A stretch of DNA of 55,670 nucleotides, from positions 1 through 55,670 of the IMG/VR virus record IMGVR_UViG_3300027491_000004; one strand, given 5' to 3'. This document shows positions 1 to 55,670 of the stretch, piece by piece (position 1 is the stretch's first letter; the number at the start of each line of letters is the position of its first letter). Origin of the DNA: a virus. The position numbers and the translations under genes are program-made. Under the pieces are notes generated by a model that saw only the letters and a program-made list of their open reading frames with translations, had not been told where the DNA came from and did not search any database.

Positions 1-1197
1 ATCGCCAGCAGTATCAGCGCCTTTTACTAGATTCTTGACAGCATCAAACTTCGATACAACATTTGTGAATGCTTCCTTAACTGGCTTAAATGCATCTGCC
101 ACAAACGTAAAGAAATTCTTAACACCTGTCACCGCTGCAGTAATCTTATTTCCCGCGGCGCTTAACAGTGTTCCAACTTTAGCAACTGTCTTTTCGATAG
201 CTTTAAAGACAGGGTTGTCAGATATCAGGCGAATGTATGCTCTAAATCTAGAGATCATTCTTTCACCAGTCTTCATGAAGTTATCAAATGCAGTAGCTAT
301 ATTCTGCCCTAAACGCGAAAACATCTCAGGTAGTTTAGATGCAATCAGTCTAGGGAGCGCCTTAATTCTGCTCCATGCGCGCTCGAATGATTTGCCGAGA
401 TCATCTATGAATTTGCCAATTGCTTTACCGAGCTTTGACTCCTTCACCATCTTGATAATGTTTTTAAAGATAGAGCCCAGTTCCTTTGCAAGTCCAATGA
501 TGAAACCACTTGCTGCACCCAGCAATCCAGCAACCCAACCCATCAGTCCTAATTTACCATCTTCGTCTTTGTCCTTATCTTTCTTTTCTTCTGGTGGCCG
601 CTTTGTTAATTTTTCAAGCAGCGCCATGAATTCTCGCCGATTTTCTTCTTCTTGCTGACGACGAGCGTTTGCAAGTTCCGAATCCTGCACCATCATATTA
701 GCAATAAAACCAATATCATTAGCAATTGCTACGATTGGACGGTATAAGTCAATTACAATTGAAGATGTGGCAAATGATGTCCCCTTGATATCCACCAAGG
801 AGCTTAGTATCTTATCAAATATTGCGACATCAAGTTTAGATTCTTCTTTTTCTTCGGCTGCTGGCGCTGCAGCTACAGCCGCCGCGATAGGAATAGATGT
901 CGGGGCCGCCTTTGCCAAGAAATCAGAAATGTCTGTCGCTATCATTTCAGTCCATGTTGAGACATCATTCATCTCAATACGGAGCTTTTCCATCTTTTCT
1001 GTTAACTTCTTCAACCCATCACTCGATGACTTAGCTGCCTTGCTTGATGTCGTTGATCCGCGTTTCTTTGCGGCAGGTGCTTTCTTTGATGCTGCCGCTC
1101 TTGTTTCTACTACAGGTGCAGCGGTGGGCGTGATGGACGAGGCCGTAACATCGGGCGATGATACTATCGGATCTGTTGTCTTTTTTGTCTCGTCCAT
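1..1197 (-). CDS. Probable tail tape measure protein, N-terminal part (cut by window edge)
   Basis: An open minus-strand frame of 399 codons starts at the ATG at 1197 and runs off the window without a stop. The first 65 residues are Ala/Ser/Thr/Lys-rich and low in complexity. A short helix follows (LTEKMEKLRIEM), then an Ala-rich linker near residue 105, a charged Glu/Lys stretch at about 180-214, and one hydrophobic membrane-type segment at about 217-236 (GWVAGLLGAASGFIIGLA). The rest looks helical, rich in Lys, Ala and Phe. Tape measure proteins set tail length, fill the tube lumen and often carry hydrophobic segments. The position directly after gp26 and its frameshift extension matches the usual order of tail assembly chaperones followed by tape measure. 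No sequence similarity to T4 gp29 was recognised, so the call is by context and composition. The start lies 6 bases after the frameshift stop. Confidence 0.55.
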   Translation of the reverse strand, partial: MDETKKTTDPIVSSPDVTASSITPTAAPVVETRAAASKKAPAAKKRGSTTSSKAAKSSSDGLKKLTEKMEKLRIEMNDVSTWTEMIATDISDFLAKAAPTSIPIAAAVAAAPAAEEKEESKLDVAIFDKILSSLVDIKGTSFATSSIVIDLYRPIVAIANDIGFIANMMVQDSELANARRQQEEENRREFMALLEKLTKRPPEEKKDKDKDEDGKLGLMGWVAGLLGAASGFIIGLAKELGSIFKNIIKMVKESKLGKAIGKFIDDLGKSFERAWSRIKALPRLIASKLPEMFSRLGQNIATAFDNFMKTGERMISRFRAYIRLISDNPVFKAIEKTVAKVGTLLSAAGNKITAAVTGVKNFFTFVADAFKPVKEAFTNVVSKFDAVKNLVKGADTAGD

Positions 1198-1203
1198 CGT
1201 AGT

Positions 1204-1395
1204 TTACTTTTTAGAATTGAGCTTTTGAATTCTTTCGTTTTCCTGCTTAACGTGTTCCGATAGCAGGTGAACGTAGATTTCCCTCTCCCATGGCAGCATG
1301 TCCTCAAGCTCTGTTAAACTGTAGTGGTGATGCTGCATCATTGCAAAATTAGTCTGATAATAGTTCAGAAGATTGTCGTGAGAGAGGGCTAGTTG
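1204..1395 (-). CDS. -1 frame extension of gp26 (tail assembly chaperone fusion part)
   Basis: This 63-codon frame (stop 1204-1206) overlaps the end of gp26 in the -1 frame. It starts right after the slippery heptamer and reads QLALSHDNLLNYYQ..., then LTELEDMLPWEREIYV, ending KLNSKK. The composition is that of a real helical, charged protein. The only internal start (a double ATG near residue 19) has no ribosome binding site, so translation by frameshift from gp26 is the simplest reading. The fusion would be about 294 residues. By analogy with lambda G/GT and other tail chaperone pairs, the short and long products would coat or fold the tape measure protein encoded next. In T4 the functions next to gp26 are given to gene 51, but I cannot claim homology to T4 gp51. 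Confidence 0.7.
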   Translation of the reverse strand, partial: QLALSHDNLLNYYQTNFAMMQHHHYSLTELEDMLPWEREIYVHLLSEHVKQENERIQKLNSKK

Positions 1396-2090
1396 AAAAA
1401 ATTCTGCAAACCTGAGATCTCAAATTCGTTTTCCTTCTTGCACTTTTCGCACTTGAACTTGATGTCCATTTGTAGCTTAGGCATGCTGGAAATGAATTCC
1501 TGAATCTTCAGAAATTGTGCCTGATTCAGCGAATCTACGAATTCGGCAAGTTCTTCACGCTTATGCTCTGCCGCGTGATATACTCCGTCCTTATCGTAGA
1601 TCGTATCGATGCAGGCGATGATGACGTTGGTGATAGCTTCTGGCGTAAGCTTAGTATCCTGGTCAGAAAGAAAGTCAGCCTTTGGATAGTTCAGCGTGAT
1701 ACCGACTTCGTCATTTAGCTGAATCTTCTTTTCGACCTTTTCAGGAAACTGTACTTGTACCTCATCGAGATTGATCTCAATCTTATTGACGGCCTCACAG
1801 TGTTTGCACTTGATGCCCACACGAGAAACTTCACCAACAGATTTAGAACGCAGCTTGAGGAACAAGTATTCGAGGTCGAACGTACACAACTTGTCAGGAT
1901 CAATCTTATTAAAAGTACAAGAAGAAACAATGTCCTTCATTGCTGTCATGATCTGCGAGTTGCTCTTTGACTCGAGTGCGATCATCAGTATCTTTTCTTC
2001 CTTGACTAGGTAAGGACGGTACATGACAGTCTTTCCAGTCGATGGAATCTTCACTTCATATTTTGGTATATCGATTTTAGGTAGTGCCAT
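1389..2090 (-). CDS. gp26: gp26-like baseplate hub / tail assembly chaperone
   Basis: This 233-residue protein matches the T4 gp26 family (T4_baseplate; T4 gp26 is about 208 residues). It begins MALPKIDIPKYEVKIPSTGK, followed by the family's YRPYLVKEEKILMIALES region. Near residue 93 is a Cys pair (KCKHCEAVNKIE) and near residue 215 a second one (KCEKCKKENEFEI), which together could bind one metal ion. That arrangement is seen here, and its function is inferred. In T4, gp26 is needed for baseplate hub assembly. Its position before a tape-measure-like gene, with a slippery sequence two codons before its stop, suggests a tail assembly chaperone role. The start is the ATG at 2090, with no Shine-Dalgarno. 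The end overlaps the -1 frame extension. Confidence 0.85.
   Translation of the reverse strand: MALPKIDIPKYEVKIPSTGKTVMYRPYLVKEEKILMIALESKSNSQIMTAMKDIVSSCTFNKIDPDKLCTFDLEYLFLKLRSKSVGEVSRVGIKCKHCEAVNKIEINLDEVQVQFPEKVEKKIQLNDEVGITLNYPKADFLSDQDTKLTPEAITNVIIACIDTIYDKDGVYHAAEHKREELAEFVDSLNQAQFLKIQEFISSMPKLQMDIKFKCEKCKKENEFEISGLQNFFN
1395..1401 (-). promoter_or_regulatory. Slippery heptamer for -1 ribosomal frameshift in gp26
   Basis: On the minus strand the bases read T TTT TTC in the gp26 reading phase, an exact X XXY YYZ heptamer, followed by AAC TAG (the gp26 stop). Slipping back by one base keeps Phe-Phe pairing and opens a 63-codon frame that continues to 1204. Frame arithmetic was checked base by base. 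No strong downstream hairpin is obvious by eye. Confidence 0.7.
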
Positions 2091-2108
2091 AATAATTACG
2101 GGTTAAAT

Positions 2109-2630
2109 TCAATTCACTTCATAGTCAGTAAATGCCATAGTAACTGTCATCTTCTGCACTGAATTCTCTGCAGCATTATCGAAGCCAATTGCGCTTACAG
2201 TAATTGGAAATGCTTCTTTTAGCTTTACTTCGTAGACAACAGTATTCTCTTTGTCAAGTTGCTGAATAACAACATCGGCCGAATAATCGTTCTTGTATGC
2301 TGCTCTATATCGATTGACGTTTAATACTGTGTCAAGCCATGATTCAAATATTCTCTTCATCGAATATTGATTTGTCAGCAAGAACGTAAATACCACTTCC
2401 TCGTTCATATAACCAGTTGGCATTTTTTCTGTCTGGCGCAACAAGCCGTAATCGGCAGTCAATATTTGCTTTCCTGGAAAGCTTGCATTTTCGCAGAGGA
2501 TAGTAAATTCTTGTGGAATCGATGCAATGCCTCGAGGAGGAGTCATAATGACGTTGAACCGATTTGTAGCAGCAAGACCGTTGCCTCGCGAGATAGCTGC
2601 CTTTAGATCGTTAATAGAATTCAGCGCCAT
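2109..2630 (-). CDS. Tail-tube-fold protein (gp19/gp54 family)
   Basis: This 173-residue protein has the layout of T4-type tail tube proteins (T4 gp19 is 163 residues). It has an N-terminal helix, then NRFNVIMTPPRG, a strand with ENASFPGKQ, the conserved-looking GYMNEEVVFTFLLTN, and the closing VKLKEAFPITVSAIGF ... MTVTMAFTDYEVN, which matches the gp19 C-terminal pattern of beta strands. Such subunits stack as hexamers to form the inner tail tube. The gene is separated from the main sheath/tube/portal cluster and lies beside baseplate genes. It could therefore be the tube initiator (gp54-like, though T4 gp54 is much longer, about 320 residues) rather than the major tube subunit gp19. The 3' end is 19 bases from gp26. 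Confidence 0.65.
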   Translation of the reverse strand: MALNSINDLKAAISRGNGLAATNRFNVIMTPPRGIASIPQEFTILCENASFPGKQILTADYGLLRQTEKMPTGYMNEEVVFTFLLTNQYSMKRIFESWLDTVLNVNRYRAAYKNDYSADVVIQQLDKENTVVYEVKLKEAFPITVSAIGFDNAAENSVQKMTVTMAFTDYEVN

Positions 2631-2632
2631 AA

Positions 2633-3229
2633 TTATGCCTTTTGGTAAATTGACTTAGAGTCTCGCCAGACAGCAGCCTTTTGAGCACCCTTGAAATGTT
2701 CTGTGGGCAGAAAGATTGCTGTTTCCCAGTCTGGAGCCATGATCTGCGCTGGGCGCGACTTCATCTGCTCAAACAAATAATGCTTTAAACACGGAGCAAA
2801 GTAACGCATCTTTCTTGCTCTGTTCAGCAATTCATATCGAACTCTTAACCGAGTTCGTTCTGTCAAAACATCATCAGAAATTGTTTCAAGCAGACGATCT
2901 AGAAATATTGCACGAATGCGCGGGTGTAAGTAATGCAGATTCATCCCCAGAAATCCGCCCGGTGCTGGCGCAAGCATAATGACAAGCGGAAACCTATCAA
3001 AGTATGGCAGCGTTTCTTTGTACTTTGCATCATAAAGGAACATATACATGAATCCCCATTTTGGAAGATTCTGTTGTTTGACCTCTGTGTCTCTGAGTAA
3101 CTTATTGCGATTGATGCGACCGTTGAGTTCTTTGACTCTTTCTACGAACCAGTCTCTCGCCTCTTTCGAGCGAGCAGCATAACCAGTGCCCTGAAGCTCC
3201 TGGCGAAGCGATGAGAATAGTGATGGCAT
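2633..3229 (-). CDS. Conserved T4-like phage protein of unknown function
   Basis: This 198-residue basic protein lies between gene 4 and the tube-like gene. Recognisable blocks are an N-terminal helix (ARDWFVERVKELNGRINRN), WGFMYMFLYDAKYKETLPY, FDRFPLVIMLAPAPGGFLGM, and a helical Arg-rich C-terminal half ending in YFAPCLKHYLFEQM. The FDRFPLVI...GFLG block looks familiar from T4-superfamily genomes, but I cannot attach a proven function. Because T4 genes 2, 50 and 4 sit together and act in head completion and DNA end protection, a head-completion or DNA-end role is a guess from context only. A perfect TATAAATA box ends 9 bases before the ATG. The next gene starts 3 bases after the stop region. 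Confidence 0.7.
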   Translation of the reverse strand: MPSLFSSLRQELQGTGYAARSKEARDWFVERVKELNGRINRNKLLRDTEVKQQNLPKWGFMYMFLYDAKYKETLPYFDRFPLVIMLAPAPGGFLGMNLHYLHPRIRAIFLDRLLETISDDVLTERTRLRVRYELLNRARKMRYFAPCLKHYLFEQMKSRPAQIMAPDWETAIFLPTEHFKGAQKAAVWRDSKSIYQKA

Positions 3230-3238
3230 CGTGGCATC

Positions 3239-3246
3239 TATTTATA
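3239..3246 (-). promoter_or_regulatory. T4-type late promoter, perfect TATAAATA
   Basis: The minus strand reads C-TATAAATA-G, with 9 bases between the box and the ATG at 3229. If initiation follows the T4 rule (about 5-6 bases after the box), the mRNA leader is only 3-4 bases. The box lies between gene 4 (stop at 3255) and the 198-residue gene. Confidence 0.6.
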
Positions 3247-3254
3247 GCCCATCT

Positions 3255-3695
3255 TCAAAGTATTTTAATCCCCAGTCCTTTCAGCGTTTCCTCAGTCCAT
3301 ACCTCAAACTTCCATCCTCTGTCAAGTGCATAAGCATTTGCAGCCTCCCACTTACTGATGTTTTTAGCGTATGTCATTACCTCAGTAATATACTTGCGCG
3401 TTTTCTTACCTGGGTTCTTAGGTGGCTGCGATTCTTTCTTAGGCTTGATTTCGACAAGCAGTATGCGACCATCAGTAAACTCGATCTTTGCATCGACAAA
3501 GTAACGGTGAATCCGGCCATCTGTTTTGCAGCGGTATGGCACAATTACTTCTTCTGATGACCATGTCTTTACAAAGTCTGCACAATCTAGCCAACGAAAC
3601 AGTTGTCGCTCCCACAGAGATCGATACACAATATTGGTAATATCGCCTCGATACTTTGATGGATTCTGCGGTGAGAATTTACCCTTGTAAGACAT
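3255..3695 (-). CDS. gp4: gp4 head completion protein (TnsA-like nuclease fold)
   Basis: This 146-residue protein closely follows T4 gp4 (about 150 residues): MSYKGKFSPQNPSKYRGD, then YRSLWERQLFRWLD, WSSEEVIVPY, HRYFVDAKIEF, and ILLVEIKPKKE. The E in YRSLWER, the D in YFVDAKI and the E-x-K in VEIKPK have the spacing of PD-(D/E)xK/TnsA N-terminal type nucleases. In T4, gp4 (also called gp50/gp65-linked head completion) finishes DNA-filled heads before tail joining and may trim DNA. The start at 3695 lies 32 bases after a CATAAATA late box on this strand. It is the first gene of the leftward unit, divergent from gp48. Confidence 0.88.
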   Translation of the reverse strand: MSYKGKFSPQNPSKYRGDITNIVYRSLWERQLFRWLDCADFVKTWSSEEVIVPYRCKTDGRIHRYFVDAKIEFTDGRILLVEIKPKKESQPPKNPGKKTRKYITEVMTYAKNISKWEAANAYALDRGWKFEVWTEETLKGLGIKIL

Positions 3696-3702
3696 ATAAA
3701 TA
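3695..3702 (+). promoter_or_regulatory. T4-type late promoter for the rightward baseplate genes
   Basis: A perfect TATAAATA followed by G, 29 bases before the gp48 ATG at 3732. The box overlaps the start codon of gene 4 on the other strand. It faces the minus-strand box at 3727-3734. Confidence 0.65.
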
Positions 3703-3726
3703 GTTTGATTCCTCGAGTCTTCTAAC

Positions 3727-3734
3727 TATTTATG
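3727..3734 (-). promoter_or_regulatory. T4-type late promoter (CATAAATA) for the leftward genes
   Basis: The minus strand reads GG-CATAAATA-G, one mismatch from TATAAATA, about 31 bases before the gene 4 start. It overlaps the gp48 ATG. It pairs face to face with the + strand box at 3695-3702. Confidence 0.5.
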
Positions 3735-4583
3735 CCCTCTAATTCAGAATCTAGTTTGCAGAATATTGCGGCTGCAGCCACGAATATACTAGAGAACTCC
3801 GGTGCTCGAGTAACTGCCGAGGCGCGTGCTGTTAGAAACATCGAAAGATACACCACAGCTGGAAGTTCGGGTATATTCGTTTTTCCTTCTAATATGCGTA
3901 ATAGCTCTGCAGGTTATCCTCATATGGCATTCCGCACTGGATCAAGTTATATTTACTTTCCAATTCCAGCCGGCCTAACATTTTCAGATCAGGCTGAATA
4001 TTCGTCGGTTGACCTAGGTTTGCTTGGTATAGAAATTGACAAAGGTATGGGGCCTACTGCAGGACAAGGAGCAGGCAAAGCGGTTGGCGTTACTGCTGGT
4101 ATTGGCGCTTCAATTCTTGCTAAAGCAAAAGGATATCAAAAGACTTCAGATGCACTTACGCTAGGCACTGGGAGACTGATGTCGCCAAATAAAAGAACTT
4201 CGTTTCAGGGAATGTCAATTCGTACATTTGAGTTTGCATTTAAGATGATGGCCAAAAATGAATCAGATGCCAAGATGATTCGTGATATCAATACTATTTT
4301 TCGTCTGAACATTTATCCAAGTACAGAATTGGGCGGCGCAATTCTCAATTTTCCGCCTACTTGGTCAATTAAGTTTTACAATATAAACGGTTTAGAAAAC
4401 ACACACATTCCTAGAATTTATGATGAGTGCTTTTTGACTGCAGTAAATTCAACTTATAATGCTGGCTCAAATCTATTTCATCCTGACGGATCACCCGTTG
4501 AAGTAGACATTTCGTTAAGGTTTGAAGAGGCCAAGGCTCTGACGCGCGACGATCTATACAGACTTGCTGATTATTCATCTTAA
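3732..4583 (+). CDS. gp48: gp48-like baseplate tail-tube cap/junction protein
   Basis: This 283-residue protein is shorter than T4 gp48 (about 364). After a helical, Ala-rich N-terminus comes an ordered region, MAFRTGSSYIYFPIPAGLTF. A Gly/Ala-rich, possibly flexible stretch follows at about 110-145 (GMGPTAGQGAGKAVGVTAGI). The tube-like fold then follows: SFQGMSIRTFEFAFKMMAKN, IYPSTELGGAILNFPPTWSI, and the closing VDISLRFEEAKALTRDDL. The block around FPPTWSIKF and the closing strand with LRFEEAK are typical of T4-type tail cap proteins. In T4, gp48 sits on the hub and, with gp54, starts tail tube growth. It heads the rightward unit, 6 bases before gp53. The start ATG at 3732 is the only one near the promoter; no Shine-Dalgarno is seen. 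Confidence 0.75.
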   Translation: MPSNSESSLQNIAAAATNILENSGARVTAEARAVRNIERYTTAGSSGIFVFPSNMRNSSAGYPHMAFRTGSSYIYFPIPAGLTFSDQAEYSSVDLGLLGIEIDKGMGPTAGQGAGKAVGVTAGIGASILAKAKGYQKTSDALTLGTGRLMSPNKRTSFQGMSIRTFEFAFKMMAKNESDAKMIRDINTIFRLNIYPSTELGGAILNFPPTWSIKFYNINGLENTHIPRIYDECFLTAVNSTYNAGSNLFHPDGSPVEVDISLRFEEAKALTRDDLYRLADYSS

Positions 4584-4588
4584 AGCAT

Positions 4589-5398
4589 ATGCCATTCTTT
4601 CGTCAGTTTCCAAAAACTAATTACGATTTCTTTAATCGAGGAGTCAATTATGAAATTGTAGATTTCTTTAGGTATGTTAATGCAGACCTTGCACTGCTTG
4701 ATGATGTTTCCGTATACTCATACTATAAAGTTCAAAATGGCGAGCGACCGGATGTAGTATCGATGAAACTATATGGAACACCAGAGTACTATTGGACATT
4801 CTTTATTATTAATGACCATCTTAAATCTGGGTTGGCAAATTGGCCAATGTCCCCAGAGGTGTTTGAGGATTACATGAAGGAAGAGTACGGTGGATATGCT
4901 ATTAGTTCTAAGGTCGATGTCGTTGTAAATTTAGATGGTGAAAAATTAGCAACGAACACGCTTGCAAATGAATTTCCTATAGGCACTCCTGTATCTGCCA
5001 CTCATGAAGGAATCACTACCGCAACGGGAATAGTATACGCCAGAAATACTCAATTGGCTCAGCTCATAATCAAAGATGTCGTTGAGTTAACTAATCCTCC
5101 ATTTGTTGAAACTGGTAGAATTATAAGTGATACGCATGAATTACGAATTGAGGAGTGGACAGAATTTAGAAATGCAGTTCATCACTACGAAGATGCGGAA
5201 GGCAATATATCTTATGATCCATATTATTTTGACTCCGTAGAAGTAGAAGGAAATTTAGAAAATCTTAATTTGACTCCTGTTAAGAATTATGAATATGAAA
5301 GCAAACTGAATGACGAGCGCGCTGACATTCGAATCATCAAGCCATCGCTCATCAATCAGTTTGCGCACCAGTATCGCACTCTGATCAATGCTAACTAA
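4589..5398 (+). CDS. gp53: gp53 baseplate wedge subunit
   Basis: This 269-residue protein is longer than T4 gp53 (about 196). It opens with the family signature FFRQFPKTNYDFFNRG, then DFFRYV, YSYYKVQNGERPDVVSMKLY, and GTPEYYWTFFIINDHL, the LysM-like part that recognises the wedge. Residues about 100-270 form an extra region with alternating strands. T4 gp53 binds wedge edges and helps hold six wedges around the hub. Its stop overlaps the gp27 start by 11 bases, which suggests coupled translation. The context (48-53-27-5-25-6) supports the call. Confidence 0.85.
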   Translation: MPFFRQFPKTNYDFFNRGVNYEIVDFFRYVNADLALLDDVSVYSYYKVQNGERPDVVSMKLYGTPEYYWTFFIINDHLKSGLANWPMSPEVFEDYMKEEYGGYAISSKVDVVVNLDGEKLATNTLANEFPIGTPVSATHEGITTATGIVYARNTQLAQLIIKDVVELTNPPFVETGRIISDTHELRIEEWTEFRNAVHHYEDAEGNISYDPYYFDSVEVEGNLENLNLTPVKNYEYESKLNDERADIRIIKPSLINQFAHQYRTLINAN

Positions 5399-6794
5399 TG
5401 TCAATCTTTCTCCCGGAGGTTCTTCCGGTGTTAATCCGTCTGCGTATCGGATCAACAAGATTATACTGACTAACCACGGTGGAAGAGAAGTAGACATTGC
5501 TGGTTTAGTCACTGATTTCTTTATTACCGAAAGCATTTATTCTCCATTTCTGGCGCTTGAAATGAATGTCAGGGATGATGTTAACTTCATCGAGGAATAC
5601 CAGATATCTGGTCAAGAAAAGATTCTCGTGTCATTCTCAAAAAACGAATATCAAGAAGACATTTTTCCAGAAGAAGGTTATCTTGATGAGGTAACTATCG
5701 AACATACATTTATTGCAACTGAATATCCGGTATTTGCTAAAGCATCAAATAACCGCTCGCAAGCATTTGTAATTCGCGCAATTTCTCCTCATGCATATCT
5801 TGCTAAATTTAAAAAGATATCTCGAGCATATAACGATAACGCAGTTAATATTATTAAAAACATTTTAGTTAATGATCTAGGATACGAAGAGAATAAGATT
5901 ATTGTATCAAACCTTTCCTCGCCTCAGATGCGAGTAATTATTCCTTATCTTGATCCACTGAGTGCGATCGCATGGATATTGCGCCGCAGCTTTGATGAAA
6001 ATTCTGCACCTATATTTTGCTACGAAACACTATCAGATAAACTGATGATTCAGTCATACTCTGATTTTGTATCCTCAAATAACTATCCTCATCGGGAATA
6101 TAGAGAAGGTAAGTTTTTTACAAATGAGTTATTCGATGACCATACGCAGGCATATCTGCAAATGTCCTCGAGAATTCTTGGAATATCTTCTGATATCCAC
6201 TTATCTAAATTTGTGCCGGGATCACAAGGCGCGTATTCAAGTAGCACAAAATATGTAGATATAGCAAAGAAATACTTTTACGAAGATGCTTTTGATTATA
6301 TCAGCGAATTTGATTCGATGGTATGGATTGATAAAGGTAAATCAATCTCATCAATGTTTAAAGTTATGCCAAATGAGCGATCATTAAATGAATATGATGA
6401 GTCTCATGTTAATAACATTTCGCTCAATACATTATCTTATGACGCTACTTCTGGTGAAGTAAATTATCATCAGTCGACCACAGGAAATACACTGAACAAA
6501 GCTATTTCTTATATTGAAAATTTAGATTCGATTGTGCATGAACTACAGCTTTACGGAGACGCACTCATGCGTTCTGGCAAATGTGTCAATATACAGCTCG
6601 TAAAGCCTCAAGATCCCGATGTTGAAATAAGAGAAGACAAAGCCAAGGGCGGACAATCAAAAGATGAATTTTTATCTGGCCGCTATATTGTTACTGGAGT
6701 AAAGCATTCATTTGGAAACGAGTATTTCATGCAGATTAGAATAAAGAAGGATTCCTTCTCTTATATTTTTGAAGAATACGATGAATACGATTGA
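5388..6794 (+). CDS. gp27: gp27-like baseplate hub subunit
   Basis: This 468-residue protein is somewhat longer than T4 gp27 (391). The start at 5388 overlaps gp53. Visible elements are an N-terminal beta domain (INKIILTNHGGREVDIAGLV), FFITESIYSPFLALEMNV typical of hub barrels, the segment RAISPHAYLAKFKKISRAYN followed by helical NAVNIIKNILVNDLGY, IIPYLDPLSAIAWILRRSFD, and a late GRYIVTGVKHSFGNEYFMQI near the C-terminus, the common closing motif of gp27/gpD hub proteins. gp27 forms the trimeric ring joining the spike (gp5) to the sixfold tail tube. The gene directly precedes gp5, and its last 14 bases overlap the gp5 start. Confidence 0.85.
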   Translation: MLTNVNLSPGGSSGVNPSAYRINKIILTNHGGREVDIAGLVTDFFITESIYSPFLALEMNVRDDVNFIEEYQISGQEKILVSFSKNEYQEDIFPEEGYLDEVTIEHTFIATEYPVFAKASNNRSQAFVIRAISPHAYLAKFKKISRAYNDNAVNIIKNILVNDLGYEENKIIVSNLSSPQMRVIIPYLDPLSAIAWILRRSFDENSAPIFCYETLSDKLMIQSYSDFVSSNNYPHREYREGKFFTNELFDDHTQAYLQMSSRILGISSDIHLSKFVPGSQGAYSSSTKYVDIAKKYFYEDAFDYISEFDSMVWIDKGKSISSMFKVMPNERSLNEYDESHVNNISLNTLSYDATSGEVNYHQSTTGNTLNKAISYIENLDSIVHELQLYGDALMRSGKCVNIQLVKPQDPDVEIREDKAKGGQSKDEFLSGRYIVTGVKHSFGNEYFMQIRIKKDSFSYIFEEYDEYD

Positions 6795-8253
6795 CCATTT
6801 CGTAGGCGGCCATTTTAGTTGGTTTACTGGTGTTGTTGAAGACATACTTGATCCTTTGCAAATGGGGCGAGTAAGAGTAAGGTGCTTCGGTTATCATACT
6901 GCGAACAAAACAGAAATTGCTACGGAAGATCTTCCATGGGCTTCCGTGATGACGCCAATTCATTCTGCATCGATGTCAGGAATTGGTTATTCTGCAACTG
7001 GTGTGCTGCAGGGATCATGGGTCGTTGGATTTTTCCGCGACGGCCCATCTGCTCAGGATCCAATCGTGCTAGGAACTATTCCTGCTATTTCTACCGAGGT
7101 TGATCGCACAAAAGGATTTTGTGATCCGGATGAAGCTTATCCGCTTCCCGGATTAGTCGATCAACCGGATATGCCTCGAGAGTCAAGTGACAGATATAAA
7201 GATGCTCCCGCATATTCTCGTAGAAAAGATCTTCGGCAGGAAAGCATTGAAACAGCAATTCCGCCAAAGGTTGAATCAGTTGTTCCTGCAGATTCAGACA
7301 GCTATTACGAAAGAAAGACGTGGAGTGTTTGGGATGTAGATGATGTGGTAAATCCAGTTTACCCAATGAATCATTCTTATCATTCGGAGTCTGGACACGT
7401 CAAGGAAATCGACGATACTCCGTACTACGGTCGATTAATGGAAATGCATCGCTCAGGTACATATACTGAAATCAATAATGCGGGCGATAAGACTACAACT
7501 ATTGTGGGAGACAATTATGTAGTCGTGCTAGGCAACGATAACATCTATATCAAAGGCTCAGCAAATATCACAATCGATGGTGACCTAAGACAACTAATCA
7601 AGGGCAATTACCACATCGAGGTAGAAGGTAACAAGACAGAATATATTAAAGGAACGCGCCAATCAAAGATTGGTCAATCTGAGCATATCGAGATTGGTCA
7701 GGATTATGCATCAAACGTCATCAATGACAGAATCTCGCGCATCGGTGGAAATACAACAATCATTCGAGACGGAAATAAAGACGAAACGATTGCGGGAAAC
7801 TCAGATGTTCTTGTTAACGGAAATGACGGTCATATCGTAATTGGCGAACGGCAGGAATATACTGGGTCACACTTCGAATGCACTACAACTGGTCATTTGA
7901 TTGTAGTATCAAATGAGTTTATGTCGTTAAGCTCAGCATCAACGCTGGAAATGGATATTACTGGAAATGTCACGCAGATATTTGGCGCTGCGCAGACAGT
8001 AAACGTCACTGGTGCGGTATCTGAAACAATCGGTGGTAATCAATCCACGAGTGTCAGCGGTACTCAAACTATGTCGATTAGCGGTACGCAAAGTATTACT
8101 GCTTCTGTCACGAATATTGGTAATAACGTCAATGTCACCGGCGTACTTGCTGCAACATCAAACGTTACCGCAGGCGCAACATCAATTTCACTGACAACTC
8201 ACAAGCACTCTGGTGTTGCAAGCGGATTAGCATTAACTGGCCTGCCGCAATAA
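6781..8253 (+). CDS. gp5: gp5-like central spike protein, no lysozyme domain
   Basis: The ATG at 6781 is chosen over an in-frame TTG at 6769, because ATG is preceded by GAAG at 6771-6774. The product has 490 residues. Residues about 1-105 form an OB-fold (GVVEDILDPLQMGRVRVRCF; GVLQGSWVVGFFRDGPSAQD). Where T4 gp5 has a lysozyme, there is only a linker rich in charged residues and Pro. From about 215 onwards is a repetitive beta-helix (NYVVVLGNDNIYIKGSANIT, GNYHIEVEGNKTEYIKGT), ending in THKHSGVASG near the C-terminus. An HxH pair at a spike tip binds an iron ion in P2 and phi92 spikes; that is inferred here. As in many marine T4-like phages, the spike pierces the outer membrane but cannot itself cut the cell wall. 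Confidence 0.85.
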   Translation: MNTIDHFVGGHFSWFTGVVEDILDPLQMGRVRVRCFGYHTANKTEIATEDLPWASVMTPIHSASMSGIGYSATGVLQGSWVVGFFRDGPSAQDPIVLGTIPAISTEVDRTKGFCDPDEAYPLPGLVDQPDMPRESSDRYKDAPAYSRRKDLRQESIETAIPPKVESVVPADSDSYYERKTWSVWDVDDVVNPVYPMNHSYHSESGHVKEIDDTPYYGRLMEMHRSGTYTEINNAGDKTTTIVGDNYVVVLGNDNIYIKGSANITIDGDLRQLIKGNYHIEVEGNKTEYIKGTRQSKIGQSEHIEIGQDYASNVINDRISRIGGNTTIIRDGNKDETIAGNSDVLVNGNDGHIVIGERQEYTGSHFECTTTGHLIVVSNEFMSLSSASTLEMDITGNVTQIFGAAQTVNVTGAVSETIGGNQSTSVSGTQTMSISGTQSITASVTNIGNNVNVTGVLAATSNVTAGATSISLTTHKHSGVASGLALTGLPQ

Positions 8254-8254
8254 T

Positions 8255-9115
8255 ATGCCAATCAAAATTCCAGATATACCGTCGACTCCGATTCAGGTTC
8301 CGCAGATTCCTGCTCCACCTAAGCTTCTGTGCGATGCCAATGCTGCGCTTACACAAGTTACTCAGGCAAAGAAACAGATCAAAGAACTACTTAAGAATAA
8401 AAAAGCTGCTGCTGCCACATTGCTGAGTTTAATACCAGAAGTGAACAGCGCAATGAACGATGTTAAGGCTATTCAAGAAACCGTAGTATCGTTTCAGTCG
8501 GAATTAAAAGCAATATCGACATCTAAAGATCCGGTACAAATTGCGCAGTTTATTGAAAAGTGGTCTGGATCTGTAAAGGGGCTTACTTCACTGGTTGCAC
8601 AAGCGCAGTCAATTGCAAGAGATCCGCGGGCTATATTTGATTACTGCACCGATGCTCCTAACTTTAATTTGAATCCGCTAACAGGCAAAATAAAACTGGG
8701 ATCATTAGCGGCGGTCATACCGAATACGAATCCAGCTGCAGCAGAATCACTGGTTAATAGTGTGATCGACAATACAAAGAAAGTAACATCTGGTGCGTCC
8801 GGTGCTACCTTTTCTGATATCAGAAAATACACGACCAGCGTGTCGGCAAAGATTAATGCGGTTGCTAAAACAATCACCGATCCGCGCGCGAGAAACAAAT
8901 TGCTTACTTATGCGGATAGAAAAACGGCAGCAATTGGTGGAGTATTACCTGAAGAAAACGTCGAGGCATACAGAGACAATATTGTATCGGACTCCGAGCA
9001 TCCGGAGGATGCCAGCCTTGAAGGTAAATTGGACCAAATCGATGCTATACTGAAAGAAGAAGAAACTGTAGTTGCTCCATACGCCCGATATGTGCAAAAC
9101 GAGAGTCAGGATTAA
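8255..9115 (+). CDS. Uncharacterised helical virion protein between gp5 and gp25
   Basis: This 286-residue protein is not recognised. It has a Pro-rich N-terminus (IPDIPSTPIQVPQIPAPPKL) followed by long amphipathic helices with Lys, Ala and Gln (TQAKKQIKELLKNKKAAAAT; FQSELKAISTSKDPVQIAQF). A mid-section with strands follows (NFNLNPLTGKIKLGSL), then a helical C-terminal part ending in acidic QNESQD. The size and composition suggest a coiled-coil structural or chaperone protein. It sits between spike and wedge genes, starting 2 bases after gp5, so a tail-hub role (such as hub distal protein or spike chaperone) is plausible but unproven. No signal peptide or membrane helix is seen. Confidence 0.7.
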   Translation: MPIKIPDIPSTPIQVPQIPAPPKLLCDANAALTQVTQAKKQIKELLKNKKAAAATLLSLIPEVNSAMNDVKAIQETVVSFQSELKAISTSKDPVQIAQFIEKWSGSVKGLTSLVAQAQSIARDPRAIFDYCTDAPNFNLNPLTGKIKLGSLAAVIPNTNPAAAESLVNSVIDNTKKVTSGASGATFSDIRKYTTSVSAKINAVAKTITDPRARNKLLTYADRKTAAIGGVLPEENVEAYRDNIVSDSEHPEDASLEGKLDQIDAILKEEETVVAPYARYVQNESQD

Positions 9116-9119
9116 GCCT

Positions 9120-9137
9120 AGGAATTCCTGATAAATA
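9120..9137 (+). promoter_or_regulatory. Late promoter (GATAAATA) with adjoining 10-base palindrome
   Basis: Bases 9130-9137 read GATAAATA followed by G, one mismatch from the T4 late consensus and 9 bases before the gp25 ATG at 9147. Directly upstream, 9120-9129 is a perfect palindrome AGGAATTCCT. The implied mRNA leader is about 4 bases. Confidence 0.5.
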
Positions 9138-9146
9138 GACAAACCC

Positions 9147-9599
9147 ATGAGTTCTGCACTCTCAGACTACAACGTAAACGAGCTTTACGTCAGCCGTCGA
9201 TCATCGATTGTATCGAAGAAACGGTTGTATTCTGATCTGGACCTTTCGCTTGCTCTTAATCCTACTTTTCGAGATATTGTTCCGCTTGTTGATATTGACG
9301 CCGTTAAGAACTCAATTAAGAATCTTATTTTAAGCAATTTCTATGATAGACCCTTTCAGCCTGCGCTGGGGTCAAATGTGTCAGCATTGTTATTCGAGCC
9401 GGCTGATAACTTTACTATGTCAGCAATGCGCGAAGAGATCAAGCGTGTAATCAAAAAGTTTGAACCGCGCGCCGATAGTGTAGTTGTAGAGATCATTGAT
9501 AATTCTGATAGAAATGCATACAATATCAATATCGGCTTTCGCGTCATCGCAATCGATCAAAGAGTGGACATAACTCTTTACCTTAAGAGAATCCGCTAA
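9147..9599 (+). CDS. gp25: gp25 baseplate wedge subunit
   Basis: This 150-residue protein is slightly longer than T4 gp25 (132). It shows the family pattern: LYSDLDLSLALNPTFRDIVP near the start, then VKNSIKNLILSNFYDRPFQP, a short helix with MREEIKRVIKKFEPRADSVV, and the beta strands IGFRVIAIDQRVDITLYLKR at the end. The E-P-R motif in KKFEPRAD is the conserved gp25 feature that helps sheath contraction begin at the baseplate. gp25 sits between gp6 and the sheath. It is first after a late promoter and 12 bases before gp6. Confidence 0.92.
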   Translation: MSSALSDYNVNELYVSRRSSIVSKKRLYSDLDLSLALNPTFRDIVPLVDIDAVKNSIKNLILSNFYDRPFQPALGSNVSALLFEPADNFTMSAMREEIKRVIKKFEPRADSVVVEIIDNSDRNAYNINIGFRVIAIDQRVDITLYLKRIR

Positions 9600-9611
9600 T
9601 ACTTTCTACCT

Positions 9612-11504
9612 ATGGCACAGATCAATGTTTCAGAACTAGACTTCGCGACACTTAAAGAGTCGATCAAGTCACACTTCAAGAATCAAAGCAAGTACAATGA
9701 CTGGGACTTCGACGGATCTGGCCTGTCAATTTTACTTGACGTTTTAGCGTACAATACGCACTACAATGCCGTCACAGCACACCTAGCGCTAAACGAAGCA
9801 TTCTTGGATTCTGCACAATTGCGCGGCAACGTTGTTTCTCACGCTAAGCTTCTAGGATATGTTCCGCGTTCAACAATTGCATCTACTGCAGTAGTGGATG
9901 TGGTAGTAACGGCGCCAACATCGAATCCACCACCATTCTTGTCTTTGGATAGAGGACATAAATTTAGTACTACAGTTGACTCTTCGAAGTATACATTTGT
10001 AGTACTAGAACCAAAACCAGCTGTTCCGCTAAACATAGCAACGAATACTTACACATTTACTAGCGTAGTTCTTAAACAGGGCACGTTAAAGAAAATGATT
10101 TATCGTGTGGATGAATTGATCGAGAATCAGAAATATGAAATTCCTGATACTACTGTAGATTCTACTACAATGAGAGTTCGTGTCAACGATGGCGAGGAAT
10201 TTTCCATCTATACTCAGTTCAGTACTCTGATCGGCTTAAATAATTCATCAAAGGTTTATTTCTTGCAGGAAAATGCTGATGGCAAATACGAGGTTTATTT
10301 TGGCGACAATAATCTAGGCATCAAGCCTGGATCAAATAATATTGTCGAGATCGAGTATGTTTATACAAATGGCAGAATTGCAAATGGCGCTGCCAATTTT
10401 CAATCCGCACAAGCATTTACATACATAATACCAGGATCAACAACAGGCGCGACAGCAACTATTCCAGTAAATAGTGCGGTAATAACTACGATAACAAATT
10501 CGTACGGCGGTGCAGAAAAGGAAAGCACCGAATCGATTCGTTACAATTCTCCGCTGGCATTTATCACACAAAATCGTGCAGTAACTTCCGAAGATTACCG
10601 CGCGATCATTCTCCGCGAGTTTGGAGGAATCGATGCTATTTCTGTTTGGGGCGGCGAAACAGATCCTGAGCCAAATTATGGTAAAGTCTACATCGCAATT
10701 AAGCCTTCTGGTAAAGATTTCTTAAATGAAGCCGAAAAACTTCAGATCACCGATAGCATTTTAAAAGGTAAAAACGTCGTATCAATTGAGCCGGTCATAA
10801 TTGATCCAGAATTTACTTATTTGGAGGTCGAAGCCTTTATCAAATACAATTCTAATTTAACTGACAAGACTACACCTGCACTTGAATCATATGTCCGTGA
10901 CATCATTCGTAAGTACAATGACCAGAACTTACAAAAATTTGACGGCGTATTTCGTTTCTCTCAGTTCCTAGGATCAATCGATAACTCTGAGCCATCGATT
11001 CTTAATTCGGTTGCTCGTCCGTATATGTTCAAGTGGATTACACCAAAACCAAATGGTTTGACGAATTCATTTACACTCGATTTTCCAGTACCGACATATA
11101 CCACACAATCGACAACAGCTGTTCTTTCTTCATCCGGGTTTATGATGGGAGGTTTAGAACACTTTTTTGGCGACGAACCAATTGCTGGTACAACTGATAG
11201 AAATGTTTACATTTATAGAGTAGTAGAAGGTAATCGAAAGAAGATTGCAAATGCTGGTAGAATATATTCTAGCGCTGGAAGAGTAGTGCTAAATCGTTTT
11301 ACAGTAGATTACACAACAGTAAACGTAAATCCACCAGACATTCGCATTATTGCTTTACCAAACTCGTTTGACATTGCTCCAAAAAGAAATCAGTTGCTCG
11401 AAATAGATCAGACATATGTTACTGTAAAAGCCGAAATTGATGCAATTGCTGTTTCAGGCGCAGCAGGAACAAGTTCATATACCACGACACCTCGACATCG
11501 CTAA
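9612..11504 (+). CDS. gp6: gp6 baseplate wedge subunit
   Basis: This 630-residue protein is close to T4 gp6 (660). The N-terminus ([19 protein letters not shown] ... [20 protein letters not shown]) and the block [20 protein letters not shown] are strongly typical of gp6, and the GpJ-like fold follows ([40 protein letters not shown]). gp6 dimers form the inner ring that holds the wedges together and moves during contraction. The leader is the sequence CTTTCTACCT before the ATG, without a Shine-Dalgarno. It is followed after 2 bases by gp7. Confidence 0.9.
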
Positions 11505-11506
11505 TT

Positions 11507-13834
11507 ATGTCCTACGTTGAGTCGACAGTCAGCGTCAAGAAAAAAACAAAAGAAGCAGTAAGAGTTGAGTCTCTTATACCTGATGCGCTGCGCGAAAAAT
11601 CAGCAGTGCTAGTAGAATTTCTGAAAGATTACTATGACCTCGTAAATCGAGATGGTAAAACTTCGTTTTTTATTACTGTTCAGGCGGGTGCTGGCCAATA
11701 TAAAATTGGCGAAGAAGTAGAAATGAGTACTTCCGCAGGAGGTATCATTACTGCAACTGTTGCTAAGTTTGACAATAATATTCTATTAGTACACAATGCC
11801 GATGGTGAATTTGTTCGTGGAGAAGCTTTAGTTGGTACAGAATCAAATTGCACCAGAAATATTTCTACTGTTCAGAACATTTACGATAATCCAAGCTTTG
11901 AGATTAATCGCATTATGGAAGAACGAGATATTGATAGAGCCACAAACAGATATCTCGAGGTACTACAACGTGAAACAGCTATTAACGTTCCGGGTAAATT
12001 TACTACAGATACAGTTAATCTGTATAAAAATCTACTAAAGTATTACTCTCTAAGAGGCTCGGAAAACTCAATCGAGCTTTTCTTCAGAATCATATTCCAA
12101 CAAAGCGCTGAAGTATATTATCCATTTACCGATACTTTTAAGCCATCATCTGGTAATTGGACCTCTGTTAATAGCAAATTTACTGGATCTATTTCTGGCA
12201 CCACACTTACAGTATCATCTGTCGAATCTGGATCATTGGACGAAGATGTATTACTTACTGGAGCCGGAATTGCTCCTGGAACAATCATCAATGGTTTAGG
12301 AACTGGCATAGGATACACCGGAACGTATTCTGTTGGTGTAAGTCAGAACATTGGTAAAACACCGATGAATAGTTCTGGAGCATATTTTACAGGATCTATT
12401 TCTGGAGATACTTTAACTGTTACTGCAGTAGAATCTGGTACAATAGCAGTAGGAATGGTTTTATCCGGTCCAGGAATCACATCAACTGTAAAAATTTCTG
12501 GATTAGGAACAGGATCAGGTGGTACAGGAACATATACCTTACTGTGGACACCTAGTACTTTTACTGGGTCAATTTCTGGAACAACGCTAACAGTTACTTC
12601 AATGGGCGTTGGTTCTTCTGAAATTGAAATAGGCACTCAGATCATTGGTACCGGCGTTACTTCCGGCACTACTATCATAACACCCCCTGCAGTTGTTACA
12701 AGTGTTACTAATTATATTGCAAATGGAACAACTACTGTAACTGCAACAGTTGCTTCGACAAGTGGATATACTGCCGGAGATATTATTGAAATTTCTGGAG
12801 CTGTTGGCACAGAACAGTTGAAATTAAACGGATCTTGGACCATCGCATCTATTCCAAATAGTACTACCTTTACGTTCGTAGTTTTTAATTCAATTGCTTC
12901 AGCAACTTATACATCGGATTTAGGTAGCGCATCAATAACCAAAACTATAACTGGGTCTGGCGGAACTGGAACATATGTTGTCAACTTCAGCCAAACTGTA
13001 AGTTCAACTACTCTCACGCAAATTGTTAAATCTGGAACAACTTTCTCTGCGGCCGGGGCTGAATTTACTGGTAGTATATCTGGAGCAACATTAACTGTCA
13101 GTGGTATAAAATCTGGCGCAATCACTATTGGATCTAAAATTTACGGTGGTAGAGTTTTACCAGGAACAACGATCAAGCAATTTGGACCATCCACGACTGG
13201 GGGAGTAGGCACTTATGTAGTGGGCGTGGATCAAACCGTAGCTTCTACATCAATCAGCGGAGTTTCCTTGGTTGCTTCTCAATATTCTGATTCAAACGGG
13301 TTTACATCAAACATTAAGAAGCTGCACGATTCGTATTATTATCAAAGATATTCTTATGTAGTTAAGACTGGCTTGAACGTCGATGCATGGAAAGATCCAT
13401 TTAACCGTCTAGTTCATCCTGCAGGATTTATATTCTTTGGGCAGATCTTCCTGGTACTTGAGGCAATTCAGCAGCTATCCGAAAAGCTAAACAGTAGAAT
13501 GCCACTTAATCAGCCTGGATTGATTTCTGCTGCCGATCTTGTCAATCTGATCGAACTTGCTTATGCCGATTATATCACTATCAATCCTGACGGAGATCCT
13601 GTTCTAAACTATCAGAATATGAGGGCATTGGCAGATTACGCCATCAAACTCATACTTCAGTTCGAGGGCCAGAATCCTGGACTGCAATTTGCTACCCATA
13701 GAACACTAGAATCCACAAAGTTTATCAATGAAAATCCGATAGATCGTTTCATTCAATACACTATCCAGGACTCTATAAATAACGTCATTCCTTACTACAA
13801 TACCGGAGCGGTAATTCTACAACGTAATTTCTAA
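11507..13834 (+). CDS. gp7: gp7-like baseplate wedge protein with repeat insertion
   Basis: This 775-residue protein is shorter than T4 gp7 (1032). Its N-terminus ([34 protein letters not shown]) is the pattern seen in wedge proteins after gp6 in cyanophage-like genomes, with helical [20 protein letters not shown] and [19 protein letters not shown]. Residues 225 to about 580 hold an insertion of repeated beta modules (see the repeat entry). The C-terminal part, from about 600 ([34 protein letters not shown]), returns to the wedge-type fold. In T4, gp7 links gp10, gp8 and gp6 in the wedge. The call rests on position between 6 and 8 and on general pattern. Residues about 55-115 form a TSG-type module also present in gp8. 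Confidence 0.72.
12179..13255 (+). repeat. Tandem FTGSISG beta-repeat insertion in gp7
   Basis: Four copies begin at residues 225, 294, 352 and 520 ([48 protein letters not shown]) and end in GTGTYSVGV-type strands. The third copy is split by about 75-85 residues of an unrelated module ([20 protein letters not shown] onwards) before its closing [14 protein letters not shown]. The repeats are Gly/Ser/Thr-rich and likely form surface beta-sandwich or beta-roll decorations. Confidence 0.8.
13774..13781 (+). promoter_or_regulatory. Possible internal late promoter (TATAAATA) before gp8
   Basis: A perfect TATAAATA lies inside the 3' end of gp7 and 59 bases before the gp8 ATG at 13841. It could start a separate gp8 and wedge transcript. 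It also encodes Ser-Ile-Asn of gp7, so chance is possible. Confidence 0.35.
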
Positions 13835-13840
13835 GTCACT

Positions 13841-15535
13841 ATGTCAGCCATTATCACATCAGACTTTCGCAATTTAAACGCGAAGAACTTCAAGAATAAC
13901 ATCACGTCCGACTCCGAGAACGTATATCTTTTCATCGGAAAGTCTGATAAGTGGTCAACGTCGCTTACGGGCACAACAGATGTTGCACCAAATAGTGGTA
14001 ATCCAGTCGACTCACTTCTTACTACTCAGGATGCTGATCGCAATATGATTGCTCTTAAGAGCATTACTGGAGTCGATGTCATCAATCTAATCCCTCGTTA
14101 TAATTGGGTTTCTGGAGATACGTATTCTGCATGGGATGATAATAATCCGGACATTTTTGATCGCGGAAACGATGTACCATTTTATGTACTAACAGATTCG
14201 TTCACTGTATATAAGTGCCTCTATGCACCTCGTTCTTCTACAGGCACTCTTTTGCCTTCAACCGTAAAGCCAACACATAATCCTACTACACCAGGAGGAG
14301 TTCTTACTGGAGACCCCGTTGAATACTCAGATGGTTATATCTGGAAGTACATGTATAAGGTCAGTGCCACAGAAGCTGCAAAGTTTTTAACGAATAACTA
14401 TATTCCTATTAAGACAGTTATCGGTGGAAGCACAATTGTCTTAACCGGCAGTGGTACAGTTCCATCCGTAGGTGATACGATTGTGGGCGCAACATCTGGA
14501 GCAACCGCCAAAGTATTTTCTGTTAACACGAATACGTTAGTGGTCTATAACGTCAGAGGCACATTTAACGCGGCAGAAGCAATCGTTGGCGCCGGCGGCA
14601 AAACAATCTCAAGTATTACTCTTAATAACGCTACAACTGTTGGTGAATTTGGAACTATTGATACAGATGATACTGCTCGGTTAGAATTCCAAAATGCTGC
14701 GACCTCAACTATCAAAGGTAAGATTTACAGCATTGCGATTGATCCCGATGATCCAACTGCCACGACACTTAACTTTGGCGGTAGCGGATACACTTCCGCT
14801 CCGACAGTAACTATTTTAGGAGATGGTTCTGGCGCCACAGCAACGGCCACTGTTTCTGGTGGTAAGGTAGTAAGATTTGTAATTACTAACCCCGGATCAA
14901 ATTATAACGTTGCATTCGTTGAGCTTAGTGGAGGAGGCGGCGCGGGCTGCGTGGCGCGTGCTGTTCTTTCGCCAAAGAATGGCCATGGATCTGACCCCTC
15001 CGCTGAACTTGGCGGCTATTATGTCGGCGTTGCTGCTACACTCACCGGCCAAGAAGGCGCCGGTGATTTTGCTGTTGATACACAATTCCGTCAGGTTGGA
15101 TTGATTAGAAAGCCAAAGGAACTTTCCGGTGGAAATTCAATTCCTGCTATAGCAAGTACTCTATCTGCAGTAACATACCTAACGCTTAACAGTGGTTCCA
15201 CAGGAACATTTAGCGTTGGAGATTATATTACGAATGGCGCAAATCCACCGGCAAGGGCATTCATCGATTCTGTGCAATCTTTATCTGGCGGTGTGAAGAA
15301 GCTAGGAATTCATCAAAACGATAAAACCGGATACGTTGCGTTCGCCACTACCAATACAATCGAAGCATATACTGGTGCAGCGTCTACATCATCTGCAAGT
15401 GGGGTAATAAACACGATCACTCCTTCGGAGTATGTTCACTTTTCTGGAGATATCATATTCCTTGAAAATCGTACATCCCCAATTCAACGTACAGAATCTC
15501 AGATTGAAGACATTCGTATCATCGTTGAGTTCTAA
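13841..15535 (+). CDS. gp8: gp8 baseplate wedge subunit
   Basis: This 564-residue protein is clearly larger than T4 gp8 (334). The N-terminal part (ITSDFRNLNAKNFKNNITSD, NVYLFIGKSDKWS) and the block YVLTDSFTVYKCLYAPRSST ... GYIWKYMYKVS are the gp8 signatures, as is the late SEYVHFSGDIIFLENRTSPI ... QRTESQIEDIRIIVEF. The extra length comes from inserted modules: a TSGATAKVFSVNTNTLVVYN unit at about 195-260 and a GGSGYTSAPTVTILGDGSGA unit at about 310-365, both common in phage structural proteins. gp8 dimers join gp7 and gp10 in the wedge. It follows gp7 after 6 bases. Confidence 0.88.
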   Translation: MSAIITSDFRNLNAKNFKNNITSDSENVYLFIGKSDKWSTSLTGTTDVAPNSGNPVDSLLTTQDADRNMIALKSITGVDVINLIPRYNWVSGDTYSAWDDNNPDIFDRGNDVPFYVLTDSFTVYKCLYAPRSSTGTLLPSTVKPTHNPTTPGGVLTGDPVEYSDGYIWKYMYKVSATEAAKFLTNNYIPIKTVIGGSTIVLTGSGTVPSVGDTIVGATSGATAKVFSVNTNTLVVYNVRGTFNAAEAIVGAGGKTISSITLNNATTVGEFGTIDTDDTARLEFQNAATSTIKGKIYSIAIDPDDPTATTLNFGGSGYTSAPTVTILGDGSGATATATVSGGKVVRFVITNPGSNYNVAFVELSGGGGAGCVARAVLSPKNGHGSDPSAELGGYYVGVAATLTGQEGAGDFAVDTQFRQVGLIRKPKELSGGNSIPAIASTLSAVTYLTLNSGSTGTFSVGDYITNGANPPARAFIDSVQSLSGGVKKLGIHQNDKTGYVAFATTNTIEAYTGAASTSSASGVINTITPSEYVHFSGDIIFLENRTSPIQRTESQIEDIRIIVEF

Positions 15536-15555
15536 GATATCTTATACTTTCTAAC

Positions 15556-18500
15556 ATGGCGATCACTTATTTTAACGAATCACCCTACTGGGACGACTTT
15601 AATAAAGATAAGAACTATCTGAGAGTTCTTTTCCGTCCTGGTTATTCAGTCCAGGCTCGTGAACTTACGCAGCTGCAAACCTCGATTCAGGCTCAGATCG
15701 AGCGTTTCGGTAATCACTTCTTTAAGGATGGAACGAAGGTCATGGGAGGTTTGGCCACGATTAACAATAAGATTGCTTATGTTAAGGTGGAATCTTCAGC
15801 CCAAACTACCACATATCCTGCTCAAGGAGGTAATACGTATACTGGAAATGAAAGCCTATACCTTGAAAAGGATGGAAACGGCAATTATGTTTTGATTGGT
15901 GCTACTTTATTTGGCGCAACAAATGGCTTGCACGCTAAGATTATCGATATTGTTCCACCAGAAGGTGCAGAACCGCTGACATTGTATGTCGAGTATCTTA
16001 ATTCTGGTGGAACAAATGCCACGAATGCAGGATTAGTAAAAGCATTTGCGGCCGAAGAATATATTTTGCTTCAAAAATATGACTCTGATAGCGGTGCGGT
16101 AACAGGACGGGTTGCATTCCGCGCAAAGCCACTGGAAAACGGAAACATCAATCCTACCGGATTTGGCACTCGCGTCTCGGTTGAAGAAGGCGTTTACTAT
16201 ATCAACGGATGCTTCGTGCATACTCCAGCTGCATCTATCATTGCATCTCGTTACCGCCAGAACCCATGGTGCAGAGTAGTATACCGCGTAGAGGAAAGAA
16301 AGGTCACTCCAGTTGATGATACTACGTTAAATGATAATGCGCTAGGAACTCCAAATACCGGTGCCCCAGGAGCACACCGCTATCAGATTTTGATGAATCT
16401 GGATGTGGAAAATTGGAATCCTGCTCAGTACGATGATACTCTAGACAACTTCATTCTCGTATTAACAGTTGAGGATGGAAAAGTAAAGAAACAGAATCGC
16501 ACGGAATACACTGAGATCATGAAGACCATGGCTCAGCGTACCTACGAGGAATCTGGCAATTATGTCGTAAATCCTTTTGGTATTGACATTCGTGAATACC
16601 TAAATACCTACACGAATGGTGGTTTATACACTGCGAATCAAATTCAGAATGCTGTTGCTGGCATTAATACGGCTAATCAAGCAGCAACTTATGCATCAAA
16701 TAAGCTCGCTGCTGGCCTTGAACCTTCTGTCGCATACATCAATGGATTTCGAGTAGAATTGCAATCTACCGCATATGCGATTCTAAAGAAATCACGTAAC
16801 TTTAAGAGTCTTACTAACGCAGTAATCGATGCTGGTTATGGTAATTACCTAACTGTTTATAACGTAACTGGTCTTCCAGATATTACCAATTTTAGTTATG
16901 TCAATCTGAAGAGTGCGATCACCGGTGGTGGTACTACTATTGGCACTGCGCGTGTCCGTTCGATGGAACGCATTTCTGGCAGCAATTTTAAGTTATACCT
17001 TTTTGATGTTACTCTGAATTCTGGTAATTCGATGGCACAGGTAAGAAGTGTCACGAGTGCTACTGTAACATTTACCGCAGACACGTATATTATTGACGGA
17101 ACTGGATCGCAGGTTGCTGGTGCAGAAATTCAAGATGCATCATCTGTTTCGCTACTTTATAAGTTGCCGTATGACGTTATTAAGTCAACAGCAGATTTGA
17201 CATATACTGTTCGGCAGTCATTCGCTGGTACTATTGTTGATGGCACCCCAAATGACACAATTGTTTTAAATCCTCAGGTTAATTATCAATATTTTATTTC
17301 AGAATCTGCTTCGGACTATATTGTGGCAAAAGTCGATGGAACTATTATTACGCCATCATCTGTTGATATCGAAAGCGTCAGCGGACAAAACTATAATAAA
17401 GTAACGCTTTATTTTGCTGCTGGCACAGTTGCATCAAATACATCTGTAACAGTAATTGCATCAACGCAACGCTCGCTTTCGCCTAAGACAAAGACTTTAC
17501 AGGCACAGACATTGGCAATCGCAAGCCCAAATACTGTTGCTAGCGCTAGCACATATGACAGCTTAAATACTGTCGATGTTGTTCGTATCAAAGCAGTTCA
17601 TATGTCTGCCGATTTTAGCACAGCTGCTACAGAATCAGATCCTGATATTTCTGATCGCTACGTTCTTGATACTGGCCAGCGCGATACTTACTATGATTAC
17701 AGTACGCTGCAGCTTAAGGCTGGTGTAAATCCTCCAACCGGAAGACTGCTAGTCAAATTTGACAAGTATAACCATAGCGCAGATGGCGATTACTTTGCAG
17801 TTTCTTCATATACGAACTATGAAGATATTCCAACATTTACTTCATCGCGTGGCACAGTCGCATTAAGAGATTGCTTAGACTTCCGTCCTGCAGTGACGGC
17901 ATTTTCATCTACGAAAATGTCTGCTCCTCGTCCAAATATTACTACCGACATGGAGTATTATCTGGGACGAGTTGACAAGATATGCCTCGATCAATACGGT
18001 AACGTCAAGATTAAGGAAGGCGTGCCGTCTCTAAATCCAGTTGCTCCTCCTGATATTCAGGATGCGCTGACGATGTATATCCTGACGATTGCGCCTTATA
18101 CTTTTGGAACGCAAGATGTAAAGGCGAAGAGTCTGGATCATCGCCGCTATACGATGCGTGACATCGGTCGTATTGAAAAGCGTGTGCAGAAGCTTGAATA
18201 TTATACTGCGCTTTCACTACTAGAAAAAGAAACAGCAAGCAAGCAAATCTTGGATGCTGATGGAGTAGATCGCTATAAGAACGGATTCGTCGTCGATAGC
18301 TTTACTTCGCATGGAATTGGCGCAGTGGCGCACCCAGATTATAGCGTAGCTGTCGATAAAGTCAATGGACTGATTCGGCCTTTATTCTACGAAGAAAATG
18401 TTAACCTTCGTCTGAATACTGCTCTTTCGCAGAATTATCGCCAGACAGGACCGCTTGTTACTCTAAACTATTATTCTGCTCCGGTTATCACTCAGCCATT

Positions 18501-20319
18501 TGCTTCATACGAGCAGGACGTAAATCCATTTGCAGTAAATACTTGGACCGGCAAAATTAAGTTGTATCCTGGTACAGACGAATGGAATGAAAACCATATC
18601 GCGCCAGATGTCAAGATCGATGCTGCCAATGGCGCATATGATTCACTTAAATTCTTCAGCACACCAGAACTTGCAACTGGCACGCTATGGAATTATTGGG
18701 AAACCAATTGGTACGGCACCGATCGCAATAACGGAACAGACACTGAAAATATGTCTCCCGGACCAGTCGGCCCTGGAGGAATCGATCCGACATACAGAAA
18801 TACAACGGCGCAACTGACTTCTGGTACCAGCGTGGGTCTTGCTCCAGGAACAACCGAATCGTACAATGCGGATCGAGCAGTCGAGATCAACGTTGTTCCA
18901 TACATTCGTTCGCGCAAGATTTACTTCAAGGCTACGAACCTGCGCCCAAATACTAAGTTTTATGCATTCTTTGATGGAGCAAATGTTGGTAAGTATGTTC
19001 GTCAGGAGCACGTATTTCCAGCATATTTGCTAGCATATACTGGTACAAGTGATGCGATTGACCCATCGTATATCAATCGTAACGATCCAACATTCTTCCA
19101 GGATTACATTAATTATACTCAGCACCCTATGGGATATACTGAGTTATTCTCGAATGAATACGGAGAAATCGCTGGTTCATTTGTTATTCCAAACAACAGC
19201 CAGATGAAGTTCCGTGCTGGTCGTCGAGTGTTTACTCTGGTAGATATTGGAAATGCTGATAAGCGCTTAGCATCATCTTATGCCGATGTTGCATATGATG
19301 CCCGCGGCCAATTCACGCCAACACTTCGACCAGTTGAGCCTGCATATGAAGATCCACCAGTTGATATTCGTCAGGATGAACAGCCAATCGTAGCGCCGCC
19401 TCCAGCACCGCCACAGCCTGTAGGAAAACTCGTAGAGATGGATACTGATGCAGAATCGGTAACACCAATTGTTCCACCACCAACACCGGTGGAAATCATC
19501 GATGTTATTCCGACAACGTTAGTAACTCCGCCAACTGTGCCAGCGAACGAAGTAATACTTTGCCCTCCATCAAAGTATAATATTGTAGTTCAAACCAATA
19601 CGGAAACTACAATTACTCCGCCAGTTACACCACCATCCACACCAGAAGCTCCATGGCAGCCACCAGCGGTTACAGTCAGTGTTCCGCCAGAAGAAGCAAG
19701 GAAGGGTTGGTATCCAATTGAGGCATATCCTCCATATACTAATAGATCTCCATATCTAGTATGGGATTATCCTCCACAGCCTCGCCCAGTCGAAGAATTG
19801 CACGAAGAGGCAGGAAAACAAGGATGGTATCCATCAGAAGCTTATGGTCAAGCACCTGGTGGTCTAGTATATGGATATCCACCTTCGCCAAATCAATTCT
19901 TTACTGGCATCGATACAACGAACAATACTCCAACGAACGTCGATAATCCAAATCTAACTACTACAACAGACGTCACAGAAGAATGCGATACCGCTATTGA
20001 AATTGTCGGTGATGCAATTTCTGATCCGAATGCAGAAAATCCAATCATCGGATGTATTTCACCGGAAGAATTCATAATTCCAGAGATTAATCCTGAACAG
20101 ATTAATTACGAATGCTGGCCAGGACCAACTATTGATGAAACTACTACAGATATTTTCTACGAAGAAACTGATGTTGAACAAGTAACTACAGAAACACCTG
20201 AGGCCGACTACTTCATGGAGTATGACGGAGAAACTATCTACAGCGATAATGACGCACAGGTTGAATTTACAGACTTCCAGGCCGAATATGATGAGGCAGT
20301 AGATATCGGTAATGAATAG
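15556..20319 (+). CDS. DUF4815-type large baseplate/tail protein (gp10-like position)
   Basis: This 1587-residue protein starts with the DUF4815 signature FNESPYWDDFNKDKNYLRVL, then RPGYSVQARELTQLQTSIQ and IERFGNHFFKDGTKVMGG. The family is common in T4-like phages of marine hosts and stands where T4 has gp9/gp10, so a wedge outer or fibre-attachment role is likely. The central 1000 residues are a beta-rich mosaic. At about 1260-1480 lies a Pro-rich region (PPVDIRQDEQPIVAPPPAPP). It contains a tandem pair, GWYPIEAYPPYTN and GWYPSEAYGQAPGG, each preceded by an EEA element and followed by YPP. The last 90 residues are very acidic (YFMEYDGETIYSDNDAQVEF). The start has CTTTCTAAC upstream and no Shine-Dalgarno. 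Confidence 0.75.
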   Translation: MAITYFNESPYWDDFNKDKNYLRVLFRPGYSVQARELTQLQTSIQAQIERFGNHFFKDGTKVMGGLATINNKIAYVKVESSAQTTTYPAQGGNTYTGNESLYLEKDGNGNYVLIGATLFGATNGLHAKIIDIVPPEGAEPLTLYVEYLNSGGTNATNAGLVKAFAAEEYILLQKYDSDSGAVTGRVAFRAKPLENGNINPTGFGTRVSVEEGVYYINGCFVHTPAASIIASRYRQNPWCRVVYRVEERKVTPVDDTTLNDNALGTPNTGAPGAHRYQILMNLDVENWNPAQYDDTLDNFILVLTVEDGKVKKQNRTEYTEIMKTMAQRTYEESGNYVVNPFGIDIREYLNTYTNGGLYTANQIQNAVAGINTANQAATYASNKLAAGLEPSVAYINGFRVELQSTAYAILKKSRNFKSLTNAVIDAGYGNYLTVYNVTGLPDITNFSYVNLKSAITGGGTTIGTARVRSMERISGSNFKLYLFDVTLNSGNSMAQVRSVTSATVTFTADTYIIDGTGSQVAGAEIQDASSVSLLYKLPYDVIKSTADLTYTVRQSFAGTIVDGTPNDTIVLNPQVNYQYFISESASDYIVAKVDGTIITPSSVDIESVSGQNYNKVTLYFAAGTVASNTSVTVIASTQRSLSPKTKTLQAQTLAIASPNTVASASTYDSLNTVDVVRIKAVHMSADFSTAATESDPDISDRYVLDTGQRDTYYDYSTLQLKAGVNPPTGRLLVKFDKYNHSADGDYFAVSSYTNYEDIPTFTSSRGTVALRDCLDFRPAVTAFSSTKMSAPRPNITTDMEYYLGRVDKICLDQYGNVKIKEGVPSLNPVAPPDIQDALTMYILTIAPYTFGTQDVKAKSLDHRRYTMRDIGRIEKRVQKLEYYTALSLLEKETASKQILDADGVDRYKNGFVVDSFTSHGIGAVAHPDYSVAVDKVNGLIRPLFYEENVNLRLNTALSQNYRQTGPLVTLNYYSAPVITQPFASYEQDVNPFAVNTWTGKIKLYPGTDEWNENHIAPDVKIDAANGAYDSLKFFSTPELATGTLWNYWETNWYGTDRNNGTDTENMSPGPVGPGGIDPTYRNTTAQLTSGTSVGLAPGTTESYNADRAVEINVVPYIRSRKIYFKATNLRPNTKFYAFFDGANVGKYVRQEHVFPAYLLAYTGTSDAIDPSYINRNDPTFFQDYINYTQHPMGYTELFSNEYGEIAGSFVIPNNSQMKFRAGRRVFTLVDIGNADKRLASSYADVAYDARGQFTPTLRPVEPAYEDPPVDIRQDEQPIVAPPPAPPQPVGKLVEMDTDAESVTPIVPPPTPVEIIDVIPTTLVTPPTVPANEVILCPPSKYNIVVQTNTETTITPPVTPPSTPEAPWQPPAVTVSVPPEEARKGWYPIEAYPPYTNRSPYLVWDYPPQPRPVEELHEEAGKQGWYPSEAYGQAPGGLVYGYPPSPNQFFTGIDTTNNTPTNVDNPNLTTTTDVTEECDTAIEIVGDAISDPNAENPIIGCISPEEFIIPEINPEQINYECWPGPTIDETTTDIFYEETDVEQVTTETPEADYFMEYDGETIYSDNDAQVEFTDFQAEYDEAVDIGNE

Positions 20320-20341
20320 TTAAACCTGAAAGAATTTACAC

Positions 20342-22213
20342 ATGGCTATACTACAACCTCTCGCTCAAACGTTCACCATCGATAGTCCCAGTGGCATTTT
20401 TGCTACTGGGCTTGACCTTTTCTTTTCAAGGGTCGATTATCGGTTTCCAGTAAATGTCGAGCTTCGCACAGTGAAAGATGGAATGCCGACTGATAAGGTA
20501 ATCCCATTTTCGTTTGCGAGCCTGCGTGCAATTTCTCAGGATTTGACGATCCCATTTATTGGTATTTCTTCTGATGCTACTGTTCCTACGCGCTTTAACT
20601 TTGAAGCGCCAGTATTTCTTGCTGGAGGAACAGAATACTGCTTTGTAATACAATCTAATTCTGATCGATATCGAGTTTGGGCATCAGAAAAATTTGGATA
20701 TGATATTACTGGTATTGGTTCAGTAGGAGCTGGTAGAAAAGTCATCGATAATCCATACGGCGGAGTAATGTTTCGTGCCACAAATGCTTCATCCTGGACA
20801 GCGGATCAGATGCGCGATATTAAGTTTACTTTGCATCGCGCAGTATTTGATACCGCGAATGCTGCTACTATTATTCTAAACGAAGACGATAATATTCAGA
20901 AGCGCCTAGATGCTGATCCAGTAGAAACATACAAGAATTCAAATATTGTTAGAATTCACCATATCAATCACGGATTTTTTCCAATGGTTGGTAGTACAGC
21001 AAAATCTGCTGTTAAATTAACTCTACTCACTGGTAATCCTACTCTTATCAATGGAATTCCGATTACCGAATTAAATGCTACACATAACGTAATCGATGTT
21101 GAGCCGGATTCATATACAATCAGAGTAACCACACTCGCAACTGCTTCTGGTTTAGGCGGCGGTGACGCTGCAGTTTCTACAGATTACGTTCCATTCGATG
21201 TTTTACGTCCATCTATCGATATGATGGGCATGCCGAATACTTCATCTGTCTGGAAGATGAAGAAGACATCAGGCCAATCATTGGGCGGAACCGAAATACC
21301 AAATCAGTTGGACACTGAATATACTCGAGTTGACATCAACAAGAACATCAGTGTAGATGCTCCTGCAGTTGTATTGCCATCAGTAGGCCGTACATTTATG
21401 AATGTGGCTAATTCAAAGTCATTATTCCTAAAAGGCTTGCTGACATCTAAAGCAAATAATCTCTCGCCAGTTATCGACCTCGAGCGTAGTTCTGCTGTTG
21501 CTGTTAATAACCGTATCAATAATCCTGCTGCTGCAATTACACAGTATACCAATGCTAGCACAACTACAGCAAATGGAGCAACGACGATTGTAATGGCCAG
21601 CGCTAGCGGAATCGTAGTTGGTTACAAGGTCCGCGGCCCGTATATTCCAAACGACGTTTTAGTGACTAATGTAAACTCAAACACTATTACTATTTCTTCT
21701 GCCACAACTGGTATAATTCCAGTAAGTACGCCAATATTCTTCCTGCCAAATAACAGCGATGCAAACTATGTGGTAAATTATGCAGATGAAACCGCTCCAC
21801 TTGGCGGAGCAGCGCTATCGAAGTATATCACTCGTAAGGTTGAGCTAAATGACCCAGCATCTGCAATCAAGGTTTGGGTTTCTGTCAATCGTCCTACCGG
21901 ATCTAATATCAGCATATATTACAAGATTCAGCGCACGGACGATACCGATGGTAACTTTGATACCGACTACGGATGGAATCTAGCAACCAATGATTCTGCA
22001 GACGGAATTCCTTACTCGGATAATCCTGACAAATACTCCGAGGTGTCATATACCATCGATATTACCGACTTTAAGGCAGCGAATTTTGCTACTAGTGGCG
22101 CAGTAGATGGTGATGTTCAATTTACCGCATTTGCTATCAAGATTGTATTTACTTCCAATAATTCTTCTCGAGTACCTTCATGCAAGGAATTCAGAGCGGT
22201 CGCGGTAAGTTAA
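20342..22213 (+). CDS. Structural protein accompanying the DUF4815 protein
   Basis: This 623-residue protein lies 22 bases after the DUF4815 protein. The N-terminal part (LAQTFTIDSPSGIFATGLDL, FFSRVDYRFPVNVELRTVKD, FLAGGTEYCFVIQSNSDRYR, VWASEKFGYD) looks like the element seen at the end of DUF4815 proteins and their partners. The middle is beta-rich, with TANGATTIVMASASGIVVGY at about 405-425. The C-terminal part (ITRKVELNDPASAIKVWVSV, NRPTGSNISIYYKIQRTD, AFAIKIVFTSNNSSRVPSCK) resembles an outer binding domain. It may connect fibres to the wedge, which is inference from position. The stop codon overlaps a late-promoter-like box. GAAAG lies about 9 bases before the ATG, a rare Shine-Dalgarno-like case. 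Confidence 0.68.
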   Translation: MAILQPLAQTFTIDSPSGIFATGLDLFFSRVDYRFPVNVELRTVKDGMPTDKVIPFSFASLRAISQDLTIPFIGISSDATVPTRFNFEAPVFLAGGTEYCFVIQSNSDRYRVWASEKFGYDITGIGSVGAGRKVIDNPYGGVMFRATNASSWTADQMRDIKFTLHRAVFDTANAATIILNEDDNIQKRLDADPVETYKNSNIVRIHHINHGFFPMVGSTAKSAVKLTLLTGNPTLINGIPITELNATHNVIDVEPDSYTIRVTTLATASGLGGGDAAVSTDYVPFDVLRPSIDMMGMPNTSSVWKMKKTSGQSLGGTEIPNQLDTEYTRVDINKNISVDAPAVVLPSVGRTFMNVANSKSLFLKGLLTSKANNLSPVIDLERSSAVAVNNRINNPAAAITQYTNASTTTANGATTIVMASASGIVVGYKVRGPYIPNDVLVTNVNSNTITISSATTGIIPVSTPIFFLPNNSDANYVVNYADETAPLGGAALSKYITRKVELNDPASAIKVWVSVNRPTGSNISIYYKIQRTDDTDGNFDTDYGWNLATNDSADGIPYSDNPDKYSEVSYTIDITDFKAANFATSGAVDGDVQFTAFAIKIVFTSNNSSRVPSCKEFRAVAVS

Positions 22214-22219
22214 TAAATA
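22212..22219 (+). promoter_or_regulatory. Late-promoter-like box AATAAATA over a stop codon
   Basis: The sequence TAATAAATAG holds the stop codon TAA of the upstream gene and a one-mismatch late box. Only 5 bases separate the box from the ATG at 22225, so initiation by the T4 rule would fall at or next to the start codon. Confidence 0.4.
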
Positions 22220-22224
22220 GACCG

Positions 22225-22449
22225 ATGCTTGAAACACGAGAAAAAGCACTGGTCGAAGACAACCCGTCTCTGGAACGCGATATGTATTCCAAGGCAATCG
22301 TGTCTAAAGACCGAAGCGCTTATCATCGCCGCGTTGCAATCAAGAATTCTAAGAAGCAAAAGCAGGCAGAGATTGAAAGCTTAAAGTGCGAAATCACCGA
22401 GCTCAAGCAACTCGTCAAAACTTTGATCTCTTCACAGCAGAAGCAATAA
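22225..22449 (+). CDS. Small basic coiled-coil protein
   Basis: The ATG at 22225 is preferred over an in-frame ATG at 22180, because the latter lies inside the previous gene and 22225 sits just after its stop and promoter box. The product has 74 residues: MLETREKALVEDNPSLERDM, then YSKAIVSKDRSAYHRRVAIK, a Lys-rich stretch, and a C-terminal leucine/isoleucine heptad helix (EIESLKCEITELKQLVKTLI) likely to form a coiled coil. Its place before a fibre gene suggests an assembly chaperone or virion minor protein, but there is no recognised family. Confidence 0.7.
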   Translation: MLETREKALVEDNPSLERDMYSKAIVSKDRSAYHRRVAIKNSKKQKQAEIESLKCEITELKQLVKTLISSQQKQ

Positions 22450-22464
22450 GCTTACTACCTATCC

Positions 22465-25400
22465 ATGTCCACACAAGTTCTACGTACTGACACATTTGAA
22501 GCATGGCGTCAAAAGGCCAACACCGTCGCCAAAAACCTGGGTGAGGTAGCATCAATTGACTCGCGCATCAGTTATCGCACTCTGACGCACAAGGGTGCTG
22601 CTGCCTATTCGGTAGGGAATACACTGACAGGATCAGTAACGGGAGCGACTGCCACAGTTACTGCGGTAAATGGTGTCAATCTGGTTGTCACTCCAGTAAG
22701 CGGAACATTCGTCGGCGCAGACATCATCAAGAGCAGAATTTATTTTGATGGAGCTGGAACTATTACTGCCGGTTCTACAATTACTAGCACACAGTCTGGT
22801 GCTACTGCAAAAATACTCTCGTATGATTCAGGCGATAATTCTGCTGTAGTATATGATATTACTGGCGCGTTTTCTGTAGGCAATACGATTAGCGGGACAA
22901 GCAAGACAATCTCGAACATCTCTCTCGATACTGTATCTGATATTGGTGAAAACATCACGAATGGTACCACAGTACGAGAGCTCAATACTTATTCTGCTAG
23001 TGCAGTTGCCGGTATCAATGAGCTTCAGGCAGAAGTAGGCACAATTGCATCTCTCAGTGGATTCAGCGCGACAAATCTTGTCGCAGTTGCAAATGAGATC
23101 AAGAATAGTGCTATCACGTTCAACGGCGCAAAGACATTTTCAGAAAGCGTAAATCTTGCTGCTACCAAAGAATTAACAATTGCCGGCACATCTGTACTAA
23201 ATTCTACCACGCTAGGATCCGGAGTTGTCAATTCTTCGCTTACAACTGTAGGCACGATTGGAACAGGCACATGGCAAGGCAGCATTGTGTCATCGACATA
23301 CGGCGGTACTGGCGTCAATAATGCAGGCCGTACTCTGACAATTGCCACAGGAAATCTGACGCTGACGACAGCATCAGGTGGGTCATCGCTTACTTTACCA
23401 TCAACAGGCACAGTTGCTACCCTTGCTGGTACTGAAACACTGACTAGCAAGACTATCAATCTCACGAGCAATACGCTGACAGGAACACTTACCCAGTTCA
23501 ACGCAGCGCTCAGCGATGACGATTTTGCTGCCCTTGCCGCTGTTCAAACGCTGACGAACAAATCGATTGCACTGGGATCTAACACGATCACGGGTACGTT
23601 AGCTCAGTTCAATACTGCTTTAACAGATGACGACTTTGCAGCACTTGCCGCTGTTCAAACGCTGACGAATAAAACACTTTCTACAGGATCGATCTGGCAA
23701 GGTGGTGTTATTTCTTCAACGTACGGCGGCACTGGCGTAAATAATGGCGGTCGAACACTGACGATCAATACAGGAAACGTTGTTGTCACTGCACCTGCTG
23801 GTGGATCGACGTTGACTTTACCAGGCAGTGGTACTGTTGCTACACTTGCTGGTATAGAAACGCTGACGAATAAAACCGTCAATCTTGCAAGCAACACTCT
23901 GACTGGCACGTTCGCAGAATTCAATGCTGCGCTTACTGGTGAAGATTTCGTTGGTGTAGCTGCTATTCAAACACTCAGTAATAAGTCAGTTAGCTTAACT
24001 ACAAATACGCTAACAGGAACACTCGCAGAATTTAATACTGCTCTAACAGATGACGACTTTGTAGCAATTAATGCTACTCAGACAATTTCCAATAAGACAT
24101 TCGTCACACCAGTTCTTGGCATTGCTACTGCTACGTCAATCAATAAGGTAGCAATTACCGCGCCGGCGACATCTGCCACACTAACAATTGCAAATGGCAA
24201 GACACTTACTGCCAGCAATACACTCACATTTACTGGTACAGATGGATCATCAGTTGCATTTGGCGCCGGCGGAACTGTAGTTTATACCTCGAATAACATC
24301 ACTGCACTTTCCACGTTTAGTTCTGCCGATCTTGCAGGCAGATTGACGGATGAAACGGGCACGGGTGTTGTGGTATTTAATAGCAGCCCATCACTCACCA
24401 CTCCAACAATTGGCGGCGGTGGCGCTAATTTCTCGGGTAGCACATCAGGTACAACTAACTTTAAGGCAGCAGCTGCTGCAGGTACCACAACAATCACGAT
24501 GCCAGCAGCAACTGGTACGATGGCGCTCACGAGTGATATCGGAAATGGCACTCTGACGTTATCAACCGGTGTTGGTATTGTTTCTGCTTCAGCATCATTC
24601 TCTGCAAATCAATCTGGCGCGGCATCTTACTCAATTGCACACGCTGTTCCATCTGGCGCAACTGCTGCAACACTTGGAACAAATGGTATTTCGTCGATCA
24701 CCACTGATCAATTTGGACACATTACTGCAGTTACTACTGCGACTTATCTGACTGCTGCAAGCGGCGTAAGTTCAATTGCTGGAACTGCAAATCAGATTAC
24801 TGCATCTGCAAGTGTGGGTGCGGTAACACTTTCGCTGCCGCAGAATATTCATACAGCCGCTGAACCAACATTCGGCGGAGCAACGCTGGGCAATATCACA
24901 GTTGGTGTATCGACAGACAACACGATTACCACATCATCTGGTAATCTGATTCTGACTGCAGCTGGCACATCTACAGTAAATGCTTCGCGTCCTCTTGTAG
25001 CAGCTACAGCTCTTACAAATACTAATAAAGCAACTGTATTTTCGGTCAGCAATAGCAGCGCAGGTGCGGGCGCAGATTTCCCATACAATCCAACTCAATC
25101 AACACGCTTTAGCATTGATTCGACTGGTAACGTCACTATCAATGGTGACCTTACTGTTGCTGGTACAACATACCTCCCAACAATCAGTGGTACCGTTGCA
25201 TGGAGCACTCAGGTTACAGGAAAGACTTATTTCGGATCGATTACAGATGGTACTACAGCTGCTTCACCCGGTGATGGTACCGCATTCAAGATCCGTACCA
25301 AGGACGGTCTGACAGCAGTCGTCACAAATGATGACGCAACTCACGGCGACAATGTTCTGTTTGGGCATGGTAACTCTATAACAATTTACGGATCAACCAG

Positions 25401-28400
25401 CGGATCTGTTGTCCTGCAACCTGTTGCTGTCGCAGGCACAACCACTATTACTCTTCCTGCAATTACTGGTACTGTTGTAACAACTGGAGATTCTGGTACA
25501 GTTACAAATGCGATGTTGGCTGGATCAATTGCCACTAACAAGTTAGTAAGTAGCTCGCTTACTGTATCTGCAGGAACTGGTCTAGGCGGTGGTGGATCAG
25601 TGTCACTTGGTGGATCTGTTACTCTGACTAATGCAGGAGTGCTGAGCGTCAATTCGCAAACTGGCGCAGTAACGATTGCTGGTGGTACTGCAATTTCTGT
25701 AACACAAGCAAGCGGCACAGTAACTATCACAAATACCGGTGTTACTTCGGCAGCATCCGGCACTGGTATTTCGATTTCTGGTACGGGTGTGGGCCCATAT
25801 ACCGGAGCAATCACGATCACAAATTCTGATAAAGGATCAGATCAGGCTATCTTTAAGAATATTGCTGTTACTGGTCAAACAACAGTTAGTGCTGCATCAA
25901 ACACTGCTACACTAAATCTAGTTGGTAGTAACATTACAATTACTACAGACAATACCACAAAGACAGTTACTTTAACAGGTAATGCTGCTGCGAATAATGG
26001 AACAATTACTGTATCTGCTGGCACCGGAATGTCTGGCGGCGGATCATTTACCGTAAATCAAAGCGGCAATTCTACAGTAACGCTCACAAATTCTGATCCA
26101 GGATCTAGCCAATTTATCTTTAAGAACGTTGCTGTTCCTGGACAGACTACAATTGTCGCAGATACCAACAATGATACTCTGACCGTACAAGCCGGCCAGG
26201 TTGATTCTACGACAGGTATCGTAATTACAACTGATGCTACAACTGACACTCTGACAATTGCTCATGCTAATACGTCCGGGCAAGCATCGGTTGATAACGC
26301 AAATGGAACAGTAATTCAGGATATCACACTTGATACTTACGGTCATATTACTGCAATTGCTAGCGTAGATCTAGATGCACGTTATGATGCTCGCTATACG
26401 CTCGACAAGGTCACAACAGCTGGCGCGACAACTGCGAATGCAATTACCGTCGGTGGTTTAACTGTCAACGGTAACGTTACTGTCAATGGTACCACAACTT
26501 CCGTTAATACTACAACAGCAAACCTAAAAGATCCAATCGTCACTCTGGGCGGCGCCGATAATGGCGGTAATGCTACAAGCGATGATGCAAAGGATCGCGG
26601 TATTGAATTCCGCTGGCACAACGGCACTATTGCAAAGACTGGATTCTTTGGATGGGATCGCAGCACAAGTTCATTCACATTTATCGCAGATGCTACAAAT
26701 ACAAACGAAGTATTTGCGCCTGTTTCTGGCGCTAGTTTGGGAGCAATTCGTGCAGGAAGTTTTTCTACCGGTGGTGCAGCAACCCAATTCCTAAAGGCTG
26801 ACGGATCACTTGATAGCAACACATATCTGACAGCTTCAACCGGCGTTTCGTCGATTAATCTTGGTAATATTATTGGTGGTACATTTCAATCTGTTGGAAG
26901 TCTAAATGGTGGTGTCAATGTTTCTATTCTCAGTCCACTAACAGGAAGTCTAACAGGCCCCAATGCTTTAGTAATTGAAATGCTGACTCAGTCTGGTTTG
27001 ACTGCCGGAGTATATAATAACGTTACTGTAAATACAAAGGGCATCGTTACTGCTGCATCGAATGTTGCGTACCTGACATCCAATCCAAATCTGCAGACTG
27101 TCTGCAATGTCGGAAACACAACGACGACTAGCATTACAGCTGGATCATTCGTTAAATCTGGTGCGTTCTCGACTGATATTCTGAAGGGCGACGGATCAAC
27201 AGAAAGCGATAGCAATTACGTCAAAACTTCTGGAGTTCAAACGATTGGCGGGACTAAAGTATTCAGTGCTAATGTTGGAATTGGTACTTCTGGACTATCT
27301 AGTGTTCCATTACATATCAATCTTACTCTCGATCCAAGTTCATTGGCTGTTCCACCAAGATCAATTTGGGCAAGGCCAACATTTAGGTTAAGTAACACAA
27401 GTAATACTGGAGTTGAAGGAATTCAAGTTCAACCTACGGTTGATACTGCCTTCTGGGGAGAAACTACTAGCACCCAAATAACTTATAAAGGAATACGCAT
27501 CGGAGGTGTTCTAAAGACCGGCACCACAGCAATTACTGAAACAGTTGGACTTTATATCGATAACTCCACACAGGGTACTACAAATAATTATGCAATTTAC
27601 AGTGCTCATACTGGAGCATCTGTTTTCTCTGGAAGTGTTACTGCTACATCGTTGATTAAGTCCGGCGGAAGTTCTTCACAACTTCTACAAGCTGACGGCG
27701 GAAGTGATAGTGTGACTCAAACGAGAGCTTCTGTAGCATATCTCACCACCTCTGCTATCAATGTAGTAAATGGAATTGTGAAATGCAACGGCGGCGGAAC
27801 ATATTCTGCAGCTGTTGCTGACACTGATTACCTCACACCAGCTGGGGCTAGCGCGGCGTATCAGCCAAAGGACGCCGACCTGACAGCAATTGCTGGATTA
27901 AGTGGAACGAGCGGATTACTTAGAAAGACTGCAGCTGATACCTGGTCATTAGATACAACAGCATACCTGTCAGGAACAGTGGGAGTCGCAAATGGTGGTA
28001 CTGGAGCAACAACATTTGCAGCAGGATATTTAAAGGCATCTGGTACTTCTGCGTTTACCACAGTATCATCGATATCATATGCAGATTTATATGGGACTCC
28101 ATCTCTTCCAACCGATATTGCAACCAGTGCTACAATTTCTGCAGGAGCAATTACTGGTGGCGCAGAAATTGTAGTAAATTATGCAACGAAAAACGTTGCC
28201 TCTGGAACTACTGGAGGTGGCGGCACTTCAGTAAATTTACTGGGTGGATCAGCGATCACTGTAACTCGTAGCAGTAATAATGTTACCATCACAAACTCCG
28301 GTGTCACTTCAGTTACACAGGGTACCGGTATTACTGTATCTGCCGGCACCGGTGCAGTAACTATCACAAACTCCGGCGTCACTTCGATCACTGGCACATC

Positions 28401-28887
28401 GAATCAGGTCACTGCATCAGCTTCTACCGGCGGAGTAACTTTATCGCTTCCTCAAAGCATCAATACGACTGCAAACGTCGCATTCGGCGCACTTGATATC
28501 GGTAGCCCAAATCCTGCATTTGGAACGCCAACATCTGGTGAAATTCGCGCTGCTGGCAACATCACAGCCTACGCCACATCGGACGAGCGCCTCAAGACCA
28601 ATATCGTTAAGATCGATAATGCTCTGGAAAAGGTCTCTCAGATCGATGGTATCATCTATGACTGGAATGACGAGTACAAGAAGGATCATGGCGGCGTTGA
28701 TGGTTACTTCCTGCGCGACCAGAACTCAGGTGTCATCGCTCAGCAGGTCGAAAAGGTCTTCCCGAATGTCGTGGGTGAACGCTCCGATGGTATGAAAGCT
28801 GTTCGTTACGAGCTGCTCGTTCCTCTGCTGATTGAGGCAATCAAAGATCTGAAAGCCGAGATCGAGTCGCTCAAGGCAAATAAGTAA
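22465..28887 (+). CDS. Long tail fibre with C-terminal S74 chaperone
   Basis: This 2140-residue fibre has an N-terminal phage-attachment region (LRTDTFEAWRQKANTVAKNL, YRTLTHKG) followed by GATATVTAVNGVNLVV-type modules to about 170. At about 320-550 are repeated units of the type TLTNKSIALGSNTITGTLAQ, AQFNTALTDDDFAALAAVQT. A long Gly/Ser/Thr/Val beta shaft follows, with a copy of the shared DRGIEFRWHNGTIAKTGFFG module near 1380. The C-terminus from about 2030 is a Peptidase_S74 intramolecular chaperone: SDERLK begins at residue 2039, with a closing long helix (LLIEAIKDLKAEIESLKANK). Such domains trimerise the shaft and cleave themselves off before the Ser. Ser2039 and Lys2044 fit the known Ser-Lys pair. 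The protein probably recognises the host surface. Confidence 0.85.
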   Translation: MSTQVLRTDTFEAWRQKANTVAKNLGEVASIDSRISYRTLTHKGAAAYSVGNTLTGSVTGATATVTAVNGVNLVVTPVSGTFVGADIIKSRIYFDGAGTITAGSTITSTQSGATAKILSYDSGDNSAVVYDITGAFSVGNTISGTSKTISNISLDTVSDIGENITNGTTVRELNTYSASAVAGINELQAEVGTIASLSGFSATNLVAVANEIKNSAITFNGAKTFSESVNLAATKELTIAGTSVLNSTTLGSGVVNSSLTTVGTIGTGTWQGSIVSSTYGGTGVNNAGRTLTIATGNLTLTTASGGSSLTLPSTGTVATLAGTETLTSKTINLTSNTLTGTLTQFNAALSDDDFAALAAVQTLTNKSIALGSNTITGTLAQFNTALTDDDFAALAAVQTLTNKTLSTGSIWQGGVISSTYGGTGVNNGGRTLTINTGNVVVTAPAGGSTLTLPGSGTVATLAGIETLTNKTVNLASNTLTGTFAEFNAALTGEDFVGVAAIQTLSNKSVSLTTNTLTGTLAEFNTALTDDDFVAINATQTISNKTFVTPVLGIATATSINKVAITAPATSATLTIANGKTLTASNTLTFTGTDGSSVAFGAGGTVVYTSNNITALSTFSSADLAGRLTDETGTGVVVFNSSPSLTTPTIGGGGANFSGSTSGTTNFKAAAAAGTTTITMPAATGTMALTSDIGNGTLTLSTGVGIVSASASFSANQSGAASYSIAHAVPSGATAATLGTNGISSITTDQFGHITAVTTATYLTAASGVSSIAGTANQITASASVGAVTLSLPQNIHTAAEPTFGGATLGNITVGVSTDNTITTSSGNLILTAAGTSTVNASRPLVAATALTNTNKATVFSVSNSSAGAGADFPYNPTQSTRFSIDSTGNVTINGDLTVAGTTYLPTISGTVAWSTQVTGKTYFGSITDGTTAASPGDGTAFKIRTKDGLTAVVTNDDATHGDNVLFGHGNSITIYGSTSGSVVLQPVAVAGTTTITLPAITGTVVTTGDSGTVTNAMLAGSIATNKLVSSSLTVSAGTGLGGGGSVSLGGSVTLTNAGVLSVNSQTGAVTIAGGTAISVTQASGTVTITNTGVTSAASGTGISISGTGVGPYTGAITITNSDKGSDQAIFKNIAVTGQTTVSAASNTATLNLVGSNITITTDNTTKTVTLTGNAAANNGTITVSAGTGMSGGGSFTVNQSGNSTVTLTNSDPGSSQFIFKNVAVPGQTTIVADTNNDTLTVQAGQVDSTTGIVITTDATTDTLTIAHANTSGQASVDNANGTVIQDITLDTYGHITAIASVDLDARYDARYTLDKVTTAGATTANAITVGGLTVNGNVTVNGTTTSVNTTTANLKDPIVTLGGADNGGNATSDDAKDRGIEFRWHNGTIAKTGFFGWDRSTSSFTFIADATNTNEVFAPVSGASLGAIRAGSFSTGGAATQFLKADGSLDSNTYLTASTGVSSINLGNIIGGTFQSVGSLNGGVNVSILSPLTGSLTGPNALVIEMLTQSGLTAGVYNNVTVNTKGIVTAASNVAYLTSNPNLQTVCNVGNTTTTSITAGSFVKSGAFSTDILKGDGSTESDSNYVKTSGVQTIGGTKVFSANVGIGTSGLSSVPLHINLTLDPSSLAVPPRSIWARPTFRLSNTSNTGVEGIQVQPTVDTAFWGETTSTQITYKGIRIGGVLKTGTTAITETVGLYIDNSTQGTTNNYAIYSAHTGASVFSGSVTATSLIKSGGSSSQLLQADGGSDSVTQTRASVAYLTTSAINVVNGIVKCNGGGTYSAAVADTDYLTPAGASAAYQPKDADLTAIAGLSGTSGLLRKTAADTWSLDTTAYLSGTVGVANGGTGATTFAAGYLKASGTSAFTTVSSISYADLYGTPSLPTDIATSATISAGAITGGAEIVVNYATKNVASGTTGGGGTSVNLLGGSAITVTRSSNNVTITNSGVTSVTQGTGITVSAGTGAVTITNSGVTSITGTSNQVTASASTGGVTLSLPQSINTTANVAFGALDIGSPNPAFGTPTSGEIRAAGNITAYATSDERLKTNIVKIDNALEKVSQIDGIIYDWNDEYKKDHGGVDGYFLRDQNSGVIAQQVEKVFPNVVGERSDGMKAVRYELLVPLLIEAIKDLKAEIESLKANK

Positions 28888-28889
28888 GT

Positions 28890-28897
28890 TATAAATA
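28890..28897 (+). promoter_or_regulatory. T4-type late promoter (TATAAATA)
   Basis: A perfect consensus box just after the fibre stop codon (28887), 9 bases before the ATG at 28907. The expected leader is about 4 bases. Confidence 0.6.
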
Positions 28898-28906
28898 CAC
28901 TGACTT

Positions 28907-29245
28907 ATGGCTGTCTACGCGAACATCTCGATTGACCAGGGATCAGATTTTACCTCAACTGTGACTGTAGAGGGTTCTGATGGTATCGCATTTAACCTAA
29001 CAGGATATACTGCTCGCGGCCAGATTCGCAAGTCGTATACCTCTACTACTGCTGTTAATTTCTCGACAGCAATCAATTCACCTACACAAGGCACAATTCA
29101 GCTCACACTGACAGCAGCACAAACCGGCGCAATGAAGGCCGGTCGTTATTTGTATGACATTGAGGTGGTACAGACCTCTACAAGTAAAGTTACTCGTGTC
29201 GTCGAGGGACAAATCGAGGTCAATCCTCGTATTACTCAGCCATGA
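28907..29245 (+). CDS. Small beta-sandwich virion protein
   Basis: This 112-residue protein has alternating strands: MAVYANISIDQGSDFTSTVT, GIAFNLTGYTARGQIRKSYT, GTIQLTLTAAQTGAMKAGRY, LYDIEVVQTSTSKVTRVVEG, QIEVNPRITQP. The pattern resembles small immunoglobulin-like phage proteins (BppU N-terminal-like) found beside fibre genes in cyanophage-type genomes. It may cap or join fibres; the function is unknown. Its stop overlaps the start of the next gene by ATGA (29242-29245), so the two are probably co-translated. Confidence 0.75.
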   Translation: MAVYANISIDQGSDFTSTVTVEGSDGIAFNLTGYTARGQIRKSYTSTTAVNFSTAINSPTQGTIQLTLTAAQTGAMKAGRYLYDIEVVQTSTSKVTRVVEGQIEVNPRITQP

Positions 29246-29487
29246 GCAATATCGTAGGATCAGTTCTTCCATCGCCAGCAATCAAGTCCACAGTACGTGG
29301 TTTACAGAATGTTCAGGCACGTACAGTTGCAATCGGCGCTCCTAAGTCAATGGGAGATCTGGCTGATGTCGACCTATCTGCTGTCGGTGATGGCGCGCTT
29401 TTAATTTACAGCGGAACACTTCAAAAATTTGTAGCCAATACCGAGCTCAATAACTCGAACACGAAGATCGTTGGCGGCAGTTTCTAA
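29242..29487 (+). CDS. Small fibre-associated protein
   Basis: This 81-residue protein starts with ATGA overlap to the previous gene. The block KSMGDLADVDLSAVGDGALL, followed by IYSGTLQKF, is like the LADVIVSSVLNAQVLIYDST block in the next fibre. Its end, KIVGGSF, is like that fibre's end, IDGGTF. It looks like a short, stand-alone version of a fibre N/C-terminal pair and may be a fibre connector. Its function is unproven. Confidence 0.65.
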   Translation: MSNIVGSVLPSPAIKSTVRGLQNVQARTVAIGAPKSMGDLADVDLSAVGDGALLIYSGTLQKFVANTELNNSNTKIVGGSF

Positions 29488-29510
29488 CCTAGAGCATCTA
29501 CCTTACTATC

Positions 29511-31190
29511 ATGCCCGGCACAATCATCAAAACAAAGTATAGCGATATCACGAATCAGCCAGCGCCAGATGCATTGGCACATTCGGAGCAAGCATACTCA
29601 TTCGCATCAAATCGCCTTTTCATCGGTAAGACTAGTGGGGCTACAGTAGATCCGATCATCATCGGTGGTAAGTACTACACCGACATGATGGCGCAGACGC
29701 CGGGCGTTCTGACGGCCTCATCCACGATCATTGTTGACCAGTACAAGTGGGTCGATCATCTGATCACCGGAGGAATCAAGCTCACGACATCGAACGGATC
29801 TGGCCAAGAGCTTACATCTGTTGTCACATCGATCGGCGGAGGTGCTACTAATAGCGAGCTGCCAACTGCTCTGGCAGTTAAAAATTATACTGATTCTGTT
29901 GCTGCAGCGCAGACGCTGAATTCACTCGCAGATGTTATCGTTTCGAGCGTTCTAAATGCTCAGGTACTGATCTATGACAGTACCGCACAGCAATGGCTCA
30001 ATCAGTCACTTTCTGGTGATCTGACGATCTCGAAGACTGGCGTTGTCACTCTGGCCAATACAGGAGTCACTGCTCAGACATATGGATCGGCCACTGCAAT
30101 TCCGGTTCTGACAATTGACAGCAAAGGTCGCGTCACTGCTGCATCAACTGCCTCTCTGGCTACATCGCTTTCAATTGCTGGCGATACAGGTACCGACTCA
30201 GTTGCTCTACTAACTGACACTCTGACATTTGTCGGTGGAGCCGGAATCACATCCGCTGTCACTAACAATACTGTCACGCTGGACGTAGATGCAACCGTTG
30301 CTCGGAGCACCGACACGCTGAATTACTTTAGCGCGACGACATCTGCTCAGCTTGCATCTGTCATTAGCGATGAGACCGGCACTGGTTTACTGGTATTTGG
30401 TACCAGCCCAACATTTACCACATCGGTTGTCACCGACAGTCTGACGCTTGCGGTATTTAATACCACTGCAACTACGGTTCAGGCGTTTGGCGCTGCAACA
30501 GATCTTGCTCTGGGTGCAACATCGGGAAATACTACGGTTCGTAATAACCTGATTGTTTCTGGCACACTGACAGTCAATGGCAATACCTCGACTGTCAATT
30601 CAACTGTCACTACTCTGACAGATCCTGTCATTATGCTTGCGCAGGATTCTCTGGCTGCGGGCGACTCAAATGATCGCGGTGTCAAGTTCAATTACGGTGA
30701 TGGCTCTCAGATTCAGACCGGATTCTTCGGTATGGATATACAGACCGGCCGCTTTGTATTCAAGGCGACTGGCGCGACTGCTACAAATCCTGAGAACTTT
30801 AGCACTCCTTGGTCTGATGCTCAATTCGGTGAGATCTACGGCACTGGCGGTACTCTCGGAAATGTTACTGTTGGCGTAGCAACTGACAATAAGATCACCA
30901 CGACTAGCGGTACTCTTGTCATCGATGCTGCTAATAACACTGTTCAGATCGATGCGGATGCATCTGTCACTGGCACGTTCGGTGTCACTGGTACTGTCAC
31001 ACTGACAACTGCTCTGGGTGTTTCATCCGGCGGTACTGGTGTTTCAGCTTATACCGGAAAAGCAGTATTCATCTCAAATTCCGGAGGAACTGCCACAAAC
31101 TTCCTGACCGGATCGCAATATCAGCTGGTGCAATTTGACGCAACCGGTACGCCTATCGCATCTGCCACAATTGACGGCGGAACGTTCTAA
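29511..31190 (+). CDS. Short tail fibre protein
   Basis: This 559-residue fibre begins MPGTIIKTKYSDITNQPAPD, then SEQAYSFASNRLFIGKTSGA and IIIGGKYYTDMMAQTPG, a head-type region that probably binds the tail. The middle is a Thr/Val-rich shaft. A variant of the shared fibre module lies at about 345-445 (NDRGVKFNYGDGSQIQTGFF, GMDIQTGRFVFKATGA). The end is GTPIASATIDGGTF, without an S74 domain. Leader CTACCTTACTATC precedes the ATG. The gene is followed by a hairpin and promoter (31208-31254). Confidence 0.78.
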   Translation: MPGTIIKTKYSDITNQPAPDALAHSEQAYSFASNRLFIGKTSGATVDPIIIGGKYYTDMMAQTPGVLTASSTIIVDQYKWVDHLITGGIKLTTSNGSGQELTSVVTSIGGGATNSELPTALAVKNYTDSVAAAQTLNSLADVIVSSVLNAQVLIYDSTAQQWLNQSLSGDLTISKTGVVTLANTGVTAQTYGSATAIPVLTIDSKGRVTAASTASLATSLSIAGDTGTDSVALLTDTLTFVGGAGITSAVTNNTVTLDVDATVARSTDTLNYFSATTSAQLASVISDETGTGLLVFGTSPTFTTSVVTDSLTLAVFNTTATTVQAFGAATDLALGATSGNTTVRNNLIVSGTLTVNGNTSTVNSTVTTLTDPVIMLAQDSLAAGDSNDRGVKFNYGDGSQIQTGFFGMDIQTGRFVFKATGATATNPENFSTPWSDAQFGEIYGTGGTLGNVTVGVATDNKITTTSGTLVIDAANNTVQIDADASVTGTFGVTGTVTLTTALGVSSGGTGVSAYTGKAVFISNSGGTATNFLTGSQYQLVQFDATGTPIASATIDGGTF

Positions 31191-31207
31191 TAGATTTTAA
31201 TCGAAGT

Positions 31208-31215
31208 TATAAATA
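31208..31215 (+). promoter_or_regulatory. T4-type late promoter (TATAAATA) inside the terminator arm
   Basis: A perfect TATAAATA before GATGG. The gene it could drive starts at 31279, 63 bases on, so the leader would be about 58 bases. It contains two copies of the hairpin-forming 13-mer GAGTTTTTACTCG, at 31224-31236 and 31264-31276. Confidence 0.6.
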
Positions 31216-31254
31216 GATGGTCTGAGTTTTTACTCGGTCCATCTATTTTCGTTT
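31208..31254 (+). terminator. Rho-independent terminator-like hairpin overlapping a late promoter
   Basis: Arms 31211-31220 (AAATAGATGG) and 31239-31248 (CCATCTATTT) pair perfectly over 10 bases. Inside, after a U-U mismatch, 31222-31227 and 31232-31237 pair for 6 more (one or two wobble) around a TTTT loop. The 3' arm runs into TTTTCGTTTT. The 5' arm overlaps a perfect late box (31208-31215), so transcripts started there lack most of the 5' arm. Confidence 0.6.
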
Positions 31255-31276
31255 TATAACTCGGAGTTTTTACTCG
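31224..31276 (+). repeat. Direct repeat of a hairpin-forming 13-mer in the leader
   Basis: GAGTTTTTACTCG occurs at 31224-31236 and 31264-31276. Each copy folds GAGT/ACTC around TTTT. The second copy holds GGAG (31263-31266), 12 bases before the ATG at 31279, so its hairpin could hide the ribosome binding site or bring it closer. Confidence 0.6.
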
Positions 31277-31278
31277 CT

Positions 31279-34200
31279 ATGCCCAATAACATTCTTATTA
31301 AGAAATCCTCGGTTGCAGCTCGTGTTCCTACCACTAGCGACCTAGACTACGGTGAACTTGCGCTCAATTATGCTGACGGCGCGCTGTATTACAAGACTTC
31401 CGCTAATGCAATTGCACGGCTGAACCCGCCTGAGTCAATTGGCTTTGCAAACGTCGCAGTCACTGGTCAAAGCACACTTGTTGCTGATACCGCAACTGGC
31501 ACACTGACAATTGCTGCGGGCACTGGAGTGACTCTCACCACGAATGCCACCACTGATACCCTGACAATTGCTCACAGTGATACCTCGTCGGTCACTAATC
31601 TTTCCTCGGATAATTCTGCTGGCGTGGTGCTGCAAGACATCGCATTCACTTTTGATACCTATGGCCATGTTCAGACTGCAACTGTAGCTACAACAGATCT
31701 GGATGCTCGATACCTGCAGGCAGAATCGGATACTCTGGCTACAGTCACAACTCGAGGAGCAACGACAACGAATGCAATTACTGTCGGTGGTCTGACAGTC
31801 AATGGAAATGCAACAGTCACTGGCGATATAAGTGGAATTGACTCTCTGACGTTCGATGTCACAGCAACAGAGGCAAATGCTGTCGGAAAGCTATACTGGA
31901 ACACATCTGATGGCACACTAAGTTTTGGATTGGTAGGTGGAAACTCGATTAATCATATTGGTCAGCATCTTACAAACTATGTTTTTAATGCCGATACCAC
32001 TACTATTGCTAAAGGCGAGGTAGTGTATATTTTTTCGGCACAAGGCGATAGAGCCTCTGTCAAAAAAGCATCAAATGCCACCGAGGCGACATCATCCAAG
32101 ACCCTAGGTGTAGCCTCAGAAAATATTGCACCGGGTACCGTCGGATTTGTGGTTTCTCATGGCGTTGTCGATGGACTAAGCCTGGGCGCGTTCAATCCCG
32201 GAGATACTGTATATTTGGGTACCACTCCAGGAACAATCACTGCTACTTTACCGATTGCACCATACCATACTATCTTTGTAGGCGTGATCGCTCGTGCGAA
32301 TAATGGAAATGGTCAGTTATTCGTCAAGATTCAGAATGGACTACAGATCGATGAGCTTCATGATATTCAGATCTCAAATCTGGCAAATAATGACTCTCTG
32401 TTCTATGATGCTCCGACATTAGTCTGGAAGAATACAACTCCGGCAAATGCTCGCACGAAGTTAGGTCTGGGCACAATAGCAACGCAAAATGCAAACTCAG
32501 TTGCAATTACTGGTGGAGCAATCGATGGAACTCCGATCGGTGCAACAACAGCAAGCACCGGCAAGTTCACGACTCTGCAAACAACAGGAAATGTTATTGT
32601 GGGTGGTAACCTAACAATTACTGGCACCACAACAACTGTCAATGCCCAGAATCTGGCGATCTCAGATAACTTGATCCTGCTGAATAACGGCATTCAGACC
32701 ACAATCACAAATGTTTCTGGATCGGGCACAGTTATAACCTATACCACTCTTGAGGCACACAATTACAGCACAAATATGTCTGTAACTGTGACGGGAGTCA
32801 ATCCTTCTCAGTATAATATCACAAACCAGACAATCACCGGAGTAACATCGAATTCCTTTACAGTTGCAGGATCAGCAACTGGTACATATATCTCTGGTGG
32901 TACTGCAAGAGGTACGACAAATGCAAATCCCGACCTAGGATTTGCCGCTGGATATAACGATGGAACATATCGGCATGCCGGATTTTTCCGCGATGCAACA
33001 GATGGTTACTTTAAGCCATTCAAGAACTATACTCCTGAGCCGGATGCCGATATCTATATCGATACCAGCCATGGATCATTTGCTCTAGCAGATATTCAGG
33101 CTGCTAACTTCCGGGGCGCTCTCGTGGGCAATGCCACAACTGCAAGCACACTGGCAGGTACACCGACAATCAATGGAGTGACATTCAATGGTGGATCGAA
33201 TATCACCATTACTTCCAATACCACGAATGCTCTGACAATTGGAGCAGGACTTACCGGCACAAGCTTTAACGGATCTGCTGCTGTCACAATCACGGTTGAT
33301 AACACAGTAGCGCGCACCAACGATACTCTATATGTCGGTACTACAGCAATTGCGCTGAATCGAGCATCTGCCACCCAGACATTGACCGGCGTCAGTATCA
33401 GTGGAAATGCCGGAACTGTCACGAACGGCGTCTATACAACAGATACCGGCACCGTCACAAATACAATGCTGGCAGGAAGTATTGCAAATAACAAGCTTCT
33501 TAATAGCTCAATTACGATTGCTGGTACATCTACTGCACTCGGTGGAAGTATTACTCAGGATACAATCACGGGTCTGTCTGCCACGGGTATCATTAAGCGT
33601 ACTGGAGCAAACACTCTTGCTATTGCGTCAGCGGGTACTGACTATGTTATTCCATCTGGAAGTATTACTGGATCTGCAGGATCAGTGGCTAATGCTCTGA
33701 CACTAGGATCATATCTGACTGGTGTAAGCTATAACGGATCTGCAGCAATCACTGCTGCAGTCGATGCGACATCCGCAAATACAGCAAGTAAGGTTGTTGC
33801 TCGTGATGCATCTGGTAACTTTAGTGCCGGCACGATCACCGCTAATCTGACAGGTACAGCATCCGGAAATCTGACATCGGCCTCATCGCTGACTGCAGGT
33901 AACCTAACAGGAACAATTCCGTCTGCAGTACTAGGATCATCTGCGCTATATGTCGGCACGACATCTATTGCGCTGAATCGAGCATCTGCATCTCAATCTC
34001 TGACTGGAGTGAATATCGATGGCACAGCCTCGAACATCACTGCATATACAATTAATCAGAATCTTGGCACAACAAACGATCCTACGTTTGCATCATTAAA
34101 TGTTAATGGCAGTGTTGGAGCAACTACCTTCAATGGTAATTTGGTTGGCACCAGCGCAACAGTTGCTAGTATAATTATAGGATCTTCCGGAATAACTGTT

Positions 34201-35292
34201 CCAATTAGTTCTACAGGTCCGATTGCTGGATTGCCCGGATCGATGCCTGGACTATGGTTTGATTTTGCAGGATATGGCGCATGGTTTGATTCTACAGATA
34301 TTAGATTAACAGCTGGCTGGGGCGGCACTGGTAGTATTTTTGCAGATGGCGGCGCAACGTTTGGCGGCAACCTAACTGTAGATACAGATACTCTATTTGT
34401 AGATGCCACGAATAATCGAGTCGGCGTGGGCACGGCAAGCCCGCAGTATAAGCTTCATGTTTCTGGCGATGCTCGAATCACTGGCGCGCTATATGATTCA
34501 GCCAATTCTGCCGGCACCAATGGCCAGGTACTAACATCAACTGCTACTGGCACTGCATGGAGTTCTACCGGTGCAGGAATCACTGGCTCTGGCACCGCCG
34601 GTAAACTGCCGAAATGGTCTTCTACAACTGCTTTAGCTGATTCTGTTATTACTGAATCCTCTAGCAATATTGGTATTGGTATCACAAATCCTTCTCAGAA
34701 ACTGGATGTGGCGGGCGCGGTTGCTGCCACGAATTCTGGTGGAAATCCTAATTTCCGTGCTGTAGATGGTTCAATCATCACCAAAGTTCAATCCCAATCT
34801 GTAGGCGATACAGCCGGTGCGATTGGAACAGAAAGTAACCATGTTCTGAGGCTGGTTACTAATAATACTGCAAGAGTAACACTTGATACAAGCGGAAATG
34901 TTGGCATCGGTACTACATCGCCTGGACAGAAACTTGATGTCAACGGCAATATCGGCTGGGGCACAGATCATGTTCTGGCATATTCGACGCTGACAACAAC
35001 AGCGACAACAGCAAATCAGGTCATTACTGCAGTTTCTACAACATCATTCCGCACCTTCAAGTTCATCATTCAGGCAGTCGATGCAACTGCAGGCAAGTAT
35101 CAATCGCAAGAAATTATGGCGATTCATAATGGATCTACAGTTGCTCATACAGAGTACACAGCAATCAATGTCGGCGGTGCTGTTGCGACATTCGATGTGG
35201 ATATTAGTGCAAGCACCGTGCGTCTACTCTGTACTCCACTTTCTGCAAACAGCACCGTCTTTAAGGTCTCTATGCAGCTGATCAAGGTTTAA
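31279..35292 (+). CDS. Tail fibre protein, 1337 residues
   Basis: The N-terminus MPNNILIKKSSVAARVPTTS, DLDYGELALNYADGALYYKT matches the family of fibre proteins whose first 50 residues read 'GELALNYADG'. A mixed beta shaft with SDTLATVTTRGATTTNAITV follows, then a variant of the shared fibre module from about 440 to 615 with an inserted region (SGSGTVITYTTLEAHNYSTN) in its middle. Next come ANTASKVVARDASGNFSAG repeats and three NIG-type units (VGVGTASPQYKLHVSG, IGIGITNPSQKLDVAG, VGIGTTSPGQKLDVNG). The C-terminus is a beta domain with SFRTFKFIIQAVDATAGKYQ and VFKVSMQLIKV instead of an S74 chaperone. The role is likely as a host-binding fibre. GGAG lies 12 bases upstream within a hairpin. Confidence 0.8.
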   Translation: MPNNILIKKSSVAARVPTTSDLDYGELALNYADGALYYKTSANAIARLNPPESIGFANVAVTGQSTLVADTATGTLTIAAGTGVTLTTNATTDTLTIAHSDTSSVTNLSSDNSAGVVLQDIAFTFDTYGHVQTATVATTDLDARYLQAESDTLATVTTRGATTTNAITVGGLTVNGNATVTGDISGIDSLTFDVTATEANAVGKLYWNTSDGTLSFGLVGGNSINHIGQHLTNYVFNADTTTIAKGEVVYIFSAQGDRASVKKASNATEATSSKTLGVASENIAPGTVGFVVSHGVVDGLSLGAFNPGDTVYLGTTPGTITATLPIAPYHTIFVGVIARANNGNGQLFVKIQNGLQIDELHDIQISNLANNDSLFYDAPTLVWKNTTPANARTKLGLGTIATQNANSVAITGGAIDGTPIGATTASTGKFTTLQTTGNVIVGGNLTITGTTTTVNAQNLAISDNLILLNNGIQTTITNVSGSGTVITYTTLEAHNYSTNMSVTVTGVNPSQYNITNQTITGVTSNSFTVAGSATGTYISGGTARGTTNANPDLGFAAGYNDGTYRHAGFFRDATDGYFKPFKNYTPEPDADIYIDTSHGSFALADIQAANFRGALVGNATTASTLAGTPTINGVTFNGGSNITITSNTTNALTIGAGLTGTSFNGSAAVTITVDNTVARTNDTLYVGTTAIALNRASATQTLTGVSISGNAGTVTNGVYTTDTGTVTNTMLAGSIANNKLLNSSITIAGTSTALGGSITQDTITGLSATGIIKRTGANTLAIASAGTDYVIPSGSITGSAGSVANALTLGSYLTGVSYNGSAAITAAVDATSANTASKVVARDASGNFSAGTITANLTGTASGNLTSASSLTAGNLTGTIPSAVLGSSALYVGTTSIALNRASASQSLTGVNIDGTASNITAYTINQNLGTTNDPTFASLNVNGSVGATTFNGNLVGTSATVASIIIGSSGITVPISSTGPIAGLPGSMPGLWFDFAGYGAWFDSTDIRLTAGWGGTGSIFADGGATFGGNLTVDTDTLFVDATNNRVGVGTASPQYKLHVSGDARITGALYDSANSAGTNGQVLTSTATGTAWSSTGAGITGSGTAGKLPKWSSTTALADSVITESSSNIGIGITNPSQKLDVAGAVAATNSGGNPNFRAVDGSIITKVQSQSVGDTAGAIGTESNHVLRLVTNNTARVTLDTSGNVGIGTTSPGQKLDVNGNIGWGTDHVLAYSTLTTTATTANQVITAVSTTSFRTFKFIIQAVDATAGKYQSQEIMAIHNGSTVAHTEYTAINVGGAVATFDVDISASTVRLLCTPLSANSTVFKVSMQLIKV

Positions 35293-35298
35293 TAAATA
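35291..35298 (+). promoter_or_regulatory. Late-promoter-like box over a stop codon
   Basis: TAATAAATAG holds the stop codon TAA (35290-35292) and AATAAATA. The ATG of the next fibre follows 24 bases after the box. Confidence 0.45.
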
Positions 35299-35322
35299 GG
35301 TAAAACCGGACTTTAACTACCA

Positions 35323-38300
35323 ATGGCAATCAAATCATTTCTTTCCGAGGGCGGATTCTCAGTTGGCTCAGTAGGATCGACGCCGATCGAGGTCATCGAC
35401 TCATCCGGTAACGTTACTGCAGTAGGACTCACTGTCAGCGGTAACCTCATTGTCAATGGCTCGACAACGACGATCAACTCGACAACCACAACTCTAGATG
35501 ATCCAATCTTTACCCTGGGCGGAGATACTGCGCCGACATCAGATGATAACAAAGACCGCGGCATTGAGTTCCGCTGGCACACCGGATCGCTAGCCAAGGT
35601 AGGATTCTTCGGATACGATGACAGTACAGGCAAGTTTGTATTCATTCCAGATGCTACTAACAATAGCGAAGTATTCGCCGGAACGAAAGGCACTCTCGAT
35701 GCAAATATCGAGTGGGCAGATGTGCTTAATAAGCCAGATCCGGTTGTCACAGTCACTCTGACGGGCGATGTTACTGGTACAGCAAATGCGACTCTGACAG
35801 ATCTGGGCAATGGCACGATCACTGTGGCCACTACGATTGCTGCAGATTCAATTGCTCTGGGCACTGATACAACCGGAAACTACGTTGCATCGATCACCAA
35901 CGGATCGTATATCACCGGCGGAAACGGTGGATCTGAAGGTGCTGCACTCACTCTGGCAGTCGATGCTACATCGGCTAATACAGCGAGCAAAGTAGTTGCT
36001 CGTGATGCAAGCGGTAACTTCAGCGCAGGAGTGATCACCGGAACTCGCCTCGAGGCCAGAAATTCAGGAGCAACTCAGATCTATCTTGATAGTACAACGA
36101 GCGGAAGTAAGGAAATCGTGTTTCAAAACAACGGCGCAACTGCCGGATATGTCTGGGCATCTGGAAGCTATGTTGGACTTGGAGGAGGAGGCGCGGCAAC
36201 TTCGCTTTTTGTAACAGCAGCGAGCGGAAATACTGGTATCGGAACAACTTCACCTGGAGGTAGATTAGAAGTCAATTTTACTGCTGCTACCGGCGCTACT
36301 GCACTCATTCTCAGAACATCTGATGGCGGTGCAAATGGAACGATCCGTTGGCAGAATAGCACTGCAGTTAATGGCGCGGCAATTGGTTCGAACTATAATG
36401 TTTCTGATGTCGGCGCACTAGAATTTCTAAACGGAAATACTACAAACGTCATTTTCCGTTCATCCGGTAATGTGGGTATTGGGACAACGGCGCCTGGTCA
36501 AAAACTAGAAGTAAATGGAAATATTTTAGCTGGAAATTCAGTTGCTAATAATAGTATTTCTGTCACGAGAACTGGCGCGAATTCCTCAAGTTTATCTCTT
36601 CAGGCATTTACTGATAGCCCTGCAATTACTTGGGATGGCGCTGGTGGATATCTTAGATTTATATACAGCTCGACAGAACAAATGCGAATCACCAGCGGCG
36701 GTAATGTTGGTATTGGCGTAACTAGTCCAGGCGCCAAACTTCATGTTGCCGGTGCCCACGCGGATGAAGGCGCAGATCGTGCTGCTACAACTGCCTTTAT
36801 CGTAGATACAAAAACTAATGGTACTGGCGATGGCAAGACGTATATTAAAACCGGGTGGGTTAATACTGGAAATTATGGTGTATCTACTCTTGCTGTAGGA
36901 TATTACGCATCGGGAACTCAGGTTAGAGATGTAATTACAATGCTTGGAACAGGTAACGTTGGTATTGGCGTTTCTGCTCCTGTAGTTCCACTTGAAGTAA
37001 AAGATGCTGGCGCCGGCAATAAAGTTGCACACTTTGGATCAGGATACGTTCGCATCGGCGGATCAATTGATAACGGGTCAAGTACAGTTCTAAATGTAGC
37101 TCCTGGTGTTGTAGCGTTCGACGCGCCTGGAGTTGTAGGCGGAAGATTTACGATCAACTCGAGCGGCAACGTTGGTATCGGAAATACATCACCAAGCAAT
37201 AAGCTGGATGTTACTGGTGCAATTAGAACAACTGACTGGTACTACGTCGATGGATCTGGATTTGGCATGTATAATAATGCCACGGGTTTATATCTGTCGA
37301 CCATCGGAAATAACTGGGATATCTCAAGTGCTTCTGGGCAAACGTGGTCCGGCCTGCGTTTATATTCCGGCGGTAAAAACGTTACTTGGCGCGGCCACTT
37401 CTATGGCGATGGTACTGGTCAAGGTTTCCTAGATTCTGCTGGAAACTGGGCACTTCGCGTAGATAGCTCAAAGCGTTTAATTGCATACTCCGGTATCGCA
37501 AATATGGACGCGGGAATCCGTGTTAGTATGCCAGGTGGTGCAGCATATGCTACGACTACTTCTACTATTACTGGAGCATTTAAGATCAAGCTGCCGACTG
37601 CACGCTATAAGTCGGATTCAATGCTGCGGATGACGATCAACATCTACCAGTACAGCACTGGTCAATCGTTAAAGTTTAATGTCGGTGGATATAACTATAA
37701 TCATGCCACAAATGCATGGCTAAATGTATTTGCCGAGCAGGAATCCGACTCAAACGCAACAGTTTATACTGTGCGCTTCGGTGACGATGGCACTTCTAAC
37801 TGTATTTGGATCGGTGAGACAAATTCTACATGGTCTTATCCGCAGGTATTTGTTTCTGATTTTCAGGCCGGATTTGGTGGAACTACTGCTGACTGGGCAT
37901 CAAGCTGGGCAATTACTGCTGTCACTGCATTTGATACTGTTTATACATCTCGAGTTTCTGCAATTAAGGTTACCTCGAATAATATCGGTACTTATGGTGT
38001 AAGCTCGATTACTGGCACTGCAAATCAGATCACAGCATCTGCTAGCACTGGTGCGGTAACGCTGTCACTGCCGCAGAATATCCATACTGGAGCAACACCG
38101 ACATTCTCATCACTCACGCTAAGCGGAGATGTTATAACACTGAGCGGATCTGGCGTATCTGCATATGCAAATAGCACAGCCAGAATTTACAACCAGGCAG
38201 GTGTAGGGCCGACGATCAATGGTAATTCACTCGAGGTGCGTACTGGTTCTTCTGGAACACTTGCGCTCACAGTAAATAGCTCGCAGCATTCTCTATTTGC

Positions 38301-41300
38301 AGGAAGAGCCTCAACCGGTGTATTTCCAGGATTTACTTCTGCTCAATTACCACAGTACGGTATGGGAGTGGCATATGGTACAGATGCTACATCATATGCT
38401 GCTACTGGAGCTACTCGAGCGCCGGACGGTTATACTATTGCGATCGGTCCATTCAATAATACAAATCGCTATTCGCAAATCGTATTTGGTGTTGGAAACG
38501 GCGGCGTAAATGGATTCTCTTATATCGGAGGCGCAGCACATGGAACATCGTATCTGGCACATCTGATTTTTGGCCGTACTACTGGTTCTGCGTCATATGC
38601 GGAATCCATGCGAATCGATGGATCGAGCGGCAACGTCCTCATCGGCGGTGTCATCGACGGCGGGCAGAAGTTGCAGGTGAACGGGACGGGGTACTTCGCG
38701 GGCTCGGTTCAGTCACGCGCCGCCGCCGCGTCTTTTGTCGCCGCAAATTACGATTATACGGGTGACTACAGTTTGGCTTCCACGGTGGGCAGCCTGATCG
38801 GCTCAAATAGCACTTCGGCAAGTCTTCGCATCGCGGTTCTCGGAAGTGACACGACCTCTGACCCATTTGTAAACTTTCTGACTGCCGGCGCGACCAATTG
38901 GTCCGTTGGAGTGGACAATAGCGACAGCGATAGTTTCAAGATTACAAATACCACCGGAGTGGGCTCTAACGAAAAGCTCACGATTACTACTGCCGGAGCC
39001 GCCACCTTCGCGGCAGGCATCACCGTAAACAGCTCGATAACATCAGGCGCCGGATCATTGTCGCTGAACGGCGCGAGCGGTAACGGTGTGATCATTAACA
39101 ATTCTTTGACTGGCGGCGTGAACATCGGCGCGGTTCCGACACAAGTAGGTATTCTTTCCGTGCGCCCAGTGGCCGATGGCATCTTTAATTTTCGCAATGC
39201 TGCGAGCCTTGGCTCCTACACAGGCGGCGCAATCGACATGCTTAACGACGCGACCAACACCGTCACAAATCTGACGTTTCGCGCCGCGGCATATAACTTC
39301 CTCACCGGAGCCGCCACCTTCGCGGGCGCGGTGACTTTTAACGGAGCCACGACGCACAGCGGCAGCGCCACATTTAACTCTGGCGCTCGTATTATCCCAG
39401 ACGGTGGTTCTGCGTCTGCTACTGGCGTAGGGTTCACGGCTGGAAACGGATTTTTTTACACGGGCTCAAACATTGTTCGCATTGCGGCCGCTGGCGTGGA
39501 GGCGGCGACGTTCTCCGCTACTGCCGCCACCTTCGCGGGCGCGGTGACGGTGGCTGGCAACCTAACTATAACCGCATCTGGCAAGCAAACACTTGGGCAA
39601 AGCGTTAATGCAACGGTTTACGCAGGAAATAGCACTACACTAGATCAAGCAATAATTCTCTCGAATACTCGCCGCGCAAACTATGGCGATGTAATGATCG
39701 CAAAGAATCTTGAGGGTGTAGCTTCTACCGATAGTTATGCAACTCCAGGAACAACTGTTGCTACAGGATACGCCGCTGTTGAGATGCGCTACGGCGGCGC
39801 TGTCAGAGTGTATGGCAATAGCGGCGCTACAACAGCAGCCGCAACTGTTTCACCCAACGTTTTAGCAGAATTTACTCCAACAAGTGTAGCATTAAATCAA
39901 AATACTAGTGTCACTGGAAATCTTACAGTCAGCGGTAACTTGATAATTAACGGCACCACAACTACTGTTAATTCCACAGTATCTACGATCAAGGATCCAA
40001 TCGTTACTTTAGGAGGCGGTGACGCTGGAACTGCTGCTGCATCCGATGATAACAAGGACCGCGGCATTGAATTCAAGTGGCACAATGGAACTGCAGCAAA
40101 GACTGGATTCTTCGGATTCGATGACAGCACTGGGTACTTTACCTTTATTCCAGATGCAACAAATACAAGCGAGGTATTCAGCGGAACTCAAGGCGATATT
40201 CAGGCATCTAATTTCCGTGGAAACCTGATCGGTAACGTTACTGGAAATGTCAGCGGATCTGCTGGATCTGTTGCGACACTGACTGCCGGATCATATCTGA
40301 CTGGTACATCATCATCATTTAATGGATCTACCGCTGTCACGTTTGCGGTTGATGCAACTTCTGCAAACACAGTTTCTAAGGTTGTGGCTCGTGATGCGAG
40401 TGGTAACTTTAGTGCGGGTACAATTACTGCTGCGCTATCAGGAAATGCTTCTACATCGAGTGATTCCAGCTTATTGAATGGAATTTCTGCGATTAACCTG
40501 TATAACAACATGGGAGAAGGCCATGGCCAGCGCACCTCCTTTGATGCTACTACACCGTCTTACGGCTTTGGTTATAGATACGTGCAAGGATCGACGAATG
40601 GCCCTGGTACGGGTGGCGGTGTAAGCGGTCAATTTTATTCGTGGTACATCGGTTTGGGCTCTCAATATCCTGCAACTGGAGCCAACTCGCATGGCGCGAT
40701 GTTTGCAGTTGACCGCAATTCTGCGACACCTTATCTTTCTGTTAGATTTAATGAATCTAATGCCTTTGGTTCATGGTATAAGATTCGCGCGGGCGCAGCC
40801 GATAGTTGGTCCACAGCACGCACATTAACTATCGGATCAACTGGCAAATCAGTAAATGGATCTGCGGATGTCGCATGGACAGCATCTGAAATCGGCACGT
40901 CAGCAAACACCGCTAGTACAATTGTAGCGCGTGACGCAAGCGGATCATTTTCTGCTGGTGCATCTAACTTTATTGGTCCAGCAACTACGACAGCATATGC
41001 GCTTCGAGTTGCTAAAGGTAATGCTGCCGATACGGGCGGCCACACCACATTCCTAGGAATGGCGTGCGAAACTACATCATGGTCAAAAGGCGCGATTGGG
41101 TGGACTCGTACTGGATCATACGATACCGGACAACTTGGCTTCTTCATTAATACTGCAGTTGACGCAACTAGTGCGGCAACATCCGACCTCAAGATGGTCA
41201 TTCTTGGAAACGGAAATGTTGGTATCGGATTAGCATTCGGCACTGCGCCTTCTTACAAGCTAGAAGTTAGTGGAACTGGATATTTTAGCGGAGCACTATC

Positions 41301-42426
41301 ATCCGGTGGTACAATTACCAGTTCAGGCAATTTAACAGTAACAGGCGGCACTATCACTGGTGGCGCAAGCGGATTATCACTTGCTGCCGGCGGCACTAAT
41401 CAGAATATAACACTTACTTCTAGTGGTACTGGCAGAATTGATATCGTCGGACCTGCCAATGCAATTGCAGCAAGAATCGGTGCGGCAAGTCAATATCTGA
41501 CGGTCGGTTCTTATACTCCAAATTCGGCGGGTGCAACTCTTGGATATAATGGAACTCAGTACTTAGGACTTAATGCTTTCTTTGGAGTTCTTGTGGGGCG
41601 CACCTATGTATCTAACAATACTACTGCTCCTGCCGATGGAATGATAATACAGGGCAACGTTGGTATCGGGACAACGAGTCCTTCGGCAAAATTAGATATC
41701 TCCGGTAATTCAGTTCAAGACGTAGGTTTAGTTAGATTCATTAATGATTCAACGTCTGGAACATTTGTTCCAACTGCAAGCTTTATTCAAACTCGCGGTA
41801 ATCATAGTTACGGTACAGTTGCGGAATTTAGAGTTAACACCGCTGGCGACACTGATCGACCGACAATTTTATTCAGATCAGCGCAAGCTGCACACCAATG
41901 GCGCGTAGGTCAAGTAACTTCTGGATGGGGAACAAATGATAATTTTGGAATTGGTTATGTCGCGTCAAATGCTTCTCCAGTTGCATGGCCAACAAATTAT
42001 TTTACAATTACTACCGGCGGTAATGTTGGAATTGGAGTAACTGGTCCATCATACAAACTTGAAGTCAACGGTTCATTTGCAGCAACAACTAAGAGCTTCG
42101 TAATTAAGCATCCGACAAAGGAAGGTAAGAAGCTTCGCTACGGATCGCTCGAAGGTCCTGAGAATGGCGTATATGTCCGAGGCAAGCTCAAGGGATCGAA
42201 TGTCATCGAGCTTCCTGACTACTGGACAAAGCTTATTGATCCTGAGTCGATCACTGTTCAGCTCACACCGATCGGCTCGCACCAGAAGCTGTATGTCGAG
42301 AAGATCGAGGATAATAAGGTTTATATCGCAAACGAGAATCTGCTCGCGAAGGCGATCAACTGCTTCTTCTATGTGCTTGCAGAACGTATCGATGTTGAGA
42401 AACTTCAGGTCGAAATTGACGCATAA
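35323..42426 (+). CDS. Very large tail fibre/adhesin, 2367 residues
   Basis: N-terminus MAIKSFLSEGGFSVGSVGST, then a first copy of the shared fibre module (DDNKDRGIEFRWHTGSLAKV, 35.4-35.7 kb) and a second copy at 39.9-40.2 kb (DDNKDRGIEFKWHNGTAAKT). In between are nine NIG-type collagen-like/YadA-like units such as NVGIGTTSPGGRLEV, GIGTTAPGQKLEV and GIGNTSPSNKLDV. Residues about 1100-1415 are encoded by the GC-rich block (see that entry). The end is a separate C-terminal domain, SFVIKHPTKEGKKLRYGSLE, GPENGVYVRGKL, then IELPDYWTKLIDPESITVQL and INCFFYVLAERIDVEKLQVE. It has no S74 sequence, so this domain may act as trimer cap. Probable function is host binding. It ends in a TAATG overlap with the LamG genes. 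Confidence 0.8.
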   Translation: MAIKSFLSEGGFSVGSVGSTPIEVIDSSGNVTAVGLTVSGNLIVNGSTTTINSTTTTLDDPIFTLGGDTAPTSDDNKDRGIEFRWHTGSLAKVGFFGYDDSTGKFVFIPDATNNSEVFAGTKGTLDANIEWADVLNKPDPVVTVTLTGDVTGTANATLTDLGNGTITVATTIAADSIALGTDTTGNYVASITNGSYITGGNGGSEGAALTLAVDATSANTASKVVARDASGNFSAGVITGTRLEARNSGATQIYLDSTTSGSKEIVFQNNGATAGYVWASGSYVGLGGGGAATSLFVTAASGNTGIGTTSPGGRLEVNFTAATGATALILRTSDGGANGTIRWQNSTAVNGAAIGSNYNVSDVGALEFLNGNTTNVIFRSSGNVGIGTTAPGQKLEVNGNILAGNSVANNSISVTRTGANSSSLSLQAFTDSPAITWDGAGGYLRFIYSSTEQMRITSGGNVGIGVTSPGAKLHVAGAHADEGADRAATTAFIVDTKTNGTGDGKTYIKTGWVNTGNYGVSTLAVGYYASGTQVRDVITMLGTGNVGIGVSAPVVPLEVKDAGAGNKVAHFGSGYVRIGGSIDNGSSTVLNVAPGVVAFDAPGVVGGRFTINSSGNVGIGNTSPSNKLDVTGAIRTTDWYYVDGSGFGMYNNATGLYLSTIGNNWDISSASGQTWSGLRLYSGGKNVTWRGHFYGDGTGQGFLDSAGNWALRVDSSKRLIAYSGIANMDAGIRVSMPGGAAYATTTSTITGAFKIKLPTARYKSDSMLRMTINIYQYSTGQSLKFNVGGYNYNHATNAWLNVFAEQESDSNATVYTVRFGDDGTSNCIWIGETNSTWSYPQVFVSDFQAGFGGTTADWASSWAITAVTAFDTVYTSRVSAIKVTSNNIGTYGVSSITGTANQITASASTGAVTLSLPQNIHTGATPTFSSLTLSGDVITLSGSGVSAYANSTARIYNQAGVGPTINGNSLEVRTGSSGTLALTVNSSQHSLFAGRASTGVFPGFTSAQLPQYGMGVAYGTDATSYAATGATRAPDGYTIAIGPFNNTNRYSQIVFGVGNGGVNGFSYIGGAAHGTSYLAHLIFGRTTGSASYAESMRIDGSSGNVLIGGVIDGGQKLQVNGTGYFAGSVQSRAAAASFVAANYDYTGDYSLASTVGSLIGSNSTSASLRIAVLGSDTTSDPFVNFLTAGATNWSVGVDNSDSDSFKITNTTGVGSNEKLTITTAGAATFAAGITVNSSITSGAGSLSLNGASGNGVIINNSLTGGVNIGAVPTQVGILSVRPVADGIFNFRNAASLGSYTGGAIDMLNDATNTVTNLTFRAAAYNFLTGAATFAGAVTFNGATTHSGSATFNSGARIIPDGGSASATGVGFTAGNGFFYTGSNIVRIAAAGVEAATFSATAATFAGAVTVAGNLTITASGKQTLGQSVNATVYAGNSTTLDQAIILSNTRRANYGDVMIAKNLEGVASTDSYATPGTTVATGYAAVEMRYGGAVRVYGNSGATTAAATVSPNVLAEFTPTSVALNQNTSVTGNLTVSGNLIINGTTTTVNSTVSTIKDPIVTLGGGDAGTAAASDDNKDRGIEFKWHNGTAAKTGFFGFDDSTGYFTFIPDATNTSEVFSGTQGDIQASNFRGNLIGNVTGNVSGSAGSVATLTAGSYLTGTSSSFNGSTAVTFAVDATSANTVSKVVARDASGNFSAGTITAALSGNASTSSDSSLLNGISAINLYNNMGEGHGQRTSFDATTPSYGFGYRYVQGSTNGPGTGGGVSGQFYSWYIGLGSQYPATGANSHGAMFAVDRNSATPYLSVRFNESNAFGSWYKIRAGAADSWSTARTLTIGSTGKSVNGSADVAWTASEIGTSANTASTIVARDASGSFSAGASNFIGPATTTAYALRVAKGNAADTGGHTTFLGMACETTSWSKGAIGWTRTGSYDTGQLGFFINTAVDATSAATSDLKMVILGNGNVGIGLAFGTAPSYKLEVSGTGYFSGALSSGGTITSSGNLTVTGGTITGGASGLSLAAGGTNQNITLTSSGTGRIDIVGPANAIAARIGAASQYLTVGSYTPNSAGATLGYNGTQYLGLNAFFGVLVGRTYVSNNTTAPADGMIIQGNVGIGTTSPSAKLDISGNSVQDVGLVRFINDSTSGTFVPTASFIQTRGNHSYGTVAEFRVNTAGDTDRPTILFRSAQAAHQWRVGQVTSGWGTNDNFGIGYVASNASPVAWPTNYFTITTGGNVGIGVTGPSYKLEVNGSFAATTKSFVIKHPTKEGKKLRYGSLEGPENGVYVRGKLKGSNVIELPDYWTKLIDPESITVQLTPIGSHQKLYVEKIEDNKVYIANENLLAKAINCFFYVLAERIDVEKLQVEIDA
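38630..39560 (+). other. GC-rich, compositionally foreign block within the fibre gene
   Basis: From about 38,630 the codon choice shifts to C/G at third positions (GGC, GCG, ACG, GTC runs, CGCGCCGCCGCCGCG), then returns to the AT-leaning neighbour pattern at about 39,560. The frame stays open and the protein remains fibre-like (YFAGSVQSRAAAASFVAAN; LAS...GSDTTSDPFVNFL). This fits a module acquired from another phage by recombination. Edges are judged by eye. Confidence 0.65.
38998..39548 (+). repeat. Direct repeats in the GC-rich block
   Basis: GCCGCCACCTTCGCGG occurs at 38998-39013, 39310-39325 and 39523-39538. The second and third copies agree over 26 bases (39310-39335, 39523-39548). They encode TFAG-type units and can support deletion or expansion. 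Confidence 0.8.
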
Positions 42427-43625
42427 TGGCTACATATTATTCACCTAGATCTGTCACTGATGGGCTAGTGCTTTCCCTTGATGCGGGAAATAATAAAAGC
42501 CATGCGCGAAATCGATTCTTGGCCTATGGATCTGGTACAGTAACAGAAAATGTTTCATTTGCTATTCAGGGAAATGGTACTTTTCAAAGAGTTGCTGCGG
42601 GCACTGTAGTTGGTGGATACACGATCAAGACCGAGGATGTAGTCTATAGTTATGCGCTCGGATCAAATGGCTGTCATTATCATGGTAACTCGGTGCAGGT
42701 ACCATCTGGCGTTTATGTGACTTTTTCCTGTGATTATTTGGTGACCGGGGCGACAAACTATCCCGTGAATTCTGCGTTATTAGTATTAGAAAACTATGGA
42801 GGAAATGCTTTGGGTGGGCAAGTAAATGTTGCAAATAGCATACAAGATGTATGGCAAAGAGCATCAATGACAGTTGGGCCTACTGCGGGCATAGGAACTC
42901 AGGCTATGTTTTTGTATCCTGGATTATGCGGAACACGCCTTGCTGATTCTGGAACTCTTTATATGCGAAATCCGCTTGTCGAATGGAAGAATACTGACAG
43001 TGGTAATACAGGATACAATTCCTCAACAAATCTGGGTATTTGGTACGATATGAGTAGAAATGGGTACAATGGTACATTCAGTGGAGTGCCAGTTTATAAT
43101 TCATCTAACAATGGGCATTTGGCATTTGACGGCGTGGATGATTACATCGATCTTGGAAGCACTATTCCGGCTGGCGCATTTTCTACTAGTCAGGCAGTAA
43201 GTATTTTTACTTACGCAAAAATATCATCGGTTGTTTCAAAGAATACTCTAATCAGTTTCAATGCTGAAAGAAGCTTTTTCTTACCGGGAAATAGGTTAAC
43301 AACGACTTATCAATTATACTGGGATTCAGTTGCTGGATGGAAAAACGGCACTAATTCATCTTGGACCGTTGATCAATGGTATTATTTGGGCTGGACAATA
43401 TCAGGTACAACGCTGACGTTTTATGTCAACGGAGTTGCAAATGGCACTGCTACAGTTTCCGCATTTACTCCAACAGCATCGACACCAGTAAGAATCGGAT
43501 TTGCGAATGCTGGAGAGTATGCGGCAGGATCTATTGCATCTGTTTCTGTTTATAATAGAGCGTTGACTACAACGGAAATACTGCAGAACTTTAATGCGCT
43601 GAGAGGACGCTTTGGGTTAACATGA
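42426..43625 (+). CDS. LamG-domain virion protein, first of three
   Basis: 399 residues, starting at the last base of the fibre stop (TAATG). The N-terminal tag SVTDGLVLSLDAGNNKSHAR is shared by the three genes. A middle beta-sandwich (about 60-170) is carbohydrate-module-like (GVYVTFSCDYLVTGATNYPV). A C-terminal LamG/concanavalin-like fold (about 225-395) reads HLAFDGVDDYIDLGSTIPAG, QWYYLGWTISGTTLTFYVNG, RIGFANAGEYAAGSIASVSV, then YNRALTTTEILQNFNALRGR. Such domains bind sugars. Together with the next two genes, this may give a variable adhesin set on the tail. ATGA links it to the next gene. Confidence 0.82.
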   Translation: MATYYSPRSVTDGLVLSLDAGNNKSHARNRFLAYGSGTVTENVSFAIQGNGTFQRVAAGTVVGGYTIKTEDVVYSYALGSNGCHYHGNSVQVPSGVYVTFSCDYLVTGATNYPVNSALLVLENYGGNALGGQVNVANSIQDVWQRASMTVGPTAGIGTQAMFLYPGLCGTRLADSGTLYMRNPLVEWKNTDSGNTGYNSSTNLGIWYDMSRNGYNGTFSGVPVYNSSNNGHLAFDGVDDYIDLGSTIPAGAFSTSQAVSIFTYAKISSVVSKNTLISFNAERSFFLPGNRLTTTYQLYWDSVAGWKNGTNSSWTVDQWYYLGWTISGTTLTFYVNGVANGTATVSAFTPTASTPVRIGFANAGEYAAGSIASVSVYNRALTTTEILQNFNALRGRFGLT

Positions 43626-44797
43626 GCTATCATACTAGTCCGAGGATCGTTACAGACAATCTGGTAATGTATATCGATGCCGGTAATAGTAAAAGCTATA
43701 AAGGAGAAGCTACTACTAATTTAATTGGATCTCAATCTTTGTCTTATGGTATATACGCATATGTAACAGGGCCGGTTTCTGCATCTGCACAGTTTTACGA
43801 TTTTTCTCCTATAACTGTCAATCGTTTTACTGTATCTCAGGTCGTTAATACTGCAAGATCAGCATTTTTTCCAACGGTGAGTGTTGGCCAACCGTATACT
43901 TTTTCATGTTATATCAGATACAATGGCAGTAATACTGCTACTCCGTCATTTGTTGTTTCTGCTGCAAAACCACAACCGGAAGGTGGTAACACAATTGCTT
44001 TATCTCAAAGTACCCAGACTCAAACAGCTCTTACAAACAATTGGTACAGACTAATTTACAATTTTACAATATCTTCCAATACCGCAAGCGCGTGTATTTT
44101 AACTATTGGTCTAGCTACTGGATCAGATACTGCTTACTTAAATCAAACTTTTGATGTTTATCAGCCGCAAATAGAAGCAAAGGCTTATGCCACTCAATTT
44201 GTTGCAAATACGCGCGGGACGACTGTTGCCACTGGCGGAGGGCTGTATGACCTATCTGGAAATTCCAATCACTGTACAGTAACATCTACTGGGATTACTA
44301 CTGTATCGACATATGGCGGTGGAGCGGCATGCGATGGATCTTCCGGGTATATCGAGTTGCCATCTATTACTAATGGAATTAATCGTTCAGTGGATATTGT
44401 CTATAGACAAATCAATCTAAATGGTGGTTGGGGTCCACTCTGGAGAAACGATTGGCGCGAAAGAATTTTTACAACTTCATCGACGATAATCAATGCACCT
44501 GGAACATACTATTCGATATCTGGACCAGTTGGTGATACGAATATGGTTCAGATCTGCTATACTATCGATGGATTGACTCTTCGATCTTATAGAAATGCAT
44601 CTCTTCTTAGCACAGATACGATGAATGGCTATATGAATCAGGGTTCTTTCTCGTACAGATTTGGATATCAGTGTGGAGGAGCAACGTGTACTAATGTTGC
44701 CGTAGAGATTTATTCGGTAAAGTTCTACAATAAAGGATTAACATCTTCTGAAGTATTACAAAACTTTAATGCTACAAAACGCCGCTACGGACTATGA
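43622..44797 (+). CDS. LamG-domain virion protein, second of three
   Basis: 391 residues starting within the previous stop (ATGA). It shares the N-terminal tag IVTDNLVMYIDAGNSKSYKG, has a beta-sandwich with FPTVSVGQPYTFSCYIRYNG, and then the linker TQFVANTRGTTVATGGGLYD, LSGNSNHCTVTS. A LamG-like end has ACDGSSGYIELPSI and the final TSSEVLQNFNATKRRYGL. The TRGTTVATGG linker and the closing EVLQNFNAT-RR/GR are shared with the third gene, pointing to descent by duplication. It is probably a host-surface binding protein. Confidence 0.82.
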   Translation: MSYHTSPRIVTDNLVMYIDAGNSKSYKGEATTNLIGSQSLSYGIYAYVTGPVSASAQFYDFSPITVNRFTVSQVVNTARSAFFPTVSVGQPYTFSCYIRYNGSNTATPSFVVSAAKPQPEGGNTIALSQSTQTQTALTNNWYRLIYNFTISSNTASACILTIGLATGSDTAYLNQTFDVYQPQIEAKAYATQFVANTRGTTVATGGGLYDLSGNSNHCTVTSTGITTVSTYGGGAACDGSSGYIELPSITNGINRSVDIVYRQINLNGGWGPLWRNDWRERIFTTSSTIINAPGTYYSISGPVGDTNMVQICYTIDGLTLRSYRNASLLSTDTMNGYMNQGSFSYRFGYQCGGATCTNVAVEIYSVKFYNKGLTSSEVLQNFNATKRRYGL

Positions 44798-46359
44798 GCG
44801 TAATTGCTAATTCTATCATACAACAGAATGGTTTAGTGTATTACTTCGATGCCGGCAATTTGAAGTGTTATCGAGGCGATGCCACCATTAACACTATTCC
44901 GAATCCATCAATTAACGCGTACCCAACAATTGGAAATGGATGGGGAAGTTACAATACAAATCAGTATGGAAGTGGAACATATTTTTCGATTGGAACGGTA
45001 TCCAGTGTAAGCAATAACATCGTTACGATGTCTGCAAACCATAGTTTAAGATCTTATGATGTAATGCAGCCACAGACGAGCGGCGGCGGTGTAACTGCAG
45101 CCACTAATTATCTCATCAAAAAATTATCTGCCACTACCTTTAGCCTCCATAATTACAATTCATCTCAGGATGGATCTCAGGGTTACATTAGTGCATCTAC
45201 GAATACTCATAAAGTTTATGATGATTTTGCAAATGATGTTAAAGTCTCAATTAATGCAACAAATTTTCCTACGATGTGGTGGGGAGCACCGCATTTACCA
45301 AATTCTGGACTAGTTAAAGAAATTATTACGGGTGGATATAACGTAGATCTTTACGCAAAAACAGATTGTATTCGGTTGCACTACATCCGAGATGACGATG
45401 TAAAAGACGGAATGTCGTATAGCGTTGATGCGACAGTAACTCCTGGCGTGCCGAATACCCATTCATGCTGGGCAAGAGCAATTACGCCAAATGCTGTTGG
45501 AAAAAATGTAGGTGTTACTATTTACAACTACGGCGCGAATTCGCCGGTATACTATGGATACAATATTACTCTTGGCGCATTAGGAGTGTGGCAAAGGTTT
45601 ACTAATACATTTACTCCAGTCAATGCGAATATTATTTCGTACTGGTTTGGCAGTGGATCTGGCACATACAAATGGGACTTAGCTAATATACAGGTGGAAG
45701 CAAAGGGATACGCAACTCGATTCGTAGCTGGTACGCGCGGAACTACAGTTGCCACAAGCGGCGGCGCATATGACTTATCTGGTAACTCTAATCACGGAAC
45801 ACTAGTGGGCGGACCAGTTTATAGTACGTTAGGAGGGGGAAGCTTAACATTCGATGGATCGGATGACTATGTAGATCTAGGAACAAATAGCAGTATAGTT
45901 AATGTCACAAATAACATTACAGTCATAGCATGGATTCGTACAGCATCTCCGAATTCTCGCATGACGATATATGGTAATGGATATGGCGGCACCGGAATGA
46001 TATTTGGCACTAGCGCGAATACTCCCGGTGGCCTGGAAGTGTATTATCCTTCAATTTGGGTGGCTTATTCTACTGGAGGAGTTCTACAAGCAAATACTTG
46101 GCAACAGGTATGCTATACCCGGTCTGGCACAGGACTGAATACCCATGCATTTTATATCAATGGAGTAGCTCAAACAGTTACGCAGACTGCAAATGGTGGT
46201 GACGCATTTGCTAACTCTGGTACTAATCGATATATTGGCTTAAGATCTGGAGTAATGATGAATGGCAATATTGCTACTCTTGGAGTTTATAACCGCAATT
46301 TAACTGCGGCCGAGGTACTTCAGAATTTTAATGCCACGAAAGGCCGTTTTGGTCTTTAA
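44794..46359 (+). CDS. LamG-domain virion protein, third of three
   Basis: 521 residues, starting in the previous stop (ATGA). N-terminal tag NGLVYYFDAGNLKCYRGDAT, then an extra region (SSVSNNIVTMSANHSLRSYD) that the others lack, a beta-sandwich, and the shared TRFVAGTRGTTVATSGGAYD, LSGNSNHGTLVGGPVY. The LamG fold at about 345-518 has SLTFDGSDDYVDLGTNSSIV, TNNITVIAWIRTASPNSRMT, AFYINGVAQTVTQTANGGDA, ending GVYNRNLTAAEVLQNFNATK. Likely a sugar-binding adhesin. The stop TAA overlaps a late-promoter-like box. Confidence 0.82.
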   Translation: MSVIANSIIQQNGLVYYFDAGNLKCYRGDATINTIPNPSINAYPTIGNGWGSYNTNQYGSGTYFSIGTVSSVSNNIVTMSANHSLRSYDVMQPQTSGGGVTAATNYLIKKLSATTFSLHNYNSSQDGSQGYISASTNTHKVYDDFANDVKVSINATNFPTMWWGAPHLPNSGLVKEIITGGYNVDLYAKTDCIRLHYIRDDDVKDGMSYSVDATVTPGVPNTHSCWARAITPNAVGKNVGVTIYNYGANSPVYYGYNITLGALGVWQRFTNTFTPVNANIISYWFGSGSGTYKWDLANIQVEAKGYATRFVAGTRGTTVATSGGAYDLSGNSNHGTLVGGPVYSTLGGGSLTFDGSDDYVDLGTNSSIVNVTNNITVIAWIRTASPNSRMTIYGNGYGGTGMIFGTSANTPGGLEVYYPSIWVAYSTGGVLQANTWQQVCYTRSGTGLNTHAFYINGVAQTVTQTANGGDAFANSGTNRYIGLRSGVMMNGNIATLGVYNRNLTAAEVLQNFNATKGRFGL

Positions 46360-46365
46360 TAAATA
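46358..46365 (+). promoter_or_regulatory. Late-promoter-like box over a stop codon
   Basis: TAATAAATAG with the stop codon of the LamG gene inside it, and the ATG of the 1848-residue fibre 17 bases after the box. Confidence 0.45.
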
Positions 46366-46382
46366 GCAATAACTTACTCAAT

Positions 46383-49300
46383 ATGGCATCAGACATCGTA
46401 ATCACACCTAGCAGAGGCAGCACAACCGTCAATGCAAAGATCGACTTCACTGGCGCATCGACAGCATCCTCACAGATTCGCCTCGAGGTTCTACCTGATA
46501 ACTCGCTGAGTTTCGTGGGCACCACTGGATCGTTGTTCAGCATCGCAGACAGTGTGACTGGAAGTCTGATGTCAGTCAACGATGCATCGGGTCTTCCGAT
46601 TCTTGAGGTATTTGATACCGACAAGGTCGTGATGGGTCAGTACAATCAGAACACGCTGGTCGTCAATGGAACTCAGGTGGGTATCGGAACCGGTTCTCCC
46701 ACAAATAAACTCACTATTGCCGGAGTAAACAGTAATGGAATTACTCTGACAGGATCAAATGCAACGATCACATCTGCTGGAACAACTCCAAATCTGATAC
46801 TTTCGGCAGGTACTAATATTTACCTGCGCCCAACTAGTGGATACACTGTAACAGTAGATACCGGAAATGGGCTACAAGCAACTACAGGGGATATTCGCGC
46901 GCCATCGTTTATTGATTCGGCTGATTCAACATATTCTTTAGATTTAAATTCTACTGCGGATACAGCATTGCGGATCAGAGGCGGTGCAGTATTTGGGCCA
47001 AACTCGACTTGGTCGAGATATCTGATGGTTGGTGGAAACGGTAGAAGTAATTATACTGACAATACTCAGTATGCAAGCGTTACTACGACAAATGGTAATT
47101 TGCATCTAGATGCCGCGAGTGGATTTAATAGTTATATTAATTGGTATGACGGCACTGATTTAATTGTTGGTGCCGGAGATTCTTCTACAGAAAGATTTAG
47201 AGTTTATGGCTCCTCAAACTATACTTTTGCCAGCGGAGAAATAAGATCCCCAGTATTTAAAGATTCGGCTGATACAGCATATTATGTCGATCCAAACGCA
47301 ACAAGCGTACTATCTAAGCTGTCGATAGGAAATGCTCCGTATGTTTCATCCATTCAGGCCGGTGCACTAGAATTGGGAAGAACGGATACAAATTATCAGT
47401 ATACCAGCGGATGGACAGGATCAATGCAAGGTGGTATTTTAGCAAATTGTTCGGACAATTGGGAGTTTGTAATTCACGACTCTGGGCATAGGCTCGCTTC
47501 AGCATTTGAATTTCGAGGAGCTGGAACAAACGTAATGCGCTTAGGAAGAGATCTTGGGTGGGGCGTCACACCTATTGAAATTCCTGGAAATTTAACGGTA
47601 GTCGGAAATCTTACTGTAAATGGAACAACCACTACAGTCAATTCTACTACAGTTACAATCGATGATCCTATCTTTACTTTAGGTGGAGATACTGCGCCAG
47701 CATCAGACGACAATAAAGATAGAGGAATTGAATTCCGCTGGCATAATGGCACAGCAGCGAAGGCAGGATTCTTCGGATTTGATGATAGTACTGGGTACTT
47801 TACTTTTATTCCAGATTCTACAAATACGTCGGAAGTATTTAGCGGCACTCAAGGCGACATTCAGGCATCTAATTTTAGAGGCAACGTCGTAGGAGGAACT
47901 GTCACTGTAGCTGGAACGTTGACGATTAACAAGAGCGGAACAAATTCTGATATTATTTTCCCGGCTCAAGCTAACGATCCTGGTTATATTCGACACTACG
48001 AAAGTAATAATACTGCTATTATGTATTTCAACGTGTCTGATGACACGAACGATGAATTCCACTTTGGATACACTGGCGATCCATCTACCTTCAGATTAAG
48101 GTCAGACGGAACTGTTCTAGAAGGAATTTGGCAAGGTTCTTCTATCACCACCACATATACTGATGCGAAGGTAGCGACGTTGACCGGTCAATCAGGCAGA
48201 ATTCTAATTCAAGGTGGTGTTTCCGCTAGCGCACAAACTTTAGGATTATCAATACCAGTCGCATTCGACCAAACACTGAAGAACAATGCGCGAAACATTA
48301 CTGGCGGTGGAACAATTAGTGTTTCTGCTTCCGGTGAAGTAAAGTGGTCAGCAAGATTTATCATTATTTCAGGTGGCCGCGGTGCAAATTACGCAACAAG
48401 CGGATATTGGGATATCGATTGCCCCACATCCGGCACGATCACTGGTGTTGGTGGAGCAGCAAACCAAACGGCAAATGCCAATGGAATTCCGATGGGTGGA
48501 TGGCAAGCACTTTATTATATCTTGCCGATTGGAAGCGGAAATGGCAGCCTAGCGGCAAATTTCCGTCTAGTACATTACAGTTCAGATTTGGATATTCCAA
48601 TCGACTGGGTACTAATTTGCGTCAGAAATAGCGATACAGATACATTTTATTTTCCGAATGGAGTAGTACTAGGCCTTGGAGGAGCTTCTGCTAGAGGCTT
48701 ACAAACTTCTGCAAATACTGCAAATGCCGTAGTCATAAGAGATGGATCCGGTAACTTCAGCGCAGGAACAGTCACAGCTACGCAATTCAATGGATCTGGC
48801 GCAGGGCTTTCGTCAGGCACTGTTCCAATTGCATCGCTTGTGGCCGGTGATTACTCATCGAAGATTACTTCTGGAACATATTCGATCAACGTTACTTCTG
48901 CTGATCAAATTGATGGCGTAGCATTTCGTAATACCGGCAGCAATGCTGGAACGGCCGCCGATAGCCTTGAGCAAAATGGAATAACATATGTTAATAGCAA
49001 TATTTCATTACTTGGGCAAACCGATGGCGCTTTATTTTCTCAGGCATATAATTCAACTTGGCAGCACCAAATATATGGAGATTATAGAACTGGTCAAATT
49101 GTTGTTCGTGGTAAAAATAACGGCACATGGCAATCTTGGCGTACAGTATTAGATTCGTCTAATTATACTTCTTATACTGGTCATATTGGTAACGGCACGC
49201 TGACGCTGAATACCTCTGGAAGCGGTATTTCCGGTTCCGCGTCGTTTACCGCAAATCAAAGTGGTGCCGGCACGTTTACTGTAACATCAAATGCTACTTC

Positions 49301-51929
49301 AGCAAATACTGCCAGTACGCTCGTGTTCCGTGATACTAACGGCGATTTTCAGGCGCGCAATATTACCACACAGGACGATTATACAAATGGATGGTTTAGA
49401 AATAATAGTAACAACACTGGCCTTTATAATCAGTCAACTTATTTGCACCTTTCCTCAACTGGCGCAAACACGAGCTATTTAGATATTTCTACAGTAGGTT
49501 CTACTAATTCGGGTATTAGATTCTATACCGGAGGCCACGTTAATACTTTACGTGGCTATATTGTAGCAAATACATCTAATGAATTGATGCTATGGAATGC
49601 TGGTGGAAGCTATTCCGCGCGATTCACAAGCACACAAAGTGAAATCTATCAGGATACTTATGTTCCAACATTGTATGGGAACATAATGTATGATAGACAG
49701 AGTACGAGTTTTTACGTAGATCCTGGTTCCACATCTGTTCTTAATCGTCTAAATGTTGCCGGATACTCGATGCGCTCCAGCGCAACGCTTGATTTATCAA
49801 ATACCGGAACGTACTCTACGACTAATTATTATCCTGTCACAATTCCTTTAGCAACTGGAATGCCGACAAGGATGAGAATTGTCAATGCGTTAAATTCAAA
49901 TGTTCCTTCTTGGTCAACGCATGGCAGTGGATTTACGTGCCATGTTGAATGGACATCGAACGGCTCTGGATGGGGAACAATTGCAGTTCAACGGTCAATT
50001 CACCGATATACCGAAGGATATACAAATTCTACCATTTGCGGCGGTATTACGCAAATGACAAATGGAAGTATTGAAGTGATCTGGCTTCGTGGCGGTGGTA
50101 GATACTATTTTGAGGCCGATGCAGATGTTACTCCAACTATACAAAGTACAACATATACAAATAACGGTCAATCAGTAACTCCAGGAAGTGCGCCGCAAAA
50201 TGACGTTTTATCTGCTGCAACAGATACTCGTCCGTCATTTCAGAGACTAAATCTTACTATGAGCACTGGCACGGCGCCGATGACAGTTTCATCGACCACG
50301 CTGGTCACAAACCTAAATGCTGACCTGCTCGATGGATATAACTCTGCCGAAACCGGGTCAAGTATAATCTTACGTACTCAATCTAATGGCTATCTCAATA
50401 TCGACAATTGGATACAAGTTGGCAGTGCCGGCCTTTATAGTTCTGTAAATAGCGCTCACTGGACCCCAAATCAATCAGGCTCATATTCTCCATGGAGAAT
50501 AATTAATTCTCGAGGAGGTTATGGTGGTATTTACGATGACTATAGCGGCGTTAATTGGATGCACGACAGCGCTGGCAACGGAGGCATTTACAGACAGGGT
50601 AATGGCCGCTGGATTTTATATCATAACGTTGCAAATAACTGCACATCAATCAATGGTTCCAACAATACATCCGGATATGGGCTGTATGTCAATGGCAATA
50701 GTTACGTATCAGGCTATGAAAGAGTTGGTGGTGGAAATCTCTATATAGACGGCAATTATGGTAGAGGCGTTGTTGGGTTATATAACGCGGCGCGGTACCA
50801 AGGCGTATTCGCAATGGGAGATTCCTATAAGTTGGCCGATGATGGTACTACCACAGGATCTCTATATGGTATCGCTTGGTCGCATCCAAATGCGGGTGGT
50901 GTGGCTGCAAATCTGAATACTCACGGCGCACTGGTGATGGAAAACGGAACATTCCTAGCTGCAATCTCAGGATCTATTCGATGCCGAGATGATATGCGCG
51001 CTCCAAGGTTTTACGATAGCGGTGATACAAATTATTATGTCGACCCGGCCTCTACCAGTATATTAAATGCAGTTACTGCTACAGAAATAAGAAGTAGCAG
51101 ATATACAGATTCCAGCGGGAACTTCTTATTTAGACTCGCAACTGGTACAGAAGTTGCTCGATCAATTAATCTTGCTGACAGCACAAATGATCCAGCTACG
51201 GTTGTAAGCAATTACGGCGGTACTGGAATCACTTGGGGGCAGCATGCTAACCCATATTATATGATCTATATGGGTAGGGAAACCTACGGCGGCGATTATA
51301 CCAAATTAACACTTGCGTGGCACACCGGAATCAAGATTGGGGCGTATAGTGGTTGGGGCGGTGTAAGATTCTATAATAATTCTCCATTTACCGGAACTGA
51401 AATCTTTTCTGTTGGTAAAGGTGACAATCACGTCCGCGTAGAAAATAATCTATATGTTGGCCAGCTAATCGACATTAGCAACAGTACTTACTATGTCGAT
51501 CCTGCATCAAGTACACGACTAAATGGCGGAATCCAGCTAGATGGATCATTGGGTGTAGGTACTGCAGGATCCGGTACCGCTGGCGAAATTCGCGCAACGA
51601 ATAACATTACTGCTTACTATTCCGATGATCGCCTGAAGACGAAGCTTGGTGCAATCGAGAATCCAATCGAGAAGGTCAAGTCACTCTCTGGATTCTACTT
51701 CGAGGCCAACGAAACAGCAGTTGCTCTTGGTTACCAAAAGAAGCGCGAGGTCGGTGTTTCAGCCCAAGAAGTTCAGGCAATTCTTCCTGAGATCATTGCG
51801 CCTGCTCCGATTGACGATAAGTATATGACTGTACGATATGAAAAGCTTATACCACTCCTGATTGAGGCTATCAAGGAGCAACAAAAACAGATCGAGGAAC
51901 TTAAGTCTCTACTCTCGAACAATAAATAA
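46383..51929 (+). CDS. Long tail fibre with C-terminal S74 chaperone (second)
   Basis: This 1848-residue fibre starts MASDIVITPSRGSTTVNAKI, then LPDNSLSFVGTTGSLFSIAD. A beta shaft with a repeat of DSADTAYYVDPNATSV-type units (at about 300, 1113, 1550, 1700) is followed by one full copy of the shared fibre module at 47.6-47.9 kb (DDNKDRGIEFRWHNGTAAKA). Near 1300-1500 is a variable, Gly/Tyr-rich region (GGYGGIYDDYSGVNWMHDSA). The C-terminus from about residue 1740 is an S74 chaperone: SDDRLK at 1747-1752, QEVQAILPEIIAP, and the end helix LLIEAIKEQQKQIEELKSLL. Self-cleavage before Ser1747 would release a 102-residue fragment. Confidence 0.84.
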   Translation: MASDIVITPSRGSTTVNAKIDFTGASTASSQIRLEVLPDNSLSFVGTTGSLFSIADSVTGSLMSVNDASGLPILEVFDTDKVVMGQYNQNTLVVNGTQVGIGTGSPTNKLTIAGVNSNGITLTGSNATITSAGTTPNLILSAGTNIYLRPTSGYTVTVDTGNGLQATTGDIRAPSFIDSADSTYSLDLNSTADTALRIRGGAVFGPNSTWSRYLMVGGNGRSNYTDNTQYASVTTTNGNLHLDAASGFNSYINWYDGTDLIVGAGDSSTERFRVYGSSNYTFASGEIRSPVFKDSADTAYYVDPNATSVLSKLSIGNAPYVSSIQAGALELGRTDTNYQYTSGWTGSMQGGILANCSDNWEFVIHDSGHRLASAFEFRGAGTNVMRLGRDLGWGVTPIEIPGNLTVVGNLTVNGTTTTVNSTTVTIDDPIFTLGGDTAPASDDNKDRGIEFRWHNGTAAKAGFFGFDDSTGYFTFIPDSTNTSEVFSGTQGDIQASNFRGNVVGGTVTVAGTLTINKSGTNSDIIFPAQANDPGYIRHYESNNTAIMYFNVSDDTNDEFHFGYTGDPSTFRLRSDGTVLEGIWQGSSITTTYTDAKVATLTGQSGRILIQGGVSASAQTLGLSIPVAFDQTLKNNARNITGGGTISVSASGEVKWSARFIIISGGRGANYATSGYWDIDCPTSGTITGVGGAANQTANANGIPMGGWQALYYILPIGSGNGSLAANFRLVHYSSDLDIPIDWVLICVRNSDTDTFYFPNGVVLGLGGASARGLQTSANTANAVVIRDGSGNFSAGTVTATQFNGSGAGLSSGTVPIASLVAGDYSSKITSGTYSINVTSADQIDGVAFRNTGSNAGTAADSLEQNGITYVNSNISLLGQTDGALFSQAYNSTWQHQIYGDYRTGQIVVRGKNNGTWQSWRTVLDSSNYTSYTGHIGNGTLTLNTSGSGISGSASFTANQSGAGTFTVTSNATSANTASTLVFRDTNGDFQARNITTQDDYTNGWFRNNSNNTGLYNQSTYLHLSSTGANTSYLDISTVGSTNSGIRFYTGGHVNTLRGYIVANTSNELMLWNAGGSYSARFTSTQSEIYQDTYVPTLYGNIMYDRQSTSFYVDPGSTSVLNRLNVAGYSMRSSATLDLSNTGTYSTTNYYPVTIPLATGMPTRMRIVNALNSNVPSWSTHGSGFTCHVEWTSNGSGWGTIAVQRSIHRYTEGYTNSTICGGITQMTNGSIEVIWLRGGGRYYFEADADVTPTIQSTTYTNNGQSVTPGSAPQNDVLSAATDTRPSFQRLNLTMSTGTAPMTVSSTTLVTNLNADLLDGYNSAETGSSIILRTQSNGYLNIDNWIQVGSAGLYSSVNSAHWTPNQSGSYSPWRIINSRGGYGGIYDDYSGVNWMHDSAGNGGIYRQGNGRWILYHNVANNCTSINGSNNTSGYGLYVNGNSYVSGYERVGGGNLYIDGNYGRGVVGLYNAARYQGVFAMGDSYKLADDGTTTGSLYGIAWSHPNAGGVAANLNTHGALVMENGTFLAAISGSIRCRDDMRAPRFYDSGDTNYYVDPASTSILNAVTATEIRSSRYTDSSGNFLFRLATGTEVARSINLADSTNDPATVVSNYGGTGITWGQHANPYYMIYMGRETYGGDYTKLTLAWHTGIKIGAYSGWGGVRFYNNSPFTGTEIFSVGKGDNHVRVENNLYVGQLIDISNSTYYVDPASSTRLNGGIQLDGSLGVGTAGSGTAGEIRATNNITAYYSDDRLKTKLGAIENPIEKVKSLSGFYFEANETAVALGYQKKREVGVSAQEVQAILPEIIAPAPIDDKYMTVRYEKLIPLLIEAIKEQQKQIEELKSLLSNNK
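51921..51928 (+). promoter_or_regulatory. Late-promoter-like box at the fibre stop
   Basis: AATAAATA overlapping the stop TAA (51927-51929), 9 bases before the ATG at 51938, the same spacing as at 3239, 9130 and 28890. Confidence 0.35.
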
Positions 51930-51937
51930 TCACTACT

Positions 51938-52348
51938 ATGGCACTAACATATACCTGGAAAATCACTTCTCTTAAGAAGAAAAACAGCGGATCACTCAAT
52001 GGAGTGGTCTTTCAAACATATTGGCAGAAGACCGGCACAGATGAGAATGGTCACACCGGCGTGTTCTCAGGAGCGACTCCGTTTGATCCCGCTCAGGTCG
52101 ATCCAAATAATTTCGTGGCATTCGAGCAGCTCACAGAGGCTACCGTTCTTGGGTGGATTCAGTCTGTTGTGACTGGCCCATACGAGGAGCACGTGAACGA
52201 GCAGATTCAGCGTCAGATCGACGAGAAGGTCAATGCGTCATCTGAAGTCGCAGAGGGTGCATTCCCATGGTCACCAACGGCTCCTGCCACACCTGATCCT
52301 GTAGTGCCCGCGGTTCCTCCTACGACCACTCCGCCGCCAGCAGGGTAA
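51938..52348 (+). CDS. Small conserved phage protein with Pro-rich tail
   Basis: This 136-residue protein starts MALTYTWKITSLKKKNSGSL, then GVVFQTYWQKTGTDENGHTG and ATPFDPAQVDPNNFVAFEQL, all typical of a small protein found near fibres in cyanophage-type genomes. It contains the helix QLTEATVLGWIQSVV ... HVNEQIQRQIDEKVN and a Pro/Thr-rich tail (PVVPAVPPTTTPPPAG). Its function is unknown, perhaps virion assembly. A terminator follows. Confidence 0.75.
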   Translation: MALTYTWKITSLKKKNSGSLNGVVFQTYWQKTGTDENGHTGVFSGATPFDPAQVDPNNFVAFEQLTEATVLGWIQSVVTGPYEEHVNEQIQRQIDEKVNASSEVAEGAFPWSPTAPATPDPVVPAVPPTTTPPPAG

Positions 52349-52365
52349 GCTTAGTCAATTCTAAT

Positions 52366-52398
52366 GCAGGCTCGGGTAATTCCGAGCCTGTTTCTTTT
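52366..52398 (+). terminator. Rho-independent terminator
   Basis: CAGGCTCGG (52367-52375), loop GTAATT, CCGAGCCTG (52382-52390), then TTTCTTTT. The nine-base GC-rich stem plus T-run is a textbook form. It closes the fibre unit and precedes a late promoter. Confidence 0.88.
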
Positions 52399-52402
52399 GG
52401 TA

Positions 52403-52410
52403 TATAAATA
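52403..52410 (+). promoter_or_regulatory. T4-type late promoter (TATAAATA)
   Basis: A perfect box, 13 bases after the terminator stem, 16 bases before the ATG at 52427, starting the unit that ends with the neck genes. Confidence 0.65.
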
Positions 52411-52426
52411 GATCATCTAATTTACC

Positions 52427-53338
52427 ATGGCACTACCATCAACAGGCGCGATTTCGCTCAATGCAGTCAATGTGGAGCTTAACCTTCCGGGTACTACGAC
52501 AATTTCTTTGAATCAGTCAAGTGTGCGTACACTGTTTGGCGTAGCGAGTGGTGCAATCAGAATGTCGGATGGATATGGAAAGAGCAGCGCAGTAGTTGCA
52601 GCAGTAACAAATCTTACTGGATCTCCAGCATATATTTGCCAAAATGCGAATTGGGATGATGAGATTTCTTGGTATATTGGAAGCGGTACTGGTAGTATTA
52701 CAGTTTATTTACAGAGAACAGCATATAATAATTGCTCAGGGTGGTCAGAACACGCAACAGCAATTGCTACTGTAACGGCCGGATCCTGGATTACTATACA
52801 ACCGGAATCTTATAGAACAGTTAGTAATAATATGGCATACAGACTCAGAATGGTAAATTCTGCTGGAACGTCATACTCCGCTGGAATTGGAGTAGTATTT
52901 GATCACTGCAACAACTTCGATTATTGCAGCACAACCGATAACTGCCAAGATAATGGATCATGGGGATGTCATAATTGTAGCGAATCGTGTACTTGCAATG
53001 CCTGCAATTATGACTGCAATTGCGATTGCTCATTTGGATATGGTACTGGCGGATGCGATTGCGGAAATGCGTGTGATTGGTGCGCAAATTCACAAAACTA
53101 TGAATGCACCTGCGATTGCTATGGATGCTGTGATGAAAATAATGAAAACTGCACCTGTGATTGCTATGGATGCTGCAGTTGGGTAAGCAATCCTAATTAT
53201 CCGTGCCCGTGCGGCCAATCGCCGTGTGATACTTACTGCACTTGCCCGTGCGGTGAAACATGCAGCAATGGAAATCGCTATACGTGTTTTCAACATGAAT
53301 ATAATGTTTACACTTCCTCATGGGCCGCATGCGCTTAA
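52427..53338 (+). CDS. Virion protein with extremely cysteine-rich C-terminus
   Basis: 303 residues. The first 60 have a motif common in phage fibre/tail proteins (GAISLNAVNVELNLPGTTTI, SLNQSSVRTLFGVASGA, MSDGYGKS). Residues 60-165 look like a beta-sandwich (WYIGSGTGSITVYLQRT). From about 165 to the end I count 34 cysteines in about 137 residues, in CxC, CxxC and CC patterns, such as CTCNACNYDCNCDCSFGYG, CTCDCYGCC (twice), PCPCGQSPCDTYCTCPCG. It has no signal peptide. Metal binding or, after lysis, disulphide cross-linking are possible; neither is shown. No known family was recognised for the Cys region. Confidence 0.75.
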   Translation: MALPSTGAISLNAVNVELNLPGTTTISLNQSSVRTLFGVASGAIRMSDGYGKSSAVVAAVTNLTGSPAYICQNANWDDEISWYIGSGTGSITVYLQRTAYNNCSGWSEHATAIATVTAGSWITIQPESYRTVSNNMAYRLRMVNSAGTSYSAGIGVVFDHCNNFDYCSTTDNCQDNGSWGCHNCSESCTCNACNYDCNCDCSFGYGTGGCDCGNACDWCANSQNYECTCDCYGCCDENNENCTCDCYGCCSWVSNPNYPCPCGQSPCDTYCTCPCGETCSNGNRYTCFQHEYNVYTSSWAACA

Positions 53339-53349
53339 ATAATGTGATT

Positions 53350-54174
53350 ATGAATACAATACCAGAACCAAATATTCCAAATAATTCGGTGCTTACTCCT
53401 GAGAAATTTCAGGAGATTAAGTCCGCACTTGAATCAGAAAATTCAGTGCAGTTTCCATCTGCATTTCAGATGGCGCGGAATCTATTAAAACAGGCATGGA
53501 CATCGAGTATTGATGTTGCCCGCGGCCAACCTTTGCTAGCGTCTGCCGAAAAATCCAAGGCGCGCATGGATATTTGTAAAGGGTGCGAATTTTTGCGCGA
53601 TACTCGCTGCATGAAGTGCGGATGTTTTATGGACAAAAAGGTACATATCGAAAGCGCTCAGTGCCCAACTAATAAGTGGGGCGCAGATCTGCAGAGATTA
53701 TATCCCGCAGAAATTGCGCAGAAAAATTTAGAAAGTCCACATCGTACTTTACATAATATCGATATTCACAAAGAATTTTCCGCTGACGATGCTGCAGCAA
53801 TTGATCGTCTTGCCACGGAATCTCTTGAATTTGATGGACGTTTTTCCTGGAAAGGCATGCAATTTAAGGCAATTGTTGCTCCAAATGGTGCAAGACAAAT
53901 ATCGCAACTGCAACCAAAAATTTCTGTAGCGACATCAATGCCAAATCATAAGAATCTTTCTGTTGAAGAGCAGATCGAGTTTAATAATCTTTTGGTAAAA
54001 CATCAAGCGCCAGATCAGAATAAAGTATTTGCGTACAAATCTCAGATTTTTCATCTGACGCCACGCACATCGAAAGATGCAAAACCTGGACAGTTTATGA
54101 TAAACGTGATTGATCCGAACAATCCGCCACCAGGTGTAGTACTACCACCGACAGTTCCAGCGCCAACGACATAA
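53350..54174 (+). CDS. Cys-cluster (zinc-ribbon-like) protein with duplicated small domain
   Basis: The ATG at 53350 (274 residues) is chosen because it lies just after the stop of the Cys-rich gene; an in-frame ATG at 53320 lies inside that gene and would give 284 residues. Residues about 75-115 hold DICKGCEFLRDTRCMKCGCF, then CPTNKW, a C-x2-C...C-x2-C-x-C...C-P-x-x-K-W cluster known from other phage proteins (possibly DUF6171-like), likely to bind zinc. The later part contains two copies of a 35-45 residue module (FDGRFSWKGMQFKAIV; DQNKVFAYKSQIFHL) that occurs again as the next two genes. It ends in a Pro-rich tail. Function unknown. Confidence 0.7.
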   Translation: MNTIPEPNIPNNSVLTPEKFQEIKSALESENSVQFPSAFQMARNLLKQAWTSSIDVARGQPLLASAEKSKARMDICKGCEFLRDTRCMKCGCFMDKKVHIESAQCPTNKWGADLQRLYPAEIAQKNLESPHRTLHNIDIHKEFSADDAAAIDRLATESLEFDGRFSWKGMQFKAIVAPNGARQISQLQPKISVATSMPNHKNLSVEEQIEFNNLLVKHQAPDQNKVFAYKSQIFHLTPRTSKDAKPGQFMINVIDPNNPPPGVVLPPTVPAPTT

Positions 54175-54177
54175 ACT

Positions 54178-54411
54178 ATGTCCACAGACCAGCAAGAATT
54201 TCGCGCGCTGATAGAGAAGCACAAAGCTGCTGATCAGCCTAAGACCTTTGAATATAAAGGCACATACTACACATTGCGCCGCGATGAGTATAACGTAATG
54301 AACTGGATAATTACGCCAATGTCAGTAGAAAAATACAACAGTACAATTACTGGAATTCCATTAAATATTGTTACTGCACCAGCACCAGTAGAAAATAACA
54401 CCTCTTCTTAA
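54178..54411 (+). CDS. Small single-module protein (duplicate of preceding domain)
   Basis: This 77-residue protein has EFRALIEKHKAADQPKTFEY, then KGTYYTLRRDEYNVMNWIIT. It aligns by eye with EFNNLLVKHQAPDQNKVFAY in the previous gene and with the next gene. It starts 3 bases after the previous stop. No recognised function, probably a small beta-hairpin or SH3-like fold. Confidence 0.68.
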   Translation: MSTDQQEFRALIEKHKAADQPKTFEYKGTYYTLRRDEYNVMNWIITPMSVEKYNSTITGIPLNIVTAPAPVENNTSS

Positions 54412-54412
54412 T

Positions 54413-54607
54413 ATGCCTACTATACATTTTGGAATGCAGGAAGAAGAAATTGCAATTCTTAATCAGAGAATTGAGAATGCAAAGCAGCCGGGTAATTCTC
54501 GTGTATTTGAGTTCAAGGGGCATTACATTAAATTGACAGAAAATTCTGGTACTTGGTCACAGAGCATTTTAACACCCGAGCAAGTAGCTCAGCTAAACCA
54601 GCAATAA
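54413..54607 (+). CDS. Small single-module protein, second copy
   Basis: This 64-residue protein has EEEIAILNQRIENAKQPGNS, then RVFEFKGHYIKLTENSGTWS, and QSILTPEQVAQLNQQ. The FEFKGHYIKL core matches FEYKGTYYTL in the previous gene, so both stem from a common duplicated unit. It begins 1 base after the previous stop. Function unknown. Confidence 0.65.
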   Translation: MPTIHFGMQEEEIAILNQRIENAKQPGNSRVFEFKGHYIKLTENSGTWSQSILTPEQVAQLNQQ

Positions 54608-54616
54608 CCCGCTTCG

Positions 54617-55366
54617 ATGGCCTCACCTAATTCCAGACAAACTCTCATCGATTACTGCCTACGTTCACTCGGACAGCCAGTAATTGAGATCAATGTAGAC
54701 GACGATCAGATTTCTGACCGCGTGGATGAGGCTATTCAGTTTTATCGTGAGTATCACTCGGATGCGATCATTCGCCACTATCGAAAGCATCAGCTGACAC
54801 AGCAAAACATCACCGACGGATATATTGATATTCCCGACCAGCTCCTGTTCGTATCTCGTATTTTTCCGCTGGGGAATAATACCGTGTCTTCCTCGGGTAT
54901 GTGGTCTGCTCGCTATCAGATGCACCTGAATGATGTCTACGATCTTCAGTACGCAGGTGCTCTTGTCAATTACGAGATGACACGCCAATTCCTGGAGATG
55001 CTGGATATGCAGCTGAACGGTGTTCCTCCAGTACGGTTCAACCGCCATATGAATCGTCTGTACATCGACCTTGACTGGGGATATCGAGCAGTTGCTGGCG
55101 ACTATGTGATGGTCGATGCATATTCTGCAATTGATCCAGAAACATACACCGACATCTACAACGATATGTTCCTGAAGAAGTATACCACAGCACTTATCAA
55201 GCGTCAGTGGGGTATCAACCTGAAGAAGTTTGAGGGTATTCAGCTTCCGGGTGGAGTTACAATGAACGGCCAGCAAATTTACCAAGAAGCAATTGAAGAA
55301 ATCAAACAGCTTGAAGACGAGATGGAGTTAAAGTACGAGAAGCCAGTCGATTTCTTTGTAGGATAA
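54617..55366 (+). CDS. gp13: gp13 neck protein
   Basis: This 249-residue protein is somewhat shorter than T4 gp13 (309). It shows the gp13 pattern: LIDYCLRSLGQPVIEINVDD, DQISDRVDEAIQFYREYHSD, with the long central region (QFLEMLDMQLNGVPPVRFNR, RLYIDLDWGYRAVAGDYVMV) and the helix KKYTTALIKRQWGINLKKFE near the end. gp13 with gp14 forms the neck that closes the filled head and joins the tail. The next gene is gp14, 3 bases after the stop, as in T4. Confidence 0.85.
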   Translation: MASPNSRQTLIDYCLRSLGQPVIEINVDDDQISDRVDEAIQFYREYHSDAIIRHYRKHQLTQQNITDGYIDIPDQLLFVSRIFPLGNNTVSSSGMWSARYQMHLNDVYDLQYAGALVNYEMTRQFLEMLDMQLNGVPPVRFNRHMNRLYIDLDWGYRAVAGDYVMVDAYSAIDPETYTDIYNDMFLKKYTTALIKRQWGINLKKFEGIQLPGGVTMNGQQIYQEAIEEIKQLEDEMELKYEKPVDFFVG

Positions 55367-55369
55367 TCT

Positions 55370-55670
55370 ATGGCGCGCAACGTATACTTCTACGGACAAG
55401 ACTGTTACTATCTGCCGCGTAATATGGTGTCACGCGATATGATACTCAACGAGGCAATCGAGTCTAAGTTCGATGACGCTTATATGGTCGAGATGTACCT
55501 GGAAAACGTCGATGGATTTGATGGCGACGGATCGCTATTCACCAAATTTGGCCTGGAGATCCGCGAGCAAGCAACGTTTGTAGTTGCGAAGCGAACATGG
55601 GATAAGCTAGTAGGGGTCTGGAATAATGGCATTATTTCGAGTCGTCCAGCAGAAGGTGATCTAATTTACC
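55370..55670 (+). CDS. gp14: gp14 neck protein, N-terminal part (cut by window end)
   Basis: About 100 residues are present from the ATG at 55370. MARNVYFYGQDCYYLPRNMV is followed by SRDMILNEAIESKFDDAYMV, EMYLENVDGFDGDGSLFTKF and GLEIREQATFVVAKRTW, ending in GNPEG-like PAEGDLIY. The block CYYLPRN and the later EGDLIY match T4 gp14 (CYYVPRE, EGDLIYFP). gp14 forms the neck ring with gp13. The rest lies beyond the window. Confidence 0.85.
   Translation, partial: MARNVYFYGQDCYYLPRNMVSRDMILNEAIESKFDDAYMVEMYLENVDGFDGDGSLFTKFGLEIREQATFVVAKRTWDKLVGVWNNGIISSRPAEGDLIY

Follow-up and report, generated by a model that had tools for sequence, protein, structure and literature searches.

gp26 and a putative frameshift-made gp26-gp51 fusion as the probable short and long tail assembly chaperones of a T4-like phage

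Does translation of gene 26 in a T4-like phage end at the gene's own stop codon, or do some ribosomes pass into the -1 frame that overlaps its end and make a longer protein? The question arises in a 55,670-base IMG/VR virus record of a T4-like phage, apparently a fragment, the whole of which is called the window here. The minus-strand genes at its left end run from a gp4-like head closure protein through a gp2-like DNA end protector and a tail-tube-like protein to gp26, which is followed by a short -1 frame and then by the tape measure protein. A -1 frameshift of the kind that joins G and T in phage lambda is textbook knowledge. By analogy with G/GT, gp26 is very probably the short tail assembly chaperone of this phage, and gp26-gp51 the long one made by frameshifting. 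The features of the locus are as follows.

1389..2090, minus strand: gp26-family protein of 233 aa, putative short tail assembly chaperone (TAC-N or G-like); PF12322, phrog_150, AlphaFold model
1395..1401, minus strand: slippery heptamer T TTT TTC, in phase and separated from the gp26 stop by one sense codon (AAC); sequence and conservation
1389..1391, minus strand: TAG stop of the unshifted product; sequence
1204..1401, minus strand: -1 frame, gp51 domain, predicted C-terminal part of the long form (T-like); phrog_634, pN/pS, predicted three-helix domain
1411..1413, minus strand: AGG 5' of the slip site with a 9-nt spacer, hypothetical weak SD-like stimulator; invariant GG, anti-SD energy
1..1197, minus strand: tape measure protein, N-terminal 399 aa, running off the record; phrog_305 (E 1.4e-8), relative L110

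The identity of the upstream protein is clear from family profiles. gp26 matched PF12322 (T4_baseplate) with an E-value of 3.1e-63 and 213.8 bits (cut-off 24.5), and phrog_150 with an E-value of 1.8e-69. The 3' end of its gene reads GGT TTG CAG AAT TTT TTC AAC TAG on the minus strand. A sequence-only reading of this DNA had proposed a programmed frameshift at T TTT TTC. It placed the heptamer, the -1 frame, and a gap of six bases before the next start correctly, and it was also right that the heptamer is in phase; a single sense codon, not two, separates the heptamer from the stop. From the heptamer, the -1 frame runs for 65 codons and a TAA, and thus adds 63 residues after Phe-Phe. The gap between this TAA and the ATG of the tape measure gene (1197) is 6 nt. 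Over the 399 residues present in the window, the tape measure protein shares 87% identity with the N-terminal half of an ORF of 755 aa from the near relative L110, and this ORF matches tape measure families. In other words, gp26 and the -1 frame lie directly upstream of the tape measure gene, which is a feature of chaperones of the lambda G/GT kind. In L110, an endonuclease-like gene (phrog_452, E 6e-33) lies at 2558-2989 on the minus strand, directly after the tape measure gene.

What does the -1 frame encode? It matched phrog_634, annotated as "baseplate hub assembly catalyst" (gp51), with an E-value of 6.3e-27, and the alignment covers the last half of the profile, beginning with the first residues after the slip. 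The -1 frames of all 41 aligned relatives matched the same family. A tblastn search found the product of the -1 frame in 961 phage records, in many of which the match overlaps the gp26 and the gp51 annotations alike. Judged by these matches, the 63 extra residues are the known gp51 domain and no new extension.

Structure predictions, built from the window and the IMG/VR sequences only, gave a gp26 model with a mean pLDDT of 86.8 and a predicted three-helix domain for the -1 frame with a pLDDT of 77. A Foldseek search of the PDB with the gp26 model returned no significant match. The highest probabilities listed were those of 3fgx (0.54, E 2.5) and of the HK97 chaperone 2ob9 (0.44, E 1.6, 54 columns, not significant). 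Matches of the gp26 model in BFVD were mostly T4-like hub proteins, and a 225-aa CP220 gp26 was also among these fold matches. A sequence search of solved structures with the gp26 and gp51 profiles returned only chance matches and no solved chaperone.

Evidence that the slip site is real comes from its conservation. Within the larger ORFs of the window, T6 in the slip phase occurs once among 17,952 codons, at the end of gp26. Open -1 frames of at least 65 codons are in themselves not rare (15 of 1,290 stretches), so the length of the open frame alone would not suffice, and the case against chance rests on the heptamer being conserved in relatives. This conservation had been set beforehand as a test of the proposed frameshift, and it held. 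The heptamer T TTT TTY was found in phase near the gp26 stop in 80 of 80 IMG/VR relatives of gp26 (45-100% identity), and the -1 frame is open onward in them wherever the contig allows. Among named phages checked as frameshift candidates, 17 of 19 have an in-phase T TTT TTN followed by an open -1 frame; these counts, like those from IMG/VR, come from related sequences and hence are not independent draws. The first group of these phages comprises P-RSM6, Mosig, Melnitz-3, S-PM2, P-HM2, Vibrio R10Z and AIR1, phiM9, phiM19, pf16, and Aeromonas PX29, and the second DLP6, RHph_N34, RHph_I1_18, Ps15, OLIVR5, and K566. They belong to Kyanoviridae, Straboviridae (Schizotequatrovirus and Angelvirus), Pootjesviridae, and Emdodecavirus, together with pf16 and Stenotrophomonas phages. 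The two named candidates that lack a T6 heptamer are the distant Vibrio phages SUMAE (L105) and K475 (L107). Past the end of gp26, both have an open -1 frame with a gp51-like sequence (TPWH or MPWH motif), and in the SUMAE record this frame carries no annotation.

The position of the site and its codons are also constrained. The gp26 stop lies 0-2 sense codons past the heptamer in nearly all relatives, and 8 codons past it in Mosig. In a set of 41 sites differing from each other by more than 15%, the first codon was TTT and the preceding codon ended in T in all 41. Elsewhere in the same genes, TTT and TTC occur in a ratio of 211:121, and TTC, AAC, and other Ser codons are used often. By this comparison, the slip-site codons are frozen while their neighbours vary.

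Do ribosomes enter the -1 frame from gp26, or is the gp51-like stretch a separate small gene, translated from the ATG at 1341 or by reinitiation, with an incidental T-run upstream of it? GenBank records annotate gp51 as a separate gene. In some relatives, moreover, an ATG or GTG lies at the gp26 stop (Vibrio R10Z, phiM9, and phiM19) and overlaps it in R10Z and phiM9. In the window, however, the first possible start in the -1 frame is the ATG at codon 21, and no SD precedes it (energy +0.4). A gene beginning there would leave codons 4-20 untranslated, yet these codons behave as coding sequence. In 31 sequences, pN/pS over codons 4-20 was 0.23 in the -1 frame versus 1.5 and 1.9 in the other two frames, and the stops in this stretch numbered 0 versus 50 and 62. 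After the first ATG of the -1 frame, pN/pS was 0.16. Codons 4-20 precede any ATG, GTG, or TTG in most of these sequences. These codon statistics show that purifying selection acts on the -1 frame even ahead of the usual first start codon, which supports read-through from gp26. The annotated gp51 starts also wander, for example from 3 nt (S-PM2) to 90 nt (P-HM2) past the gp26 stop, as is expected of a gene that has no real start. A separate gene is likewise at odds with the frozen T TTT of all 41 sites, and with T4 gp51, in which the same domain is fused in frame to a gp26-like domain. Taken together, these observations make a separate gene improbable as the general explanation. The sequence-only reading had itself raised a separately translated gene with its own start and ribosome site; for the window such a gene was rejected, since no start or SD precedes codon 21 and selection extends upstream of it. 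In some Vibrio and Sinorhizobium phages, reinitiation may add free gp51 alongside the frameshift product.

The fusion could also be made without ribosomal frameshifting if RNA polymerase slipped on the T-run and produced a fusion mRNA, and the site is indeed a homopolymer of six T in the window and of seven in many relatives. Runs of this length are, however, short for slippage by bacterial RNA polymerase. Furthermore, codon boundaries are fixed and the X XXY YYZ phase is strictly preserved, and the last position of the heptamer tolerates C (21 of the 41 sites) or G (1 of 41), as re-pairing of tRNAs predicts. Transcriptional slippage is thus quite improbable, and more so than the separate gene. 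Homopolymers are also typically prone to sequencing error, and a frameshift error in the sequencing or assembly of a one-frame gene would produce the same arrangement. However, 80 IMG/VR contigs share the arrangement, and so do finished genomes of phage isolates; an error is refuted by these relatives, and its probability is close to nil.

How would the ribosomal frameshift produce two chaperones? Most ribosomes would stop at the TAG and release gp26, the short form. A minority would slip back by one base with tRNA-Phe paired on T TTT TTC, so that TTT TTC re-pairs as TTT TTT. These ribosomes would miss the TAG and add the 63 residues of the gp51 domain, producing gp26-gp51, the long form. In the window phage, the predicted tryptic peptide across the gp26-gp51 junction is about 51 residues long (ENEFEISGLQNFFQ...PWER). 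The roles of the two forms can be proposed by analogy with lambda G/GT: many copies of the short form would coat the tape measure protein encoded by the next gene, the rare long form would recruit subunits of the tail tube or a baseplate initiator, and neither form would remain in the virion. In E. coli, U_UUU_UUU reportedly shifts less readily than A_AAA_AAG (PMC5009743), so the efficiency of slipping may be low.

A search for elements that might stimulate slippage gave only a hint. Downstream of the heptamer, no stem-loop or pseudoknot was better than in shuffled sequence (z -0.1 to -0.65). Upstream, a GG is invariant 9 nt 5' of the heptamer in the 41 sites, and the mean anti-SD energy there was below that of synonymous shuffles (z about -3.4). 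A frameshift site of the dnaX type would have an internal SD some 10 nt 5' of its heptamer; the SD-like element of the window consists only of AGG. The signal is weakened because the Gly codon that contains the GG is also kept for protein reasons, being present in T4 gp26 despite the absence of a slip site there. An upstream SD-like stimulator of slippage is thus weakly hinted at.

How do these products relate to gp26 and gp51 of T4? In an alignment with gp26 and gp51 of T4 and Phi1, the two forms have the gp26 part in common, and the gp51 domain is what distinguishes the long form from the short one. T4 gp26 (208 aa) ends at the same point as gp26 of the window, and T4 gp51 (249 aa) consists of a gp26-like domain that continues into the same C-terminal domain as the window's -1 frame. 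The proteins are therefore homologous, with the same end of the short form and the same C-terminal domain of the long form. The difference is that T4 encodes them in two genes, whereas the window phage would make them from one frameshifted gene. Genes 26 and 51 are separate and oppositely oriented in T4, Phi1, Aes508, Thanatos-1, STP4-a, and a Klebsiella phage, and the slip heptamer is absent from the ends of gene 26 in all six; in T4 this end reads TTC TTT. Sequence comparison thus indicates two ways of making the same two products: a single frameshifted gene in most of the lineages sampled, and a pair of genes in Tevenvirinae-type phages. The wide spread of the frameshift state suggests that it is ancestral in T4-like phages. 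It is conceivable, if somewhat doubtful, that the ancestral state combined a slip at an invariant T TTT TTN site with help from an upstream SD-like element in place of a downstream structure, and that Tevenvirinae-type phages later lost the site and replaced it with the separate genes 26 and 51. In Campylobacter phage CJLB-14 (MW074126; L097 1156-1896), a single in-frame protein of 246 aa comprises a gp26-like part and a gp51-like end; a search of the genome found no second copy, and no T6 slip site in the 246-aa ORF.

A 2016 review described the G-T frameshift as conserved in long-tailed phages "except T4" (PMC5009743). Judging from the passages of PMC10885494 and PMC12846349 that cite their work, the tail chaperones of T4-like phages were identified by Vladimirov, Gautam and Davidson (2022; Virology 566:9-15), who are cited for poly-T slip signals in these phages (PMC12846349). 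In place of frameshifting, some T4-like phages have a short gene together with a longer, fused one (PMC10885494). As far as these citing passages go, the reading of gp26 as a chaperone of the G/GT type, which had been offered for this DNA from sequence alone, is not new, and the present analysis adds another member, broad conservation data, and the weak SD-like hint. The claim of a programmed -1 frameshift with a two-product chaperone has strong comparative support, because the conserved heptamer, the conserved -1 frame, the selection ahead of the usual first start, the position before the tape measure gene, and the two-gene counterpart in T4 all point to it. That the locus shows a T4-type gp26 acting as a G/GT-type pair was too strong a wording for comparative evidence.

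The exception made for T4 holds for T4 itself, and most of the T4-like relatives checked carry the slip site. The frameshift would also explain why gp51 appears as a headless small gene in many records of cyanophages and other T4-like phages: the annotated gp51 would be the C-terminal tail of gp26, and the gene model should be corrected accordingly. No joined gp26-gp51 CDS was present in any public-record region examined. Cyanophage records list a separate gp51 gene with inconsistent starts (for example L085 1816-1989, L086 1903-1995, and L083 1864-1998), and some, such as those of S-WAM1, ACG-2014e, and S-SSM4, list no gp51 gene under the match. The occurrence of frameshift and two-gene solutions within one phage group offers a natural comparison of how the ratio of short to long form is set. 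Elsewhere in the window, consecutive ORFs of 1587 and 623 aa (15556-22213, plus strand) match phrog_358, a large family of unknown function, at positions 579-1381 and 1766-2054 of its 2056-position profile, and are possibly a split giant protein.

As in lambda G/GT, the tape measure gene comes immediately after the pair, the short gene has its -1 slip site at the 3' end, and the predicted C-terminal extension is in the -1 frame without a usable start of its own. The lambda slip site is a G-rich heptamer, whereas that of the window phage is T TTT TTC. Window gp26 is also larger than lambda G, contains conserved Cys pairs, and has no lambda-type Pfam match. The tail assembly chaperone locus described for Vandenendeviridae and Andersonviridae is similar in having a poly-T motif (GTTTTT) at the end of TAC-N and in that its -1 frame is annotated as a hypothetical gene in its own right (PMC12846349); these are other phage families with another motif. 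The closest counterparts are S-PM2, P-HM2, and other cyanophages, which have the same proteins, gene order, T TTT TTC site, and open -1 frame. Their public records differ in showing two genes and no frameshift, and the window phage, whose gp26 is 35-40% identical to those of S-PM2 and P-HM2, represents a distinct lineage.
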